Shown piece after piece: positions 1 through 64,000 of a stretch of DNA of 64,000 nt (position 1 is its first letter; every line of letters begins with the position of its first letter). The translations under genes were made by a program, and so were the position numbers. This DNA is from Spirochaetota bacterium. GTDB lineage: Bacteria > Spirochaetota > Spirochaetia > Treponematales > UBA12059. The stretch lies in contig JADFDI010000011.1 in the NCBI GenBank assembly GCA_018262985.1, forward strand, positions 1 to 64,000, read 5' to 3'. Below the pieces are notes generated by a model. The model saw nothing but the letters and a program-made list of their open reading frames with translations, searched no databases and was not told the origin of the DNA.

Positions 1-81
1 GAAGGTGATGATCATCTGGACGAGGTCCCCCGAGGGGGCGGCGGCCTGGAGAACGTTCAGGCCGGGAATAAGCGTGAACAT
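1..81 (-). CDS. yajC: YajC-like preprotein translocase subunit, N-terminal fragment
   Basis: Only the first 27 codons are in the window; the gene continues past the left edge. The ATG is preceded by a good ribosome binding site (AAGGA) on the minus strand. The visible peptide starts MFTLIPGLNVLQAAAPSGD and runs into a hydrophobic stretch (VQMIITF). A short Ala/Gly-rich head followed at once by one membrane helix is typical of YajC, the small SecDF accessory protein. This identification rests on the shape of the N-terminus only; any single-span membrane protein could look like this. Confidence 0.4.
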   Translation of the reverse strand, partial: MFTLIPGLNVLQAAAPSGDLVQMIITF

Positions 82-245
82 GGCGGGTTCCTTACGGGCG
101 AAAGATTGCCGCTAAAGTACCACGCCGCCCCCGGAGCCGTCAATCGCGCCGTTTCCACGGCCGGACGGCCCGGGAATCGCGAACCGCGGATGAGGTCGCC
201 CGCCGAAGGCGGACGCCTCGCCCGCGGCATCCTTCGGCTCGAAGG

Positions 246-522
246 CTACTTCGTGATCAGGGTGCCGGCTTTCCCGTCCACGCGCCGGCCCTGCGGGCCG
301 GACGGCGACGAGCGCCGGAATGGCGCTCGTCGATGCCAAGGAACCTCGCCGCGGTCGACGGGGTCCTTACTTCGTGATAAGCGTCCCGGCCTTCCCGTCC
401 ACGCGCCGGCCCTGCGGGCCGGACGGCGACGAGCGCCGGGATGGCGCTCGTCGATCGCAAGGAACCTCGCGGCCGTGGACGACCGATTACTTCGTGATCA
501 GAGTGCCAGCCTTGCCGTCCAC
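246..522 (-). repeat. Tandem array of the carbamate kinase gene tail (3 copies, about 120-base period)
   Basis: The last 11 codons of the carbamate kinase gene, encoding VDGKAGTLITK and a stop (487-522), occur again at 367-402 and 246-281 on the same strand. All three encode exactly the same 11 residues followed by a stop, but with different codons (for example GGC/GGG/GGG, ACT/ACG/ACC, CTG/CTT/CTG). Copy spacing is 120 and 121 bases. The spacers hold two hairpins each: GACGAGCGCC/GGCGCTCGTC around a 5-base loop, and CCGGCCC/GGGCCGG. No start codon with a ribosome binding site serves the extra tails, so they are not separate genes. Confidence 0.85.
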
Positions 523-1428
523 GGCCGCGAGGGCGTGGTCGAGGTCGGTGATGACCACCTGCTTGCCGCCGCGCTTGACGAAGTCGCAGGCGGCCTCGAT
601 CTTCGGGCCCATCGAGCCCTTGGGGAACTGTCCGTCGGCGTGGTGCTTCTCGGCCTCGGCCACGGTCATGCGGTCGAAAACCTGCATGTCGGGCTTCTTG
701 TAGTTGATGGCCACGCGGTCGACGCCGGTCAGGATCAGGAGCTCGTCGGCCTTGAGCAGGTTGGCGAGCAGGGCGGACGCGCGGTCCTTGTCGATGACGG
801 CGTCGACGCCGACCACGGTGCCGTCGGCCTTGCGCTCGACGGGCACGCCGCCGCCGCCCACCGCGATGACGATCTTGCCGTTCTCCACGAGCTCGTGGAT
901 GACGTCCTTCTCGACCACGTCCTTCGGGAGCGGCGAGGCGACCACGCGGCGGTAGCCCCGGCCCGGGTCTTCCTTCATCACCCAGCCCTTGGCGCGGCAG
1001 GCGTCGAGCTGGGCTTCCTTGAAGAAGGGACCGACGTACTTGGTCGGGTTCTTCATGGACGGGTCCTCGGGATCGACCACCACCTGGGTGACCACGGTGA
1101 CGACGTCCTTCTTGATCCCCTTGAGCGCGAGCGCGTTCTGGAGCGACTGCTGGAGCATGTAGCCGATCGAGCCCTGGGTGTCGGCGACGATGACGTTGAG
1201 CGGGCTCGGGGGCACCTGGGACGAGCCGGCCTCGTTGCGGATCAGCTGGACGCCGGCCTGCGGGCCGTTGCCGTGGGTCAGCACCACGCGGTGCCCTTCG
1301 GCGATCATGCCGACGATGGCCGCCATTGACTTGCGGGTGTTCTCGAACTGCTGCTCGCTGGTGCCTTCCGCGCCCTCTTCGATGAGGGCGTTGCCGCCGA
1401 GCGCGACGACGATGGTCTTCCTGCTCAT
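487..1428 (-). CDS. arcC: Carbamate kinase
   Basis: 313 residues, the usual length. The enzyme interconverts carbamoyl phosphate plus ADP with carbamate plus ATP, normally as the ATP-yielding last step of arginine deiminase, agmatine or purine/allantoin fermentation in the cytosol. Amino-acid kinase family signatures are clear: VALGGNALIEEG at the N-terminus, VVLTHGNGPQ near residue 50, AVGGGGVPV near 200 and DKDRASALLA near 225. The ATG is chosen because it begins the conserved fold; a much longer open frame upstream is a GC-rich artefact overlapping ispH. No ArcA or ArcB partner is nearby, so which pathway supplies carbamoyl phosphate is unknown. The 3' end is followed by two extra copies of its last 11 codons. 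Confidence 0.95.
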   Translation of the reverse strand: MSRKTIVVALGGNALIEEGAEGTSEQQFENTRKSMAAIVGMIAEGHRVVLTHGNGPQAGVQLIRNEAGSSQVPPSPLNVIVADTQGSIGYMLQQSLQNALALKGIKKDVVTVVTQVVVDPEDPSMKNPTKYVGPFFKEAQLDACRAKGWVMKEDPGRGYRRVVASPLPKDVVEKDVIHELVENGKIVIAVGGGGVPVERKADGTVVGVDAVIDKDRASALLANLLKADELLILTGVDRVAINYKKPDMQVFDRMTVAEAEKHHADGQFPKGSMGPKIEAACDFVKRGGKQVVITDLDHALAAVDGKAGTLITK

Positions 1429-1485
1429 GTCGAACCTTCCTTGTGGACCCGCGCGCGGCTCGTGATCCGCGGCCGGGGAGCGTCG

Positions 1486-1515
1486 ATTATATGAAGGTTT
1501 TCGCAAACGCGGCAA
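1486..1515 (-). promoter_or_regulatory. Predicted promoter for carbamate kinase gene
   Basis: On the minus strand TTGCCG (1510-1515) and a perfect TATAAT (1486-1491) are 18 bases apart, about 58 bases before the ATG. It is one of the few AT-rich spots in the region. Confidence 0.6.
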
Positions 1516-1526
1516 GCCGGTCGCGC

Positions 1527-1556
1527 TTGCGCCCCTTGGAGCGCCGGGGCTATCAT
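1527..1556 (+). promoter_or_regulatory. Predicted leaderless promoter for ispH
   Basis: TTGCGC (1527-1532) and TATCAT (1551-1556) with an 18-base spacer. The -10 box ends 7 bases before the ATG at 1564, so transcription should start at or next to the A of the start codon. No Shine-Dalgarno sequence is present. Confidence 0.55.
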
Positions 1557-1563
1557 CATCGAC

Positions 1564-2409
1564 ATGATCGTAGTACGCGCCCGGGTCCTGGGGTTCTGCG
1601 CCGGCGTGCGCCGCGCCGTCGACATGGCGCGCTCGGCGGCGCTCGCCGAGCCGGACCGTCCCGTCTTCACCCTCGGTCCGCTCGTGCACAACGCGCGCGC
1701 CGTCGCCTCGCTCGCGGAGCACGGCGTCAAGGTGCTCGGCGAGGACAGCCTCGACGCGCGGCTCGCGGGCTCGGTGCTCGTCATCCGCTCGCACGGGGCG
1801 CGGGCCGAGACCGCCGAACGGGCGAAGGAGCTCGGCGCCACCGTGCTCGACGCCACCTGTCCGCGCGTCGTGGCCAGCCAGCGGCGGGCCGCCGACTTCG
1901 CCGCGCGCGGCTGGTCCGTGGTGCTCGTCGGCGACAAGGGCCACGGCGAGATGGTCGCGGTCGCCTCGAGGGCTCCCGGCGCCGCCGTGATCTCCACCGC
2001 GGCCGAGGCCGAAGCCCTCGAGCTCGCAGGCCCGATCGGCGTGATCGCCCAGACCACCATCAAGAAGGAAGAGTACGAAGCCATTCTCGAAGTCCTCTCC
2101 CGCCGCCACGCGGTGGTCGAGGCGGCCGACTCCATCTGCCCCGCCACGCTGGAACGCCAGGGCGCCCTCGGCGAACTGCTCCGGCGCGTCGAGGCCGTGG
2201 TGGTGGTCGGCGGGAAGGACAGCGCCAACACGGGCCGCCTCTACCGGAGCGCCGTGGAGGCCGGCCTGCCGGCATGGCACGTCGAGGGGGCGGCGGAGCT
2301 GCCGCCCGAGGCCTTCCGCTTCGAGCGCGTCGGCCTGACCGCCGGCGCCAGCACCCCCGACGAAGTGGTGGACGAGGTCGCCGAGGCGCTGGCCCGCGGG
2401 AAGGCGTGA
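1564..2409 (+). CDS. ispH: 4-hydroxy-3-methylbut-2-enyl diphosphate reductase
   Basis: 281 residues, standard for IspH (LytB), the iron-sulfur enzyme making IPP and DMAPP in the last step of the non-mevalonate isoprenoid pathway. The three cluster cysteines are present: Cys12 (LGFCAGVRRAV), Cys99 (DATCPRV) and Cys192 (SICPATLERQ). Diphosphate-binding residues are recognisable at LVHN (42), RSHG (77) and GHGE (127-129). The usual GHPE motif reads GHGE here, but the catalytic Glu is kept. The gene overlaps the following sensor kinase start by four bases (GTGA), so the two are probably co-transcribed. Confidence 0.95.
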   Translation: MIVVRARVLGFCAGVRRAVDMARSAALAEPDRPVFTLGPLVHNARAVASLAEHGVKVLGEDSLDARLAGSVLVIRSHGARAETAERAKELGATVLDATCPRVVASQRRAADFAARGWSVVLVGDKGHGEMVAVASRAPGAAVISTAAEAEALELAGPIGVIAQTTIKKEEYEAILEVLSRRHAVVEAADSICPATLERQGALGELLRRVEAVVVVGGKDSANTGRLYRSAVEAGLPAWHVEGAAELPPEAFRFERVGLTAGASTPDEVVDEVAEALARGKA

Positions 2410-4145
2410 AAACGGACCGCCGCCGCCCGCGCTATGTGTGGCGCGTGCTCGCGGCCTTCCTCGCCGCGGCCCTCGCGCCGGTCGGCTTGGTGGCGGCGCT
2501 CGTATCCTCCGTGGCCGGTTCCGCGCTCGACCGCGCCCTCGAGTCGCGGGGCGCAGAGGCCGTCGCCGCCTTCGCCGGGCGCGGCGACGCGCTTCTCGCG
2601 GGTCTGGAGGCGGCGTTGGAGGCGGCCTCGCGCGATCCGATCCTGCTATCGTGGTTCGAAGGCGGCCATGCCCCCGCGATCGCGGCCGAGGCCGTGCAAC
2701 GGCTCAACGAAATCGCGGCGGCCTCGGACGCGCGCTGGTCGCTCGCCCTCCTCGACATCGCGCAAGCGCGCGCCATCGGGACGCACGCCCTCCCCTCGGA
2801 CTGGGACATGGCCGCCTACGATTCCTGGGGCATCTTCCGCCGCGCGCGCGCGGCGTCGGGCGCGGCGGCGTCGGGCTCGCGGCGCCGGGTCGCGCAGGAC
2901 GGGACGATCAGCGTCATGGCCTGGGCGCGCGCCGTTTCAATCGGCGGCCGGACCGTCGGCTTCGCCGCGTCCGAACTCATGCGCGCGGGCTTCGAGGCCG
3001 CGGTCCGCGGCGCGGGCTCGGACCTGGCCGGCGCGCGCGTGGTCGACCCCGAGGGCTTCATCGCGTTCGAGCTGCGCGACCCCGCCCTCGAAGGTTCGCG
3101 CCCGGACGGATCGACGCCCGCTCCCCGGGGCGAGCGCGCCTTCGCGCTCGAGCGACGGGGCTTCACCTGGTCGGTCTCGCTGTCCGCCATGCCCGTGGAC
3201 GAGGCGGGCGGCGCCATGACGGCCATCGGGATCGCGGGAGGAGGCGCGGGAGCCCTCCTCGCGGCGCTCCTCGCCTTCGCCGCGTCCAGGGGCGTCACGC
3301 GGCCGGTCTTGCGCCTCTCGGCCGCCATGAGCCGCATCGAGGCGGGGGACCTCTCCGCCCGGGTGGTGCCCGACGGCGAGGACGAACTCGGCGCGCTCGG
3401 CCGCTCGTTCAACGCCATGGCCGCCGAGCTCGAGGAGCTCGTCCGCGCCGCCGTCGAGCGCCAGGAGCTGCTACGGAAAGCCGAGCTCCGCGCGTTGGCC
3501 GCGCAGATGGATCCGCACTTCCTCCGGAACACCCTGGCCTCCATCAAAAGCCTCGCGAAACTGGGACGCGCGGCCGAGATCTCCGACCTCGTCTCGCGGC
3601 TCGGGCGCCTGCTGAAGCCGGCCATCGAGGCGCGCACGGAGACGGCGAGCCTGGCCGAGAGCCTGGAGCGCGCGCGCGACTACCTCGCCGTCGAGCGCGT
3701 GCGCCTCGGCGAAAGGCTCGCGGTCGAGGAGGACGTGGAGGACGCCGCCCTCGGGACGGAGCTTCCCTCGCTGGCGCTCGAGACCCTGGTCGAGAACGCC
3801 CTGCTGCACGGCATCGAGCGGAAGCGCGGCATCGGCCGGCTCCGCATCGAAGCCCGCGTCCGCGACGGCGCCGCCGTCGTGGCCGTGGAAGACGACGGGC
3901 CCGGCATGCGCGCCGACGAGCTCGAATCGCTCGCGGCCACCCTGGGCGGCGAGACGGGCCCGATCCCGGAATCCGGGCGCGGCGTGGGCTTGGCCAACAC
4001 GGCCCGCAGGATACGCCTCCTCTTCGGGGCCGGGTGGGGGCTCACGGTCGGCAGCCCCGGAGGAGGAGGGTTCAAGGCGGAGCTCAAGGTACCGGCGCCG
4101 CGCCGCGGGGATTCCGCCCCGGACGCCGGCGGAGGCGCGGCGTGA
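2406..4145 (+). CDS. YesM/LytS-type sensor histidine kinase
   Basis: 579 residues from a GTG that overlaps the ispH stop. Order: N-terminal membrane helix (about 12-38), extracytoplasmic sensing region (about 40-270), second helix (about 275-297, starting GIAGGGAGALLAALLAF), HAMP segment (GVTRPVLRLSAAMSRIEAGD), then a His_kinase domain with the phospho-acceptor His371 in QMDPHFLRNTL, and an HATPase domain with the N-box ETLVENALLHG and G-box GRGVGLANTARR. The family's usual QINPHFLYNTL reads QMDPHFLRNTL. Kinases of this class pair with AraC-type response regulators and usually control sugar transporters; its partner follows with a 4-base overlap, and a sugar ABC operon converges on the pair. 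Confidence 0.9.
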   Translation: MKTDRRRPRYVWRVLAAFLAAALAPVGLVAALVSSVAGSALDRALESRGAEAVAAFAGRGDALLAGLEAALEAASRDPILLSWFEGGHAPAIAAEAVQRLNEIAAASDARWSLALLDIAQARAIGTHALPSDWDMAAYDSWGIFRRARAASGAAASGSRRRVAQDGTISVMAWARAVSIGGRTVGFAASELMRAGFEAAVRGAGSDLAGARVVDPEGFIAFELRDPALEGSRPDGSTPAPRGERAFALERRGFTWSVSLSAMPVDEAGGAMTAIGIAGGGAGALLAALLAFAASRGVTRPVLRLSAAMSRIEAGDLSARVVPDGEDELGALGRSFNAMAAELEELVRAAVERQELLRKAELRALAAQMDPHFLRNTLASIKSLAKLGRAAEISDLVSRLGRLLKPAIEARTETASLAESLERARDYLAVERVRLGERLAVEEDVEDAALGTELPSLALETLVENALLHGIERKRGIGRLRIEARVRDGAAVVAVEDDGPGMRADELESLAATLGGETGPIPESGRGVGLANTARRIRLLFGAGWGLTVGSPGGGGFKAELKVPAPRRGDSAPDAGGGAA

Positions 4146-4984
4146 GGCCCCTCATAGTCGCCGAGGACGAGGAACTGTTCCGGCGGGAACTCTGCGTCGC
4201 GGTGCCCTGGGAGGAATACGGCTTCATGCTCGCGGGCGCGGCCGAGGACGGCGAGAGCGCGCTGCGCCTCGCTCGCGAGCAGCGTCCAGCCGTGGTGCTC
4301 ACCGACGTGCGCATGCCGGGCCTCGACGGGCTCGAGCTCGTTCGCGCGCTGACCGCGGAGTTCGTGGTCGACGAGCGCCCCCTCGTCGTGCTCGTCACCG
4401 GACACGCGGATTTCGACTGGGCCCGCGAGGCGGTCCGCCTCGGCGCCTTCGACTACCTGCTCAAGCCGGTGGACGACGCGGAGCTGGCGGCCTGCATGCG
4501 GCGGGCCGCCGCGGCGCTCGACGAGCGCGAGCGCCGGTCGCGCCTCGAACGCGCCGCTTCGGGGAATCCCGCCCTGGCCCTCCTCGCGGAGAGCGCCGCC
4601 CCGGCCTCGACGGGCAACCCTTTCGCCGACCGCGTCGCCGAACGCGTCCGCGACGCCTACGTCCGCGACCTTTCGCTCGAGGAGATCGCCGCCTCGCTCG
4701 GAGTGACCGGCGGCCACCTGGCGCGGGTCTTCAAGAAGGCCACGGGCCGGACCTTCGCCGATTACCTGGCGCGCTACCGCGTGGCCCGCTCGCTCGAGCT
4801 GCTGCGCGACCCGACCCTGCGGGTCGGCGAGGTGGCCGACCTGGTGGGCTACGCGGACCAGCGCTACTTCAGCGAGCTGTTCAGGCGCCTGGTCGGCGTG
4901 ACGCCCTCGGAATGGCGCCAGGGCCGGACCGGCGGCCATGCAGGCGCGGGCGGAAGCGTCGACGGGGAGCGACCCGGGCGCTGA
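4142..4984 (+). CDS. Response regulator with AraC-type DNA-binding domain (YesN-like)
   Basis: 280 residues from a GTG inside the kinase stop (GTGA). The receiver domain (1-120) has the acidic pocket (AEDE, Asp9), phospho-acceptor Asp55 (VVLTDVRMPG) and Lys108 (YLLKPV). The C-terminal part (about 175-268) is an AraC helix-turn-helix pair: LSLEEIAASLGVTGGHLARVF and GEVADLVGYADQRYFSELFRR. The kinase just upstream is its partner. Its likely target is the convergent sugar ABC transporter operon; that is an inference from position and family habit. Compared with YesN proteins of 500 residues it lacks the long central linker. Confidence 0.9.
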   Translation: MRPLIVAEDEELFRRELCVAVPWEEYGFMLAGAAEDGESALRLAREQRPAVVLTDVRMPGLDGLELVRALTAEFVVDERPLVVLVTGHADFDWAREAVRLGAFDYLLKPVDDAELAACMRRAAAALDERERRSRLERAASGNPALALLAESAAPASTGNPFADRVAERVRDAYVRDLSLEEIAASLGVTGGHLARVFKKATGRTFADYLARYRVARSLELLRDPTLRVGEVADLVGYADQRYFSELFRRLVGVTPSEWRQGRTGGHAGAGGSVDGERPGR

Positions 4985-5032
4985 GGGTTCCGTGGCTCGG
5001 CTCGCTCGCGATCCGGAGGCGGCAGCGGCCGC

Positions 5033-6106
5033 TCAAGGACCGGCGCCCTCCACCGCCGCGACGAAGCAGGCGATGAGGGACTCGCGGCCGGCGGCCTGCG
5101 CCGCGATGTCGTAATCGATCGGCTTGACCGAGGACAGCGGCAAGGCGCCCCGCGGCGGCGGCGCGTCGCTCCTCGCGGAGCGCCTTCCGTAGCGGAACGC
5201 CGCCACGCGGGCCAGGTCGGGTCCGAGGGCGAAGTCGACGAAGGCGCGCGCCGCCTCGGGCCGCTTCGCGCCCGCCACGAGCGCGATGCCGTCGGGCACC
5301 AGGCTCGTCCCCTCGTCCGGATAGGAGAAGCGGAGGTCGGTGCCGAAGCGCAGGGCCTCGAGGGCGCCGTTCTCGAAGGAGGCCCCCACGAGGCACTCGC
5401 CGGACGCCACCGCGGCGAAGACCGCCCTCGATTCCTCGCGCAGGCGTCCGTCGAGGTTCGCGGCGAAGCGTTCCACGAAGGCCCCGCCCATGGCGGCCTC
5501 GATGGTGGCGAGCGCCGTGAAGGCCGAGCCCGAGACGCGCGGGTCGGCGAAGGCCACGAGTCCGCGAAGGACCGGGTCCGCCAGAGCCTTCCACGAGCGC
5601 GGCTCCCTGCCCGGCTCCACGAGCCGCGCGTTGTACACCAGCACCGTCGGCAGCACGCTGAAGCCGGTCCAACGCCACTCCGGATCGCGGAGCCCGTCGG
5701 GGATGACCGCGGCCTCGGGCGAACGGTAGGGCTCGAACAGGTCCGCGCTGGCGGAGAGGCTCTCGGCGCCGCCGCCCCAGAAGACGTCCGGCCTGCCCTC
5801 CGCCCCGGAGCGCAGGAGCGAAAGGAGCTCGCCGGTGCCGCCGCGGCGGACCTCGAGGCGGAGGCCGGAGCGGTCCTCGAATTCGGAGCGCGCCGCCTCG
5901 ACGAGCTCCTCCGGATGCGAGGTCCACACGACGAGGTCCGGCTCGGCCCTGGCCTGCGCGCCCGAATTCCGCGGCGCGCAGGCGGACGCCAGCGCCAGGG
6001 CGCAGGTCGCCGCGAGGACGACCGCCGGCGCGAGCGCGGCGCGCGGCGGACGGCGCGCGGCGGAGCCGGGCGCGGAGCGCGGGGCGACGCCGCCCTCCTT
6101 CCTCAT
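5033..6106 (-). CDS. Second extracellular solute-binding lipoprotein of the ABC operon
   Basis: 357 residues; the ATG overlaps the stop of the upstream permease gene (ATGA). An Arg-rich head and hydrophobic core (about 25-40) end in SACAPRN, a likely lipobox, so the mature protein is probably a lipoprotein. The body looks like the AfuA/PotD branch of type 2 binding proteins: DLVVWTSHPEELVEAA at the start, then LPTVLVYNARLV, DPRVSGSAFTALATIEAAMGG and a C-terminal LAGAKRPEAARAFVDF. It is separate in sequence from the family 1 sugar-binding protein that heads this operon. Such iron, thiamine or aminophosphonate-type proteins are not the normal partner of MalFG-type permeases; it may be an alternative receptor or feed the neighbouring sensor kinase. 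Confidence 0.8.
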   Translation of the reverse strand: MRKEGGVAPRSAPGSAARRPPRAALAPAVVLAATCALALASACAPRNSGAQARAEPDLVVWTSHPEELVEAARSEFEDRSGLRLEVRRGGTGELLSLLRSGAEGRPDVFWGGGAESLSASADLFEPYRSPEAAVIPDGLRDPEWRWTGFSVLPTVLVYNARLVEPGREPRSWKALADPVLRGLVAFADPRVSGSAFTALATIEAAMGGAFVERFAANLDGRLREESRAVFAAVASGECLVGASFENGALEALRFGTDLRFSYPDEGTSLVPDGIALVAGAKRPEAARAFVDFALGPDLARVAAFRYGRRSARSDAPPPRGALPLSSVKPIDYDIAAQAAGRESLIACFVAAVEGAGP

Positions 6107-6966
6107 TCCTTGCCCGCCGCGAACACCGCGGAACCGCCGAGGAAGTACTTCGACAGGGTGGTGAAGAGGATGAACACCGGCAGCGACGCGATGACCGCCA
6201 CCGCCATCATGGCGCCCTCGTCCGCGCTCTTCTCGGCGGCGAACTTGACGATGTAGGCGGGTATGGTCTTCATCTCCTCGCGCTGCACCACGAGCAGGGG
6301 CCAGAGCAGGTTGTCCCACTGCTGGCGGAAGGCCAGCACGGCCAGCGTGGCGGACGCCGGCCCGATGGAGGGTAGCACGACCGAGCGGAAGATGCGCCAC
6401 TCGGAGCAGCCGTCGATGCGCGCCGCGTCCACGATGTCGTCCGGGAAGCCGAGCAGGTACTGCCGCATCAGGAACACGCCGAAGGCGCTGGCCATGAAAG
6501 GCAGGATGAGCCCGAGGTACGAGTCCTGCAGCCCGAGCCGCACCACCACCAGGTAGAGCGGCACCATGACGGTCTCGAAAGGGATCATCATGGTGGCCAT
6601 GACCGCCATGAACGCGAGGTTGCGGCCGCGGAAGCGGAATTTGGCGAAGCCGTAGCCGACGCTCGCCGAAATGGCCACCGTGGTCGCCGCGACGGCGCCC
6701 GCCACGACCAGCGAGTTGAGCACGTTGCGCGCGTAGAGCCACGAGCCGTCGTTGCCGGCGAGCGCCTGCAGGTAGTTCTTCCAGCGGAAGCCGTCCGGAA
6801 TCCAGCGGTACGGGATCGACACGATGTCGGAGGCCGGCATGAACGAGGCGCTCAGCATGAAGGCGAGCGGCACGAGGATGAGCGCCGCAGCGCCGGCGAC
6901 GACAAGGCGCGCGAGGACGAAGAGGGCCAGCTCGGAAGGGCGCTTCGGTATCGACGGCTTCCTCAC
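6103..6966 (-). CDS. Sugar ABC transporter permease, MalG type
   Basis: 287 residues from a GTG that overlaps the stop of the first permease gene (GTGA). Six membrane helices are readable. The cytoplasmic EAA loop is present as DAARIDGCSEWRIFRSVVLPSIGP (shown here by its key residues D-A-A-x-I-D-G and P-x-I-G-P, about 185-210), the site that docks on the ATPase. It resembles carbohydrate uptake transporter-1 inner-membrane subunits, which form a heterodimer with a MalF partner. No ATPase gene lies in the operon, which is common in this family where a shared MsmK-type ATPase is encoded elsewhere. Confidence 0.92.
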   Translation of the reverse strand: MRKPSIPKRPSELALFVLARLVVAGAAALILVPLAFMLSASFMPASDIVSIPYRWIPDGFRWKNYLQALAGNDGSWLYARNVLNSLVVAGAVAATTVAISASVGYGFAKFRFRGRNLAFMAVMATMMIPFETVMVPLYLVVVRLGLQDSYLGLILPFMASAFGVFLMRQYLLGFPDDIVDAARIDGCSEWRIFRSVVLPSIGPASATLAVLAFRQQWDNLLWPLLVVQREEMKTIPAYIVKFAAEKSADEGAMMAVAVIASLPVFILFTTLSKYFLGGSAVFAAGKE

Positions 6967-7865
6967 AGCGCGTCCTCCCCGCCCCGCGAGGCGCGCAGCT
7001 GCAGCCACGAGAGCAGCAGCATTACCGCGAAGAGCAGCATGCTCATGGCGCTGGCGCGGCCGATGGCCAGGTCGCGCATCGCCGTGTTGTAGATGGCCAG
7101 GGTCATCACCTCGATGGGACCGGTCGGCGCGCCCGCCTGGACGAAAAGGTACTGCGTGCTGAAGGTCTTCATGCACTGGATGAGGATCATGACCGACACG
7201 AGCACCGTGGTCGGCCGGATGAGGGGCAGGGTGATCGAGAAGAAGCGGCGGAAGGGGCCGGCCCCGTCGATCAGGGCCGCCTCGTTGACCGCGTCGGGAA
7301 TCTTGCCCATGCCGGTGACGAAAAGGATGGTGAAGTAGCCGACGTACTTCCAGACGTAGACCACGATGGTGGAAATCTGCGCCATCGTCGCGTCGGCCAG
7401 CCAGCGCCGGTCTATCCCGGGCGTGCCGAAGAGCGCGTTAAGCGCCTGGTTGGCGAGCCCGCGCGGGTCGAAGACGACGAGCCAGATCAGCGCGGCCACC
7501 ACGCTCGAGAGCACGGCGGGCGAGTAGAGCGCCATCTGCGCCGGCCGCTTCCAGCCGCGAAGCGAGACGATCAGGGCCGCGAACAGCAGCGAGAGGAGGA
7601 GGAGCGGCACGAAGGCCCCGACCGCGAAGACGGCCGTGGCCCGCGCGGAATTCCAGAAGTCCTCCGACGAGAGGACGCGGACATAGTTCTGGAGCCCGAC
7701 GAATTTCGGCGCCTTGAGCGAGATGAGCTTGCGGTTGGTGAAGCTCGTCACGAAGGCGTTGACGATCGGGTACCAGGAGAACAGCGAGAAGAAGAGGAGC
7801 CCCGGGGCGACGAAGACCCAGCCCCAGCGCGCCCTCTTCCCTTCCATGCCGGACGCTCGTTTCAC
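6963..7865 (-). CDS. Sugar ABC transporter permease, MalF type
   Basis: 300 residues. I place the start at a GTG because it follows a good GGAGGGG ribosome binding site by about seven bases; an ATG six codons later has none. Six helices, with the N-terminal WGWVFVAPGLLFFSLFSWYP typical of the family and an EAA loop around residue 215 (NEAALIDGAGPFRRFF). Its start lies 89 bases downstream of the binding-protein stop, and that gap contains a GC-rich imperfect hairpin (about 7894-7944) that could keep permease expression below that of the binding protein. Confidence 0.92.
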   Translation of the reverse strand: MKRASGMEGKRARWGWVFVAPGLLFFSLFSWYPIVNAFVTSFTNRKLISLKAPKFVGLQNYVRVLSSEDFWNSARATAVFAVGAFVPLLLLSLLFAALIVSLRGWKRPAQMALYSPAVLSSVVAALIWLVVFDPRGLANQALNALFGTPGIDRRWLADATMAQISTIVVYVWKYVGYFTILFVTGMGKIPDAVNEAALIDGAGPFRRFFSITLPLIRPTTVLVSVMILIQCMKTFSTQYLFVQAGAPTGPIEVMTLAIYNTAMRDLAIGRASAMSMLLFAVMLLLSWLQLRASRGGEDAL

Positions 7866-7954
7866 GGTCGGACCCCTCCCCCTCGGAAAACGCGGGCGCC
7901 GCCCGGCCGGTCCCGATGGACCCGAAAGCGGGCGGCGTCCCGATCGATGCAAGC

Positions 7955-9256
7955 TTACTCGTCGGCGAGCGCTTCCGCCATCGACTTGCGGAGCTTCTCG
8001 AGGGCCTTGGCCGGCTCGACGCCGGAGAGCATCACCGACTCGAAGGCTTCCTTGAGCAGGGCGTCGATCTTGGTGCTCGACGCGCCGTAGTACACGATGT
8101 GGGCCTTGGCCAGGTCCTTCGCGAACACGTCCGAGTAGGGCATGGCCTTGAAGGCGGCGGATTCCATCAGGGCCTTGGTCGGCTGCACGATGCCAACCTT
8201 CCCGAGGTACTCCTCGCCGTGCGACAGCATGTACGAGACCAGGGCCCAGGACGCCTGCTGCTGCAGCTTGGACTCCTGCGAGCTGACCATGTAGTAGTGG
8301 CCGTAGTAGTTGTTCGGCACCACCTTCTTCGCATCCTTCCACTGGGGGAAGGGCACCACCATCCACTCCTTCGAGTCGTAGAAGGCGGGGTTGGCGGCCT
8401 GGAGGCGCGGGATCTGGTAGAGGCCGGAGAGCGACATGGCGATCTCGTCCTTGTCGAGGTCGAAAGCCTTGCGCGCGGCGGTGTAGGTCGGCGAGCCGAG
8501 GTTGCTGCCGTTCGGGCCGAAGTCGCGGAAGTACTCGAACACCTTGAGCCAGGCGGCGTCGCCGACCGCGACCTTCTTGCCGTCCTTCGAGACGAGCTCG
8601 CCGCCGAGCTGCTCGACCATGGGCACCACCGAGGTCAGGTAGTAGGGATAGCGGAAGTCGAAGCCGCGGCGCAGGAGGATCTGCCCGTCGCGCTTGGCGA
8701 TCTTCTCGGAGACTGAGCGGACCTCCTCCCAGGTCTTCGGCCAGTCCTTCTCGGGATCGAGGCCGGCGGCGCGGAACATCTTCTTGTTGATGAACAGAGC
8801 CCAGTTGGTCAGCTCGAGGGGCAGTCCGTAGACCTTGCCGCCTTCGACCACGGGCGCGAGCATGCCCGCGACGTACTTCGACTCGATGTCCTTGTACGAC
8901 TTGTAGCCCGCGGCCTTGAGGTCGACCGGCGCCACGAAGCCCTCGGCGAGGAAGGGATAGGCGTCGAAGATCTCGAGATTGAAGATGTCGGGGCCGTTGC
9001 CCGCGGCGAAGCCGGCGGTGACGATGTCCTTGATCTTGGCCGAGGGATAGGTGACGTAGTTGACCTTGACGCCGGGATTGGCCTTGGTGAACTCGTCGAT
9101 GTACCGCTTCTCGATGGCCGTGCGGTTCACGTCCTCGTGGGTCCAGATGGTGATCTCGACGGTCTTGCCCTTGAGCTCGGGCACGGCCGGAGCCTGCGCG
9201 GAAAGCGACGCGGCCACGAAGGCCAGGGCGAGCAGGGCGAACGCGATTCGTTTCAC
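7955..9256 (-). CDS. Sugar ABC transporter substrate-binding protein (family 1)
   Basis: 433 residues from a GTG eight bases after GGAGG. The signal peptide is VKRIAFALLALAFVAASLSAQA (key features: Lys-Arg head, 14-residue core, ASA-type cleavage near residue 21) with no lipobox cysteine, so the product is periplasmic. The mature part has the family 1 pattern: VEITIWTHEDVNR, IDEFTKANPGVKVNYVTYP, AAGNGPDIFNLEIFDAYPF, YGLPLELTNWALFINKKMF. It is the first gene of a three- or four-gene operon with two permeases and a second binding protein. The sugar is not predictable from sequence alone. Confidence 0.93.
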   Translation of the reverse strand: MKRIAFALLALAFVAASLSAQAPAVPELKGKTVEITIWTHEDVNRTAIEKRYIDEFTKANPGVKVNYVTYPSAKIKDIVTAGFAAGNGPDIFNLEIFDAYPFLAEGFVAPVDLKAAGYKSYKDIESKYVAGMLAPVVEGGKVYGLPLELTNWALFINKKMFRAAGLDPEKDWPKTWEEVRSVSEKIAKRDGQILLRRGFDFRYPYYLTSVVPMVEQLGGELVSKDGKKVAVGDAAWLKVFEYFRDFGPNGSNLGSPTYTAARKAFDLDKDEIAMSLSGLYQIPRLQAANPAFYDSKEWMVVPFPQWKDAKKVVPNNYYGHYYMVSSQESKLQQQASWALVSYMLSHGEEYLGKVGIVQPTKALMESAAFKAMPYSDVFAKDLAKAHIVYYGASSTKIDALLKEAFESVMLSGVEPAKALEKLRKSMAEALADE

Positions 9257-9547
9257 GGGAAAGCCTCCACTTGCGCGGTGATGCCTCCATGATGGAGCCG
9301 TCCCGGAACGCGCGACACGGGGGCCGGACGGCATTTTGTCGACCGATCGGGCATCACGAGGCAAGCGCGGATCCGGCGCCGTCCTCCGCGAGGCCCCGGA
9401 TAGCCCCCCTCCCGGCGCCGCCCCGCCGGAGCGCGGGACGGTACCGCGAGCCTTCCGGCGCAGGGGGGAGGAGCGACCGCGCGCCGGGAACGCGAAGCCC
9501 CCTTTTCCCCCTCCCTTCCCCTTCTTCCCCCTCCCCGCGCGCTCCGC
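9257..9547. other. Non-coding gap between the sugar ABC operon and uridine kinase
   Basis: About 290 bases separating divergent genes. It contains GGAGG for the binding-protein gene at its left end and a long C/T-rich run (9500-9535) before the uridine kinase promoter. I see no conserved RNA or open frame I would defend. A promoter for the minus-strand sugar operon must lie here but no convincing -35/-10 pair stands out. Confidence 0.5.
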
Positions 9548-9553
9548 TATACT
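9548..9553 (+). promoter_or_regulatory. Predicted leaderless promoter (-10 box) for udk
   Basis: TATACT ends 7 bases before the ATG at 9561, with only C/T-rich sequence upstream and no Shine-Dalgarno site. Transcription would begin at the start codon. No good -35 hexamer is present. Confidence 0.5.
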
Positions 9554-9560
9554 CGGTCTC

Positions 9561-10175
9561 ATGGAACCGGTCAGGATCATCGGCATTTCGGGCGGCTCGG
9601 GCTCGGGCAAGACGACCATCGTGCGCAAGATCGGCGAGATGGCGAAGGAATTCGCCTTCCTGCCCCAGGACAACTACTACAAGTCGGCCGAGTACATTTC
9701 GAACACCAACATCACGGCGTTCAACTTCGACCACCCCGAGGCCTTCGACAACGAGCTCCTGCGCGAGCACCTGGCGACGCTCAAGCGCGGAGAGCCCGTC
9801 GAAATGCCGACCTACGACTTCGTCCACCACCGGCGGGCGGTCGAGACCATCCGGCTCGAACCGCGGAAGCTGGTGATCTTCGAGGGCATCATGGTGTTCA
9901 CCGACCGGAAGGTGCGCGACCTGATCGACCTCAAGATCTTCGTCGACACGCCCGACGACATCCGCTTCATCCGCCGCCTGAAGCGCGACATCACGGAGCG
10001 CGGCCGCACGGTGGAATCGGTCATCGACCAGTACCTCAACGTGGTGCGTCCGGGGCATTTCGAGTTCATCGAGCCGACCAAGGCCTACGCCGACCTGATC
10101 ATCCCCGAGGGCGGCTCGAACGAGAAGGCCCTGCAGGTGCTTTCCGCCTTCGTCGATACTATCGTAGGGACCTGA
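9561..10175 (+). CDS. udk: Uridine kinase family protein
   Basis: 204 residues, usual length for uridine/cytidine kinase, which phosphorylates uridine to UMP in pyrimidine salvage. The P-loop is GGSGSGKTT (11-19). Further family motifs are [30 protein letters not shown] and the lid region [13 protein letters not shown]. The ATG is preceded by no ribosome binding site but by a TATACT box at leaderless distance; upstream codons in the same frame are low-complexity. Downstream is a clean promoter for the next gene, so udk is probably monocistronic. It fits a genome that imports nucleosides with the Bmp system further right. Confidence 0.93.
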
Positions 10176-10220
10176 AGCGCGAACGGCTCGCCCCGGTTCG
10201 GCGGCACCGCCCGCGTTTCG

Positions 10221-10249
10221 TTGACACCCCGATAAAACCGGTTTATAAA
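10221..10249 (+). promoter_or_regulatory. Strong sigma-70 promoter for the phosphatase operon
   Basis: Perfect TTGACA (10221-10226) and TATAAA (10244-10249) with a 17-base spacer, 60 bases before the ATG at 10309, in a locally AT-rich patch. It should drive the four-gene partner-switching operon. Confidence 0.8.
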
Positions 10250-10308
10250 ACAAGGCCGATCCCCGCGCCCCGTACGGCGCGCGGGCAACACGCTACGGGC
10301 GGGGAAAC

Positions 10309-11700
10309 ATGAGCTACCGATCATCGAAGGCGCTCGCCGCGACGGGAATCGCGCTCGTCCTGGCCCCGGCGTACGGGGCCCTGGCGTTCGCGCCGTCCGG
10401 GAAGCTCGGCGCGCCCGCGCTCGTCGCGCTGGCCGGAGCCGGCTTCGCGCTGGTCCACCTGCTGCGCGCGGCGCTGGCGCGGCTGGCCGACGCGCTGATC
10501 CGCCGCGAGCGCTTCGCCCGCCGCGAGACGCGCTTCCTTGCGGCCTTCTCCGACCGCCTGCGCATGTCGTTCTCCATGCAGGACCTGATCGACTCCTTCC
10601 GCCAGTCCTTCGAGCTGCCCGCGGACGCGGCGGCCGTGGTGGTGCGCGGGACGGAGTGGGAAATCCTCTACCAGAGCCCCGCGGCCGTCTCGACGAGCCC
10701 GGAGGCGCTCGAGACGCTCGAACGCAACTACCGCGAGCGCGGGGAGGGCCTGTGGTACCTCGACGGCGAGCTCGGGCTGCTGTCCGGCCCGAAGGGTTCG
10801 CGCGGCATCCTCGTCTCCGAGCGCGGCCACAAGTTCTTCCTGCTTTCGAGGCTCGCGCCGTTCTTTGAACCGGAGGCCGTCGACGAGTTCCGCGTCGAGC
10901 TCCGGGCCTGCCTCGACCGGGCGGCCGTCATCGAGCGCCTCTTCGGCATCGCTTCGCTCTCGCGGGAATGGGAACTGGTGGCCGAGACGCAGCGTTCGTT
11001 CCTGCCCGCCGCCATGCCCGCGCGCGACAGGTTCTCCATCGTCCCCTACTTCCGTCCGCTCGTGAACGTCTCGGGCGACTACTACGACGCGATCGCCGTC
11101 GACGAGCACCGTACCCTGCTGGTGCTCGGCGACGTCTCGGGCAAGGGGCTCGCCGCCGCGCTCGTGATGGGCATCGTGGTCAACGCGATCCGGGGAGCGC
11201 CGGATCCGGCCGACCTCCCGGCCCTGGTCAGGCTCGTCCACGAGGCCATCCAGGACATGCGCTTCGACGACAAGTACACCGTGCTGTTCCTGGGCCTGCT
11301 CGACTCCCGTTCGCGGACCCTGCGCTACGTCAACGCCTCGATGCCCGAGGCTTGCGTCGTTTCGCGGGGCGTCATGGGGCCGGTGCTGAAGCGGCTCGGT
11401 TCCACCATGGGACTCGTGGGCATCCTGCCCATCGACGAGGTGCCGGTTGAGGAGGTCGAGATCCGCTCCGGCGACACCATCCTGGTGAGTTCCGACGGGC
11501 TGACCGAGGTCGCCAACGAGGACGGGGTCCAGCTCGGCGATTCCGAGGAATTCGAGGCGCTGCTCAAGCGCTCGCTCGCCATGCAGGGCGAGGAGCTCGT
11601 GGAGCGGCTCGCGGGCCTCGTGCAGGACTGGGTCGGCTCGCGCCCCCTGCGCGACGACGTGACGATGCTGGCGGTGAAGGCGGGCAACCTATGGTCATGA
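10309..11700 (+). CDS. SpoIIE-type PP2C serine phosphatase, membrane-anchored
   Basis: 463 residues. Two hydrophobic segments (about 10-27 and 36-55) anchor the N-terminus; residues 75-210 look like a degenerate GAF-type sensory region; the C-terminal half is a PP2C_2 (SpoIIE/RsbU) phosphatase. Metal-binding motifs are readable: VSGDYYDAIAVD, LVLGDVSGKGLAAALVMG and, near the end, SSDGLTEVAN and LRDDVTMLAV. Proteins of this class dephosphorylate STAS-domain anti-sigma-factor antagonists, and a STAS gene lies two genes downstream. The next gene begins inside its stop codon, so translation is coupled. Confidence 0.88.
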   Translation: MSYRSSKALAATGIALVLAPAYGALAFAPSGKLGAPALVALAGAGFALVHLLRAALARLADALIRRERFARRETRFLAAFSDRLRMSFSMQDLIDSFRQSFELPADAAAVVVRGTEWEILYQSPAAVSTSPEALETLERNYRERGEGLWYLDGELGLLSGPKGSRGILVSERGHKFFLLSRLAPFFEPEAVDEFRVELRACLDRAAVIERLFGIASLSREWELVAETQRSFLPAAMPARDRFSIVPYFRPLVNVSGDYYDAIAVDEHRTLLVLGDVSGKGLAAALVMGIVVNAIRGAPDPADLPALVRLVHEAIQDMRFDDKYTVLFLGLLDSRSRTLRYVNASMPEACVVSRGVMGPVLKRLGSTMGLVGILPIDEVPVEEVEIRSGDTILVSSDGLTEVANEDGVQLGDSEEFEALLKRSLAMQGEELVERLAGLVQDWVGSRPLRDDVTMLAVKAGNLWS

Positions 11701-13754
11701 TCGTTTCCGGCTTCATGGCCGCGCTGCTGCTCGTCATCTTCGGCGCGCACGCCGAGGCTTCCACGGCGACGCGCCGCCTCGGCCGGCGGACGCTGGGCCT
11801 TTGCCTGGCCCTGGCCGCGTACGCTGCCGCGTCGGCGCTCGAATCGATGCGGGGCATGATGCCGGCCATGTCGCTGGCGGCCGACGTCCTGAGGCTCGCC
11901 GGGGCGGCCTCCTTCGCCTCGCTCTCCCTCGGCTTCCCCGCCGACCGCCAGGCGCCCGTCGCGCGCGCCTGGATCTGGGGCGCCTGGTTCGCCGCCGCCG
12001 CCCTCCTGGGCATGCTCCGCCTCGGCGCGGGCATCGGGGCGGCGCCACTCCGGACGGCGGCGGGCCTCGCGTCCGCGCTTGCCGTGCTCGCGGCCTCCAT
12101 CGCCATCATCCTGTTCCCGGACCGCGCCCTCGACCGCGACGAGCGCCCGAGGGCGGCGGTCTTCGGCATGAGCGGCGCGGTGGCCGCGCTCGCGGCGGGC
12201 ATCGCGGCTTTCCTGCCCCCGGCCTTCGCCGGACCGGTCGCGTTGGCCTCCTGGGTCCTCCTCGGCGTCGCCGGCCACTACGCCGCCACCACGGACCACG
12301 TCATCGGCCCCTACGAAGCCCTCAGGCTGCTCCTGGTCGGGGCGGCCTGGACCTTGAGCGTCGGCCTGCCGGTCGGCCTCGGGGCCTGGTGGATCGGAAG
12401 GATCCTGCCCGAACCTTCATGGACGCGCTTCGCGGCCCTGGGCGCGCTGTTCCTCGCCGCGACGGCGCCCGCCGAGTTCGCCCGGCGCCGCTTCTTCTCC
12501 GCGCTGCGGGGCGGCCGTCGCTACATGAAGCGGCTCGAGGAGGACCTCGCGGCCATCGACCTCGACTCGGGCCGCGAATCGGTGCTCGACGCCCTCGAGC
12601 AGGCCTTGGGCGAGGCCATGCGCTTCCGCGACTTCGCCGTGCTCTACGAGAACGACGGCGAGCTGGACGCCCTCCGCTGCCCGGGCGGAGCGAAGCCGCG
12701 CATCGACCGGCGCGATCCGGCCCTCGAGCACCTGGTGAACCTCGGCACTACCATGGTCTCGCGCCGCCGCGCCGGCGACAACCGGAACTACGCGATCGTG
12801 CGGACCCGCCTGCTCGAGATCTTCGACCTGCTGCAGGCCGACGTGCTGGTCATCGCGCGCGAGGGGCGCGAGGTGGTCGGCGTCTTCGGGCTCGGGCGCA
12901 AGCTGGGCGGCGCCGACTGGGGCCGCTACGACTTCGAGAGCCTGGCCCGCATCTATGGCAAGCTCTTCGTCTTCGCCTACTACCTGCGCAACGCGGCCCG
13001 CGCCTGGGTCATCCAGACCGTGGATCGCGAGATCGCGCTGTCCGACCAGGTCATCCGCTCGGTACAGCAGAACGTGGACCGGATCGAGCACCCCAAGGCG
13101 GACGCGGCCTTCGTCACGCGCTCGACGAGGCGCCTCGGCGGCGACTTCATCGACTTCGTGAAAGTCTCCGAGGACCGCTGGTTCTTCGTGGTCGGCGACG
13201 TCGCCGGCAAGGGCCTCAACGCCAGCATGTCGATGGTCATACTCAAGTCGACCATCCGCAACATCCTCAAGACGGAGAAGAATTTCACGCGCCTCGTCGC
13301 CAAGACCAACGCCTTCGTCAAGAAGAGCCTGCCCCGCGGCTCCTTCTTCGCCGGCGTCTTCGGCTACCTCGACTTCGCCGCGGGCAACCTGTACTTCATC
13401 AATTGCGGCATCCCGGTCATGTACCTCAACGCGCCGGGTTTCGCGAGCTTCGTCGAGGTGCAGGGCGACGGCAAGGTGCTGGGTTTCGTCCGCGACATAG
13501 CGCCGCACCTCAAGACCCGTCGGATCGCGCTGGCTCCCGGCTCGACGCTGGCCATCGCCACCGACGGCATCCTCGAGGCCACCAATCTGCGGGGCGAACG
13601 CTTCGGCAAGGAACGGCTCCAGCGCGCCCTCGCGGAATTCCATTCCTACGAGGCGTCGAAGGGAGTCGACCTGGCCGTCAAGGCCGCCTACGATTTCGGC
13701 GACGGCGACGTCGAGGACGACGTCACGCTGTTCATCCTGAGGACCAAGGCATGA
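11691..13754 (+). CDS. Multi-pass membrane SpoIIE-type PP2C phosphatase
   Basis: 687 residues, with ATG overlapping the end of the previous gene (a second ATG two codons later is an alternative). Residues 1-235 form seven or so membrane helices (like the 7TM sensory heads of histidine kinases); about 265-400 is a GAF-like domain; about 455-687 is PP2C with RLGGDFIDFVKV, FFVVGDVAGKGLNASMSMV, ATDGILEATN and EDDVTLFIL. It is the second phosphatase of the operon, with a different input domain from the first, so two signals probably converge on one STAS protein. Confidence 0.88.
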   Translation: MVMIVSGFMAALLLVIFGAHAEASTATRRLGRRTLGLCLALAAYAAASALESMRGMMPAMSLAADVLRLAGAASFASLSLGFPADRQAPVARAWIWGAWFAAAALLGMLRLGAGIGAAPLRTAAGLASALAVLAASIAIILFPDRALDRDERPRAAVFGMSGAVAALAAGIAAFLPPAFAGPVALASWVLLGVAGHYAATTDHVIGPYEALRLLLVGAAWTLSVGLPVGLGAWWIGRILPEPSWTRFAALGALFLAATAPAEFARRRFFSALRGGRRYMKRLEEDLAAIDLDSGRESVLDALEQALGEAMRFRDFAVLYENDGELDALRCPGGAKPRIDRRDPALEHLVNLGTTMVSRRRAGDNRNYAIVRTRLLEIFDLLQADVLVIAREGREVVGVFGLGRKLGGADWGRYDFESLARIYGKLFVFAYYLRNAARAWVIQTVDREIALSDQVIRSVQQNVDRIEHPKADAAFVTRSTRRLGGDFIDFVKVSEDRWFFVVGDVAGKGLNASMSMVILKSTIRNILKTEKNFTRLVAKTNAFVKKSLPRGSFFAGVFGYLDFAAGNLYFINCGIPVMYLNAPGFASFVEVQGDGKVLGFVRDIAPHLKTRRIALAPGSTLAIATDGILEATNLRGERFGKERLQRALAEFHSYEASKGVDLAVKAAYDFGDGDVEDDVTLFILRTKA

Positions 13755-13827
13755 CGGGCGCAGCGCCCGCGCTTGGACGGCGCGCGCGGCGCCGGTCCGG
13801 GACGGGGCATGGGCCACGGAGGATAAA

Positions 13828-14154
13828 ATGGATCAACTGAACATAAGCGAGAAGGTCACCGACCGCGGAGCCATCCTGGTGGTGGAGGGACCGGTGAACT
13901 CCTACACCTTCACCGAGTTCCAGACCAAGGTCTACGCCTGGTCGAAGAAGGCCGACCTGGTCATCGACATGGCGGCCGTCACCTCGCTCTCGTCGGCCGG
14001 GCTCGGCGTGCTCATGGCTGCCATCGACGACGCGAACGACGCGGGCCGCAAACTCTGGATCCTGAAGCCGTCGGAGATCGTCCGCATGGCCATCGAGAGC
14101 ACGGGCTTCGCGGACTCGTTCGCCGTGATCGGCGCGCTCCGCGAGGCGTTCTGA
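13828..14154 (+). CDS. STAS-domain anti-sigma-factor antagonist
   Basis: 108 residues, the length of SpoIIAA/RsbV. The STAS core is clear: VEGPVNSYTFTEF, DLVIDMAAVTSLSSAGLGVL and GRKLWILKPSEIVRMAIEST. Ser55 or Ser56 in the LSSAGLG motif is the expected phosphorylation site, reset by the two upstream phosphatases. When dephosphorylated such proteins bind the anti-sigma kinase and free a sigma factor or other target. A 73-base gap with a ribosome binding site (GGAGG near 13820) precedes it. Confidence 0.92.
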   Translation: MDQLNISEKVTDRGAILVVEGPVNSYTFTEFQTKVYAWSKKADLVIDMAAVTSLSSAGLGVLMAAIDDANDAGRKLWILKPSEIVRMAIESTGFADSFAVIGALREAF

Positions 14155-14165
14155 CGGATCGGTCC

Positions 14166-14594
14166 TTGCGCGGGCAAAGCGGCGGCGCGCGGAATCCGCG
14201 CGGCTCCCGCGCGCGCTTCCGCGGCTCGCGCGCGGAATGCCCCTCGTTCGAACGTTTCATCGACGGGCTGGAGTGCGGGGACGGGAGCGCGCGGGCCCGC
14301 CTGCGCCTTGTGGGGGGAGAGCTCTTCGACAATCTGGCGACCCACGCGGCTCCGCTCCGGGGCGGCATGTCGGTCCGGTTCGGCAGGAACTCGGCCGGCC
14401 GCATGACGCTGGCCTTCACGTTCCGCTCGGCGCGCTACCGGGCCTGGCTCAAGGCCCCCGGCCCTTCCCTGCCTTCGTGGTCGCCGGTCGAAAAACGCTG
14501 GCGCGGTCTCGGTCTCATAATGGTGCGCAACCTCTCGAGCCGCGTCGAACACCGCGCGGGTCCCTCGGGCGACCGCATTGTGGTCACGTTCTGA
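14166..14594 (+). CDS. Degenerate HATPase (RsbW-like anti-sigma factor or switch kinase)
   Basis: 142 residues from a TTG 11 bases after the STAS stop; the exact start is uncertain because the first 25 residues are Arg-rich and unlike any fold. Two landmarks suggest a GHKL ATPase of the RsbW type: an N-box-like GELFDNLATHA (about residue 50) and a G-box-like WRGLGLIMVRNLSSRVEHR (about 115). Position after a STAS gene supports the role. The usual DxGxG loop between the boxes is not obvious, so ATP binding may be impaired. It could instead be a non-catalytic binding partner. Confidence 0.6.
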   Translation: MRGQSGGARNPRGSRARFRGSRAECPSFERFIDGLECGDGSARARLRLVGGELFDNLATHAAPLRGGMSVRFGRNSAGRMTLAFTFRSARYRAWLKAPGPSLPSWSPVEKRWRGLGLIMVRNLSSRVEHRAGPSGDRIVVTF

Positions 14595-14630
14595 ACCAAA
14601 ACCAACTACAGAAACACATGGAAGAAACGG

Positions 14631-14663
14631 AAGGGGGGAAGGGACCCAATCCCTTCCCCCCTT
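14631..14663 (+). terminator. Hairpin terminator after the partner-switching operon
   Basis: A perfect 13-base inverted repeat (AAGGGGGGAAGGG / CCCTTCCCCCCTT) with a 7-base loop lies 36 bases after the last stop codon. There is no good T run, so it may act as a rho-independent terminator of low efficiency or as a 3' end stabiliser. Confidence 0.65.
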
Positions 14664-14700
14664 ATGGTTGACTGGCAGGCTGGATTTCCCTCTGGAAATC

Positions 14701-14815
14701 GACGAACCGCGAGGTTCGTCGCCGCTAGCGGGGCGCAGCGCCCCGGCGCACAGCGCCGGGGTTCCGGTACCTCGACGAACCGCAAGGTTCGTCGCCGCTA
14801 GCGGCGCGCAGCGCC
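14701..14815. repeat. Two copies of a 42-base hairpin repeat next to the permease stop
   Basis: Units at 14701-14742 and 14774-14815 differ at two positions. Each carries GACGAACC/GGTTCGTC as a hairpin followed by CGCCGCTAGCGG. On the minus strand the sequence around the stop codon of the adjacent permease gene (CGCTAGCGGCG) recurs in each unit, so this array, too, abuts and partly copies a gene end. The spacer holds another hairpin (CCCCGGCGC/GCGCCGGGG). Confidence 0.75.
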
Positions 14816-14816
14816 G

Positions 14817-15773
14817 CTAGCGCTTGCCCTGGTCGTAGATCTCGCCGGCGGCCTTCGGACCGACGGTCTTTCCGGCGGAAAGCACGAGGACGATGATGGT
14901 CAGGATGTAGGGGACCATGCTGAACACCTCGGTCGGCAACCCGCGCAGGAAGCTGATGTCCTTGGCGTACAGCGCGAGCGTCTCCGAGAATCCGAAGAAG
15001 ATGGCGGTGCCGAGCACGCCCCAGGGGTTCCACTTGCCGAAGATCAGCGAGGCCAGCGCGATGAAGCCGTAGCCGTGGATGGAGGCCACCGTGTACTGGA
15101 TGTCCTGGGTCAGGATCATGACGCCGCCCGCGAGCCCGGCGAGCGCGCCGGAAATCACCACGCCGATGTAGCGCATGCGGTAGACGTTGATGCCCATCGA
15201 GGCGGCAGCCTGCGGATGCTCGCCGCAGGAGCGCAGGCGCAGGCCGAAGGGCGTCTTGTACACCACGAACCAGGTCAGCGCCACCAGGGCTATGGCCACG
15301 TAGAAGGTCGGATACGCCTGGACGAAGAACAGGCGCCCGAGCACCGGGATGTCCTCGAGCACGGGCACGCTGATCTTCGTGAAGCCGCTCGTGAAGGCCT
15401 TGGTGCGCTGCTGGTGAAAGAAGATCTGCGCGAGGTACACCGTCAGGCCGCCGGCCAGGATGTTGAGCGCCGTGCCCGAGATGACCTGGTCGGCCTTGAG
15501 GTTGATGCTCGCGAAGGCGTGGATCAGCGAGAACACCATGCCCGAGGCGATGCCGACGACGAGGCCGATCCAGGGCGCCCATCCGCGCATGCTCGGCTCG
15601 AGCAGCCAGGTGATCGCCGCGGCCGCGAAGCCGCCCACCATCATGATGCCCTCGAGCGCGATGTTGACGACGCCGGAGCGCTCGCTGAACAGGCCGCCGA
15701 GGGCGGCGATGACGAGCGGCACGGCGAACATGAGGGCGATCGGGAACATCTCGAGAAGTATGGTGAAGCTCAT
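14817..15773 (-). CDS. Bmp/nucleoside-type ABC transporter permease (NupQ/YufQ-like)
   Basis: 318 residues, eight to ten membrane helices, of the branched-chain/ribose permease superfamily subset that works with Bmp (PnrA-type) lipoproteins. Characteristic text: ERSGVVNIALEGIMMVGGFAA, LKADQVISGTALNILAGGLTV and GLRLRSCGEHPQAAASMGINV. The start overlaps the stop of the second permease gene by four bases (ATGA). With the partner permease, ATPase and Bmp lipoproteins it should import purine or other nucleosides (PnrA in Treponema pallidum, BmpA/Nup in other bacteria); riboflavin (Rfu) is the main alternative substrate for this family. Confidence 0.92.
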   Translation of the reverse strand: MSFTILLEMFPIALMFAVPLVIAALGGLFSERSGVVNIALEGIMMVGGFAAAAITWLLEPSMRGWAPWIGLVVGIASGMVFSLIHAFASINLKADQVISGTALNILAGGLTVYLAQIFFHQQRTKAFTSGFTKISVPVLEDIPVLGRLFFVQAYPTFYVAIALVALTWFVVYKTPFGLRLRSCGEHPQAAASMGINVYRMRYIGVVISGALAGLAGGVMILTQDIQYTVASIHGYGFIALASLIFGKWNPWGVLGTAIFFGFSETLALYAKDISFLRGLPTEVFSMVPYILTIIVLVLSAGKTVGPKAAGEIYDQGKR

Positions 15774-16873
15774 ACGGCCGACCCCTCCACGGGCTCGCGG
15801 GATTTCCTGCCCATGAGGACCAGGAGCTTTTCGAGGCCGTACTTCATGGCGACGAACACCACGATCGAAGCCTGGATGATGGAACCGATCTCCTTCGGTA
15901 TGCCCGCCGACTGCATGAGCGGCGCGGCGGCCTTGAGCATGCCGAAAAGGAGGCCCGAGAGCATGATGCCGAACGCCGCGTTGCCGCCGACGAGGGCCAC
16001 CGCGATGCCGTCGAAACCGTAGCCCTCGGCGGCCGGCAGGGTGCGGCCGAAACCGAAGGTGCCGATGGCCATGACGGCCCCGGCCAGGCCCGCGAAGGCT
16101 CCGGCGATGGCCATGGAGGTCATGACGTTCCGTTCGACCTTCATGCCGGCGTAGCGCGCGCCTTCCTTGTTGAAGCCGACCGCCCTGAGGCCGAAGCCGA
16201 AGGTGGTCTTCTCGATGAGGAACCAGAACACGAACACCGCGAGCACCGTCGGCACGATGCCCCAGTTGAGCCGCGAGCCGTTGGTGACGCCGGCCAGGAA
16301 CTCGCTCGAGAGCATCGCCGTCTTCGGGAAGACCGCGGTCTTCACGCCGTCGGTGGTCCCGATGATGTTGCGCACGATGTGGTTGTTCAGGTGCAGGCCG
16401 ATGTAGTTCATCATGATGGTGACCACCACCTCGTGCACGTTGTAGCGGGCCTTGAGGAAGCCCGGCAACGCGCCCCAGAGGGCGCCCGCGAGCATCGCGC
16501 CGAGGATGATCATGGGCACGTGGACGATCGAAGGCGCGCGGACGCCGAGGCCGATGATGGTGGCGGCGAGCCCGCCCACGAGAACCTGGCCTTCCGCGCC
16601 GATGTTGAACAGGCCGGTGCGGAAGGCGAAGCCCACCGAGAGTCCGGTCAGGATGATGGGCATGGCCTGGATGAAGAATTCGCCGATGTAGCGGGCGTTG
16701 AAGATGCCCTTGGCGATATTGATGCCCGTGGTGCCGAACACCATGGCGTTCAGCATGATGAAGGGGTTCTTCCCGGTCCCGATGATGACGATCGCGCCGA
16801 GCAGGAACCCGAGCCCCGTCGCCACGAGCGACAGGACGAGCTTGTCGTTCTTTGCCTTGGTCATGTCAGCCAA
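15770..16873 (-). CDS. Bmp/nucleoside-type ABC transporter permease (NupP/YufP-like)
   Basis: 367 residues with about ten helices. Family text includes GLSVGFAFRTGLFNIGAEGQVLVGG (key residues F-R-T-G-x-F-N-I-G-A-E-G-Q), VVTIMMNYIGLHL and GLRAVGFNKEGARYAGMKV. It forms a heterodimer with the NupQ-like protein. The gene starts eight bases inside the end of the ATPase gene, so the three components are translationally coupled. Confidence 0.92.
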   Translation of the reverse strand: MADMTKAKNDKLVLSLVATGLGFLLGAIVIIGTGKNPFIMLNAMVFGTTGINIAKGIFNARYIGEFFIQAMPIILTGLSVGFAFRTGLFNIGAEGQVLVGGLAATIIGLGVRAPSIVHVPMIILGAMLAGALWGALPGFLKARYNVHEVVVTIMMNYIGLHLNNHIVRNIIGTTDGVKTAVFPKTAMLSSEFLAGVTNGSRLNWGIVPTVLAVFVFWFLIEKTTFGFGLRAVGFNKEGARYAGMKVERNVMTSMAIAGAFAGLAGAVMAIGTFGFGRTLPAAEGYGFDGIAVALVGGNAAFGIMLSGLLFGMLKAAAPLMQSAGIPKEIGSIIQASIVVFVAMKYGLEKLLVLMGRKSREPVEGSAV

Positions 16874-18386
16874 CCTTCCGCATGGAGCCGGACATCATGA
16901 GCCCGAGCTCGTTCTCGTCGGTCTTCTTCGCGTCGACGACGCCGACGATCTCGCCCGCGTGGATGACGGCGATGCGGTCCGATACGTCGAGGATCTCGTC
17001 CAGTTCGAGCGAGACGAGGAGGATGGCCTTGCCCTTGTCGCGCTCGGCCACGATGCGCTTGTGGATGTACTCGATGGCGCCGACGTCGAGGCCGCGGGTC
17101 GGCTGCGCCACGACGAAGGCCTCGGGGCTGCGGTCGATCTCGCGGGCCACGATGGCCTTCTGCTGGTTGCCGCCGGACATCGAGCGGGTCGGGGTGGCGG
17201 GGCCCTCGCCGGAGCGGACGTCGAACTCGTCGATCAGGCGCTCGCCGTTCTTCCGTATGGCCTCGAAGTCGAGGATGCCGTACTTCGCGAAGGGCGGCTT
17301 GCCGTAGCTGTGCACGACCAGGTTCTCGTCGAGGCGGAAGTCGAGGATGAGGCCGTGCTTGTGCCGGTCTTCGGGAATGTGCCCGAGTCCCAGGTCGAGC
17401 CGCTTGCGAACCGGCAGCTTGGTGATGTCCCGCCCCGCGAGCAGGACGCGGCCGCCCTCGATGGGCGCGAGCCCGGTCAGGGCCTGCACGAGCTCGGTCT
17501 GGCCGTTGCCGTCGATGCCGCAGAGTCCGAGGATCTCGCCCTTCCGGACCTCGAGCGAGAGCTTCTTGACGCCCATGACGCCCTTGGCGTTCTTCACCTC
17601 GAGGTTCTCGATGGCCAAGGCCACCTCGCCGGGCTTGGCCTTCTTCTTGTCGACGTGGAAGTTGACCTCGCGGCCCACCATCATTTCGGCGAGCTGTTGT
17701 TCGCTGGTCGAGGCGACGGGCACGGTGCCGATCAGGCGCCCGCGGCGCAGCACGGTGCAGGTGTCCGCGGCTTCCTTGATCTCCTTGAGCTTGTGCGTGA
17801 TGAGGAGGATGGTCTTCCCCTCCTCGACCAGGCGCTTCATGATCTGCATGAGCTCGCGGATTTCCTGGGGGGTGAGCACGGCAGTCGGCTCGTCGAAGAT
17901 CAGGAGCTCGGCGTCGCGGTAGAGCATCTTGAGGATCTCGACGCGCTGCTGCATGCCGACCGTGATGTCCTCGATCTTCGCGTCCGGGTCGACGTCGAGG
18001 CCGTAGAGCTTCGAGATCTCCGCCACGCGCTTCGCCGCGCGCTTCGTGTCGAGCACGAGGCCCTTGCGCGGCTCGAGGCCGAGGATGATGTTCTCGGTCA
18101 CGGTGAAGTTGTGCACCAGCTTGAAGTGCTGGTGGACCATGCCGATGCCGAGCCGGTTCGCGACGTTCGGGTCCGTGATGCGGACGTCCTCGCCGCGTAT
18201 GCGGATCTTGCCCGCGTCGGGCTGGTAGAGCCCGAACAGGATGCTCATCAGCGTGGACTTTCCGGCCCCGTTCTCGCCGAGCAGGGCGTGGATGCTGCCC
18301 TTCTCGACCTGGAGCGTCACGGCGTCGTTGGCGCGGATGCCCGGGAAGTCCTTCGTGATGTCGAGCATCTCGATGATGTGTGGCAC
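16866..18386 (-). CDS. Bmp/nucleoside-type ABC transporter double ATPase (NupO-like)
   Basis: 506 residues. I place the start at a GTG that follows AAGGGGA by six bases; the longer upstream frame crosses the promoter region. Two ABC domains are fused. The first has an intact Walker A (GENGAGKST), a signature-like GMQQRVEILKML and Walker B LLIFDEPTAVL. The second has a degenerate Walker A (GIDGNGQTEL), an intact signature SGGNQQKAIVAR and Walker B-like FVVAQPTRGLD with Gln in place of Asp/Glu. This asymmetry is normal in the RbsA/NupO/YufO family. It energises the two following permeases. Confidence 0.94.
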   Translation of the reverse strand: MPHIIEMLDITKDFPGIRANDAVTLQVEKGSIHALLGENGAGKSTLMSILFGLYQPDAGKIRIRGEDVRITDPNVANRLGIGMVHQHFKLVHNFTVTENIILGLEPRKGLVLDTKRAAKRVAEISKLYGLDVDPDAKIEDITVGMQQRVEILKMLYRDAELLIFDEPTAVLTPQEIRELMQIMKRLVEEGKTILLITHKLKEIKEAADTCTVLRRGRLIGTVPVASTSEQQLAEMMVGREVNFHVDKKKAKPGEVALAIENLEVKNAKGVMGVKKLSLEVRKGEILGLCGIDGNGQTELVQALTGLAPIEGGRVLLAGRDITKLPVRKRLDLGLGHIPEDRHKHGLILDFRLDENLVVHSYGKPPFAKYGILDFEAIRKNGERLIDEFDVRSGEGPATPTRSMSGGNQQKAIVAREIDRSPEAFVVAQPTRGLDVGAIEYIHKRIVAERDKGKAILLVSLELDEILDVSDRIAVIHAGEIVGVVDAKKTDENELGLMMSGSMRKVG

Positions 18387-18419
18387 TTGTGTTCCCCTTC
18401 GAGGGAAATTTATCCGGGC

Positions 18420-18425
18420 AGTATA
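18420..18425 (-). promoter_or_regulatory. Possible -10 box for the nucleoside ABC genes
   Basis: TATACT on the minus strand, 33 bases before the GTG of the ATPase gene and downstream of the lipoprotein terminator. No clear -35 element accompanies it. The roughly 310-base gap between the lipoprotein gene and the ATPase gene otherwise holds only the terminator. Confidence 0.4.
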
Positions 18426-18611
18426 GCACGGTCGTCGGGATCGCGGAGGCCGTTCGACGGCGGAACGCCCGGTGAAGCCGAATCGTAGCAAGATCGCGCG
18501 ACTCGGGCCAGCCCCCGGAGCGGCTACGAAAACGTTCTCCTATGTTCGAATTCGCACAATTTTCCCAAGATCGAACGGCGGACGGCGACGCGGCGGGCCG
18601 CGCCGCCCAGG

Positions 18612-18650
18612 AAACGAAGAAGGCCGCCCCCGGGGGGAGCGGCCTTCGAC
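18612..18650 (-). terminator. Terminator after the Bmp lipoprotein gene
   Basis: On the minus strand AAGGCCGC and GCGGCCTT pair around an 11-base GC-rich loop and are followed by CTTCGTTTCC, an imperfect T tract. It lies 47 bases after the stop and would raise lipoprotein mRNA relative to the transporter genes that follow. Confidence 0.65.
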
Positions 18651-18696
18651 GGGCTCGATGCCGGCGCGGTCGGGTCGAAACCCGTCCGCGTCCGAC

Positions 18697-19755
18697 TTAC
18701 TGGGCCGGGATCTCGGAGACGACGATCTCGCCGGAACCGATCTTCGCGGCGTACTCGTTGACCTTGGCGACGATGTCGGCCGAGAGGTTGGGGTTCTCGT
18801 TCGGGATGCCGACGCCCTTGTTCTTCAGGTTGAACATGAGCACCTGGCCGCCGGGGAAGGTGCCGTCCTTCGCGGCCTTGGCCACGTCGTAGGCGGCGAC
18901 GTCGACGCGCTTCATCATGGAGGTCAGGACGGCGGACTTGCCGGCGGTGCCGTAGACGCCGTCGGCGTACTGGTCCTTGTCGACGCCGATGCCCCAGACG
19001 ACCTGTCCCTTCTCCTGGCGCTCCTTGGCTTCCTTGATCATGCCGTTGCCGGTGGCGCCGGCGGCGTGGAAGATGATGTAGGCGCCGGCGTTGTACTGCT
19101 TCTGCGCGAGGGCCTGGCCCTTGGCCGCGTCGATGAAGGAGTCGGCGTAGTCGACGAGGATCTTGGCCTCGGGGAACACGGCCTTGACGCCCTGCTCGAA
19201 ACCGGCCTGGAACTTCTCGATGAGGGCGAACTTGACGCCGCCGATGAAGCCGAGGGTGTTCTTGCCGTCGGCCTTGGCCTTGAGGCCGGCCGCGACGCCG
19301 ACGAGGAAGGAACCCTCGTGCTCGGCGAAGACCGCGTTGGCGATGTTCGGGATCATGGCGCCGTCGGCGGTGGTCACGACCATGTCGATGATGAGGAACT
19401 TCTGCTCGGTGTACTTGAGCGCGACCTCGCGCATGGCGCTCTCGAAGAGGAAGCCGGGCGCGATGATGATGTCGAGCTTCTCGTCGGCGAAGGTGCTCAG
19501 GTTCGGGACGTAGTCCTGCTCGGCCGAGGACTGGAGGTACTTGACGTCCTTGTCCTTGACGAGGCCGTAGTCGGCGGCGAACTTCACGACGCCTTCCCAG
19601 GTGCCCTGGTTGAAGGACTTGTCGTCGATGCCGCCCACGTCGGTGACGAGACCGACGGTGAAGGCCTTGGCGACCGGGGCGGGCTCGGACTTCTGGCAGC
19701 CGAACATGACGAGGGCCGGAACGAGAAGGGCGAGCAGCAACACGCGATACTTCAT
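18697..19755 (-). CDS. Bmp family nucleoside-binding lipoprotein (PnrA/TmpC-like)
   Basis: 352 residues; ATG seven bases after GGAG. A lipoprotein signal peptide ends in the lipobox VMFGC (Cys20). The mature domain has the Bmp signature VTDVGGIDDKSFNQGTWEGV, then IIAPGFLFESAMREVA, EHEGSFLVGVAAGL, LGFIGGVKF and FHAAGATGNGMIKEA. Members bind purine nucleosides with the Asp/Phe/Asn residues of these loops; T. pallidum PnrA is the reference. It is the main receptor for the NupOPQ-like transporter downstream. It has its own promoter and terminator, as expected for an abundant binding protein. Confidence 0.94.
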   Translation of the reverse strand: MKYRVLLLALLVPALVMFGCQKSEPAPVAKAFTVGLVTDVGGIDDKSFNQGTWEGVVKFAADYGLVKDKDVKYLQSSAEQDYVPNLSTFADEKLDIIIAPGFLFESAMREVALKYTEQKFLIIDMVVTTADGAMIPNIANAVFAEHEGSFLVGVAAGLKAKADGKNTLGFIGGVKFALIEKFQAGFEQGVKAVFPEAKILVDYADSFIDAAKGQALAQKQYNAGAYIIFHAAGATGNGMIKEAKERQEKGQVVWGIGVDKDQYADGVYGTAGKSAVLTSMMKRVDVAAYDVAKAAKDGTFPGGQVLMFNLKNKGVGIPNENPNLSADIVAKVNEYAAKIGSGEIVVSEIPAQ

Positions 19756-19793
19756 GGACTCTCTCCTTTTCCTCACTGTGAGGTTTGTAACAT

Positions 19794-19822
19794 AGTGTAT
19801 TCCCCCCGGGGAATTTGCGCAA
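19794..19822 (-). promoter_or_regulatory. Predicted promoter for the Bmp lipoprotein gene
   Basis: Minus-strand TTGCGC (19817-19822) and TACACT (19794-19799) with a 17-base spacer, followed by a short CCTCA/TGAGG inverted repeat in the leader just before the ribosome binding site. Confidence 0.6.
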
Positions 19823-19873
19823 GATGCCATTCTACGTGGCGTGCCGCGGGCATCCGCAGGGGACCGGCGGCCC

Positions 19874-21058
19874 TCACCTACGCAGTTCCTCGAGGAAGTC
19901 CTCGAGGCTTTCCATATCGAAGGGAACGCGGATCTCGCCGGCGACGATGCGGCGCGCGATCGACTCGAGCTTCTCGTCGTAGGGGGCGAGCGCCTCGGCG
20001 TTGGCGTCGTTGCGCGCCAGGGCCACGCCGCCGTCGGCGAGCCCGAACACGCGGTAGCCGCCCTCGATCGAGCCGCGGCGCATCAGCTCCTCGGACAGCG
20101 CGTAGACCGCGTTGTCGACGCGCTTGAGCATGGAGCTCAGGATGAAGCGGGAGGCGTCGCGCTCGGCGGGGTCGGCGCTCGAGGCGTAGGCGAGCCCCTG
20201 GTCGGAGTCCACGCCGATCGCCCGCTTCCCGAGCCGCGCGGCGGTCGAGAACAGCCCCGCGCCGGAGGCTCCGGCCGCGTGGTAGATGACGCCAGCGCCC
20301 GCGGCGTACATGGATTCCGCCAGGATCGAGGCCCGGCCCGGATCGTTGAAGGCCGAGCCGTCCTTGCCGATATAGGCCGAGAGCACCCGGCCCTGCTGGC
20401 GCATGACGGGCGAGGCGTAGGCCGCGCCCGCGTGGAAGCCGGCGTCGAATTTGCGGATGAGGGTCATGTCCATGCCGCCGAGGAAGCCGACCTTCGGGTC
20501 GCTGTCCGCCTCCACGAGGAGGGCGGCGAGCACGCCGGCCAGGAAGGAGCCTTCCTCCTCCGCGAAGCTGACGCAGATCAGGTTGGACCCCTCGTCGAGG
20601 TCGGGAATGTTGCCGTCGATCAGCACGAAGGTGGTCCGGGGGTAGTCGTTGGCCACGCGGAAGATGGAATCGGCGAAGAGGAAGCCGACGCCGAAAACCA
20701 GGTCGTAGCCCTGGTCGGCCAGCGAGCGGAGCAGCTGTTCGCGGTCGGCGCCCTCGAGCTTCGACTCGAGCCAGCGGAGCTCGACCTCGTCGCCATGGTC
20801 GCCGCCCTCGGGATCGTCGGCGATCCGGCCGCGGAAATCGGCGGCGAGCCGCTTGAGGCCTTCGTACGCCGACTGGTTGAAGGAGCGGTCGTCCTTGCCG
20901 CCTATGTCGAAGACGATGCCGATGCGCCAGCGGTAACCCTCGGGCTTCGGGGCGGAAGCGCCCTCGCGGGCGCCGCACGACGAGAGCGTGAACGCGGCTG
21001 AGAGGACCGCGGCGACGGTCAAGATGGCGGCGATGGGGAAAGCCCGACGCGTCCGCAT
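19874..21058 (-). CDS. Second Bmp family lipoprotein
   Basis: 394 residues; ATG preceded by GGAGG. The signal peptide ends in a lipobox at LSSCG (about Cys28). Family motifs: VFDIGGKDDRSFNQSAYEGL, LVFGVGFLFADSIFRVAND, EEEGSFLAGVLAALL, VGFLGGMDM and YHAAGASGAGLFS. It is clearly related to the neighbouring receptor but diverged, with a longer insertion after residue 60, so it probably has a different nucleoside preference or serves as a sensor. It sits between the DeoR-family regulator and the first receptor, all on one strand. Confidence 0.9.
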   Translation of the reverse strand: MRTRRAFPIAAILTVAAVLSAAFTLSSCGAREGASAPKPEGYRWRIGIVFDIGGKDDRSFNQSAYEGLKRLAADFRGRIADDPEGGDHGDEVELRWLESKLEGADREQLLRSLADQGYDLVFGVGFLFADSIFRVANDYPRTTFVLIDGNIPDLDEGSNLICVSFAEEEGSFLAGVLAALLVEADSDPKVGFLGGMDMTLIRKFDAGFHAGAAYASPVMRQQGRVLSAYIGKDGSAFNDPGRASILAESMYAAGAGVIYHAAGASGAGLFSTAARLGKRAIGVDSDQGLAYASSADPAERDASRFILSSMLKRVDNAVYALSEELMRRGSIEGGYRVFGLADGGVALARNDANAEALAPYDEKLESIARRIVAGEIRVPFDMESLEDFLEELRR

Positions 21059-21157
21059 GGAAGCCTCCGGTACAGGGTCTGGAGGGCATCGTACTACGTT
21101 TCGGCGAAAACGAGAAAGGAAAACCACGGCGGCGGGCTCGGGCCGCGCGTCCTCGGG

Positions 21158-21940
21158 TCAGTCCGCGGCGATGTGGAGCTTGAGGCCCAGCTCGCCGATG
21201 ACGCGCGCGTACTCGTCGGAGATGCCCGAGTCGGTCACCACCTCGTCGAAGGCCGCGAGCTCGGCGAAATGGTCGGAACGCACGAGGCCGAACTTCGAGG
21301 AATCCACGACGAGGATCTTCCTTATGGAAGATTCGAGGGCCGCCATCTTGTGGTTCCGCTCGTAGGCGTTCATGCAGGTGACCCCGAAACGGTCCGAAAC
21401 CCCTCCGGCCGAGATGAAGGCCTTGGTGGCGCGGAAGCGCATGAGCGTCTCGAGTCCCTCGGGACTCTCGAACATCAGCGTGTTCTCGTGGAAGAGGCCG
21501 CCCGCGAGGAGCGTGCGGCAGTTCTTGCGCCGGACGGTCTCCGAGATGATGTTGAGCGCGTACGAGAGGACGGTGTAGGGCCGGTCGTCCGGCAGGTACT
21601 TGGCCAGGTACTCGGTGGTCGAACCCGAATCGATGATGAGGTTGTCGTCGCTCTCCACCAGCGTGGCGGCGAGGGCGCCGATGGCCCGCTTCCGCTCGGG
21701 ATTCCTGGCGCCGGCCGCTATCAGGGAATAGTGGCTGTCCCGGGAACGGGCGTCGCTCCGCGGATGGAGGATGACCGAGCCGTGGAGTATCTTCACCCGC
21801 TCCTCGTCCACCAGCTGGACCAGGTCGCGGCGGACCGTCATGTGGGAGACGTCGAGCTCTCGCGCGAGCTCCTGGACGTTGGAGGCCTTCGCGTCCTCGA
21901 GGATGCCGAGGATGCGCGACAGTCGATCGGATTTGTTCAA
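21158..21940 (-). CDS. DeoR-family transcriptional regulator
   Basis: 260 residues from a TTG that follows AAGGGGGA by a few bases; in-frame ATGs 5 to 10 codons upstream lack a ribosome binding site. The N-terminus is the DeoR winged helix (RLSRILGILEDAKASNVQEL, recognition helix HMTVRRDL). The C-terminal DeoRC sensor has LIIDSGSTTEYLAKYL, VLSYALNIISE and KILVVDSSKFG. Such regulators bind sugar phosphates, in DeoR itself deoxyribose 5-phosphate. Its place between the nucleoside transporter and the divergent microcompartment operon suggests it represses both until the BMC substrate appears. Confidence 0.93.
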   Translation of the reverse strand: MNKSDRLSRILGILEDAKASNVQELARELDVSHMTVRRDLVQLVDEERVKILHGSVILHPRSDARSRDSHYSLIAAGARNPERKRAIGALAATLVESDDNLIIDSGSTTEYLAKYLPDDRPYTVLSYALNIISETVRRKNCRTLLAGGLFHENTLMFESPEGLETLMRFRATKAFISAGGVSDRFGVTCMNAYERNHKMAALESSIRKILVVDSSKFGLVRSDHFAELAAFDEVVTDSGISDEYARVIGELGLKLHIAAD

Positions 21941-22046
21941 AGGCCGTCCCCCTTGCATGGTGCGCGGCATATCATAGACTTCATTGAGATCCCCGTTGTC
22001 CGCGCGGCCCCATTATTGAAGGAAGCGCAAAGCACGCCGACGGCCC

Positions 22047-22074
22047 AGTATACCTTACCGTGCGGATTGTGCAA
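22047..22074 (-). promoter_or_regulatory. Predicted promoter for the DeoR-family gene
   Basis: Minus-strand TTGCAC (22069-22074) and TATACT (22047-22052), 16 bases apart. It is back to back with the BMC promoter; the AT-rich stretch between the two is the natural place for an operator. Confidence 0.65.
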
Positions 22075-22114
22075 GCCCGAATGTTAATATATTCACTTTT
22101 TCACCACATTTTGC

Positions 22115-22143
22115 TTGACATTTCACAGCCCGCTCCCTAGGAT
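22115..22143 (+). promoter_or_regulatory. Sigma-70 promoter of the microcompartment operon
   Basis: Perfect TTGACA (22115-22120) and TAGGAT (22138-22143) with a 17-base spacer, 66 bases before the first BMC start. Just upstream, 22081-22110 is unusually AT-rich (ATGTTAATATATTCAC) and may bind the divergent DeoR-family regulator. Confidence 0.7.
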
Positions 22144-22208
22144 TGCGTAGACCCGCCGTGAGTCGGCGGAAAACGTCGATACGCAGCGGAAGGCTTATAG
22201 GAGGAATC

Positions 22209-22502
22209 ATGGCGGACGGTATGGACGCGCTCGGAATGATCGAAACGAAGGGCTTCGCGGCCATGGTGGAAGCCGCCGACGCGATGGTCAAGGCCGCCAA
22301 GGTCGACCTCGTCGGCTTCGAGAAGATCGGCGGAGGCTACGTCACGGCCATCGTGCGCGGCGACGTCGCGGCCTGCCGCGCCGCGGTGGACGCGGGCGTC
22401 CGGGCCGCGGAGAAGGTGGGCGAGGTCGTTTCCACCCACGTCATCCCGAGGCCGCACGCGTCCGTCGACGCGGCGCTGCCCCTCGGCCGGGCGGAGGCGT
22501 AA
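22209..22502 (+). CDS. BMC-H shell protein 1 (hexamer, PduA-like)
   Basis: 97 residues; ATG directly after AGGAGGA. A single BMC domain starts [20 protein letters not shown] and includes the pore loop [20 protein letters not shown] and the family ending [24 protein letters not shown] proteins form flat hexamers that tile microcompartment facets; the pore loop here reads GGGY where PduA has GSGL, implying a different pore lining. It is the first gene of the operon. It differs from the second BMC-H in this operon at only a handful of positions outside the tail. Confidence 0.97.
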
Positions 22503-22505
22503 GCC

Positions 22506-23147
22506 ATGGCCATCGACTTGAGGACCTACGTCTTCCTCGATTCCCTCCAGCTCCAGAACGCGTCGTTCATCGCGACCATCTCGAAGGGCTATTACCCCAT
22601 CGGCGGACAGGCCTGCTGCGTCATCGAGATCGCCCCCGGCATCGAGATCAACCGGCTGACCGACATCGCGCTCAAGGCGACCAACGTCACCCCCGGTCTC
22701 CAGATCGTCGAGCGCGCCTACGGCCTCCTGGAGGTCCACTCGGACAACCAGGGCGACGCGCGCATGGCCGGCGAGGCGGTGCTCCGCGAGCTCGGCATGA
22801 CCGAGGAGGCGCGGCTCAAGCCCCGCGTGCTCACGAGCCAGCTGATCAAGAACGTCTCGGACCACCACGCCCAGCTGATCAACAAGGTCCGCCACGGCAA
22901 CATGGTGCTCCGCGGCGACACCCTCTACGTGCTCGAGGTGGAGCCCGCGGGCTACGCCTACTACGCCGCAAACGAAGCGGAGAAGACTTCCGACGTCAAC
23001 ATCGTCGAGGTGGTCGGCTTCGGCGCCTTCGGCCGCGTGTACATCGCGGGCGACGAGGCCGAGGTCATCGAGGCGCGCAAGGTCGTCGAGGCCAGGCTCG
23101 CGGACATCTCGGGCCGGGTGCTCGAGGCTAAAGGCGGCCGCATCTAG
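22506..23147 (+). CDS. BMC-T shell protein (tandem BMC domains, trimer)
   Basis: 213 residues holding two BMC domains (about 1-100 and 105-205), the hallmark of BMC-T pseudo-hexamers that often have large gated pores. Text includes [57 protein letters not shown] and [20 protein letters not shown]. The strand order of the domains looks permuted, as in other proteins of this subtype. It begins three bases after the first BMC-H stop and is followed by two GC hairpins before the second BMC-H. Confidence 0.95.
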
Positions 23148-23156
23148 CGGGACGCG

Positions 23157-23219
23157 GGACCGGGTCCGACGGCCCGGTCCGGTTTCCCCCCGGTTCCCGG
23201 GGCGGCGACGAGCCGCCCC
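23157..23219 (+). other. Two consecutive hairpins inside the BMC operon
   Basis: GGACCGGG/CCCGGTCC (23157-23180) and GGGGCGGC/GCCGCCCC (23199-23219) lie between the BMC-T stop and the second BMC-H. Neither has a T tract. They may act as RNA processing or stability elements that set shell-protein ratios; this is an inference. Confidence 0.6.
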
Positions 23220-23248
23220 CGATTACAGACCGAAACGAGGAGCATGAC

Positions 23249-23563
23249 ATGGCAGACATGAACGACGCGCTCGGCATGATAGAGACGAAGGGCTTCGCGG
23301 CGATGGTCGAGGCGGCCGACGCGATGGTGAAGGCCGCCAAGGTCGACCTGGTCGGCCACGAGCGGATCGGCGGCGGCTACGTGACCGCCATCGTGCGCGG
23401 CGACGTGGCGGCCTGCCGCGCGGCCGTGGACGCGGGCGCCCGCGCCGCCGAGAAGGTGGGCGAGGTGGTATCCGTCCACGTCATCCCGAGGCCGCACGAG
23501 TCCGTCGACGCCGCCCTGCCCCTCGGTCGCGCGCCGAAGGCCGCCGCGGCCCCGAAGAAGTAA
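23249..23563 (+). CDS. BMC-H shell protein 2 (hexamer)
   Basis: 104 residues after a GAGGAG site. The BMC domain is almost identical to the first one (shared [20 protein letters not shown] and [20 protein letters not shown]), with changes such as F to H and K to R just before the pore loop, and a longer Lys/Ala tail (PKAAAAPKK). This is the product of a recent tandem duplication that spans the BMC-T gene. Small changes near the pore and the extended tail suggest mixed hexagonal sheets rather than pure redundancy. Confidence 0.97.
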
Positions 23564-23574
23564 GGGAGCGCGCA

Positions 23575-23877
23575 ATGGTACTCGCGCGCGTGCGCGGGAC
23601 GGTCGTCTCGACCCACAAGAGCGAGGGGATGGAAGGCTTGAGCCTCCTCCTCGTCGAGAAGGTCGATCCCGTCACCATGAAGGGCAAGGGCGATTTCGTC
23701 GTGGCCATCGACTCGGTCGGCGCCGCGCCGGGCGAGATCGTCTTCTTCGTGACGGGTTCGAGCGCGCGGATGACCGCGACGACGAAGGGCAAGCCCTCCG
23801 ACGCCACGATCATCGCCATCGTCGACGCCGTCGAGAAGGACGGCTCGTTCACCTACCGGAAGGGCGAGACCGCATGA
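23575..23877 (+). CDS. BMC-P vertex protein 1 (EutN/CcmL family)
   Basis: 100 residues. Pentameric vertex proteins close the corners of the icosahedral shell. The family pattern is clear: MVLARVRGTVVSTHKSEGMEG, LSLLLVEKVDP, VVAIDSVGAAPGEIVFFVTGSSAR and DATIIAIVDAVEKDG. Its stop overlaps the start of the next BMC-P gene by four bases (ATGA). It has the canonical SSAR loop that lines the pentamer. Confidence 0.95.
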   Translation: MVLARVRGTVVSTHKSEGMEGLSLLLVEKVDPVTMKGKGDFVVAIDSVGAAPGEIVFFVTGSSARMTATTKGKPSDATIIAIVDAVEKDGSFTYRKGETA

Positions 23878-24164
23878 ACATGGCCCGCGTCCGGGGAAGC
23901 GTCGTAGCGGCCGCGCGGTCCGACGGCGTCGGGAATCCCCGCTTCCTGCTGGTGGAGGAATGCGACCAGGCGGGTTCGGGCCGCGGCGAATGGCTCGTCG
24001 CGCTCGACCTCGTCGGCGCCGACCGGGGGCAGCTCGTGCTGCTCGCGCAGGGCAGCTCCTGCCGCTGGACCTACGAGACCGACGACAAGCCGATGGACGC
24101 GCTCGTCGTGGCCATCGTCGACCGGATGGATTCGGGCGGCGTCGATACCTGGAAAGCCGAGTGA
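23874..24164 (+). CDS. BMC-P vertex protein 2
   Basis: 96 residues, EutN/CcmL fold: MARVRGSVVAAARSDGVGNP, FLLVEECDQ, VALDLVGADRGQLVLLAQGSSC and DALVVAIVDRMDSGG. Compared with the first BMC-P it has lost the conserved TxK motif after the first strand and has Cys in the pore loop. It is translationally coupled to its neighbour and followed 11 bases later by the aldehyde dehydrogenase. Confidence 0.93.
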   Translation: MNMARVRGSVVAAARSDGVGNPRFLLVEECDQAGSGRGEWLVALDLVGADRGQLVLLAQGSSCRWTYETDDKPMDALVVAIVDRMDSGGVDTWKAE

Positions 24165-24175
24165 CGGGAGCGAGC

Positions 24176-25681
24176 ATGGCAGACCTAGCCGAAGAGATAC
24201 GGAAGATCACCGAGGAAGTCCTGAAAAGCCAGGACATACAGGCCCTGCTCAAGGCGGCGGCGCCCGCGGCGCAGTCGGCGCCCGCTCCGGCGGCTCCGGC
24301 GGCGTCCGCCCAGGCGGCCCCCGCGGCAGCGGTCCCGGTTCCCGCCGCGCCGGCCCGGCCCGGCATCTACGCCGACATGGATTCCGCCGTAGCCGCGGCC
24401 GCGGTAGCGCAGCGAGAGCTCGCGCTCCTGCCGCTCGAAAAGCGCCGGGCCATGATCGACGCGATGCGCCGCGTCATCACCTGGAACAACCGCGACCTCT
24501 CCATAGAGGCGATAGCCGAGACGGGCCTCGGGAACCTGGCCGACAAGCTGGTCAAGAACACCCTGGCCGCCTCGAAGACCCCCGGCGTCGAGGACATCGT
24601 GCCCGAAGCCGCCAGCGACGAGCACGGCCTCACGTTGACCGAGCTGGCCCCCTGGGGCGTCATCGGCGCCATCACGCCCATGACCAACCCCATCGCCACC
24701 ATCGTCTCGAACGCCATCGGCATGATCGCCGCGGGCAACGCCGTGGTGTTCAACGTGCACCCGAACGCCAAGGGCATCTCGAACCGCCTGATCGGCATGC
24801 TGAACGACGCCATCGCGAGCGAGGGCGGCCCCCGCAACCTGCTCTGCGCCGTGGCGACGCCCACGCTCGAGACGGCGGCCGCGCTCATGAAACACCCGAA
24901 CATCCAGCTGCTCGTGGTCACGGGCGGTCCCGCGGTGGTCAAGGCGGCCATGGGTTCCGGAAAGAAGGCCATCTGCGCCGGCCCCGGCAATCCGCCGGTC
25001 GTCGTGGACGCCACCGCCGACCTCGTCAAGGCCGGGCGCGACATCGTGGCCGGCGCCGGCTTCGACAACGGCATCGTCTGCATCTGCGAGAAGGAAGTGC
25101 TGGCCGTCGAGTCCATCGCCGACCGGCTCAAATCCGAAATGAGGAAGAACGGCGCCTTCGAGCTCACGGGCGCGCAGATCGACGCGGTCACGAAGCTCGT
25201 CGTCGCGGAGCCGGGCGGACCCGACCGCGAGGGCGCCCCGAACAAGGCCTGGGTCGGCAAGGACGCGAAGCTGATCGCGCGGGCCGCCGGGGTCGAGGTT
25301 CCCGAGGGGACGAAGATCCTCCTCATGGAGGTCGGCCGCGAGCACCCGCTCGTCTGGGTCGAGCAGCTCATGCCCGTCCTGCCCTTCGTCCGCATGCGCG
25401 ACGTGGACGAGGCCATCGACTTCGCGGTGCTGGTGGAGCACGGCTTCCGCCACACCGCCGTCATGCACTCGCACGACGTCGACAAGCTGACCCGCATGGC
25501 GCGCGCGATGAACTGCTCGCTCTTCGTGAAGAACGGCCCCTGCTACGCCGGCCTCGGCGCGGGCGGCGCGGGGCATACGTCCTTCACCATCGCGAGCCCC
25601 ACCGGCGACGGCATCACCCGTCCGCGCAGCTTCACCCGCGAGCGCCGCTGCACGCTCGTCGACGCTTTCCGCATCATCTAG
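24176..25681 (+). CDS. Microcompartment CoA-acylating aldehyde dehydrogenase (EutE/PduP-like)
   Basis: 501 residues. It oxidises an aldehyde, here probably acetaldehyde, with NAD+ and CoA to acyl-CoA inside the shell. The N-terminus is an amphipathic helix (LAEEIRKITEEVLKSQDIQ, 4-22) followed by an Ala/Pro linker (about 28-62), the typical encapsulation peptide. The catalytic domain has the nucleophile Cys302 in DNGIVCICEKEV, which aligns with the CIAEK motif of EutE, and the C-terminal KNGPCYAGLGAGGAGHTSFT and PRSFTRERRCTLVDAFRI typical of this subfamily. The start is set by a GGGAG site nine bases upstream. No PduL phosphotransacylase or alcohol dehydrogenase to recycle CoA and NAD+ follows in the operon. 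Confidence 0.96.
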   Translation: MADLAEEIRKITEEVLKSQDIQALLKAAAPAAQSAPAPAAPAASAQAAPAAAVPVPAAPARPGIYADMDSAVAAAAVAQRELALLPLEKRRAMIDAMRRVITWNNRDLSIEAIAETGLGNLADKLVKNTLAASKTPGVEDIVPEAASDEHGLTLTELAPWGVIGAITPMTNPIATIVSNAIGMIAAGNAVVFNVHPNAKGISNRLIGMLNDAIASEGGPRNLLCAVATPTLETAAALMKHPNIQLLVVTGGPAVVKAAMGSGKKAICAGPGNPPVVVDATADLVKAGRDIVAGAGFDNGIVCICEKEVLAVESIADRLKSEMRKNGAFELTGAQIDAVTKLVVAEPGGPDREGAPNKAWVGKDAKLIARAAGVEVPEGTKILLMEVGREHPLVWVEQLMPVLPFVRMRDVDEAIDFAVLVEHGFRHTAVMHSHDVDKLTRMARAMNCSLFVKNGPCYAGLGAGGAGHTSFTIASPTGDGITRPRSFTRERRCTLVDAFRII

Positions 25682-25690
25682 GGGACGCGC

Positions 25691-25969
25691 ATGAAGATAG
25701 GCAGGGTGATCGGCAGGGTGGTCAGCACGAAGAAAATACCGAGCATGGAAGGGCTCAAGCTCCTCCTCGTCCAGCCCGTGGACCAGGACCTGGCCGACGC
25801 GGGACCCGCCCTCGTCGCCTTCGACACGGCGCGCGCCGGCGAGGGCGACCTCGTGATGTACGAGGGCGGCAAGGAAGCCGCGCAGGCGAACCCGAACGGC
25901 TGGTTCAACCCGCTCGACGCCGCCGTGCTCGGCGTGGTCGACGCGGTCAACACGGAGGGCGCGCGATGA
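25691..25969 (+). CDS. BMC-P vertex protein 3
   Basis: 92 residues with the complete family pattern MKIGRVIGRVVSTKKIPSME, GLKLLLVQPVDQ, LVAFDTARAGEGDLVMYEGG and LDAAVLGVVDAVN. The pore loop reads EGGKEAAQANPNGWFN, longer than in the other three. It overlaps the next gene by four bases (ATGA). Confidence 0.95.
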   Translation: MKIGRVIGRVVSTKKIPSMEGLKLLLVQPVDQDLADAGPALVAFDTARAGEGDLVMYEGGKEAAQANPNGWFNPLDAAVLGVVDAVNTEGAR

Positions 25970-26247
25970 TCGCGGGCAGGGTGGTGGCGAGCGTGGTCTC
26001 GACCGAGAAGCATCCGCACTACGCGGGACACAAACTGCTCATGGTTCAGCCGCTCGACGCCTCGCTCGCGCCGAAAGGCAGGCCGATCGTCGCGGTGGAC
26101 GGAGTGCAGGCCGGCATCGGCGACCTCGTGCTCGTGGTGGACGAAGGCGGCTCCGCGCGCTCCGTCGTGGGCGATCAGGACGCCGTGACCATACGGACCG
26201 CGATCTGCGGCATCATAGACACGATCGACCTCGGAGCGGCCACGTGA
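25966..26247 (+). CDS. BMC-P vertex protein 4
   Basis: 93 residues: [53 protein letters not shown] and [13 protein letters not shown]. It keeps the G-SAR loop and the closing helix of EutN/CcmL proteins. It is coupled to the upstream BMC-P and, by a GTGA overlap, to the RpiB-like gene. Confidence 0.95.
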
Positions 26248-26729
26248 GCGACGGAACGGGAATGAAGGACCAGGTGAGGAGCGTCGCCATCGGAGCCGAC
26301 CACGGCGCCGTGGGACAGAAGGACATGCTCGCGCGCTACCTCGAGCTGCTCGGGTACCGCGTCGTGGACGTCGGGACATTCGGAACGGAGAAGGTCGACT
26401 ACCCGGACATCGCCAAGGCCGTGTGCCGCAAGGTGACCGGCGGCGACTGCGAGCGGGGCATCATCCTCGACGGCGCGGGCATCGGCTCGTGCATGGCGGC
26501 CAACAAGATCCGCGGCATCAGGGCGGCGCTCTGCTACGACCTGAGGACCGTGATCAACAGCCGGGAACACAACAACGCCAACGTGCTGACCCTCGGGGGC
26601 CCCTTGCACGCGCCGGACGTCCTCGCGGAGCTCGCGAAGGTCTGGCTCGAGCGGAGGTTCGAGGGCGGCCGGCATATCGCGCGGATCAACAAGATAATGG
26701 CGCTGGAGCGGGGAGGCTCCGAAAACTGA
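26244..26729 (+). CDS. RpiB/LacAB-family sugar-phosphate isomerase of the BMC operon
   Basis: 161 residues from a GTG overlapping the previous stop. The RpiB fold is evident: [50 protein letters not shown] and [14 protein letters not shown] (His109). In E. coli RpiB the catalytic base is Cys66 in LICGTGVG; here the equivalent motif is ILDGAGIG with Asp76, so chemistry or substrate may differ from ribose 5-phosphate isomerisation. No N-terminal encapsulation helix is visible. RpiB-like proteins together with DeoC mark the sugar-phosphate-utilising class of BMC loci. It ends one base into the start of deoC. Confidence 0.9.
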
Positions 26730-27553
26730 TGGACCAGAACGAGATCATCCAGAAGATCGTGGCGGAAGTCATGTCGCGCATGGCCTCAGGCGGCTCGAAC
26801 CAGGCTCCGGCCGCCCAGGGCGGAAGCCAGGCGGCGCCGGGGAGCGCGCACGGCGCGGGCATCGGGAGCGGCGCGACCATACTTCCCTCGGACCTGCCGA
26901 AGTACATCGACCACACCCTGCTCAAGCCCGAAGCCACGCCCGAGCAGATCGACGCCCTCTGCGACGAGGCCGCCAAGCACAAGTTCTGGTCGGTCTGCGT
27001 CAACTCCTCGTGGGTGGGGCGCTGCGCGCGCAAGCTCGGCGGCACGGGCGTCAAGGTCTGCGCCGTGGTCGGCTTCCCGCTCGGCGCCATGGACGCCCGC
27101 ACCAAGGGCCTCGAAGCCCGCGCGGCCATCGCCGACGGCGCCTCCGAAATCGACATGGTGATGAACATCGGCGCCATGAAGGCGAAGGACCTCAAGAAGG
27201 TCCGCGAGGACATGCTCTCGGTGCGCCGCGCGTGCCGGCCCGGCATCGTGCTCAAGGTGATCCTGGAAACCTGCCTGCTCACGGACGAGGAAAAGGTGCT
27301 GGCCTGCCAGATCGCCAAGGACGTCGGCGCGGACTTCGTGAAAACCTCCACGGGCTTCTCGAAGGGCGGAGCCACCGCCGCGGACATCGCGCTGATGCGC
27401 CGCACGGTCGGGCCGAACATGGGCGTCAAGGCCTCGGGCGGCGTCAAGAGCTTCGACGACGCCGTGCTGATGATCCGCTCCGGCGCGAACCGCCTCGGCA
27501 CCAGCTCGGGCGTGGCCATCGTGTCGGGCCAGTCCGGCACCTCGGCGTACTGA
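26729..27553 (+). CDS. deoC: Microcompartment-targeted deoxyribose-phosphate aldolase
   Basis: 274 residues, about 50 longer than ordinary DeoC. Residues 1-20 ([20 protein letters not shown]) form an amphipathic helix followed by a Gly/Ala/Gln linker to about 50: an encapsulation peptide. The aldolase domain (about 53-274) keeps all key residues: Asp143 (EIDMVMNIG), Schiff-base Lys205 ([14 protein letters not shown]) and Lys234 (GVKASGGVK), plus the phosphate loop GTSSGVAIV. It cleaves 2-deoxyribose 5-phosphate to glyceraldehyde 3-phosphate and acetaldehyde; acetaldehyde is the substrate for the dehydrogenase in the same operon. It is the last gene before a strong terminator. Confidence 0.96.
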
Positions 27554-27558
27554 GCGAA

Positions 27559-27704
27559 AGAGGCCGCGGAGGCGCGGAGGCGCGGAGGCGCCGAGAAACA
27601 CGAGAGAGCCAGGAAGGGACTCGCCGTGGAACGGGACCTCGGGGGATTTATCCCTCAGGTCCCGTTTTTTTATCCATCCCCTCTGCGTCCCTGCGTCTCG
27701 GCGG
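27559..27704. repeat. Inverted pair of purine-rich intergenic repeats
   Basis: GAGGCGCGGAGGCGCGGAGG-type sequence at 27559-27598 and its reversed relative CTCTGCGTCCCTGCGTCTCG at 27681-27704 flank the BMC terminator. The same degenerate 9-10 base rhythm recurs near 42990, 43113 and 45537. Confidence 0.6.
27631..27671 (+). terminator. Intrinsic terminator of the BMC operon
   Basis: ACGGGACCT pairs with AGGTCCCGT around a 17-base loop and is followed by seven T residues (27665-27671). It cleanly ends the 11-gene microcompartment transcript. Confidence 0.92.
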
Positions 27705-27713
27705 TGGAAATCC

Positions 27714-28385
27714 TTATTCAGGCAACTCGCTGATTATGGCGACGCTGCTCGAGGAGCCCAGGCGGTCGGCGCCGGCCTCGAGCAGGGCGATGGCGTCGTG
27801 GTAGGTGCGGATGCCGCCCGAGGCCTTCACGAGCAGCTTCTCGCCGACGGCCTTCTTCATGAGGCGCACGTCCTCGCTCGTGGCGCCGCCCGAGCCGAAG
27901 CCGGTGCCGGTCTGCACGAAGCGGGCGCCCGCGCGCGCTGCGCATTCGCAGGCGCGCACCTTCTCCGGATCGGTCAGGTAGCAGGTCTCGATCACGACCT
28001 TCACCGCCGCGGGCGCCGCCGCCTTCACGACGGCGCGGAGGTCTTCCTCCACCGACTTCCAGTCGCCGCCCTTGGCCGCGCCGAGGTCGATGACCGCTTC
28101 GAGCTCGCGGGCGCCCGACTTGGCGTAGAGCCGCGCCTCCTCGACCTTGACGGCGGTCGGCACCGAGCCGAGCGGAAACCCGACGACGCTGCACACGAAC
28201 AGCCTGGAACCCTGGAGTTCGCGGACGCAGGCCGGCACCCAGACGGGATTCACGCACACGCCCGCGAAGCCGTGGTTTCGCGCCTCGGCGCAGAGCTCGC
28301 GCGCCTGCCGCTCGGTGGTGGTGGCCTTGAGGGCGGTGTGGTCGATGGTCGCGGCGAGGCTCGCCTTGGTCCATTCCCTGGGCAT
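27714..28385 (-). CDS. DeoC-family aldolase paralogue lacking the Schiff-base lysine
   Basis: 223 residues, normal DeoC length, with no encapsulation helix. The fold matches well: IDHTALKATTTERQ, VCVNPVWVPACV, CSVVGFPLGSVPTAVK and ETCYLTDPEKVRACE. The active site is altered. The catalytic lysine of the KTSTGF motif is Gln158 (FVQTGTGFGSGGAT), the catalytic Asp of EIDMV is Glu96 (ELEAVID), and the phosphate loop reads GSSSSVAII. Only the second lysine (Lys187, VKASGG) remains. It probably does not act as a standard deoxyribose-phosphate aldolase. It is the third gene of a valS operon, convergent with the BMC operon. Confidence 0.88.
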   Translation of the reverse strand: MPREWTKASLAATIDHTALKATTTERQARELCAEARNHGFAGVCVNPVWVPACVRELQGSRLFVCSVVGFPLGSVPTAVKVEEARLYAKSGARELEAVIDLGAAKGGDWKSVEEDLRAVVKAAAPAAVKVVIETCYLTDPEKVRACECAARAGARFVQTGTGFGSGGATSEDVRLMKKAVGEKLLVKASGGIRTYHDAIALLEAGADRLGSSSSVAIISELPE

Positions 28386-28401
28386 GCGTGACTCCTCAGA
28401 T

Positions 28402-29037
28402 TTAGATTTCGAAGCAGTGCGCCAGGTATTCGCGCCGGGTCGCCACCAGGTCGACGAGTTCGTCGTACATGCGCCTGTCCACCGCCTTGGCGATCGGGAA
28501 GACGTAGGCGGCCGTCTCGTCGGTGTAGCGCCGGATGAAGACCACGTCGGTGACGTAGCCGAGCGAGATGACGTTGGAGATGCGGTCGGCGCACTTGAGT
28601 ATCTTGGCCTCGCGGCTGCCGAAGCGCTGGATGCGCTCGAGGAAGACCTGCTTCGTCTCCACCGGCCGCCGCGTCACCTCGAGGACCAGCCGGTAGACGT
28701 CCGCGCTTTCCTCGTCGATCTCGAGGATGCGCTCGCGGTCGAGATCGGGGACGTCCTCCACCAGGTCGTGGATGACCGAGGCCTTCAGCAACACCGAATC
28801 GATGTAGCCGTAGTCCATGAGGATGCCCATGGTGTCGATCTGGTGGCGGAACATGTTTCCGCCGGAACGGCGGCGCTTGCCGATCAGCGCGGTGGCCAGC
28901 TGGATGTAGGGCGCGAGGTGCATGCTCTTGAGGCGCTTCATCTCGTCCTGTCCCATCGAGTCGCCGACTTCGGCCTCGGAGACCGGGACGGCGGAGACCG
29001 CCGGCGCCCTCGCGCCTTTACCGCCCGAACCCGCCAT
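28402..29037 (-). CDS. HD-domain protein, MESH1/SpoT-hydrolase-like
   Basis: 211 residues. An HD phosphohydrolase core is present: His65 (MFRHQIDTMGIL), His90-Asp91 (KASVIHDLVEDVPD) and the KCADRISNVISLG motif near residue 147, all as in the (p)ppGpp hydrolase domain of RelA/SpoT and in small MESH1-type hydrolases. No synthetase, TGS or ACT domain follows. The first 33 residues are low-complexity, and a Met at 28 or 33 is an alternative start. It begins nine bases after valS, so it is co-transcribed with a tRNA synthetase, a context that suits a stringent-response enzyme. Substrate is inferred. Confidence 0.75.
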   Translation of the reverse strand: MAGSGGKGARAPAVSAVPVSEAEVGDSMGQDEMKRLKSMHLAPYIQLATALIGKRRRSGGNMFRHQIDTMGILMDYGYIDSVLLKASVIHDLVEDVPDLDRERILEIDEESADVYRLVLEVTRRPVETKQVFLERIQRFGSREAKILKCADRISNVISLGYVTDVVFIRRYTDETAAYVFPIAKAVDRRMYDELVDLVATRREYLAHCFEI

Positions 29038-29046
29038 GGCCGGCCC

Positions 29047-31686
<2,640 letters not shown>

Positions 31687-31810
31687 GGGAAGCGCTCCGT
31701 CGTCGGGGTGGGCGCGTCGCGGAAAGGGTGGAAAAAACCCGCGGAATGCGCCGTTCCGGGCAGTCTAGCAGAGAACGCCGTGAAATTCCACGGGCGGCCG
31801 GAAATGCGTT

Positions 31811-31816
31811 TATACT
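31811..31816 (+). promoter_or_regulatory. Predicted leaderless promoter (-10 box) of the GlpA-like gene
   Basis: TATACT ends exactly 7 bases before the ATG at 31824, with no Shine-Dalgarno sequence. Same geometry as udk and ispH. Confidence 0.5.
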
Positions 31817-31823
31817 GTCGTCC

Positions 31824-33029
31824 ATGGCATTCGAAACGCCCCGCGTCGATCCCCTGCCCTTCCGGGTCGCCGTCATCGGAGGCGGCGGCACCGGCGCCGC
31901 CCTGGCCTGGGATCTCGCCCTGCGCGGCTTCCGCGTCGTCCTCGTCGAACGGGGCGAGTTCCTCTCCGGCACGACGGGCCGCCACCACGGCCAACTGCAT
32001 TCCGGCGCCCGCTACGCCGCCGGCGACCCGAACATCGCCCGCGAATGCATGTCGGAAACGCTGGCGCTCCGGCGCCTCGTGCCGGACGCGGTGGAGTACA
32101 ACGGCGGCCTCTTCGTCGCACTCGACGGGGAGGAGGCCGCCTACGGGGAACGCTTCGCGGAAGCCTGCGCGGAGGCCGGAATTCCGGCCGGGGAAATCCC
32201 TCCCGCCCGCGCGCGCGAGCTCGAGCCGGGCCTGTCCGCGAAAGTGGAGCGCGCCTTCCTGGTTCCGGACGGCACCTTCGACGCGTGGCGCGTTCCAGCC
32301 GCCTTCCTGGCGGGCGCGCGCGCGCTCGGCGCGGAGCTCAGGCCCTGGACCGGGGTCGTCGGCTTCGAGGCGGAGGGCGGACGGATCGCGGCTGCGCGCG
32401 TCCTGGACCGGGGCCGCGGCATCGAGGAACGGATCGAGGCCGACTATTTCGTGATCGCGGGCGGGGCCTGGGGCGGCGCCATCGGCGCGCTCGCGGGGCT
32501 CGAGGTGCCCGTCACGCCGGCGGCGGGTTCCATGCTGGCCGTGAAGGGCCGCCTCTGCGACCTGGTGATCTCGCGGCTCCGTCCTCCCGGCGACGGCGAC
32601 ATCCTGGTGCCGCAGCGCGGGCTTTCGATCATCGGTTCGACGCAGCGGCTCGTCGCTTCGCCCGACGCTCTCCTGCCCGCGGACGAGGAAATCGCGTTCC
32701 TCAGGCGCTCGGGCGCCGAACTCGCGCCGGCCTTCGCCGAGGCGGAAATCGACTCGGCCTGGTGCGCCGCGCGCCCGCTCTTCGGCTCCGCCCTCGACGA
32801 GGCGGGAGGCCGCGCCGCGAGCCGCGACTTCGCCGTCCTCGACCACGCGGAGCGCGACGGCGTGGCCGGCGTCGCCAGCGTGGTCGGCGGCAAGGCCACG
32901 ACCCTGCGCGTCATGGCCGAGAAGGCGGCCGACCTGGTCTGCCGCGAGCTCGACGCCGAACGCGCGTGCCGGACGCTCGAAACCGCGCCGCCCTCGTGGC
33001 GCGCGCTCTACCGTGGGAGGGCGTCATGA
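31824..33029 (+). CDS. FAD-dependent glycerol-3-phosphate dehydrogenase-like protein (GlpA-like)
   Basis: 401 residues. The N-terminal dinucleotide fold is VAVIGGGGTGAALAWDLALR, then LVERGEFLSGTTGRHHGQLH and SGARYAAGDPNIARECMSET, a stretch characteristic of the anaerobic GlpA branch of FAD glycerol-3-phosphate dehydrogenases. The C-terminal bfd-like [2Fe-2S] domain of GlpA is missing, which makes it about 140 residues shorter. It overlaps the following iron-sulfur gene by four bases, so the two probably form one oxidoreductase that passes electrons to quinone or another carrier. Other 2-hydroxyacid oxidases of this superfamily are possible. Confidence 0.78.
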   Translation: MAFETPRVDPLPFRVAVIGGGGTGAALAWDLALRGFRVVLVERGEFLSGTTGRHHGQLHSGARYAAGDPNIARECMSETLALRRLVPDAVEYNGGLFVALDGEEAAYGERFAEACAEAGIPAGEIPPARARELEPGLSAKVERAFLVPDGTFDAWRVPAAFLAGARALGAELRPWTGVVGFEAEGGRIAAARVLDRGRGIEERIEADYFVIAGGAWGGAIGALAGLEVPVTPAAGSMLAVKGRLCDLVISRLRPPGDGDILVPQRGLSIIGSTQRLVASPDALLPADEEIAFLRRSGAELAPAFAEAEIDSAWCAARPLFGSALDEAGGRAASRDFAVLDHAERDGVAGVASVVGGKATTLRVMAEKAADLVCRELDAERACRTLETAPPSWRALYRGRAS

Positions 33030-33721
33030 TCGCGAAATTGTCGGTGGCGCGGGGCGCGGGGCGCGTCGAAATCGAGGCGGAGGCGCCCGAATGGGCGACT
33101 GTGCTGGATGCGCTCGAGTCGGCCGACGGGACGCAGGGAATCCTTTACCGGCATTCGTGCCACCACGGGTCCTGCGGGGTGTGCGGGGCGCTCGTGAACG
33201 GGGCGCCGCGGCTCCTCTGCCGGACGCGGCTTTCGGAGCTGCCGCCGGGCGTCGTCCGGCTCGATCCCCTGCCCTACGCCACGGTGATCGCCGATATCGC
33301 GGTGGAGCCGGGGCCGCTCTTCGACTCCCTGCCCGACTTCGGCTACCTGCGTCCCCCGGCGCGGCCGGGCAGCGTTCCCGACCAGGCGCCGCTGCCGTCC
33401 GATCGGCCGGAACGGGAACGCGAACGTTTCGAAGACTGCATCGAGTGCGGCCTATGCCTGGCCGCCTGCCCCGTGCTCGTCCCCGTAGAAAGGGATGGGA
33501 GCGACGAGGCGAAGCGGCCGATCCGGCCCTTCGTCGGCCCCGCCGCGCTCGGCATGGCGCGGCGCGAAATCGCGAAGGGCGGCCCGGCTTCGCGGGAAGC
33601 GCGCGCCGTGGCGGCGGCCCCGGACGGCGTCGCGGCCTGCGACCGCGCCTTTGCGTGCTCGCGCGCCTGTCCACGCGGCGTGGCGCCGGGCCGGCTCATC
33701 GAGGAGCTCAGGCGCCCTTGA
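33026..33721 (+). CDS. SdhB/FrdB-like iron-sulfur subunit
   Basis: 231 residues. The N-terminal ferredoxin domain has the [2Fe-2S] motif CHHGSCGVCG plus a fourth Cys (LLCRT); the C-terminal domain has CIECGLCLAACPV and a second set CDRAFACSRACPRG, for [4Fe-4S] and [3Fe-4S]-type clusters. This is the succinate dehydrogenase/fumarate reductase B architecture, not the GlpC type, which would have CCG domains. Its pairing with a GlpA-like flavoprotein is unusual. No membrane anchor gene is adjacent, so the electron acceptor is unknown. Confidence 0.85.
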   Translation: MIAKLSVARGAGRVEIEAEAPEWATVLDALESADGTQGILYRHSCHHGSCGVCGALVNGAPRLLCRTRLSELPPGVVRLDPLPYATVIADIAVEPGPLFDSLPDFGYLRPPARPGSVPDQAPLPSDRPERERERFEDCIECGLCLAACPVLVPVERDGSDEAKRPIRPFVGPAALGMARREIAKGGPASREARAVAAAPDGVAACDRAFACSRACPRGVAPGRLIEELRRP

Positions 33722-33832
33722 GCCCGCCCGCTGAAAGGGCGAGGCGCGACGACGCTTCGAGCCGTCGCGGCGAAGAAGGGCTTCTCCCTTCGTCGACCCC
33801 GCGGAGCCGGTTCCCCGTCGCTTCCCGGCCGG

Positions 33833-34204
33833 TCACTTCCTCTTCTTGCCGAAGTACTCCGCCTCGCGTCGCGAGACCACGATCTGCGTCCCGCCGCCCT
33901 CGGTGACCATCAGGTCCTCGAGCTCGGCCATGGTGCCGAGCAGGTCGAGCTCGGAGCTGTCGCGCTTGCGCCCGGCCAGGCTTCCGTAGTACGAGGCGAT
34001 CTCGGGCTGGATGGGTCCGGAGAATATCTTCCGGAAACGCGCCTGGTCTTCCTCGCCGAGCTGGAAGTCGGAAGCGGAGACTGCGCAGAAGGAGCGCTCC
34101 TCGCCGAAGTCGTACGAGACCCGGATGCGGCGGGAACCGTGCTGGTAGAAGTATTTGGCGAGCTCGTCGCCGCAGCGCATGAGCTGCGTGGCGTCAAGAT
34201 TCAT
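33833..34204 (-). CDS. Uncharacterised 123-residue protein
   Basis: I do not recognise the family. The ATG lies inside the end of the upstream membrane-protein gene (11-base overlap), so the two are coupled. Visible features: an N-terminal helix (MNLDATQLMRCGDELAKYFY), a strand-rich middle (SRRIRVSYDFGEERSFCAVS) and a basic C-terminus (EAEYFGKKRK). No signal peptide or membrane span. It is likely a cytosolic partner of the membrane protein. Codon usage matches neighbours. Confidence 0.75.
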   Translation of the reverse strand: MNLDATQLMRCGDELAKYFYQHGSRRIRVSYDFGEERSFCAVSASDFQLGEEDQARFRKIFSGPIQPEIASYYGSLAGRKRDSSELDLLGTMAELEDLMVTEGGGTQIVVSRREAEYFGKKRK

Positions 34205-35492
34205 GGCGCGTCCTTTCCTTGATCCAGTCGAGCATGGGCACCATGATGCCCGCGACCATGCCGCCGGAGAAACCGTTGTTGTAGAGGTCGAGACCGCCGT
34301 GGAGATGGCCGACCGTGTGCACCAAGGTCAGGTGGAGGATGCCCGCGGCGAAGCCGGCGATGGGTCCGTAGGCGCCGGAGATCGGGGCGAGCGTGGCGGA
34401 GAAGAGCAGGGCGAGCTGGCTGCCCGGGCTGTCGAGGCCGTAATGCGTGATGCTCGAGGCGAGCGCCACGCCGAGCATCGGCGGCAGGGCGTTGAGCGGA
34501 TGCTTGCCGAAGGCCGCGAAGCCGACCACGGTGAAGATGCCGCCGACCACCGGCCCGTTCCAGTCGCCGCCAGTGGCCAGCACCAGCATGCAGCTGATGA
34601 AGCCCATGAGTCCCATGTTGACCAGCGTGGCGCCGATGCCGAACGCGCGCGGGTAGTCCGCGACGAGGCGCCCGGTGGTGCCGAAGATTCGGAGGAGTCC
34701 GCCGAGCGCGTCCTCGTCCTCGACCAGGCCCAGGACGATCATGGAGGCGAAGTAGAGCGCTAGGAAGGGCAGGATCTCGTCGGGACCGGATTCGGCCCAG
34801 GCGAAACCACCCGAGAGCGGCACCTCGAACGCGCGGAGGACGGACATGGTCACGGTGCCGACGAAGCCGCTCGCGAAGCCGACGTTGTAGAGGTTGTAGC
34901 CGCGCGTGAAATCGAGCGCGCCCCGCGCCACGGGAGTCAGGAAGAAACCGGCCGCGAGGCCGGCGGCGATCCCGGAGACGAGGTTCCAGGGCGCCGGTAT
35001 GCCGATGCCGAAGGTGACCTCCGAGACGATCGGCGCCAGGGCGGTGCCGAAGAGGGCCACGATGATGTTGTCCTTGACCGGCCGACCCTCGACCTTGGTG
35101 AAGATCATCACGCCGGCCATGATCGGCCAGATGTTGAAAGCGCTCTTCCCGAACAGCGCGAAGCCCGCGACCGTGAAGATGGTCGCGAGGGCGGGGCCCG
35201 AGATGAGGACGCCGACCAGGCGCAGGACCGCCCACGTGGAGAGCGCGAGCAGACCGGAGTTGACGAAGGCGGGACCGAGCCCCGCGCGCGCGACGTAGTC
35301 GTTGATCAGGATGTCCGGCTGCACGACGATGACGCCGAGGCCGCGGATGACGACGGCGGGATCGAAGCCGGCCTTCCAGAAGCCGAAGGCGATCAACGCC
35401 AGCGCGAAGCCGAGGGCCGTTCGGTTGATGAGCTTCGCGTCGGCGTCGATGCCGCCGGCGGCCCGTCTGATCCTCAAGCGGGACAAATCCAT
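34194..35492 (-). CDS. Multi-pass membrane protein (DUF1576-like)
   Basis: 432 residues with about ten hydrophobic helices. Two halves show an internal repeat: GYNLYNVGFASGFVGTV near residue 200 and GLDLYNNGFSGGMVAGI near 405, plus FTVAGFALFGKSAFNIWPIMAGV near 110 and FTVVGFAAFGKHPLNALPPMLGV near 320 (given by their shared F-T-V-x-G-F-A-x-F-G-K core). This duplicated layout matches my memory of the DUF1576 family, a probable transporter of unknown substrate. It is preceded by a leaderless-type promoter and followed by a coupled small protein. Confidence 0.75.
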   Translation of the reverse strand: MDLSRLRIRRAAGGIDADAKLINRTALGFALALIAFGFWKAGFDPAVVIRGLGVIVVQPDILINDYVARAGLGPAFVNSGLLALSTWAVLRLVGVLISGPALATIFTVAGFALFGKSAFNIWPIMAGVMIFTKVEGRPVKDNIIVALFGTALAPIVSEVTFGIGIPAPWNLVSGIAAGLAAGFFLTPVARGALDFTRGYNLYNVGFASGFVGTVTMSVLRAFEVPLSGGFAWAESGPDEILPFLALYFASMIVLGLVEDEDALGGLLRIFGTTGRLVADYPRAFGIGATLVNMGLMGFISCMLVLATGGDWNGPVVGGIFTVVGFAAFGKHPLNALPPMLGVALASSITHYGLDSPGSQLALLFSATLAPISGAYGPIAGFAAGILHLTLVHTVGHLHGGLDLYNNGFSGGMVAGIMVPMLDWIKERTRHES

Positions 35493-35498
35493 GGGGGA

Positions 35499-35504
35499 AG
35501 TATA
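35499..35504 (-). promoter_or_regulatory. Predicted leaderless promoter (-10 box) of the DUF1576-like gene
   Basis: Minus-strand TATACT ends six bases (TCCCCC) before the ATG at 35492. No ribosome binding site is present. Confidence 0.5.
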
Positions 35505-35553
35505 ATCGCCCCCCGGCCGCGCGCAAACCGAAAGTTTCGCGCCGCCGCGCCCG

Positions 35554-36339
35554 TCACGGCAGGTCGGCCAAGAACTCCAGGAGGATCTTCCGCCAGGCCG
35601 CGGGCAGCTCGGCCATGACCGAGTGGCCCGCTTCCTCGACCACGACGAGGCGGGCGCCCGGGAAGGCCGCGGCCGTCTCTCGCGCCATGGCCTCGGTGAC
35701 GATGACGTCCTTGCGTCCCCATACCACGAGGACCGGCTTCCCGAAGCCGGAGAGCTTGCCGCGCAGGTCGAAGCGCGAGAGCGCCTCCGCGTTGCCGATC
35801 CAGGCCGGCGCCGCCATCAGCTTCGCGTCCTCCACGAGGGCGGCGAACCAGGCGTCGTCCGTCATGGCGGGCACGACGGTCTTGAGCGCCATGGCCAGCA
35901 CCGCGGGGTTCGCCCGCATCATCTCGATGGCCGGGTGGCGCTCCTTCGGAGTGACGAGTCCCGAGGGCGCGGCCGAGTCGACCAGCACCAGCGCGCGGAC
36001 GAGCTCGGGACGCTTCGCCGCCAGGGCCTGGACCACCGCCCCGCCGAGCGAATGCCCGACCAGCACCGGGCGGTCGAGCTTCATGGCCTCGATGAAGGCG
36101 GCGAGGAACTCCGCGTAGGTTTCGAGCCGCGCGTTCTCCGGCGCGTAGCCGGGCACCGGCCCCGAGCGGCCGAAGTTCGGCAGGTCGAGCGCCACGGTCC
36201 GGAAGCCCGGCAGGTCCATCGAGTCGCGCCACCAGAGGCTCGAGCCCGTGTTGCCGTGCACGAGCAGGACGGGCACGCCCGCGCCCATCGCGACGTAGAA
36301 GATCGGGATTCCGTTCACCAGGATCGTGTTGCCGTCCAT
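35554..36339 (-). CDS. Alpha/beta hydrolase 1 of the Liv/CoA catabolic island
   Basis: 261 residues. The fold is plain: PVLLVHGNTGSSLWW oxyanion loop, nucleophile Ser96 in VLVGHSLGGAVVQ, the acid near residue 215 (VVWGRKDVIV) and His near 240 (EEAGHSVMAE). Carboxylester, thioester, lactone and C-C bond (meta-cleavage or 1,3-diketone) hydrolases share this fold, so the reaction is open. It follows a second hydrolase and the Liv transporter genes on the same strand and is the last gene of that run. Confidence 0.88.
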   Translation of the reverse strand: MDGNTILVNGIPIFYVAMGAGVPVLLVHGNTGSSLWWRDSMDLPGFRTVALDLPNFGRSGPVPGYAPENARLETYAEFLAAFIEAMKLDRPVLVGHSLGGAVVQALAAKRPELVRALVLVDSAAPSGLVTPKERHPAIEMMRANPAVLAMALKTVVPAMTDDAWFAALVEDAKLMAAPAWIGNAEALSRFDLRGKLSGFGKPVLVVWGRKDVIVTEAMARETAAAFPGARLVVVEEAGHSVMAELPAAWRKILLEFLADLP

Positions 36340-36361
36340 GCGTCGCCTCCGTTCGCCGTGC

Positions 36362-37168
36362 CTATCGGATTCCGTCCAGAAAACCGAGGACGAGGCGCGA
36401 GACCTCGTCCGGTTTTTCGATGACCGCCGCGTGGCCCGCTTCCGGTATCTCGGCGTAGCGGGCGCGCGCGATTCCTTCGGCCATGACGCGCGCGTAGCGC
36501 GGTCCTTTCAGGATGTCGAGCCCGGCCGCCACGACCAGGGTCGGGCAGGCGACGCGGCCCAGGTCCTTCCGGAGATCGATGGCGAGGAAGGCGTCGCAGA
36601 GCTCGATGAAGGCCTCGAACCACGAGACCGGCAGCGAGGCCATGGCCGCCTCGCGGGCGGCCACCGCGGCCGCGTTGGCGTCGAGCCACGCGGAGGAATA
36701 GTTCCAGGGCAGTATCGTCCGGTAGAAGAGCGAGGGACCCGCCGCCGCCGCGCGCTTCCACGATTCCACCGCGGCCCTCAGCACGGCGTCGGCCTCGCAG
36801 ACCCCGTCGACCATGCAGAGGCTCGCGGAGCGCTCCGGAAAATCGCGCGCGAAACACAGGGCGACCTCGGCCCCGTACGAGGTTCCGACCAGGTGCGCCT
36901 TCCCCTCGAGCCCGAGGGCGTCGAGCAGGTGCGCGAGGTCCCGCGCGTGGAGCTCGAGCGAATACGGTCCCGCGGGCTTGTCGGAAAGCAGCTGGCCGCG
37001 GAAGTCATGGCAGAGTACGCGGAAGCCCGCCTCCGCCAGTGCGGCGGCGACGGGCTTCCAGTGCGCGATCGACATGGCGACGCCGTTGAGCAGGACGACC
37101 GTCCCCTTCGCTCCCGTTCCCGAGAGCTCGTACGCGAACGAGACGCCGCCCGAGTCGATCCTTATCAT
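36362..37168 (-). CDS. Alpha/beta hydrolase 2 of the Liv/CoA catabolic island
   Basis: 268 residues. Oxyanion loop VVLLNGVAMSIAHW, nucleophile Ser in LVGTSYGAEVAL (about residue 98), acid in LVVAAGLDILKG and His in IPEAGHAAVIE. The HG motif is replaced by NG, as in several C-C bond or lactone hydrolases. It begins one base after the livF stop. Two hydrolases of different subgroup in one operon imply two successive hydrolytic steps or two related substrates. Confidence 0.88.
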   Translation of the reverse strand: MIRIDSGGVSFAYELSGTGAKGTVVLLNGVAMSIAHWKPVAAALAEAGFRVLCHDFRGQLLSDKPAGPYSLELHARDLAHLLDALGLEGKAHLVGTSYGAEVALCFARDFPERSASLCMVDGVCEADAVLRAAVESWKRAAAAGPSLFYRTILPWNYSSAWLDANAAAVAAREAAMASLPVSWFEAFIELCDAFLAIDLRKDLGRVACPTLVVAAGLDILKGPRYARVMAEGIARARYAEIPEAGHAAVIEKPDEVSRLVLGFLDGIR

Positions 37169-37873
37169 TTATATCCCCAGGTAGGCGGAGACGACGTGCG
37201 GGTTCTTCGCGAGCCCGGCCGCGGAATCCTCGAGCGCCACCGCGCCGTTCTCGAGCACGTAGCCGCGGTCGATGGCCTTGAGGCTCTCGCGGACGTTCTG
37301 CTCGGTAACCAGGATGGCCACTTCCTTCTTGAGCAGGGCCAGCCGCTCGAAGACCTCCGCCACGATGGACGGCTGCAGCCCGAGCGAAGGCTCGTCGAGG
37401 ATGAGGAGCAGCGGGTTGGCCATGAGCGCGCGGCCGATGGCGACCATGCGCTGCTGACCGCCGGACATGGTGCCCACGTACTGCTTGAGCCGCTCCTTGA
37501 GGATCGGGAAGAGCTGGACCACCATGTCGAGCTGGCGCTTCTCGATGCCGGCTGCGCGCGGCACCCAGGCCGCGCCGAGCTCGAGGTTGTCCGCTACGCT
37601 CATGCCGGGGAAGAGCTCGCGCTCCTGCGGCACGAGGGCGATGCCGGAACGGGCCACCAGGTGCGTGGCCTTGCCGCCGATCTCCTGTCCGTCGAATTTC
37701 ACGGAGCCCGACCAAGGCCGCTGCATGCCCATGATCGTGTTGATGAGCGTGGTCTTGCCGGCGCCGTTCGGGCCGAAGAGCCCGACCGATTCCTTGCCGA
37801 CCTTGAGGTCGACTCCGAGCAGCACCTTGAGCTTTCCGTAGCCGGTCTCGAGCTTCTGGATGTCGAGTATCAT
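37169..37873 (-). CDS. livF: Branched-chain amino-acid-type ABC transporter ATPase LivF
   Basis: 234 residues. Walker A GPNGAGKTT, signature MSGGQQRMVAIGRALM, Walker B LLILDEPSLGL. LivF and LivG form the ATPase pair of high-affinity branched-chain-type importers. Overlaps the livG stop by four bases. The Liv family also takes up amides, urea and aromatic or short carboxylic acids, so the name does not fix the substrate. Confidence 0.95.
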   Translation of the reverse strand: MILDIQKLETGYGKLKVLLGVDLKVGKESVGLFGPNGAGKTTLINTIMGMQRPWSGSVKFDGQEIGGKATHLVARSGIALVPQERELFPGMSVADNLELGAAWVPRAAGIEKRQLDMVVQLFPILKERLKQYVGTMSGGQQRMVAIGRALMANPLLLILDEPSLGLQPSIVAEVFERLALLKKEVAILVTEQNVRESLKAIDRGYVLENGAVALEDSAAGLAKNPHVVSAYLGI

Positions 37874-38589
37874 GCGGCGCCTCCGAGGTACGCTTCGATG
37901 ACGCGCGGGTTCTTCGAGACTTCCTCGTAGGGTCCTTCCGCGATCAGCTCGCCGGCCTCGAGGACTATGACCCGGTGCGTGAGTTCCTTGATGACGCCCA
38001 TGACGTGCTCCACGACCCCTACCGCGAGCTTCCGCTCGCGCGCGATCGCCTGCACCTGCGCGATGAGCTCGCGCGTCTCGTCGGAGTTGAGCCCGGCCAT
38101 CACCTCGTCGAGGAAGAGGACTTCCGGTTCGTTCGCGAGCGCCCGGGCGATCTCCATCTTCTTGATCTCGAGGATGGTCAGCTTCGAGGTGTCGCGGTCG
38201 AGGCCGGTCAGGCCGAGCGAGGCGCAGACCTCCTCGGCCTTGGCCCGGGCGGTCTTGAGCCCGTTGCCCTTCGCGAAGATGGAGCCGACCATGACGTTCT
38301 CGATCAGCGAAAGGTTCTCGAGCGGGTGGATCAGCTGGTAGGTGCGCGCGATGCCCAGGCGGGCGCGCTCGTGGGCCGGCATGTAGCTTATGTCGCGCCC
38401 CTTGTACTCCACCTTGCCGGAGCTCGGCATGATGATGCCGGACACCAGGTTGATGAAGGTGGTCTTGCCCGCGCCGTTCGGCCCGATGATGCCGAGGATC
38501 TCGCCCTCCTCCATGGAGAAGGAGACGTCGTTGACGGCCACGAGGCCGAGGAAGGCGCGGGTCAGGCGCTCGGTCCTGAGCTTGGTCAT
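37870..38589 (-). CDS. livG: Branched-chain amino-acid-type ABC transporter ATPase LivG
   Basis: 239 residues; ATG within the livM stop (ATGA). Walker A GPNGAGKTTF, Q-loop region IARTYQLIHP, Walker B VLFLDEVMAGLN. The ABC signature is atypical, LTILEIKKMEIARAL, where most LivG have LSYGQQRRLEIARAL; the helix that follows is conserved. This degeneracy of the LSGGQ motif is seen in some Liv paralogues for aromatic compounds. Confidence 0.94.
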   Translation of the reverse strand: MTKLRTERLTRAFLGLVAVNDVSFSMEEGEILGIIGPNGAGKTTFINLVSGIIMPSSGKVEYKGRDISYMPAHERARLGIARTYQLIHPLENLSLIENVMVGSIFAKGNGLKTARAKAEEVCASLGLTGLDRDTSKLTILEIKKMEIARALANEPEVLFLDEVMAGLNSDETRELIAQVQAIARERKLAVGVVEHVMGVIKELTHRVIVLEAGELIAEGPYEEVSKNPRVIEAYLGGAA

Positions 38590-39524
38590 TCGGCCCTCCC
38601 TTCGGCGGGGCGCGCCATCTTGCGGGCGAGGCCGTAGAGCCCGCGGGGCATGAAGAGGATCACGATGATGATGATGATCCCGTAGACCACCAGGTGCCCG
38701 TAGGGCATCTGGAGCTTGAGCCATTCCGAGGCGACGCCGAGCAGGACGGCGCCCATGATCGGGCCGACCGTGCCGTGGATGCCGCCGAGCAGGGCCATGG
38801 CCAGGGGAAGCAGGGTGAAGTCGGCGCTGAACACCGAGTCCGGCGTCGCGAAGCCGTACGACTGCACGAAGATGCCGCCGAGCAGGCCCTGGATTCCGGA
38901 AGTGATGACGAAGGTGGCCAGCAGCCAGCGGAAGATGTCCACGCCGCTCGAGCTGGCCGCTATCTCGTTGTCGCGGATGGCGGTCAGCGCGAAGTGGAAT
39001 TTCGATTTTTCGAACCAGATCGACGCGCCGAGCGCGACCGCGAGGCCGACGAGGGCGAGCCAGTAGAGGCCCGAGGCGCTGCCCCCGAAGATGACGCCGG
39101 CGGGGGCGACGATGCCCTCCGGTCCGCCGGTGAAGTCGTGCAGGTTGTGGATTACGATGCGGAAGATCTCGGCCAGCGCCAGGGTGACGATGGAGAAGTA
39201 CATGCCCCGCAGGCGGAGGATGAGGTAGCCGATCAGGAGCGCGGCCAGCGCCGAGAAGGCGGCCGCGAAGGGAATGGACGCCCAGGCGGGCATTCCCGCC
39301 CGAATGACGCCGAGTATCGAGGCGTAGGCGCCGAGGCCGAAGAGCCCGGCTATGCCGAAGCTGATCTGCCCCGAACGCAGCAGCATGTCCCAGGTGATGG
39401 CGAGCGCCATGTAGAGCATGACGTTGCGGGCGACCTGGAGGGGGTAGGCGCCGGCCAGGGCCGGGAGGACGACCGCCAGGGCGCCGAGGAGCGTCGCGAC
39501 GACGCGGGCCAGGTTCCGGTTCAC
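38586..39524 (-). CDS. livM: Branched-chain amino-acid-type ABC permease LivM
   Basis: 312 residues from a GTG inside the livH stop. Eight or nine helices with LivM landmarks: LRSGQISFGIAGLFGLGAYA (about 50-70), LRGMYFSIVTLALAEIFRIV and the cytoplasmic loop FALTAIRDNEIAASSSGVD. Forms the channel with LivH. Confidence 0.94.
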   Translation of the reverse strand: MNRNLARVVATLLGALAVVLPALAGAYPLQVARNVMLYMALAITWDMLLRSGQISFGIAGLFGLGAYASILGVIRAGMPAWASIPFAAAFSALAALLIGYLILRLRGMYFSIVTLALAEIFRIVIHNLHDFTGGPEGIVAPAGVIFGGSASGLYWLALVGLAVALGASIWFEKSKFHFALTAIRDNEIAASSSGVDIFRWLLATFVITSGIQGLLGGIFVQSYGFATPDSVFSADFTLLPLAMALLGGIHGTVGPIMGAVLLGVASEWLKLQMPYGHLVVYGIIIIIVILFMPRGLYGLARKMARPAEGRAE

Positions 39525-40444
39525 GACTTCCTCCACTTGATCGAACGTCCGAGGATGACGGCGATGATCAGCACGAAGAACACGATGTCCGCCCAGGCGC
39601 GCGTGTCGCGAAAGCCGCGGAGCACCTGCTCGGAAATGCCGAGGAGGAGGCTCGCGCCGAGGATGCCCGGGATGTTGCCGATGCCCGCCACGGCCACGAG
39701 GCAGAAGCTCTTCATCGTGTACGGCGATCCGACCGAGGGAAAGATGGACTGCTTGGTCAGGAAGAGCGCTCCCATGGCGCCGACCAGGGCCAGGGCGAGC
39801 GCGAACACCAGGCCGTAGACGCGGTTCACGTCGATTCCGACGATGGCGGCGCCCTTCGGATTCTGGCCGACGGCGAGGGCGGCCTTGCCGATCGTGGTGC
39901 GGGTCAGGAAGAGCTTGAGTCCCGCGGCGTAGAGGATCGCGAAGGCGACGAAGACGTAGGACCAGACGGGGAAGGTGTCCTCGCCGATGTCGATCGAAGC
40001 CGAGACGTAGTCGAGCTGCAGCTTGAAGGTCTGCGAGGTGAACAGGATGTTCACCGCCTGCGTCAGCGCTATCGCGATGCCGAAGGTCAGGATGAGCTGG
40101 TTGAGCTCGGGCGCCTTGAGCGCGCGCTTGATGGTGAGCTTGAAGACGACCCAGCCGAACGCGGCGGTGACCGCGGCGGAGGGAAGCACGGCGAGGAGGG
40201 GATCCATGCCGGTCGCCCGGCACGCGAAATAGGTGGCGTACGCCGCGACCATCATGAACTCGCCGTGGGCGAGGTTCACGATGTGGACGATGCCGAGCAC
40301 GAGTCCCATCGGGATCGCGATCGCCGCGTAGAGGCCGGCCTGCTGGATGCCGTTGTTGATGACGGACGGCTTCCACAGGAGGATCAGGATCGTGGCCGCG
40401 GCGGACAGCGCCGCGAGTATCGTCGCGCGACGTTTCATTGCCAT
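39521..40444 (-). CDS. livH: Branched-chain amino-acid-type ABC permease LivH
   Basis: 307 residues. LivH landmarks: IVHIVNLAHGEFMMVAAYAT, ILTFGIAIALTQAVN and ALAVGQNPKGAAIVGIDVNR. It is separated from the binding-protein gene by 113 bases that contain a very strong hairpin. MAM at the start gives two possible ATGs; I keep the first. Confidence 0.94.
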   Translation of the reverse strand: MAMKRRATILAALSAAATILILLWKPSVINNGIQQAGLYAAIAIPMGLVLGIVHIVNLAHGEFMMVAAYATYFACRATGMDPLLAVLPSAAVTAAFGWVVFKLTIKRALKAPELNQLILTFGIAIALTQAVNILFTSQTFKLQLDYVSASIDIGEDTFPVWSYVFVAFAILYAAGLKLFLTRTTIGKAALAVGQNPKGAAIVGIDVNRVYGLVFALALALVGAMGALFLTKQSIFPSVGSPYTMKSFCLVAVAGIGNIPGILGASLLLGISEQVLRGFRDTRAWADIVFFVLIIAVILGRSIKWRKS

Positions 40445-40485
40445 CTTGACTGCCTTGTTTGTCGGGATTGTGCCGCCGGAAGGGT

Positions 40486-40518
40486 GCGGGGAGGCGCGCC
40501 CGCGGCGCGCCTCCCCGC
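40486..40518 (-). other. Strong hairpin between livK and livH
   Basis: A perfect 14-base inverted repeat (GCGGGGAGGCGCGC / GCGCGCCTCCCCGC) with a 5-base loop and no T tract. Hairpins between a binding-protein gene and its permease genes usually stabilise the upstream mRNA and lower permease expression. Confidence 0.7.
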
Positions 40519-40557
40519 GTTCCGGTCGGCCTTTTCAGAAAGCCTTCCGGATTCCGG

Positions 40558-41772
40558 TCACTTCCATGCCGGGAAGGGGAAGACGGGGGCCGCGGTCGCC
40601 GCCTCGAAGGGCCAGAGGACCTCCTGGAAGCCGTTCTGCCACTGGAGGATCTTCTGGCGGGTGATGCCCTGGTGCTTGATGATGTTCGAGGGCTTGAAGG
40701 TGATGGTCTCGCCGAGCGGCGAGGCGTACTTCGTGGCCTCGAGCGCCTTCACGAGCGCCGCGGTCTCGGTGGTGCCGGCGACCCTGATGCCGTCGGCGAG
40801 GATCATGACCGCGTCGTAGGCGAGCAGGGCGAAGTAGGTGGCCGGCTCCTCGCGGTACTTCTTGACGTAGGCGTCGTAGAACTTCTTGCTTGCCGGGTTG
40901 GTGTCGTTCATGGACGGCGACCACATGCCGTAGAGCATGACGTTCTTCGAAAGCTTCGAGGAACCGAAGCCGATGGGCCATCCGGGGGGCGCCCCGAGGT
41001 AGATCTTCGGCGTGAACTTGATCGCCTTGGACTGCTCGAGCATCGGGAGCGCGTCGGCGTCGTAGCCCGCCCAGAGGAAGAGGTCCGGCTTGAAGTCCTT
41101 GGCGGCCTCGAGGACGGCGCTGTAGTCGCCGCCGCCGAGGAGGGCGCTCTTGAAGGGCGCGCCGTCGACCGTGTAGCGCTTGTCGGAGCCGAACAGGAGC
41201 TTGGTGGCGTCCCACGAGGACTTGCCGAAGGCGCCTTCCTCGTAGGCGAGGAAGATCTTCTTGATCTTGATGGACGGATACTTCTTCTGGATCGCGTCCC
41301 AGCCTTCGGCGTAGGAGGCACCCTGGTTGTAGTCCCAGGGATGCAGGTGGAAGTAGTAGTCCGATCCGGGCGACGGACCGAGGGCCTTCTCGACGATGGC
41401 GCTCGAGGCCGCGCCGGTCGCGACGACCACCTTGTTGTACTTGGCGTAGGCGGGGATCTTGCCGACCTCGGCGCCGGACGCCATGCCGCCGATGAACGCC
41501 TCGACCTTGTCCACCGTCGCCAGCTTCTCGACGGCGGCGGCGGCCTTGTCGGCCTTGCCTTCGTCGTCGGCGATGATCAGCTCGAGCATCTTGCCGTTGA
41601 CGCCGCCGGCCTTGTTGATCTCCTCCACCGCGAGCAGGGCGGCCGCGCTGCCCTGTTTGCCCGTGATGTCGGAAAGGGTCCAGATCCCGCCGATCTTGAT
41701 GGTGCCGCCGGTCTGGGCGAACGCCGGGATCGCGATCAAGGCGATCGCCAAAAGAGCGAGCGCTTTCCTCAT
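40558..41772 (-). CDS. livK: Periplasmic substrate-binding protein of the Liv-type transporter
   Basis: 404 residues; ATG after GGAGG. Signal peptide MRKALALLAIALIAIPAFAQ, no lipobox cysteine. Type 1 periplasmic fold of the LivK/amide-binding family: IKIGGIWTLSDITGKQGSAA, AVEEINKAGGVNGKMLELII, ADDEGKADKAAAAVEKL. The opening with DITG and the bulky FHLHPWDYNQG loop near residue 150 differ from amino-acid-binding members, so the ligand is likely a neutral or acidic small carbon compound rather than leucine. The surrounding CoA-transferase, thiolase and hydrolases point the same way. Confidence 0.92.
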   Translation of the reverse strand: MRKALALLAIALIAIPAFAQTGGTIKIGGIWTLSDITGKQGSAAALLAVEEINKAGGVNGKMLELIIADDEGKADKAAAAVEKLATVDKVEAFIGGMASGAEVGKIPAYAKYNKVVVATGAASSAIVEKALGPSPGSDYYFHLHPWDYNQGASYAEGWDAIQKKYPSIKIKKIFLAYEEGAFGKSSWDATKLLFGSDKRYTVDGAPFKSALLGGGDYSAVLEAAKDFKPDLFLWAGYDADALPMLEQSKAIKFTPKIYLGAPPGWPIGFGSSKLSKNVMLYGMWSPSMNDTNPASKKFYDAYVKKYREEPATYFALLAYDAVMILADGIRVAGTTETAALVKALEATKYASPLGETITFKPSNIIKHQGITRQKILQWQNGFQEVLWPFEAATAAPVFPFPAWK

Positions 41773-41890
41773 CGCATGCCTCCTCAGGTCTCTCCGGGCG
41801 CGTACGCGCCCGCGATTCACTATCTCGACCGCCGTCCGCGCGGCGGGTTCGACCGCGTTCCACGCGCCGGAAGCGCCCGGCGCCTCCGCG

Positions 41891-42910
41891 TCAGGGTTCC
41901 CGGTACGGGCCCCACTGGATGACCGTGGAAGCCCAGACGAAGCCGAGCCCCGCCCCCACGAACACTATCGTGCTTCCGTCCTTCACTTTCCCGTCCCTGA
42001 GGCCGAGCTCGAGCGAGAGCACCTGGTCGTTCTGGCCGATGTGGCCGTACTCGTCGAGGTAGGTGCTCTGCTCGGGCCGGACGCCGAGCTCGGCGAGCGC
42101 CGCGTCGTGGGCGCTCTTCTTGAAATGGAGGATGGCCAGGTAGTCGATGCCGCCCTGCTCGGGCTTGCCGGAGCGCCGGAGCGCCTCGCGGACGACCGCG
42201 TAGAAGTTCGGCATGGTCTTCTCGCCGAGCATGGCCTTGAAGGTCGGCTCGTCGGGCACCGCGAAATGGGCCTTGAGCTCGTCGCCCGGCTTCGGGGGCC
42301 AGGACTTGGCGCCGAGGGTCGGCACCACGCAGAGCTCGGAGAAGGAGCCGTCGCCCCGGAAGGCGCTGGCGAGCACGGCGTTGCGGCCCGCGTTCCTGCG
42401 GAGCACGAGGGCCGAACCCCCCGAGCCGATGTCCATCATGAAGCGGGTCGAGGGCTCGGCGAGGTCGATGAGGTCGTTGTTGCGGTAGCCGGAGACGAGC
42501 AGCACGGTGGACAGGTCGTCGCGGGCGATCATGAGGCTCTTCGCGACGTCGAGGGCGGCCATCATGGAGCCGCACATGGCCTCCATGTCGAAGCTCCAGG
42601 CGTTCGAGGCGCCGATCTTCTCCGAGACGTAGAGGCCGGCCAGCCAGCAGGCGTAGTCCTTGTGCTGGGCGCCGCACCAGATCACGAGGTCGACGTCCTT
42701 GCCTTCCACGCCGGCGTCGGCGAGCGCGAGGCGGGCGGCCTTGAGGCCCATCTCCGCGGTCGTGTCCTCGGGCCCCGCGACGGGCTTGCGCTTGACGCCG
42801 AACTTGAGGGCGATGACGTCCTCGGGCACTCCCGTGGCCTTGGCCAGGTCGGAGGCGTATAGGTAGGTGGACGGCATCCAGGTGCCATGCCCGATGATCC
42901 CCACGTGCAT
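41891..42910 (-). CDS. KAS III/HMG-CoA-synthase-like condensing enzyme 1
   Basis: 339 residues, thiolase fold of the FabH type. The nucleophile Cys113 lies in FDMEAMCGSMMAAL and His262 in LAILHFKKSAHD. The catalytic Asn of FabH (YGNTSAAS) is replaced by His290 (YGHIGQND). It is first in the operon that continues with livK. A classic fatty-acid role is unlikely because no acp or fab genes are near; catabolic acyl-CoA condensation or cleavage is more plausible. It resembles the second KAS III-like protein 1.6 kb away only in the fold. Confidence 0.85.
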   Translation of the reverse strand: MHVGIIGHGTWMPSTYLYASDLAKATGVPEDVIALKFGVKRKPVAGPEDTTAEMGLKAARLALADAGVEGKDVDLVIWCGAQHKDYACWLAGLYVSEKIGASNAWSFDMEAMCGSMMAALDVAKSLMIARDDLSTVLLVSGYRNNDLIDLAEPSTRFMMDIGSGGSALVLRRNAGRNAVLASAFRGDGSFSELCVVPTLGAKSWPPKPGDELKAHFAVPDEPTFKAMLGEKTMPNFYAVVREALRRSGKPEQGGIDYLAILHFKKSAHDAALAELGVRPEQSTYLDEYGHIGQNDQVLSLELGLRDGKVKDGSTIVFVGAGLGFVWASTVIQWGPYREP

Positions 42911-43251
42911 AATCGCTCCAAAGATATGAATCAGCTCTCAACGGTAGCATTGTCCGCTTTCCCCGATCCGTCAAGCCAAAAAATTCGAAGAAGCCACAGA
43001 GGCACAGAGACACAGCGCAAAAAGCGTGTGATGTACGTAGCGCGCCTGCCGCCGCGCGGACTGAACCGGGCTGATCGGAGCCAAGCTACCCCGCCCCGCT
43101 GCCTTGTTCCTTCTCCTCTATGCCTCCGTGCCTCCGGGTGAAACTTCCTGGGTGAACTTCTCCATTGCGCGAACGGAAATCTGGTGCGATACTGGGTGAA
43201 CAGTGAATCGTCTCTCACGCCAGTTTTCACATCAAGATGCAAGGAGACCGC
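42911..43251. other. Divergent regulatory region of the catabolic island
   Basis: About 340 bases between two divergent operons. It has a minus-strand TTGACG (42969-42974) for the Liv operon, the plus-strand regulator promoter, and an inverted pair of purine-rich repeats (about 42990-43015 and 43113-43139). No open frame with a ribosome binding site is present. Confidence 0.6.
43165..43193 (+). promoter_or_regulatory. Predicted promoter of the tandem TetR gene
   Basis: TTGCGC (43165-43170) and GATACT (43188-43193), 17-base spacer, about 58 bases before the ATG at 43252. The leader just downstream contains imperfect GTGAAC/GTGAATC/CTCAC half sites. Confidence 0.55.
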
Positions 43252-44433
43252 ATGTCGGATAGTGGGACGCCGGACAGCCCTACCGCGATCGCCCCGCCGA
43301 CCGGCGAGCGGCTCGAGCGGGCGGCGCAGAAGCTGTTCGCCACGCGCTGGTACGCGACGGTCTCCGTGGCCGAGATCTGCCGCGAGGCGGGCGTCTCGAA
43401 CGGCATCTTCTATAGATACTTCCGCAACAAGGAGGAGCTCTTCCGCAAGCTCCTCGGCCGCATCCTCGCGTCGATCGAGGACGCGCTTCGCGGCGTAGGG
43501 GGCTCAGGCCTCCACGGGCGGCTCGAGGATTTCGTCGGAAGGCTCACCGGATACACGCACGCCAATCCCGACCTGATAGCGATCTTCCGCGAGGGCCAGT
43601 ACCGCTTCTTCGACTACGAACGGTCCCTGATGGACATCTATCGCAAGGCGTTGGCCACGGCGCTCGGCCGACGCTGCGGCATGGCGGATTACCTGTTCGC
43701 GCTCGGCGGCGTGCGCTTCGCGAGCATACGGCGCGCCCTGCAGGGCGTCGAGCTCGATCCGGCCGAGCTAGTGCGGATCGTGGAGTTCGGCGCCTTCCCC
43801 GGCCAGGCCTTCGACGCCTCGAAGGTCTTCGAGATCGAGGTGAAGCCGCCCCCGATAGTCGCGGCGCCCGCCACGCGGGAGCGGCTCCTGCAGGCGGGCA
43901 AACGGCTCTTCGGCGAGAAAGGCTACCACGAGACGGCCATCCACGAGATCACGGACGCGGCCAAGCTGGCCGTGGGATCGTTCTACCTGCACTTCCCCTC
44001 GAAGGAAGCTTTCTACGCGGAGCTCATCCGGCTGGTCGGCCACGAGGTCAGGCGCTTCATCTCCGGCAACCTTACGCCGGGCCTCAACGAGCTCGAGCGC
44101 GAGCTCCAGGGCATCTGGCTCTTCTCCATTTTCCTGTCGATCGACCGTTGGTGCTACAACGTGGTCCGCGAGGCGGAGTTCGTGCTCCCGGCGGAGGTCA
44201 AGGCCTACTACGACGCCTTCGAGGCCGGCTACCGGCGCCACCCCGAATCCGGCACGCCCGGCTCGCGCGATCCCGTCTCGGCCGCCCGGGTCAACTTCAT
44301 GCTCGGCATCTCGCACTACTTCGGGCTCGAGATAGTGTTCGACAATTCGCCCGGCAACGCCCGGGCGCTCATCGAGGAGATAGGGCTCCGGCTGTCGGGC
44401 GGCTTCAGCGCCGCGCGCTCCGGCGCCGATTGA
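43252..44433 (+). CDS. Transcriptional regulator with two fused TetR units
   Basis: 393 residues, twice the usual TetR length. ATG follows AAGGAGA by five bases. Two complete TetR_N helix-turn-helix domains are present: about 15-65 (LFATRWYATVSVAEICREAG, VSNGIFYRYFRNKEELFRKL) and about 197-245 (LFGEKGYHETAIHEITDAAK, AVGSFYLHFPSKEAFYAELI). Each is followed by a helical ligand-binding-like region. This looks like a covalent dimer of diverged subunits. It heads a plus-strand operon (KAS III-like, CoA-transferase, thiolase) and is divergent from the Liv operon, so it likely controls both in response to a catabolic acyl-CoA. Confidence 0.92.
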   Translation: MSDSGTPDSPTAIAPPTGERLERAAQKLFATRWYATVSVAEICREAGVSNGIFYRYFRNKEELFRKLLGRILASIEDALRGVGGSGLHGRLEDFVGRLTGYTHANPDLIAIFREGQYRFFDYERSLMDIYRKALATALGRRCGMADYLFALGGVRFASIRRALQGVELDPAELVRIVEFGAFPGQAFDASKVFEIEVKPPPIVAAPATRERLLQAGKRLFGEKGYHETAIHEITDAAKLAVGSFYLHFPSKEAFYAELIRLVGHEVRRFISGNLTPGLNELERELQGIWLFSIFLSIDRWCYNVVREAEFVLPAEVKAYYDAFEAGYRRHPESGTPGSRDPVSAARVNFMLGISHYFGLEIVFDNSPGNARALIEEIGLRLSGGFSAARSGAD

Positions 44434-44520
44434 GCCGGAGGCGGGTCAGCCCGGCGGATCCGGCTCGAAAGAATCCGGTCCGGAGCCGCGAGGCCCCCGG
44501 AACCGCGCAAGGAGTAAGTA

Positions 44521-45531
44521 ATGGCGAAGGCGCGCATAGCGGGCACCGGGATCTACGTACCGGGAGAGCCGATCGGCAACGAGGAACTGAAAAGCCTCGC
44601 GGGCGTCGAATTCGACGCGCAGAGGCTCGAGGAGAAGGTCGGAATCAAGGCGCGGCACGCGGCGCGCCTGCGCGGCATCGACGAGAGCACCGCGGACTTC
44701 GCCGAAAAGTCGGCCCGCGCCGCCCTCGCGGACGCGGGCATCTCCGGCGAGGACGTCGGCCTCTTCGTCGTCGGGACAGACACGCCCGAATACGTGTCGC
44801 CCGCGACCGCCATCCTGGTGCAGGGACGCATCCAGGGCGGCCAGCGCGACGCGGCCGCCTTCGACGTGGCGGCCTCGTGCGCCAGCTTCACGACGGCGCT
44901 CGACGCCGCCGCGCGCATGGTCGCGGGCGACGCGAGCCTCCGCTACGCGGTGGTGGTCGGCGTCTACAATATGCCCGCCCACGTCCGGCCAGGCGACGCC
45001 TTCGGCTGGTCCATCTTCGCGGACGGCGCGGGCGCGGTGGTGCTCGAGCGCGTCGAGGATTCCGCGGCGTCCGGCTACGTGACGGGCCACATGGTGGCCG
45101 ACGGCACGCAGTGGAACTACGTCGGCGTCTACGCGGGAGGCACGCGGAAGCCCGTCACGAAGGAGCTGCTCGAATCCGGGCAATACGGCCTCGAGCTGCT
45201 GCAGCGCCTGCCCGGAGACCGCAACGTCAAGCTCTGGCCGCCCGTCGTGCGCGCGCTCTGCGGGAAGGGCGGCGTGCCGCTCGATAAGGTCGGCGCCTTC
45301 GTCTTCACGCAGATCAACCGCTCCGTCATCGAGCAGGTGATGGACGAGCTCGGCCGCCCGCGAGAGCTCGCCCCGACGGTGATGGACAGGTACGGCTACA
45401 CGGGTTCGGGCTGCGTGCCCATGGCCTTCCACCACGCGGTCAAGGACGGGCGGATCAAGCGCGGCGACGCGGTGGTGTTCTGCGCGTCGGGGGCCGGCCT
45501 CGCGGTGGCGGCGAACCTGCTCATCTACTGA
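44521..45531 (+). CDS. KAS III-like condensing enzyme 2, catalytic His and Asn replaced
   Basis: 336 residues with a FabH-type thiolase fold: MAKARIAGTGIYVPGEPIGN, FDVAASCASFTTALDAAARM with nucleophile Cys120, and C-terminal DAVVFCASGAGLAVAANLLI. The FabH His (VPHQAN) corresponds to Thr in FVFTQINRSV, and the Asn (YGNTSAAS) to Tyr in YGYTGSGCVP. Only the cysteine remains, so acyl transfer without decarboxylative condensation, or a subunit role with the other KAS III-like protein, is possible. ATG after GGAG. Confidence 0.85.
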   Translation: MAKARIAGTGIYVPGEPIGNEELKSLAGVEFDAQRLEEKVGIKARHAARLRGIDESTADFAEKSARAALADAGISGEDVGLFVVGTDTPEYVSPATAILVQGRIQGGQRDAAAFDVAASCASFTTALDAAARMVAGDASLRYAVVVGVYNMPAHVRPGDAFGWSIFADGAGAVVLERVEDSAASGYVTGHMVADGTQWNYVGVYAGGTRKPVTKELLESGQYGLELLQRLPGDRNVKLWPPVVRALCGKGGVPLDKVGAFVFTQINRSVIEQVMDELGRPRELAPTVMDRYGYTGSGCVPMAFHHAVKDGRIKRGDAVVFCASGAGLAVAANLLIY

Positions 45532-45536
45532 AGCTT

Positions 45537-45600
45537 TGAACCGCAGAGACGCAGAGACGCCGAGGGAAGACGGAGAGAAGAGATCAGCCGAGGAAATCGG
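45537..45600. repeat. Purine-rich intergenic repeat
   Basis: GAACCGCAGAGACGCAGAGA followed by CGCCGAGGGAAGACGGAGAG: an imperfect 9-10 base rhythm like those near 27559 and 42990. It fills most of the 104-base gap before the CoA-transferase. Confidence 0.55.
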
Positions 45601-45635
45601 GAGAGCGGAAATTCGGGGATCATGGGAGGAAGTAT

Positions 45636-46946
45636 ATGTCGAGGTGGGATGACGAGTACAAGTCGCGCCTGAGGTCGATCGACGAGGCGATCAAATGCAT
45701 CGAGTCGGGGTTCGACGTGGTGGTCGGGCAGTGCGCGAGCGAGCCCCAGGGCACCATGGCGCGCCTGCATACGCTGGCGCCGGCCGTGCGCGACGTGCGC
45801 GTGTTCTCGGTGCTGACCCTGAAACCCTACGACTTCTACATGAAGCCGGAGATGAAGGGGCATTTCGAGCTGGCTTCGTGGTTCCACGCGCCCGGCTCGC
45901 GGACAGCGCTGAAGGCCGGCACGGGGACGGTCACCTTCGTGCCGAACATGCTGCACCGCGCGGCGAGCGACCGCATCCACGCGCGGCCGCCGGAGGTGTT
46001 CATCGGGACCTGCACGCCGCCGGACAAGCACGGCTTCGTCTCGCTCTCGCTCGGCATCACCTACGAGAAGGACATCCTCGAAAAGGCGCGCTTCGTCATC
46101 CTCGAGGTGAACCCGAGGCTGCCGCGCACGCTCGGCGACACGCACCTGCACGTCTCGCAGGTCACCTGGTTCGTCGAGCACGACCAGGAGGTGCCTTCCC
46201 TGCCCTCGCCCGAACCCTCGGAGACCGACCTCCGCATCGGGGCGTACATCGCGGACCTGATCGACGACGGCTCGACCATCCAGCTCGGCATCGGCGGCAT
46301 CCCGAACGCCGCCGCGCTCGCGCTCAAGGGCAAGAAGGACCTGGGCGTCCACACCGAGATGTTCGTCGACTCGATGATGGAGCTTTACGAGCTCGGCGTG
46401 ATCACGAACCGGCGCAAGGCGCTCAAGAAGGACAAGTTCGTCACCACCTTCGCCTTCGGCAGCCGCAGGCTCTACGACTGGCTCGACGACAACGTGGCCG
46501 TGGAATTCCAGCGCGGCTCGTGGGTGAACAATCCCGCTATCGTCGCGCAGAATTCCCGCATGGTCTCGATCAACACCTGCCTCTCGGTGGACTTCACGGG
46601 CCAGGTGGCCAGCGAGTCCATCGGCACGAGCCAGTACTCTGGCACGGGCGGCCAGTCGGACACGGCCCAGGGGGCGGTGGCCGGCTTCGACGGGCTCGGC
46701 AAGTCCATCATCGCCTGCTACGCCACCGCGAAGAACGGAGCCGTCTCCACCATCGTCCCGACGCTCGCCGAGGGAAGCGCCGTCACCCTGCACCGCTCCT
46801 TCGTCGACCACGTGGTGACGGAACACGGCGTCGCGAAGCTGCGGGGCCGCACCGTCAAGGAGCGGACCCTGGCCCTGATAGCCGTGGCCGCGCCCGAATT
46901 CCGCGAGGAGCTCAAGGCCAAGGCGCGCGCGCTCGGCTACATCTAG
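45636..46946 (+). CDS. Acetyl-CoA hydrolase/4-hydroxybutyrate CoA-transferase family protein
   Basis: 436 residues, typical of the Cat2/AbfT (class I-like) CoA-transferases. GTCTPPDKHGFVSLSLG (about 124-140), LGIGGIPNAAALAL (217-230) and the catalytic glutamate Glu241 in VHTEMFVDSMMEL are visible, as is SGTGGQSDTAQGA near 340. It activates a carboxylic acid by exchanging CoA with acetyl-CoA or a similar donor, which would be the first step after uptake through the Liv-type transporter. ATG preceded by GGAGGAAG. Confidence 0.93.
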   Translation: MSRWDDEYKSRLRSIDEAIKCIESGFDVVVGQCASEPQGTMARLHTLAPAVRDVRVFSVLTLKPYDFYMKPEMKGHFELASWFHAPGSRTALKAGTGTVTFVPNMLHRAASDRIHARPPEVFIGTCTPPDKHGFVSLSLGITYEKDILEKARFVILEVNPRLPRTLGDTHLHVSQVTWFVEHDQEVPSLPSPEPSETDLRIGAYIADLIDDGSTIQLGIGGIPNAAALALKGKKDLGVHTEMFVDSMMELYELGVITNRRKALKKDKFVTTFAFGSRRLYDWLDDNVAVEFQRGSWVNNPAIVAQNSRMVSINTCLSVDFTGQVASESIGTSQYSGTGGQSDTAQGAVAGFDGLGKSIIACYATAKNGAVSTIVPTLAEGSAVTLHRSFVDHVVTEHGVAKLRGRTVKERTLALIAVAAPEFREELKAKARALGYI

Positions 46947-46961
46947 TCAATCGGTTGATTT

Positions 46962-46993
46962 TCATTGACCACGGTCAATGACCGTAGTTTAAT
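46962..46993 (+). promoter_or_regulatory. Promoter with overlapping palindromic operator before the thiolase gene
   Basis: TTGACC (46965-46970) and TTTAAT (46988-46993) with a 17-base spacer. A perfect 9-base inverted repeat TCATTGACC/GGTCAATGA with 2-base centre (46962-46981) covers the -35 box. A smaller TCAATCGGTTGA palindrome lies just upstream (46947-46958). The tandem TetR protein encoded in this operon is the obvious candidate to bind it. Confidence 0.75.
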
Positions 46994-47024
46994 GGAATGA
47001 CGATCGGACCCGAGGAGGTTGCCC

Positions 47025-48284
47025 GTGAGCATGACCAGCATAGTCGGAGCCTACAACACCAAGTTCGGCTCTTTCGTCCAGAAGAACAGGGATACCGGCG
47101 AGGTCACCGACCTCAAAAGCATCTACGAGCTCTTCATCGAGGCCGGCCGCGGAGCCCTGGCCGACGCGGGAGTCTCGGCGAAGGACGTGGACGGCGTCTG
47201 GACCGGATCCTGCGCGCCCGGGCTCTTCGCCAACCAGGAGCACATCGGGGCCATCGGCGCCGAGATCGACCCCGAGGGCCTCCGTTTCAAGATGATGACG
47301 CGCCTGGAGGCGGCCTGCGCCTCCGGCTCGGTCGCCCTCTACAACGCCGTGTACGCCGTCGAGTCCGGGCGCGCGAAGGTCGCGCTGGTCCTCGGCGTGG
47401 AGAAGATGAACCTGCTCAACACCAAGGGCGTCACCCACGCGCTGGCAACCTGCTCCTACTGGCCCGAGGAGGGCGGCACGGGCATGAGCTTCCCCGCGCT
47501 CTTCGCCGAGTACGCCAAGGGCTACCGGGCGAAGTACGGGCTTTCCGACGCCGAGCTCGCGCGCCAGCTGGCCCACGTCGCGGCGCTCTGCTATCGCAAC
47601 GGCCTCGACAACCCGCTCGCCCATTTCGGCAAGGGCAGCCCCGCCGACAAGCTCCAGCTCGTCACCGCGGACGCCATCCTCGGCCTGCCCGAGGAGAAGA
47701 ACCCGATGATCGCGGAGCCGCTCAGGCTCCACGACTGCTCGCTCGTGACCGACGGCGCGGCAGCCGTGGTCGTCATGCGCACCGACGACGCGAAGAAGGC
47801 CGGGAAGAAGGCGGTGGAGATCGCGGGCATCGGCCACGTCAACGAGCGGCTCGCCATCAGCGTCAGGCCGAACATGCACGAGCTCATGGCCGGCAAGGAA
47901 GCCGCCCGCCGCGCCTTCGCGGAGGCGAAGATGGGCATCGGCGACGTCCAGGCCGCCGAGGTGCACGACTGCTTCACCATCAACCAGGTCCTCTGCACCG
48001 AGGCGCTCGGGCTCTCGAAGGACGGGCGGGCCGGTTACGACTACGCCGACGGCCGCTTCGGCCGCGACGACCCGAAGTGCTCGGTCAACCTCTCCGGCGG
48101 CCTCAAGGCCAAGGGTCATCCGGTCGGCGCAACCGGCGTCTCCATGCACGCCCTGCTCTACAAGCAGCTCACCGGCGAGCCCATCGGCGCGACCCGCGCG
48201 AAAACCCCCGAAGCGGGCGTCACCCTCAACGTGGGCGGCAGCGCCGTGACGAACTGCGTCACCGTTCTGCGCCGCGTGAAATAG
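47025..48284 (+). CDS. SCP-x/acetyl-CoA acetyltransferase-type thiolase
   Basis: 419 residues; GTG six bases after GAGGAGG, preferred over a TTG and an ATG in the same frame that are spaced badly. The non-classical thiolase (SCP-x or archaeal acetoacetyl-CoA thiolase) pattern is clear: nucleophile Cys98 in RLEAACASGSVAL, EVHDCFTINQ, and LSGGLKAKGHPVGATGVSMH. It would cleave a 3-oxoacyl-CoA with CoA in the last step of the catabolic route. No DUF35 OB-fold partner, common for this thiolase branch, is adjacent. Its 3' end is repeated twice downstream. Confidence 0.93.
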   Translation: MSMTSIVGAYNTKFGSFVQKNRDTGEVTDLKSIYELFIEAGRGALADAGVSAKDVDGVWTGSCAPGLFANQEHIGAIGAEIDPEGLRFKMMTRLEAACASGSVALYNAVYAVESGRAKVALVLGVEKMNLLNTKGVTHALATCSYWPEEGGTGMSFPALFAEYAKGYRAKYGLSDAELARQLAHVAALCYRNGLDNPLAHFGKGSPADKLQLVTADAILGLPEEKNPMIAEPLRLHDCSLVTDGAAAVVVMRTDDAKKAGKKAVEIAGIGHVNERLAISVRPNMHELMAGKEAARRAFAEAKMGIGDVQAAEVHDCFTINQVLCTEALGLSKDGRAGYDYADGRFGRDDPKCSVNLSGGLKAKGHPVGATGVSMHALLYKQLTGEPIGATRAKTPEAGVTLNVGGSAVTNCVTVLRRVK

Positions 48285-48752
48285 GCGCTGCCTGATCGGG
48301 ATGATGACGGCGCTGCCCGGGCCAACCCGGGTCGCGCCGTTTTTTTATGGAAACGGATCATAGGGCGTCGCCTCACGGCGACGTTTAAATCGGCGCGACC
48401 CGGTCGACGACTCCCGAAGCGGGCGTCACCCTCAACGTCGGCGGCAGCGCCGTGACGAACTGCGTCACCGTTCTGCGCCGCGTGAAATAGGCGCTGCCTG
48501 ATCGGGACGATGACGGCGCTGCCCGGGCCAAGCCGGGTCGCGCCGTTTTTTTATGGAAACGGATCATAGGGCGTCGCCTCACGGCGACGTTTAAATCGGC
48601 GCGACCCGTGCGAAAACTCCCGAAGCGGGCGTCACCCTCAACGTCGGCGGCAGCGCCGTGACGAACTGCGTCACCGTTCTGCGCCGCGTGAAATAGGCGC
48701 TGCCTGATCGGGACGATGACGGCGCTGCCCGGGCCAAGCCGGGTCGCGCCGC
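48183..48752 (+). repeat. Tandem array of the thiolase gene tail and terminator (206-base period, 3 copies)
   Basis: The last 34 codons of the thiolase gene, its stop, the terminator and a GTCGCC/GGCGAC hairpin form a 206-base unit that starts at 48183, 48389 and 48595; the third copy ends within its terminator, which has lost the T tract. In copies 2 and 3 the reading frame stays open to the same stop. Most differences are synonymous (ACC to ACT, GTG to GTC); copy 2 also has a cluster of amino-acid changes at its beginning (RAKT to RSTT). The extra copies have no start codon or ribosome binding site of their own. Confidence 0.9.
48309..48346 (+). terminator. Intrinsic terminator after thiolase (copy 1)
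   Basis: GGCGC-t-GCCCGGG pairs with CCCGGGT-c-GCGCC around CCAA, followed by seven T residues. The same terminator recurs at 48515-48552; a third copy at 48721-48750 lacks the T run. Confidence 0.92.
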
Positions 48753-48763
48753 TATTCATGCAA

Positions 48764-48794
48764 AGGGTCGTCCGCGCAGCGCGGACGACCCTTC
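48764..48794. terminator. Bidirectional hairpin between the thiolase array and the DUF4097 gene
   Basis: AAGGGTCGTCCGCG and its complement CGCGGACGACCCTT nearly abut. It separates convergent transcripts. Confidence 0.7.
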
Positions 48795-48817
48795 CCGGAT
48801 CCTTGACGCGAGCCCAG

Positions 48818-50116
48818 CTACCAATCCACGCCGATGTCGCCAGAGGCGGTCTTGATCACGAGCCCCTCTCCGCCGGCGCCGAGCGCCAGGCTTCCGCGCT
48901 TCCCGTGCGCGCCTTCTATCGTTATGCCGCCGGACACAGTGGACCACGCCAGCTCCGCGTCGACGTCCGCGGGGAGCTCGACGTAGACGTTGCCCGAGAC
49001 CGTCGAGATCTCCGCGCCCGAAAATCCTCGTGAACTGTCGAGCTCCACCGAGCCCGACGAGGCGCCGACCGTGACGCGCCCTCCGACGCCGGACACGCTC
49101 ACGTCGCCGGATATGGCCCGGGCGGCGGCCCGTCCGGCGCAGGTGTCGATGCCCACGGAACCGGAGGCCGATTCTCCGGCGGCGTCCCCGCCGACTCGCT
49201 CGAGCTCGATATCGCCCGAGGCGCTGCGCGCCGCCGCGCTGCCGGACACGCCGCTCGCGCTCACGTCGCCCGACGCGGTCCTGACAGCGAGCGTTCCAAC
49301 CTCTTGGGCGTCCACGTCGCCCGAGATGGTCTCGATCGACAGGGCCCCGGGGCAGGACCGAGCCTCGACGTCTCCGGAAGCCGTCTTGAGTTCGAGCTCG
49401 CAGGCGATGCCCTCCAAGGCGATATCGCCGGACCTCGTGACGACCCGCGCTCGGACCAGGTTTCCGGGAAGCTCGAGGCGGATTTCGTCGGCGGCATGAC
49501 GGCCCGCGGACCGCTCGATGATCGCGAGCTCGCCTGATTCCTGCTCGAACGCGAAATTCACCGCCCCCCGTTCGCCCCGCGCGACGAAGCGTGCCTCGGC
49601 CGTCGACGAAGGCAGCACGCGCACTTCGGCGGAGAAGGCTTCGAGCCGGATCGCGTCGAGTCCATCGGCGGGGAATACCTTCTCGATCTCCCCCTCGCCG
49701 TAGCGATCCCCTTCCTTCGGTCCGAGCGGACCGAGGTCGAGGTTCAGGTCGAGGTCGAGGTCGAGCCCTTCCAGCTTGTGCCCGAGGGTCTCGAGCGCGT
49801 CGCGGAGGCGGACGCCGAGTCCGGAAAGACCTTCCGCGCGCGATCCGCGCGCGTGCCGGGCGCCGGATCCGTCGTGGCCGCGCTCGCGCCCGCCCGCCTC
49901 TTGTCGATCGCCTCTCCCTTTTCCGTCCGTGAGTTCCGCGGCGAGCGCGTCGGGAGGGGTCAAGGCGTCGACCAGCTCCTCCTCGCCCTTTTCGGGATGC
50001 CGCTCCTTGAGCTCGTCGATGTGGCTTTCCATCTCTTTGACGAAATCGTCCCGCTCTCCGGGCTCCATCGACGCAAGCGCCGAGCGCAGGGCTTCCAGGT
50101 ACTCGCGCGCGGTCAT
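48818..50116 (-). CDS. DUF1700/DUF4097 protein with self-similar beta repeats
   Basis: 432 residues; ATG overlaps the padR stop (ATGA). Residues 1-65 are an HAAS/DUF1700-type helical domain (MTAREYLEALRSALASMEPG), then a Gly/Arg-rich linker and an acidic LDLDLDLNLDLG stretch. From about 150 to the end it is a DUF4097-type right-handed beta structure with many SGDV/SGSV turns (for example VRTASGDVSASGVSGSAAAR). No signal peptide or membrane helix is visible, so it is probably cytoplasmic or peripheral. PadR plus this protein is a common envelope-stress-type module. Confidence 0.85.
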   Translation of the reverse strand: MTAREYLEALRSALASMEPGERDDFVKEMESHIDELKERHPEKGEEELVDALTPPDALAAELTDGKGRGDRQEAGGRERGHDGSGARHARGSRAEGLSGLGVRLRDALETLGHKLEGLDLDLDLNLDLGPLGPKEGDRYGEGEIEKVFPADGLDAIRLEAFSAEVRVLPSSTAEARFVARGERGAVNFAFEQESGELAIIERSAGRHAADEIRLELPGNLVRARVVTRSGDIALEGIACELELKTASGDVEARSCPGALSIETISGDVDAQEVGTLAVRTASGDVSASGVSGSAAARSASGDIELERVGGDAAGESASGSVGIDTCAGRAAARAISGDVSVSGVGGRVTVGASSGSVELDSSRGFSGAEISTVSGNVYVELPADVDAELAWSTVSGGITIEGAHGKRGSLALGAGGEGLVIKTASGDIGVDW

Positions 50117-50472
50117 CGCGTGCCTCCTTCGATCCGCCTCAAGGCGGCTACGTTTCGATCGAATTCCTCGCGCATGGCGGCCAGTACGAGCTGCCCCGTC
50201 GGCGAGAGCCGGTAGTACTTCCGCGGATGCCCCGTCTCGGGCGTGGTCCACGAAGGCGAGAGGCTGCCTTCGCGCGTCATGCGCGCGAGCAGCGGGTAGA
50301 GCGTCCCTTCCGAGACCTCGAGCCCAGCCTGGGCGAGCGCCTCCATCATGTCCAGGCCGTAGCTCTCGTCCCGCGAAGCGAGCAGGCTGAGCGCGCAGAG
50401 GTCCAGGAAACCCTTGCGGCTCTGCGAGCGCCACTTCTCCACGAGGGCCATGGCGGCGTCCATTTCATCCAT
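50113..50472 (-). CDS. PadR-family transcriptional regulator
   Basis: 119 residues. The winged helix is visible: GFLDLCALSLLASRDESYGL, EALAQAGLEVSEGTLYPLLA, RMTREGSLSPSWTTPE, GHPRKYYRLSPTGQLVL. PadR proteins of this size generally repress their own operon. It is flanked by an 81-residue protein upstream and the DUF4097 protein downstream, all in one operon. Confidence 0.93.
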   Translation of the reverse strand: MDEMDAAMALVEKWRSQSRKGFLDLCALSLLASRDESYGLDMMEALAQAGLEVSEGTLYPLLARMTREGSLSPSWTTPETGHPRKYYRLSPTGQLVLAAMREEFDRNVAALRRIEGGTR

Positions 50473-50483
50473 GTCCGTCTCCT

Positions 50484-50729
50484 TTACCTGAGTTCCGGCA
50501 TGCGCCAGCGGGCGCAGAAGCCGTCCCTGATATCCCGGAACCGGGAAGGGTCGTCGCGCTCACCCGCGGAACCTCGCTCCGGAGCCGCCGGCGCCGTGCC
50601 GGGTGAATCCGCCGTCCGACCCGCCGGCTCCCGCCGCGCGAGCTCGCGCCCGAACGCCTCGGCCGCCGCGCCCAAGGCGCGCGCGAGCCCTCCGGAGTTC
50701 GCGGCCGTCGTCATCGAAACGCTTCGCAT
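50484..50729 (-). CDS. Small uncharacterised protein heading the PadR operon
   Basis: 81 residues; ATG after GGAGG and a good promoter, so it is very likely translated. The sequence starts MRSVSMTTAANSGGLARALG and ends FRDIRDGFCARWRMPELR. It has a helical N-terminus, a Pro/Ala/Gly middle and a charged end. No family recognised. Located 11 bases before padR. Confidence 0.7.
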   Translation of the reverse strand: MRSVSMTTAANSGGLARALGAAAEAFGRELARREPAGRTADSPGTAPAAPERGSAGERDDPSRFRDIRDGFCARWRMPELR

Positions 50730-50757
50730 GACAACCTCCAAATATCTTGCTATGCAA

Positions 50758-50786
50758 TACATAATATTAAGAAGCCAGACTGTCAA
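50758..50786 (-). promoter_or_regulatory. Promoter of the small protein/padR/DUF4097 operon
   Basis: On the minus strand a perfect TTGACA (50781-50786) and TATGTA (50758-50763) with a 17-base spacer, in an AT-rich island. ATGTATTGCATAG overlapping and following the -10 box is a plausible PadR site. Confidence 0.7.
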
Positions 50787-50796
50787 CAAAATTCGA

Positions 50797-50824
50797 ATAA
50801 AAACGGCCCGCGCGTAGCGGGCCG
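50797..50824 (-). terminator. Terminator of the GIDE-domain gene
   Basis: On the minus strand CGGCCCGC/GCGGGCCG with a 5-base loop, followed by TTTTTATT. Confidence 0.88.
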
Positions 50825-50845
50825 CGAGTCGGAAACGGCGGTCGG

Positions 50846-51646
50846 TCAGCGGCCGCGGAACATACCCGCCACCGCGAGAGCGGCGACGGCGAGCAGGCAG
50901 ACGGCGGCGGCGACGCGGAATCCGGCTGAAGCCTTGCGCGCCGAACCGAGAATGGCTTCCTCCGATCTGGTGGATACGAGGAAGCGCCCTTTCTCCGGCT
51001 TCCTTACGACCAGCTTGCCGCCCGAATCCGTGGCTTCGCCGAGCACGTAGAGCTCGCGGCCGGAAGGGATGCAGGTCTCCTCGAAGCGGTAGCCCGTGGT
51101 GCGCCGCCCGCCGGCGAGGCCACCGAGCGCGCCCAGGTCGAGGGACGCCGATCCGACGCGGATGGAGCCGAGCCCCGTGCCGGCCTCGTGCCTCGAGAAG
51201 GTCTTTTCCGCCTCGACGCTCGCGCCGCGGGGGTCCACGAGCAGGCCGCCGCTCGCGTCCTCCACGCGGAAGGGCGGCTCGCGGCGTATCCTCGACACCA
51301 CGTCGGATCCGCTTCGCGAACGACGATCCCTCCTTCCGTCGCTCTCCTCCCAGTACTCCTCCTCCCAGAGCCGGGTGGCGACGCACTCGTACCAGACGCA
51401 GTCCGTGCCCGAATACTCCGCGCGCAGCGGCTCGACGGCGACCGCGCGGCCTTTCAGCTCGACGATCCGGTTGAAGGAGCCCGCGCCTATCTCCGAGGCG
51501 ACCGCCGCGGCGAGCGCCCCGACTTCCGCCGCGCGGCTCGTCTCGGTGGAGGCCACGTCATAGGCTTTGCGAGCCTTCGAGCCGCCGACCAGGAAGAAGA
51601 CGAGGCCCAGGACGAGCGAGAATCCGGCGCCGATGAAAAAGCCCAT
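50846..51646 (-). CDS. GIDE-domain membrane protein
   Basis: 266 residues; ATG after GGAGG (a longer frame upstream has no site). An N-terminal membrane helix (MGFFIGAGFSLVLGLVFFLVGG) and a C-terminal one (AAAVCLLAVAALAVAGMFRG) bracket a soluble domain with VELKGRAVAVEPLRAEYSGT, CVWYECVATRLWEEEYW, FRVEDASGGLLVDPRGASVE and CIPSGRELYVLGEAT. This is the layout of the GIDE domain (MULAN-like, without RING) in bacteria; function unknown. Monocistronic with its own terminator. Confidence 0.8.
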   Translation of the reverse strand: MGFFIGAGFSLVLGLVFFLVGGSKARKAYDVASTETSRAAEVGALAAAVASEIGAGSFNRIVELKGRAVAVEPLRAEYSGTDCVWYECVATRLWEEEYWEESDGRRDRRSRSGSDVVSRIRREPPFRVEDASGGLLVDPRGASVEAEKTFSRHEAGTGLGSIRVGSASLDLGALGGLAGGRRTTGYRFEETCIPSGRELYVLGEATDSGGKLVVRKPEKGRFLVSTRSEEAILGSARKASAGFRVAAAVCLLAVAALAVAGMFRGR

Positions 51647-51770
51647 CGCGTTCCTCCGCGGGAAAGGTATCGGACGAGGCAATTATCGCGCCGCGCGCCC
51701 CTTCGCGCCAGAGCCGCGCGACGGCGTCGCGCCCGACCCGGCGGCGCTTGCCGGAGCGGGCGCGCGGGGC

Positions 51771-51776
51771 TATGTT
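51771..51776 (+). promoter_or_regulatory. Predicted leaderless promoter (-10 box) of the TatD-like gene
   Basis: TATGTT ends six bases before the GTG start at 51783. No ribosome binding site. Confidence 0.4.
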
Positions 51777-51782
51777 CGAATC

Positions 51783-52583
51783 GTGGATCCGAAAGTTCCC
51801 GATGCCCACCTCCACCTTTTCGACCTCGAGTCGGCCTCGCCGGGCTCGATCCGCGCGCTGGCGGAGGAGGAAGGCTCCGGCCGCGGGCGCCGCCGGGCTT
51901 CCGCCTGCCACGACCGGGCCGAATTCGAGGCCACGGAAGCCTACCGCGAGGCGGGGCTTTCCTTCGAGCTCTCCTTCGGCATCCATCCGCAGAACGCCGT
52001 GTGGGACGACGCGGATTTCCTGGCCGCCCTGGCGCGCTCGGGGCGGATCGTGGCCATCGGGGAATGCGGCTTCGAATTCTCGGGCGACCGGCCCGAATGG
52101 ACGCGCGCGAAGGAAAACGAGAAGCTCCAGCGCGCCGTCTTCGAATTCCAGCTCGGCGTCGCGCGCGAGCACGGGCTGCCGGTAGTCATCCACCAGCGGA
52201 AGGCGCTCGATCAGGTCTTCGCCTACGCGCGCGAGCTCAAAGCCTTGCCCGCCGTGGTCTTCCACTCGTGGTCGGGTCCCGCGCGCGAGGCTGAATCGCT
52301 GCTCGCCAGGGGCATCCGCGCCTTTTTCTCGTTCGGAACGCCCATCCTGAACGGCAACCGCAAGGCCGCCGCGTCCTGCGCCGCGCTCCCCGACGACGCG
52401 ATCCTCCTCGAGACGGACGCGCCCTGGCAAGCGCCCCGCGGCGAGCGGCACTGCCTGCCCGCGCACCTCGAACGGGTACTCGCCGCGGCCGCGGCGCTGC
52501 GGAGCGTCGCCCCCGAGACGCTCGCGGAGCCTGTAGGGCTCAACTACGAGGCGGTTTTCGGCGCCGTCAAGGCGCTCGGGTAA
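51783..52583 (+). CDS. TatD-family metal-dependent hydrolase
   Basis: 266 residues from a GTG. All metal-binding positions of TatD-type nucleases are visible: VPDAHLHLFD (HxH), GECGFEF (Glu), VVIHQRK (His), VVFHSWSG (His) and LLETDAPWQAP (Asp). The family includes DNases, 3'-5' exonucleases and D-aminoacyl-tRNA-type deacylases; the exact substrate is open. The usual GEIGLD motif reads GECGFEF. Its 3' end opens into an array of 43-base repeats. Confidence 0.88.
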   Translation: MDPKVPDAHLHLFDLESASPGSIRALAEEEGSGRGRRRASACHDRAEFEATEAYREAGLSFELSFGIHPQNAVWDDADFLAALARSGRIVAIGECGFEFSGDRPEWTRAKENEKLQRAVFEFQLGVAREHGLPVVIHQRKALDQVFAYARELKALPAVVFHSWSGPAREAESLLARGIRAFFSFGTPILNGNRKAAASCAALPDDAILLETDAPWQAPRGERHCLPAHLERVLAAAAALRSVAPETLAEPVGLNYEAVFGAVKALG

Positions 52584-52876
52584 TCGCCGAAGCGAAGCTT
52601 CGGCGCCGCGAAGGGCGCTCGGTAGATCGCCGAAGCGAAGCTTCGGCGCCGCGAAGGGCGCTCGGTAGATCGCCGAAGCGAAGCTTCGGCGCCGCGAAGG
52701 GCGCTCGGTAGATCGCCGAAGCGAAGCTTCGGCGCCGCGAAGGGCGCTCGGTAGATCGCCGAAGCGAAGCTTCGGCGCCGCGAAGGGCGCTCGGTAGATC
52801 GCCGAAGCGAAGCTTCGGCGCCGCGAAGGGCGCTCGGTAGATCGCCGAAGCGAAGCTTCGGCGCCGTCAAGGCGCC
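52557..52876 (+). repeat. 43-base tandem array at the TatD-like gene end (7 hairpin copies)
   Basis: A GAAGCTT core occurs at 52594, 52637, 52680, 52723, 52766, 52809 and 52852, spaced exactly 43 bases. Each unit is a hairpin (CCGAAGC-gaa-GCTTCGG) followed by a near copy of the gene's last codons and stop (GGCGCTCGGTAG against GGCGCTCGGGTAA). The exact gene-tail sequence TTCGGCGCCGTCAAGGCGC is found both inside the gene and again after the last unit, so the array is bracketed by it. Units are virtually identical. The period is not a multiple of three. Confidence 0.95.
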
Positions 52877-52890
52877 ATAGGCGCCTTGAC
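52866..52890. terminator. Bidirectional terminator hairpin between the TatD-like gene and the chemoreceptor
   Basis: Perfect 11-base inverted repeat GTCAAGGCGCC/GGCGCCTTGAC with a 3-base loop between convergent genes, formed partly from the last copy of the gene tail. Confidence 0.75.
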
Positions 52891-52891
52891 G

Positions 52892-55126
52892 CTAGGCCTT
52901 GAAGTGGTTCGCCTGCTCCACGACCTTGGCGGCCAGCTCGCGGTTGCGCTCGCCGAGCTCGGCGGAGATCCGGGCCGATTCCGCGATGGATTTACCGCCC
53001 TCGTCGATGGCGCCGATGCCGGCGCGCACTTCCTCCGTGACCTCCACCAGGTGCTTCATCTCCGTGGCGACCATGACGCTGCCCTCGCGCATCTCGGCGG
53101 TGGCCGAACGCACTTCCGAGGTGCCGCGGTTGATCTCCGATAGAGCCTCGAGCACCTGCTTGGTGCCCTCGTTCTGTTCGGCCATGGCCCGCGAGATGGT
53201 CTCCTGGAGCTCGTGGGCCGAAGCGAGGGCGCCGAGCATGGTCTCGAAGGCGCGCTCGGCCTCGGCGCTGCCCTCGGCGGTCGCGTCGATGCCGGACTTG
53301 ATGCCGCCGAGCGAGCTTTCGATGGCCTTGGACTGCTCGGAAGCAGACTCGGCCAGGCGGCGGATCTCCTCGGCGACGACCGCGAAACCCTTGCCGGCCT
53401 CGCCTGCGTGGGCGGCCTCTATGGCCGCGTTCATGGCCAGCAGGTTGGTCTGGCTCGAGATGGCCGCCATGGCGGCGTTGGCCTCGACGAGGACGTCGGA
53501 CTGGGAAGCGATTTCGCGGCTCGCGTTGACGGCCTCGCCGACGCGGAGCCGGCCCGCGTCGGCCGCCTTCATGAGCCGCTCGAATTCCTCGCCGAGGAGC
53601 CCGGAACTGCGCGCCACCTGGGCGATGTTGCCGACCATCTGCTCAATCGAGGCGCTCGACTCCACCACGTTCGCGGCCTGCGCCTCCACGAGGCGGGACA
53701 TGTCCTCGACGCGGCGGACGCTCTGCTGGATGCTGGCGCCCGATTCCTCGACGCTGGCGGCCTGGCTCGAGACCACGTTGCGCAGCGAGGCGATGCTGGC
53801 CGCGATCTCGTCGGCGGCCACCGACGAGGACTGGGCCCCCGCGGCGAGCTTCTCGCCGATGTCCTGCAACTCCTCGGCGCGTTCGCGCGTGGCGACCACG
53901 AAGTCCTTGAACTCGCCGATAAGCGCCGCGAACGAGGAAACGGCGGCTCCGGCCTCGTCGCGCGTCGTCCGCCCGTGCAGGATCTCGGCGCCGAGGTCCC
54001 GCTCCTCGGCCATGCGGGCCGCTCCCTCGGCCAGCAGCGCGACCGGCCGGGCGATGGACCTGCCCAGCAGGTTGGAGAAGAGCACCGCGAGCGCGAGGAT
54101 GACGAGGGTGGCGACGGCGATGTAGAGGATCACCATGAAGGCGCCGCTCACCGCCTGCCGGAGGGGCACCGAGGTGCCGAAGTACCAGGCATCGGGAGTG
54201 CCGGTGAAGCGCGCGGGCAGGAAGCGCTGGTAGGACTGAAGGCTGGTGCCGACGCTCGTCCGGATCATCGAGGTTGGCTGGTAGGTGGCGAAGGCGTCCC
54301 GGAGCTGTCGCTCGTGCTCCGGCGTGAAATTTCCCACCTCGAACATGTTCTTGCCGACGAGCTCGGCCTTAGGGTGCACGACGAGCGTAGGCTCGGTGGT
54401 GGTCACGAAGGAGTACGAGCCTACGAATTGGCCGACCTGTCCCGCCAGGTTCTTCATGCTGTCCAGCGAGATGTCGACGCCGACGACGCCGAGGGTGTTG
54501 CCGACCAGGTTGATCGGCATCGCCACGCTGGCCATGAGCAGCTCGTTGCCGTCCCCGAGGTCGTCCGTGTAGGGTTCGAGCACGCGGGCGGACGACGAGG
54601 CCAGGGGGATGGTGTAGTAGGAATTCTGCTCGGGATCGGCGTAGTCGTCGATGGTCGCCGCGAGGACCTGGTTACCGTCGCGCGAGAATACCGCGGCGTA
54701 GCGTCCGTCCGGCGTGAGCCCGGTCCGGTCGGCGATGTAAGAGGCCGCGCCGATGGCGTCAGGCTCGGTCACCAGCCAGGTGGAAAGGATGTCGGGGTTC
54801 CGCTCCAGCGCGCGCCGCATCAACATGTCGATGAAATCGTAGCGGGCATGTTCGGGGATGGAATCGTAGAGCCCGATGACGGTGCCGAGCGAACGCACGA
54901 GCTCGGTGGCCGACTCGAAGCGCGAGATCAGCACGGTGGACTGGCGCTCCGTCATGAGGTCGGCGTAGCGCATGGCGTTCTCGCGGAGGAACCCGATCGA
55001 GGTCAAGGTTGCCACCAGACCGAGCGCGATGGCCGACAGCGCGGCTATGCCGGAAGTGAGCAAGCTGACCTTAGTCCTGATTCTCATCGCGTTCGGCCCC
55101 CGGTTTCCGGAAATTGTTGCCTTCAT
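52892..55126 (-). CDS. Methyl-accepting chemotaxis protein with extracellular Cache-type sensor
   Basis: 744 residues from an ATG after GAGGGAAG (a second ATG 13 codons in is possible). Order: membrane helix (about 22-45), double Cache-like periplasmic sensor (about 60-320; contains [20 protein letters not shown] and [19 protein letters not shown]), second helix (about 335-358), HAMP and a long signalling coiled coil. The hairpin tip region [20 protein letters not shown] has His where Arg is usual (EAARAGE). The C-terminus ends HFKA without a CheR/CheB tether. It senses small ligands and signals to CheA/CheW encoded elsewhere. The promoter region is shared with divergent tcdA. Confidence 0.93.
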
Positions 55127-55172
55127 TATACTTCCCTCGCGACCCGAGTCAACGAGGGCCGCCGGAGGGACC

Positions 55173-55964
55173 ATGGGCATCGACGACCGCAACCGGATCG
55201 CGTTCGGGGACGACGGGCTCGCCCGGCTCGCCGCCGCGCGCGTCTGCGTGGTCGGCCTGGGCGGCGTCGGCGCCGCCGCCGCCCTCGACCTGGTTCGCGC
55301 CGGGGTCGGGAACGTCGTAGCGGTGGATTTCGACGAGGTCCAGGACTCCAACCTGAACCGCCTGGCGTTCGGCTACGCGGACTTCGTCGGGAGGCCCAAG
55401 GTCGAGGCCTTCGCGGAGCTCGCCCGCCGCATCCGCCCGGACTGCCGCGTCGAGACCGTCGGCGCGCTGGTGCGCGGCGACGACCCGGGCTCCTACCTGC
55501 CCGGCTCCTGCGACGCCTGGCTCGACTGCATCGACACGCTCAACGCCAAGGTGAACCTGATCGCCTGGCTGCTTTCCCGGAAGGAGCGCTTCGTCTCGAG
55601 CATGGGCACGGCCGGGCGGCTCGCCCCGGAACGGCTCCGCGTCTCGTCCGCCTGGGACGTGACGGGCGATCCCCTGGCCCAGCGCGTCCGCCAGCGCCTC
55701 AGGCGCCTCGAAGCGACCGCCGATTTCCCCGCGGTCTGGTCCGACGAGCCGCCGGTCCCGCCGGCCTTGCCGGCCGACGGATCGGTGCCCGGGGAGCTCC
55801 GCGACGGCGCCCGCGTGCGCGCGGTGCAGGGTTCCAGCCCCTTCGTGCCGCAGGCGGCGGGGCATCTGATGGCCTCGATCGCGGTCCGCGCCGTGCTCGG
55901 GCGTTGGAAAGCCCCGGTCCGCGCCATGCTGCCCCCCATGCGAACGCGCGGAGCATCGGCATGA
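55173..55964 (+). CDS. tcdA: tRNA threonylcarbamoyladenosine dehydratase, TcdA/CsdL-like
   Basis: 263 residues. ThiF/E1-like fold with nucleotide loop [56 protein letters not shown] and [20 protein letters not shown]. These are TcdA features; TcdA uses ATP to cyclise t6A37 in tRNA to ct6A. ATG after GGAGGG. A TATACT (55127-55132) 40 bases upstream is its likely -10 box. The following gene overlaps its stop. Confidence 0.88.
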
Positions 55965-56551
55965 GCGGCCCGGGACGGCGCGACGAACTGGCCGCGGCGC
56001 TCGACTACATCCTCAACCGAGCCGGCGACGCCGAGTTCGAGGTGCTGGCCAAGGCCGTCGAGCGCCGCCGCTCCGACATGACGCGCTTCGCCCGCCTCGG
56101 AGGGCACTCGCCCGACCGCGCGGCCCGCGACCTGGCGGGCGCCATCCAGGAACAGGTCGGCGCCTCGGCGGACTCCATCCGCGGCATGGTGCGCGGCTTC
56201 GTGTCCGAGATGATACGCAAGGAGGCCCCGGAGATACCCGAGGCCGACCTGGAGGCCTTGCTCGCGGAATGGGTGCCCGACCCGGCGGCCCGCCGCGAGC
56301 GGGTCGCCAAGGCCAGGCGCGAGCTGCCCGCCGACGCCCTGGTCGCCATGCTCCGCGACTTCCTCGACTTTTCGGAAGGCCGCATGCTCCCGAGTCGCCA
56401 GAAGGAGCTCTGGGACATGGATCCGCGCTGGCAGGACTCGTATTTCGAGGCTTTCCCGCCCGAGGTCTCGGCCTTCCTCAAGGCCCGCCTGGCGCGCGCC
56501 ATGGACGACGAAACCTTCTGGACGGCCGTCTACAGCGTGTTGGGAGTCTAG
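55961..56551 (+). CDS. Uncharacterised helical protein downstream of tcdA
   Basis: 196 residues; the ATG overlaps the tcdA stop (ATGA). Largely alpha-helical and charged, no signal or membrane segment. Recognisable stretches: ELAAALDYILNRAGDAEFEV, RMLPSRQKELWDMDPRWQDS and PPEVSAFLKARLARAMDDET. No family recognised. The coupling to tcdA suggests a tRNA-modification or translation-related accessory role, but this is a guess. Confidence 0.75.
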   Translation: MSGPGRRDELAAALDYILNRAGDAEFEVLAKAVERRRSDMTRFARLGGHSPDRAARDLAGAIQEQVGASADSIRGMVRGFVSEMIRKEAPEIPEADLEALLAEWVPDPAARRERVAKARRELPADALVAMLRDFLDFSEGRMLPSRQKELWDMDPRWQDSYFEAFPPEVSAFLKARLARAMDDETFWTAVYSVLGV

Positions 56552-56569
56552 CGCGGAGGCGAGGATCGT

Positions 56570-56605
56570 CCGGGAAGGAAGGGGCTCCGCCGCCTTCCTT
56601 CCCGG
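56570..56605. terminator. Bidirectional terminator hairpin
   Basis: CCGGGAAGGAAGG pairs perfectly with CCTTCCTTCCCGG around a 10-base loop, between convergent genes. Confidence 0.75.
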
Positions 56606-56698
56606 GCCCATCCATCCCCGCGAGCGCTTGGAAGGCGCACGCCTTTCGGTCTAGCGCACCGCGGATTTCCGGACCGCTCCGGGCCTTCCGGATGCCCG

Positions 56699-58009
56699 CT
56701 AGGTCGCCTTGCTCACCGTAACCGCGGGCAGGAGGCAGAGGACCGGCGAAACGCCGAGGGTCTTCGCCTCCGTCTCGGCCGAGAGCCTGATGCGGCCGCG
56801 GTTGGCCGGCACCGTCCCGGTCACGGAACCGCCCGTCACCGCGACGCGTCGCCCGTCCCGAACCAGGTAGGCCAGCCGGATCTCGCCGCCGAAGTCGCCC
56901 CCGGTCGGATCGACGAAGAAGTCCGAGAAGTCGACCACCTCGACGTGATCCCGCGATCGGAGCGCGGCGGCCGTTTCGCGGCCGCCCGCGAGCCTGAAGA
57001 GGCGCAGGGAGCCCGTCGGCTCGAGGCCCAGGTAGCGCGCGTACTTGAGCGGCGCCACGAGGCGTTCGACCCTGCCGTCCACGACGCAGCGCGCGGAGCC
57101 GAGCGGGAAGCCGTCGGCGTCGTAGGGCGCGCCGAGGGCAGCGTGCGGCATCGAGCCCAGGGCCTCGAGCTCGAGCCGGTCGCCGTCGCCGGGGCCGCCC
57201 GTGTCCTCGCCGAGCGCGAAGGCGGCTCGCCGTTCGTAGACGGCCTGGGCGGAGAGGTTCGCCTTGTAGTACGCGAAGATCTCGCCCGCCAGCTCGCCGG
57301 CGAGGACGAGAGGCAGTCCTTCGCAGTCGGGCGTCGGGACGGCCGCGAGCCGGTCGCGCGCGGCGGCAAGGCGCGCGCGGGCCAGGGCGGCGAGCGCCTC
57401 GTGGTCGGGAACCGCGAAGTCGCGCTCGGTCCAGAGCTCGACCTGGTCGCGCCCAGCCCCCGCGTTCACGACGAACTCGCAGTGGCCGCTCCAGGCGGTC
57501 CACGAGACGTCGACGCCGGAGGAGTTCACGACGCGCGTCGCGGTCCGGCTCAGGAAGAGCTCGAGCGAATTGATGGAGGCCCCGCCCTCGCCGTCGTGGC
57601 GGTAGAGCGCCGCGCGCAGGCCTTCCAGCGACACCGCGGGGTCCACGCCCTCGAAGGGGTTCGGCGGCGGGACGGGCGCCGCGGAGCCGGGTTCCGCGAG
57701 CGGGAACCAGGGGTTCCGCATGCCGGCCGCGGTGGAAACCGCTCGGGACAGGGCCGCGGCGATCTCGGCGTCCGAGGCGCCGTCGGCGATCTTGACGGCG
57801 CATTCGCCGCGGGTCCGGCTTTCGCCCTCCCCCGAATCCACGTAGACCGAGACGTCGCAGTCGGTCTTCGAGACGGCGCGCGCGGTTTCGGGCACGCGGC
57901 CGATGTAATAGCGCTCGTTTCGCTCCGCGCGGAGCTCGACGAGTTTCCAGGCGTCCGCGCCGGGCAGGGCGCGGAGCGCGGCGAGGGTTCTTTCCACGGT
58001 GTTCATCAT
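56699..58009 (-). CDS. tldE: TldE/PmbA-family protein
   Basis: 436 residues; ATG overlaps the tldD stop (ATGA; a second ATG follows immediately). It has the TldD/PmbA fold but no HExxxH metal motif, as expected for the TldE subunit. Typical text: LELFLSRTATRVVNSSGVDV, AGELAGEIFAYYKANLSAQA and DFSDFFVDPTGGDFGGEIRL. TldD and TldE form a heterodimeric metalloprotease that degrades or matures peptides, including microcin B17 and other RiPPs. No precursor peptide gene is adjacent. Confidence 0.88.
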   Translation of the reverse strand: MMNTVERTLAALRALPGADAWKLVELRAERNERYYIGRVPETARAVSKTDCDVSVYVDSGEGESRTRGECAVKIADGASDAEIAAALSRAVSTAAGMRNPWFPLAEPGSAAPVPPPNPFEGVDPAVSLEGLRAALYRHDGEGGASINSLELFLSRTATRVVNSSGVDVSWTAWSGHCEFVVNAGAGRDQVELWTERDFAVPDHEALAALARARLAAARDRLAAVPTPDCEGLPLVLAGELAGEIFAYYKANLSAQAVYERRAAFALGEDTGGPGDGDRLELEALGSMPHAALGAPYDADGFPLGSARCVVDGRVERLVAPLKYARYLGLEPTGSLRLFRLAGGRETAAALRSRDHVEVVDFSDFFVDPTGGDFGGEIRLAYLVRDGRRVAVTGGSVTGTVPANRGRIRLSAETEAKTLGVSPVLCLLPAVTVSKAT

Positions 58010-59418
58010 CCCAACCTCATCTTCGTTTTCAGGTACGGACCGCCGGCGGAGACCTTCACGTACTCCTTGTGGCCCTTGCCGCAGTAGCCGGAGCCGGAGA
58101 GCGCGAAGTCTGAGGACACCATGTCGATGGCCGAGAGCACGTCGGGCACGTAGCCCGAGCACACCACCGGCCCCGCCACGCGACCGGTCAGCTTGCCGTC
58201 GCGGATCTCGCGCGCGAGCGAGACGACGAGCTGGATGCCCCAGTTCTTCGGGTCCTCCATGCCGGAGGCCATCTTCTCGAGCAGCCAACCGCGCCTCACC
58301 GCGGCGACCATATCCTCGAGCCGCGAGGTTCCCGGCGCGAAGTAGGTGTTGGTCATGCGCGCGTAGGCCTTGTGGTCGAAGGCCTCGCGGCGGCCGTTGC
58401 CCGTCGGCGCCGCGCCGAGGGCCAGGGCGGATTGGAGGTCGGAGAGGCCCGCGACGAGCCTTCCCCTGTCGATGACCAGGGTGCGCGTCGAAAGGACGCC
58501 CTCGTCGTCGAAAAGGTAGGTGCCGCACTCGTCGACGCCTTTCGCGCCGTCGTACATGTCGACGATGGGGCTGGCCACGCTCTTGCCGAGATACTCGGCG
58601 GCGAGGGCGCGGCCCTTCACGAACATGTCCATCTCGACGCCGTGGCCGAAGGCCTCGTGCGCGAGCAGTCCCGAAATGGCCGGCGTCAGGATGACGTCGT
58701 ACTCTCCGGGCTCGACGCCGCCCGCGCCGAGCAGGGCGGACGCCTCCTCGGCGACCGGGGCGGCCTTGGCGGCGAGCGCGTCGAGCAGCTCGAGCCCCTT
58801 CAGGCCGGAGAAGGACTCATGGGCCGATTTCGTCACGTCGCCGCGGCGCGCCACGGCCACCAGGTAGGCCTGGCCCCAGACGAAGGACTGCGAAAGCGTC
58901 CGGTTCCGCGAGACGAAAAGCTTCGCGACGCGCATGAACTCCGCGCGCGCGGTCGAGAAGACTATCTCGTCCGAGGCCGCGGCGACGGCCTTCCGCGCGG
59001 CGTCGAGGGTGGCCAGGACGCGTTCGGGATCCTCGGCGAAGGGGTCCCGCTCGAAGCCGGAACGCCATGCGGCCTCGACCTTTTCGTCCGAGATCGGCGG
59101 GTAGCGCCGCGCGCCGGCCGCCGACGCGAGCAGGGCGTCGAGCCGCTCCGCGACCAAAGCCGCCAGGTCGCCCTCGGGCAGCGAGCTGGTGGCCCACTCG
59201 ACCACGCGGCCGTCCTTCTGGGCCCGGAAGACGAAACCGCGCTCGCTCCACCGGGAGTCCTCCGCGCGCTTCTCGCGGGGCGTCGCCCCGAAACCCAGGC
59301 CGGTCGAATCGGTCCCGAGGACCGAGAGGTAGTCGTAACGCGAGCCGGCACCGTCGACGGCCTCCCTGAGGCGCGCCGCGCGCTCCGCGAGGAAGCGGCT
59401 CTCTCCGCATTCTGGCAT
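58006..59418 (-). CDS. tldD: TldD-family metalloprotease subunit
   Basis: 470 residues; ATG seven bases after AAGGAG. The zinc site is present as LLAHEAFGHGVEMDMF (HExxxH, about 265). Further family text: FDDEGVLSTRTLVIDRGRL, GNGRREAFDHKAYARMTNTY and SGSGYCGKGHKEYVKVSAGG. It is the catalytic partner of the TldE-like protein encoded next. It is transcribed divergently from hutH. Confidence 0.92.
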   Translation of the reverse strand: MPECGESRFLAERAARLREAVDGAGSRYDYLSVLGTDSTGLGFGATPREKRAEDSRWSERGFVFRAQKDGRVVEWATSSLPEGDLAALVAERLDALLASAAGARRYPPISDEKVEAAWRSGFERDPFAEDPERVLATLDAARKAVAAASDEIVFSTARAEFMRVAKLFVSRNRTLSQSFVWGQAYLVAVARRGDVTKSAHESFSGLKGLELLDALAAKAAPVAEEASALLGAGGVEPGEYDVILTPAISGLLAHEAFGHGVEMDMFVKGRALAAEYLGKSVASPIVDMYDGAKGVDECGTYLFDDEGVLSTRTLVIDRGRLVAGLSDLQSALALGAAPTGNGRREAFDHKAYARMTNTYFAPGTSRLEDMVAAVRRGWLLEKMASGMEDPKNWGIQLVVSLAREIRDGKLTGRVAGPVVCSGYVPDVLSAIDMVSSDFALSGSGYCGKGHKEYVKVSAGGPYLKTKMRLG

Positions 59419-59653
59419 TCGTTGCTCCTTGTCGGCGCCCGGGCCGGAAGGCGGCGCGGGCCCGACGATGCTCGCACGGAAATGCCGGGCCGGCAAGGGC
59501 TACCGGCCGCCCCGACCCCGATCGCCCGCAGGCGCGCGCGGCCGCTCCGCGCTTCCGGCCGCCCCCGCGGTCCGGGAACCGTGGTATACTGCCCGCCCGA
59601 CCCGCCGCGCGCGGGACGCTCCTCGCCCAATCCTCTCTACCCGGAAGGCCGCC

Positions 59654-61240
59654 ATGGAACCCATCGTCATCGACGGACGCTCGCTCGACCTGGACGACCT
59701 CGTCGCCGTCGCCCGCGACGGCGCCCCCGTCGTCCTCGACCCCGCCGCCCTCGAGCGGGTCGCCCGCTCGCGCGCCCTCGTGGACCGCTGCGTCGACGAA
59801 GGCCTCGTGCGCTACGGCATCACCACCGGCTTCGGGAAATTCTCCGACGTGGTCATCGACCGCGAGAAGAACGCCGCCCTCCAGAAGAACCTGATCATGA
59901 GCCACGCCTGCGGCGTCGGCGATCCCTTCCCGGTCGAGGTCGTCCGCGCGATGCTGCTGCTCCGCGCCAACGCCCTCATGGTCGGCTACTCCGGCATCCG
60001 CCCTTCCACCATCCTGGCCCTCGTCAACCTGCTCGAAGCCGGCATCGCGCCCGTTGTGCCGGAGAAGGGTTCGCTAGGCTCCTCGGGCGACCTCGCGCCG
60101 CTCTCGCACATGGCCCTGGTCCTCTGCGGCATGGGCGAAGCCTTCTACAAAGGCGAGCGCATGCCCGGCGGCCGCGCCCTCGAGCTCGCCGGCCTCGAGC
60201 CCGTGGAGCTCGCCGCCAAGGAGGGCCTCGCCCTCATCAACGGCACCCAGGCCATGACGGCCGTGGCGGCCTTGGCCGTCCACGACGCCCTCGCCCTCTC
60301 GCGCACGGCGGACCTCGTCGCCGCGCTGAGCCACCAGGCCCTCCGCGGCGTCACCGACGCCTACGACGGCCGCATCCACGCCCTCCGCGGCCAGCCGGGC
60401 CAGGAGGACTCCGCCGCCTTCCTCCGCGAGCTCCTCGCCGGCTCCCGCCTCACGAGCCGCCAGGGCGAGCTCCGCGTGCAGGACGCCTACGCCCTCCGCT
60501 GCGTCCCCCAGGTGCACGGCGCGAGCCGCGACGCCATCGAGCACGTCGCCGAGGTGGTCTCGCGCGAGCTCGGCGCCGTCACCGACAACCCGCTCATCTT
60601 CCCCTCCGACGACCCCGACATGGACGCGGTCGCCGGGATCATCGCCGCGGACGAAGGGGAAGGCGCCATCATCTCGGGCGGCAACTTCCACGGCCAGCCC
60701 GTCGCGCTCGCCATGGACTACCTCGGCATCGCGCTCGCCGAGCTCGCCAACATCTCCGAGCGCCGCACGGAGCGCCTCGTCAACCCCGCGCTCTCGAACG
60801 GCCTCCCGGCCTTCCTGACCCGCGAGGGCGGCGTCAACTCCGGCTTCATGATCATGCAGTACGCCGCGGCCGCCCTCGTGTCGGAGAACAAGGTCCTCGC
60901 CCACCCCGCGTCGGTCGACTCGATCCCCTCCAGCGCCAACCAGGAGGACCACGTCTCGATGGGCACCATCGCCGCGCGCAAGGCCCGGCAGATCCTCGGC
61001 AACGCCCGCGACGCCCTGGCCATCGAGCTCCTCGCCGCCTGCCAGGCCGTGGACCTGCGCGGAGGCCCCGACGCCCTCTCGCCCGCCACCGCCGCCGCGT
61101 ACCGCGCCCTCCGCTCGGTCGTCCCCGGCGTCGACGCCGACCGCGTCATGTACCCCGACATCGCCGCCGCCGCCTCGCTCGTCCACGACGGCACCATCCT
61201 CGACGCCGCGCTGGAAGCGATGGCGGCCGACTCGGAATAG
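59654..61240 (+). CDS. hutH: Histidine ammonia-lyase
   Basis: 528 residues; ATG preceded by GGAAGG. MIO-dependent ammonia-lyase family: catalytic Tyr54 in VRYGITTGFGKFSD, NALMVGYSGIRPS, and VSENKVLAHPASVDSIPSSA near residue 420. The residues that cyclise to the MIO cofactor read Ser143-Ser144-Gly145 (GSLGSSGDLAPLSH) rather than the common Ala-Ser-Gly. QEDHVSMG supports histidine rather than phenylalanine as substrate. Histidine to urocanate is the first step of histidine breakdown, but no hutU, hutI or hutG is nearby. A TATACT (about 59585) upstream is the probable -10 box. Confidence 0.92.
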   Translation: MEPIVIDGRSLDLDDLVAVARDGAPVVLDPAALERVARSRALVDRCVDEGLVRYGITTGFGKFSDVVIDREKNAALQKNLIMSHACGVGDPFPVEVVRAMLLLRANALMVGYSGIRPSTILALVNLLEAGIAPVVPEKGSLGSSGDLAPLSHMALVLCGMGEAFYKGERMPGGRALELAGLEPVELAAKEGLALINGTQAMTAVAALAVHDALALSRTADLVAALSHQALRGVTDAYDGRIHALRGQPGQEDSAAFLRELLAGSRLTSRQGELRVQDAYALRCVPQVHGASRDAIEHVAEVVSRELGAVTDNPLIFPSDDPDMDAVAGIIAADEGEGAIISGGNFHGQPVALAMDYLGIALAELANISERRTERLVNPALSNGLPAFLTREGGVNSGFMIMQYAAAALVSENKVLAHPASVDSIPSSANQEDHVSMGTIAARKARQILGNARDALAIELLAACQAVDLRGGPDALSPATAAAYRALRSVVPGVDADRVMYPDIAAAASLVHDGTILDAALEAMAADSE

Positions 61241-61279
61241 GAAGAAGGATCGGGGCGAGGGCCGTCGTCTTCCATGACG

Positions 61280-61308
61280 TGCCCCTGCCGCGTTGCGCGG
61301 CAGGGGCA
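61280..61308 (+). terminator. Hairpin after hutH
   Basis: TGCCCCTGCCGC pairs perfectly with GCGGCAGGGGCA around GTTGC, 39 bases after the stop. No T tract follows. Confidence 0.65.
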
Positions 61309-61472
61309 AGCACGGGGCGCGCATCCATGCGCGCCGGGGTCACTGGAGGGCGGCGCCCCGGACGATTCGGGCGGCGCGGCCTGAGAGCCCGGCGCGCAGC
61401 CCGCCCGGGAGAAGAGAAATCCTGGAAACCCTCACACAAATTCAAGAAGACACGGAGAAAAGAATTGATGTC

Positions 61473-61508
61473 AAAAAAACCGCCCCTCCGCTTGGGGCGG
61501 AGGGGCGG
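61473..61508 (-). terminator. Intrinsic terminator of the RCC1-repeat gene
   Basis: On the minus strand CCGCCCCTCCGC pairs with GCGGAGGGGCGG around a 5-base loop and is followed by seven T residues. Confidence 0.92.
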
Positions 61509-61561
61509 GCTCGTTCAAGGCTTGGCTGACGAGGCATTGGCGACGAGCGCCTCCGCATCCG

Positions 61562-64000
61562 TTACCAGCCGATCGGCGTGGTCAGTACGTTCGAGTACGT
61601 CGGCGCGATCGACCCTATGCCGAGCTGGCCGAACTCGTTCGAGCCCCATGCGTACACCGTGCCGTCCGCGGCAAGTGCGAGCGAAAACTCCTCGCCGGCG
61701 GCCGCCCGGGTGACGCTCGCGGGCACGGCGAGAGGCAGGTAGGAATCCGGACCGAGGTGCTTGCCGTCGCCCCGGTTGCCCATGACGCCCTTTCCGGCCA
61801 GCACGAGCCTGCCGTCGCTCGTTACCGCAGAGAAGCTGCCGAAGTCCATTTCTGCGGACACCCACGAGCCGCCCGCCGCGATCTCCGCGGGACTCGATTC
61901 GTTCAGCTCGATGGAGTCATCGCCCCAGGAATACAAGGTTCCGTCGGACGCGATGGCGCCCGAACCGGCGAAACACGCCGTCACGTACGCGATATCCGCG
62001 AGGGCGCCCAAGACCACGGGCGTGGACCGGTCGGTGGTCGTTCCGTCGCCGATCTGGCCGTACGCATTGTCGCCCCAGGCCACGACGCTGCCATCCGAAA
62101 GCAGGGCGAGCGCGTGGTTTCCGCCGGCCGCGATGGCGCGTACGCCGGTGAGCGTTCCGACACCGCCCACGCCCTGCACCAAGGCAGCCGAAACGGTTCG
62201 GGAAACGGTCGTGCCGTCTCCGAGCTGACCGTCGACATTCGTACCCCAGGCCCAGACCTGGCCCGACGAGTCGAGCGCGATGGTAAAGGTCGCCCCCAAC
62301 GCGACCTGCGCGATCGCGGCGGTCGGTAGTCCCGAGATGGCGCTTCCGTCATTCACGTAAAATGGTGTAGTCGCGCCGTTGCCCCAGAGGTAGAGGGAGC
62401 CGTCGGCGAGGACCGCCGCGCTCCGCTCCAAACTGAGATAACTCATGGCCGACGCACTGGCGATCGCTACGGCGGCGGACGGCAGCGCGACCTTTCCGGG
62501 AGCGCCGCGGGTCACTTTGTCGCCCAGGCCGAGCTGGCCGTCGTCGTTGTAGCCCCAGGTCCACACTTCGCCGTTCGAGTCCAGCGCCACTGCGTGCCGG
62601 CTCCCGGCGACGAGCCTGGTGAACGCCGCCGCGGGGGTCCAGGTCGCCGCGGCGAGCGAGGCGGAGAGCGAACCGTCCGCCCGTTCGCCGAGCCGCCCGT
62701 CGCCCCAGGCATACCAAGCGCTCCCGTCGAACGCGAAAGCCCGTAGCGATTCTGTCGATGAAGCCAGGTCGTAACCACCCGCGTAGAGCTCGACTATATT
62801 CGACAGCCCGGGCAGTTCGAGGGGCGCCGTCGGCGAGACGCCGTTCGGCGAGACCGAGAGCAGGATGCCGCGGTTGTTCATGCCGGCGCCCAAGACCGTA
62901 CCGGTCTCCGTCAGGGCCAGGGCTTGTCGAGTCATAGCCCGTATCTCGGCGACGGCGGGAAGGCCCGCGACGAGGGTCGGCTCCTGCCTGGTCGTCATGT
63001 CAGGATGGAAAAGCTGGCGGACATTGTTGTAGCCCCAGGAATAGAGCTGGCCGGAGCCGTCGATCGCATAGCTTGTGTCGTAGCCGGCCGCGACCTTGAC
63101 GATGCCGCTCAAGGTCGGGACCAGGGTCGGCGTCGTCCGGTCGACCTGGTCGTTCAGGCCGAGCTGGTAGTAATAGTTGTCTCCCCATGCGTAGACGCTG
63201 CCGTCGTCCAGGGCGACGAGCGTATGTTTTACGCCAGCAGCGACCGAGACCGCGGGACGTGGCAGGGGCACTTGCTTCGGGAATTTCTTCGAGGTCGTCG
63301 TACCGTCACCGAGCTGGCCATCGACGTTCAGCCCCCAGGTCCACACCGCCCCGTCGGCGTCGAGCGCCACGACGAAGCCGCCCAGCGAGGCGCTATATGA
63401 GCCGTAGGATCCCAGATCCAAATCTACAACACGTTCGATGTAGGAATTCCTGTTAGGCACGCCGGATGGCGCGTACGGATCGGTCGAGGAGAATGCGTCC
63501 CAAGTCCACACCTTGCCATACGCATCAATGAACGCCGCGAGACTTTCACCTGCATGCACGGCCACGATGTCCGATAGACCCGACAACTGAATGCCATTAG
63601 CGAATACCAGGTAGTCGTCCGCGCGGTAGCGGTTGACCACGTTTTCGTACGGCGTCGCTCCGTAGCGGGTAACGCTACCATCGTCCTCCACCTTGAGCGT
63701 CATGCGAGAGATCGTGGCGACCCGGTTCCGCACAATGAAAGCGGAGTAATCCGCGTCGACCGACGCGATGTCGGACGGCGAGCTCAGTGCGGAACCGGTC
63801 GCGATCGAGGCCACGCGGTACTCCCAGGTCGTGCCGCCTTCGGCGGTTTTGTCGACATAGGCGACCGTATCCGGCCCGAGGCTGGCCACGGTCGCGAACC
63901 CGGCCTCGCCAGCGGCCCTGCGCTCCACGAGGTAGCCCGACTCGCCCGCGACGTCCGTCCAGGAAAGCTCCACCAGGAAGCGGCCCGAAACGGCGGCGAG
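61562..64000 (-). CDS. Fibronectin type III / RCC1-repeat protein, 5' end outside the window
   Basis: At least 812 residues; the frame stays open to the window edge, so the N-terminus is missing. The first visible part is a fibronectin type III domain (ELSWTDVAGESGYLVERRAA to YRVASI). The rest is a series of about 50-residue RCC1 blades with the motif (V/S)WGxNxxGQLGDG, for example VYAWGDNYYYQLGLNDQ, VWTWGYNDDGQLGLGDK and VVAWGDNAYGQIGDGTT. More than ten such units are visible, enough for two propellers. Large FN3/RCC1 proteins of bacteria are usually exported and cell-surface or envelope-associated. Terminator follows. Confidence 0.9.
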   Translation of the reverse strand, partial: LAAVSGRFLVELSWTDVAGESGYLVERRAAGEAGFATVASLGPDTVAYVDKTAEGGTTWEYRVASIATGSALSSPSDIASVDADYSAFIVRNRVATISRMTLKVEDDGSVTRYGATPYENVVNRYRADDYLVFANGIQLSGLSDIVAVHAGESLAAFIDAYGKVWTWDAFSSTDPYAPSGVPNRNSYIERVVDLDLGSYGSYSASLGGFVVALDADGAVWTWGLNVDGQLGDGTTTSKKFPKQVPLPRPAVSVAAGVKHTLVALDDGSVYAWGDNYYYQLGLNDQVDRTTPTLVPTLSGIVKVAAGYDTSYAIDGSGQLYSWGYNNVRQLFHPDMTTRQEPTLVAGLPAVAEIRAMTRQALALTETGTVLGAGMNNRGILLSVSPNGVSPTAPLELPGLSNIVELYAGGYDLASSTESLRAFAFDGSAWYAWGDGRLGERADGSLSASLAAATWTPAAAFTRLVAGSRHAVALDSNGEVWTWGYNDDGQLGLGDKVTRGAPGKVALPSAAVAIASASAMSYLSLERSAAVLADGSLYLWGNGATTPFYVNDGSAISGLPTAAIAQVALGATFTIALDSSGQVWAWGTNVDGQLGDGTTVSRTVSAALVQGVGGVGTLTGVRAIAAGGNHALALLSDGSVVAWGDNAYGQIGDGTTTDRSTPVVLGALADIAYVTACFAGSGAIASDGTLYSWGDDSIELNESSPAEIAAGGSWVSAEMDFGSFSAVTSDGRLVLAGKGVMGNRGDGKHLGPDSYLPLAVPASVTRAAAGEEFSLALAADGTVYAWGSNEFGQLGIGSIAPTYSNVLTTPIGW

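What the first reader, a model, noticed from the sequence alone, without database searches (positions are those of the whole stretch)
246..522. Carbamate kinase tail copies keep the same 11 amino acids with different codons
VDGKAGTLITK-stop is encoded three times, and the copies differ at synonymous positions only within these 11 codons. Untranslated duplicates should collect amino-acid changes too. Either the tails have been protected (for example by recombination with the gene or by use as an alternative gene end), or the repeats are young and the pattern is chance. The spacer between copies 1 and 2 is in frame (84 bases), so stop-codon readthrough would append a second identical C-terminus.
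Basis: seen in the sequence. Interest (0 to 1): 0.75.

Follow-up and report, generated by a model that had tools for sequence, protein, structure and literature searches.

The report
Stacked spare gene ends in spirochaetes
Downstream of the carbamate kinase gene, and of at least eight other housekeeping genes in related uncultured spirochaetes, lie extra copies of the last codons and stop signal, written with different synonymous codons and separated by small hairpin repeats; they look like former gene ends pushed aside when a new end was inserted, a way of swapping gene ends that I found described only for fungal mitochondria.

Summary
VDGKAGTLITK-stop occurs three times at the arcC end, differing only synonymously; between the two non-coding copies alone, 5 of 5 differences are synonymous.

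It is not readthrough. Frame is kept between only 9 of 27 neighbouring tails, and at groEL a terminator-like hairpin separates the ends.

The arcC copies belong to a wider phenomenon. A family of two-hairpin repeats (AT[CG..palindrome..CG]CC plus a second palindrome) occurs about 50 times in this Spirochaetota genome. At arcC, groEL, ychF, ackA, proS, serS, thiolase and others, the repeats (or, at own tuf and thiolase, a different hairpin) separate duplicated 3' gene ends. An unbiased survey found 6 of 569 gene ends with such repeats, control 0.

Congeners show the order of events. They have one arcC end, resembling the distal copy C. The tail now in use (A) differs from them at 8 of 13 codons, all synonymous, against 29 of 301 in the rest of the gene. 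At thiolase, one congener replaced 11 of 12 tail codons synonymously, and the native remnant lies downstream.

Best reading: serial insertion of hairpin-linked gene ends that displaced the native end; some ends were imported, others duplicated in place. The mobilising enzyme and donors are unknown. The closest analogue is C-terminal replacement by mobile ORFs in fungal mitochondria.

The parts
487..1428 (-). arcC (carbamate kinase), complete; last codons and TAA = tail A (522..487)
   Evidence: ORF; orthologues 72-99% identical in related Spirochaetota
487..522 (-). Tail A, VDGKAGTLITK-TAA, the end in use; 7 of 12 codons differ synonymously from congener G002
516..532 (-). X: coding arm CCTCGCGGCCGTGGACG (codons about 299-304)
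   Evidence: sequence; fold
465..481 (-). X': perfect reverse complement of X, after stop A; closes a stem around tail and stop
   Evidence: sequence; fold z = -5.5 for the whole array
425..455 (-). Unit A hairpin 1, ATCGACGAGCGCC-ATCCC-GGCGCTCGTCGCC
405..424 (-). Unit A hairpin 2, GTCCGGCCCGCAGGGCCGGC, directly before tail B
   Evidence: sequence, fold
367..402 (-). Tail B, VDGKAGTLITK-TAA, displaced
344..360 (-). X' of unit B: reverse complement of CCTCGCCGCGGTCGACG = codons LAAVDG in a version found neither in the gene nor in congeners
   Evidence: sequence; compare
304..334 (-). Unit B hairpin 1, ATCGACGAGCGCC-ATTCC-GGCGCTCGTCGCC
284..303 (-). Unit B hairpin 2, directly before tail C
   Evidence: sequence
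246..281 (-). Tail C, VDGKAGTLITK-TAG: the displaced native end; continues into TAGCCTTC..GA as in congener G001
48183..48800 (+). Second stack in the same window: three ends of a thiolase-like gene (gene 47019-48284), 206-bp units with a terminator-like hairpin and a different hairpin core (GGAAACGGATCATAGGGCGTCGCC..GGCGACG)

Best explanation
The extra tails are former or alternative 3' ends of the gene, stacked behind it. A small hairpin unit (X' + about 9 nt + hairpin 1 + hairpin 2) sits between consecutive ends. When a unit was added, the gene body was joined to a new end (C-terminal codons, stop and often a terminator) and the previous end was pushed downstream, so the distal-most copy is usually the native end and still runs into native flanking DNA. 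The copies differ synonymously because each diverged while it was a working gene end, and they decay only after displacement. In arcC and in the thiolase gene of congener G001 the new end carries too many synonymous changes to be a recent copy of the native end, so it was probably imported from another lineage. In tuf and in the window's thiolase gene the units are near-identical and probably arose in place as tandem duplications. Shown: architecture, recurrence, native identity of distal ends where congeners are empty, and the jump in synonymous divergence at the junction. Inferred: import by recombination, and the step that joins hairpin unit to tail. Unknown: enzyme and donors.
For: Genome-wide hairpin family: 50 pattern hits in own genome, 0 for the reversed control pattern. 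Tail duplicates at arcC (own, G008), groEL, ychF, ackA, proS, serS, an Opp-type ATPase gene, thiolase and tuf. Unbiased survey: 6 of 569 gene ends, control 0. arcC: congeners G001/G002 have a single end resembling C (3 codon differences to G002; A has 7, B has 8); last 13 codons of own gene 8 synonymous changes against 29 of 301 changed codons elsewhere, p = 1.5e-5. groEL: G001 has only end S followed by the next gene; G002 has T-V-S before the same next gene; own genome S-T-U. Thiolase: own versus G001 differs at 11 of 12 tail codons, all synonymous, against 74 of 288 codons elsewhere (p = 5e-6), with native remnant CGCGTGAAG-CTAG and native 3' flank downstream; nearest other match to the new tail is G008, another genus. 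Outside groEL, 28 of 38 codon differences between neighbouring copies are synonymous, about 9 expected.
Against: No donor genome with the arcC or thiolase end was found. No recombinase or transposase is linked to the units. arcC hairpin cores A and B are about 96% identical while their tails and X' regions are far more diverged, so units did not simply move as intact blocks. In ychF and ackA the tail in use is not unusually diverged. For groEL some tails were found with a pattern that demands the amino acids, so its synonymous count is biased. groEL order (S-T-U against T-V-S) needs re-acquisition or rearrangement.
Confidence: 0.62

Rival explanations
1. Plain tandem duplication of the gene end in place, promoted by hairpins, followed by drift; no import. 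The synonymous pattern comes from purifying selection on the copy in use plus short age.
For: tuf and own thiolase units are nearly identical in tail, UTR and terminator; G008 arcC copies are identical over 41 nt; ackA in G015 is equally close to its relative in both copies.
Against: Fossil copies under drift should show about 60% amino-acid changing differences; arcC shows none among 8 inferred changes, and B versus C is 5 of 5 synonymous. The end in use is hyperdiverged from congeners exactly at the junction in arcC (8/13) and G001 thiolase (11/12).
Confidence: 0.25
2. The tail codons are rewritten by templated correction of the imperfect palindrome X-tail-X' (template switching), with selection removing amino-acid changes.
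For: X' arms track the codons: perfect X/X' match in own arcC and groEL, and different but matching variants in G001 and G002 groEL; orthologous hairpin 2 arms change together.
Against: Most recoded arcC codons (305-314) lie in the loop, outside X and X'; X' alone cannot template them.
Confidence: 0.15
3. Stop-codon readthrough or programmed use of the second tail as an alternative C-terminus.
For: A to B is in frame in arcC.
Against: B to C is out of frame; 9 of 27 neighbouring tails in frame over all loci is chance; terminator-like hairpins lie between ends at groEL, tuf and thiolase.
Confidence: 0.02
4. Assembly artefact or MAG chimera.
For: The array lies near a contig end; the genomes are MAGs; one G002 contig looks foreign.
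Against: Same architecture at many genes, in mid-contig positions, in genomes of several genera; yajC follows arcC as in relatives.
Confidence: 0.02

Closest known systems
Mobile-ORF gene hybrids in fungal mitochondria (Glomus atp6, atp9, cox2, nad3; Allomyces macrogynus atp6; described in PMC3630166)
   Same: A new C-terminal coding end is fused in frame to the gene, the native end is displaced downstream, nucleotide divergence is high with amino acids largely kept, and import from another lineage is inferred.
   Different: There the insert carries an endonuclease ORF and is about a kilobase; here units are 40-200 bp, non-coding apart from the tail, occur at many genes in bacteria, and stack two or three deep.
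REP elements, GTAG/CGTC families (PMC3733652)
   Same: Short, repeated, mostly downstream-of-gene palindromes in many copies and variants; CGTC REPs occur in Spirochaetes and lack a known transposase.
   Different: No fixed unpaired GTAG/CGTC tag; arms vary freely while ends AT..CC stay; associated with duplicated gene ends, which my searches of that paper did not show.
Double-hairpin elements of Allomyces mitochondrial DNA (Paquin et al. 2000, cited in PMC2800124)
   Same: Two-hairpin GC-rich repeats with differing frequency in close relatives, no known enzyme.
   Different: Mitochondrial; gene-end stacking not described in what I could read.
Integrative elements that restore the 3' end of their target gene (e.g. 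e14 in E. coli icd; from general knowledge)
   Same: The gene receives a synonymously different replacement end and the old end is displaced.
   Different: Those are kilobase elements with a tyrosine recombinase and one att site; here units are tiny and at many unrelated genes.

Membership tests
Fungal mitochondrial mobile-ORF gene-end replacement | Replacement C-terminus fused in frame, native end displaced downstream | tested here: met
   arcC, groEL (G001/G002) and thiolase (G001) against congeners:
Fungal mitochondrial mobile-ORF gene-end replacement | Endonuclease ORF inside the insert | tested here: not met
   Inserts are 120-241 bp at arcC, with no room for such an ORF
Fungal mitochondrial mobile-ORF gene-end replacement | Foreign origin of the new end | tested here: inconclusive
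   Divergence jump at the junction but no donor found
REP elements mobilised by RAYT | Unpaired GTAG (or CGTC) tag at one end | tested here: not met
   Members ATCGACGA..TCGTCGCC, ATCGAGGAGC..GCTCCTCGCC, ATCGCCGAAC..GTTCGGCGCC share only AT[CG..CG]CC
REP elements mobilised by RAYT | RAYT gene flanked by the repeat | tested here: not met
   Six Y1-transposase genes in own genome; the flanks read show GGGGACAGAGCTC repeats instead (part of that output was cut)
REP elements mobilised by RAYT | Many intergenic palindromic copies | tested here: met
   About 50 hits to one subfamily pattern
Integron attC cassettes | RYYYAAC..GTTRRRY core boxes | tested here: not met
   Read from the arcC unit sequence
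Retroelement-borne copies (DGR, retron, group II intron) | Reverse transcriptase in the genome | tested here: not met
   No PF00078 match in G000, G001, G002, G010 or G015

The most novel reading that the evidence does not exclude
A class of minute, non-autonomous mobile gene ends in bacteria: hairpin-recognised cassettes, each specialised for one conserved gene tail, that spread between species by inserting in the last codons and supplying a recoded tail, stop and terminator, so that the host protein is unchanged.
Probability: 0.3. Interest if true: 0.88.

Novelty: new variant of a known kind. Interest (0 to 1): 0.72.

Why it matters
If right, essential genes (groEL, tuf, arcC, serS, ychF) have had their 3' ends replaced repeatedly without changing the protein, and the displaced ends form a dated fossil stack beside each gene. 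That gives a natural record of gene-end exchange between species, a likely source of tail-local incongruence and codon anomalies, and a concrete search for the enzyme that joins hairpin units to coding tails. It also shows a bacterial counterpart of C-terminal swapping known from fungal mitochondria.

Tried and rejected
RAYT link: Y1 transposases exist but the flanks I read lack these hairpins. Reverse transcriptase: absent in the own genome. Rfam: nothing credible. Plasmids: no match to the arcC array. Viral contigs: 120 single hits to the loose pattern, not examined further, judged likely chance. Donor search for arcC and thiolase ends over 294 genomes of the order: none. Amino-acid-level survey of gene ends added nothing clear beyond the nucleotide survey. 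A strict perfect-palindrome scan gave 33 against 4 shuffled, but my simple gene calls made intergenic placement unreliable. Two paper searches failed for syntax and two on gene-end displacement in bacteria returned nothing.

Full report
What is there. The window lies at the start of contig C2 of a 3.4-Mb uncultured Spirochaetota genome; nearest named arcC relatives are Spirochaetota MAGs at 98-99%. arcC is on the minus strand, 1428..487. Behind its stop codon two further copies of VDGKAGTLITK-stop follow, 120 and 121 nt apart. Each pair differs at five codons, all synonymous. Between stop A and tail B lie X' (465-481, an exact reverse complement of coding codons 299-304), hairpin 1 (425-455) and hairpin 2 (405-424); the same set follows tail B. 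After tail C comes no unit, but sequence resembling the native 3' flank (TAGCCTTC..GA as in G001).

The hairpins are a genome-wide family. The pattern ATCGACGA-N8..24-TCGTCGCC has 50 hits in the own genome, 27 and 17 in two congeners, fewer in other genera, and none for the reversed control. Reading the loci shows two-hairpin units, often in tandem with 46-76 bp spacing, commonly next to stop codons. Orthologous copies change both arms together, e.g. GTGAAC..GTTCAC to GTCAAC..GTTGAC and GCTAGCGGC..GCCGCTAGC to GTTAAGGGC..GCCCTTAAC.

Gene tails are duplicated across these units at other genes. A scan of element loci found them at arcC in G008 (VDGLAGTKIVK), groEL in own genome (GMGGMDY), proS, ackA and ychF in G015, ychF in G010, serS in G028 and an Opp-type ATPase in G056. 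Orthologue searches added groEL stacks in G002, G010, G015, G017, G020 and G056, and serS in G001. A survey of 569 gene ends on two own contigs that ignored the hairpin motif found 6 tail-like repeats within 500 nt downstream, against 0 in a control with exchanged downstream regions. These include a thiolase gene in this window (three ends, 48183-48800) and tuf (three ends), whose cores belong to another hairpin type.

Order of events. G001 and G002 have a single arcC end. Copy C differs from G002 by 3 codons, A by 7, B by 8. Own arcC differs from G002 at 29 of 301 codons up to codon 301 but at 8 of the last 13, all synonymous (p = 1.5e-5). So C is the native end and A, the end in use, is the stranger. 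At groEL, G001 has one end (S) followed by an S1-domain gene; its sister G002 has T, V and S before the same gene; own genome has S, T, U. Thus an end displaced in one species is the working end of another. At the thiolase gene, G001 has TNCVTVLRRVK-stop with 11 of 12 codons synonymously different from own genome (CGC to AGA, CGC to AGG among them), against 74 of 288 changed codons elsewhere; after two hairpin units come CGCGTGAAG-CTAG and the native flank. The closest match to the new tail outside its genome is another genus, G008. At tuf, congeners have one end and own genome three; the third, next to native DNA, has lost its stop.

Statistics and bias. Excluding groEL (some of whose tails were found with an amino-acid-aware pattern), 28 of 38 codon differences between neighbouring copies are synonymous against about 9 expected. 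Orthologous displaced ychF tails in G010 and G015 differ at five codons, all synonymous. Decay also occurs: ychF and proS third copies have amino-acid changes, G056 groEL third end and own tuf third end have lost stops.

Interpretation. Readthrough is excluded as a general reason: frame is kept in 9 of 27 cases, and at groEL, tuf and thiolase each end has its own terminator-like hairpin. The synonymous pattern is what is expected if each copy diverged while being a working gene end and was displaced later. In-place duplication explains tuf and own thiolase; for arcC and G001 thiolase it does not explain why the end in use is hyperdiverged, so import from another lineage by recombination is the better guess, though no donor was found. 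A survivorship effect is likely: identical direct repeats are lost by recombination, diverged ones persist (inference). What joins hairpin unit to tail is unknown; the constant form X'-core-X suggests template switching or a hairpin-directed recombinase (inference).

Comparison. The nearest described process is in fungal mitochondria, where mobile ORFs replace the C-terminal end of atp6, atp9, cox2 or nad3, the native end stays downstream, and import is inferred (PMC3630166). Here no ORF is carried, so it is not a member. REP elements resemble the hairpins but lack the tag and transposase link.

Noticed in passing
window 48183-48800: A thiolase-like gene (47019-48284) also has three stacked ends, 206-bp units with terminator-like hairpin; congener G001 has a differently coded tail and other hairpin units at the same gene.
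   Followed up: yes
window 52584-52880: Behind a TatD-like gene an array of about seven ATCGCCGAAGCGAAGCTTCGGCGCC hairpins, units ending GGCGCTCGGTAG, similar to the gene's last codons GGCGCTCGGGTAA.
   Followed up: partly
L470 (own contig C2 about 97750-98400): tuf (EF-Tu) has three stacked ends with terminators; the distal one has lost its stop codon; congeners have one end.
   Followed up: yes
L143 and L267: serS of two different families (G028, G001): the inverted arm X' has become coding, extending the protein by AKAGG or AKAGA; the distal copy in G001 keeps the native-like end.
   Followed up: partly
L233-L252: Y1-transposase (RAYT-like) genes in these spirochaetes are preceded by repeated GGGGACAGAGCTC motifs of unknown role.
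   Followed up: no
L006, L007, downstream of arcC: In congeners the arcC-yajC gap holds another inverted repeat, CCACGGAGACACGGAG..CTCCGTGTCTCCGTGG, also seen behind ychF, tuf and other genes.
   Followed up: no
L073, L080, L083: Intergenic tandem hairpin arrays (up to 6-7 units, 55-60 bp) keep the 5' arm of hairpin 2 in every unit although only the last unit has the matching 3' arm.
   Followed up: no
L126 (G002 contig C133): A second groEL end in G002 resembling family f4 (G056), probably a contaminant contig of that MAG.
   Followed up: no
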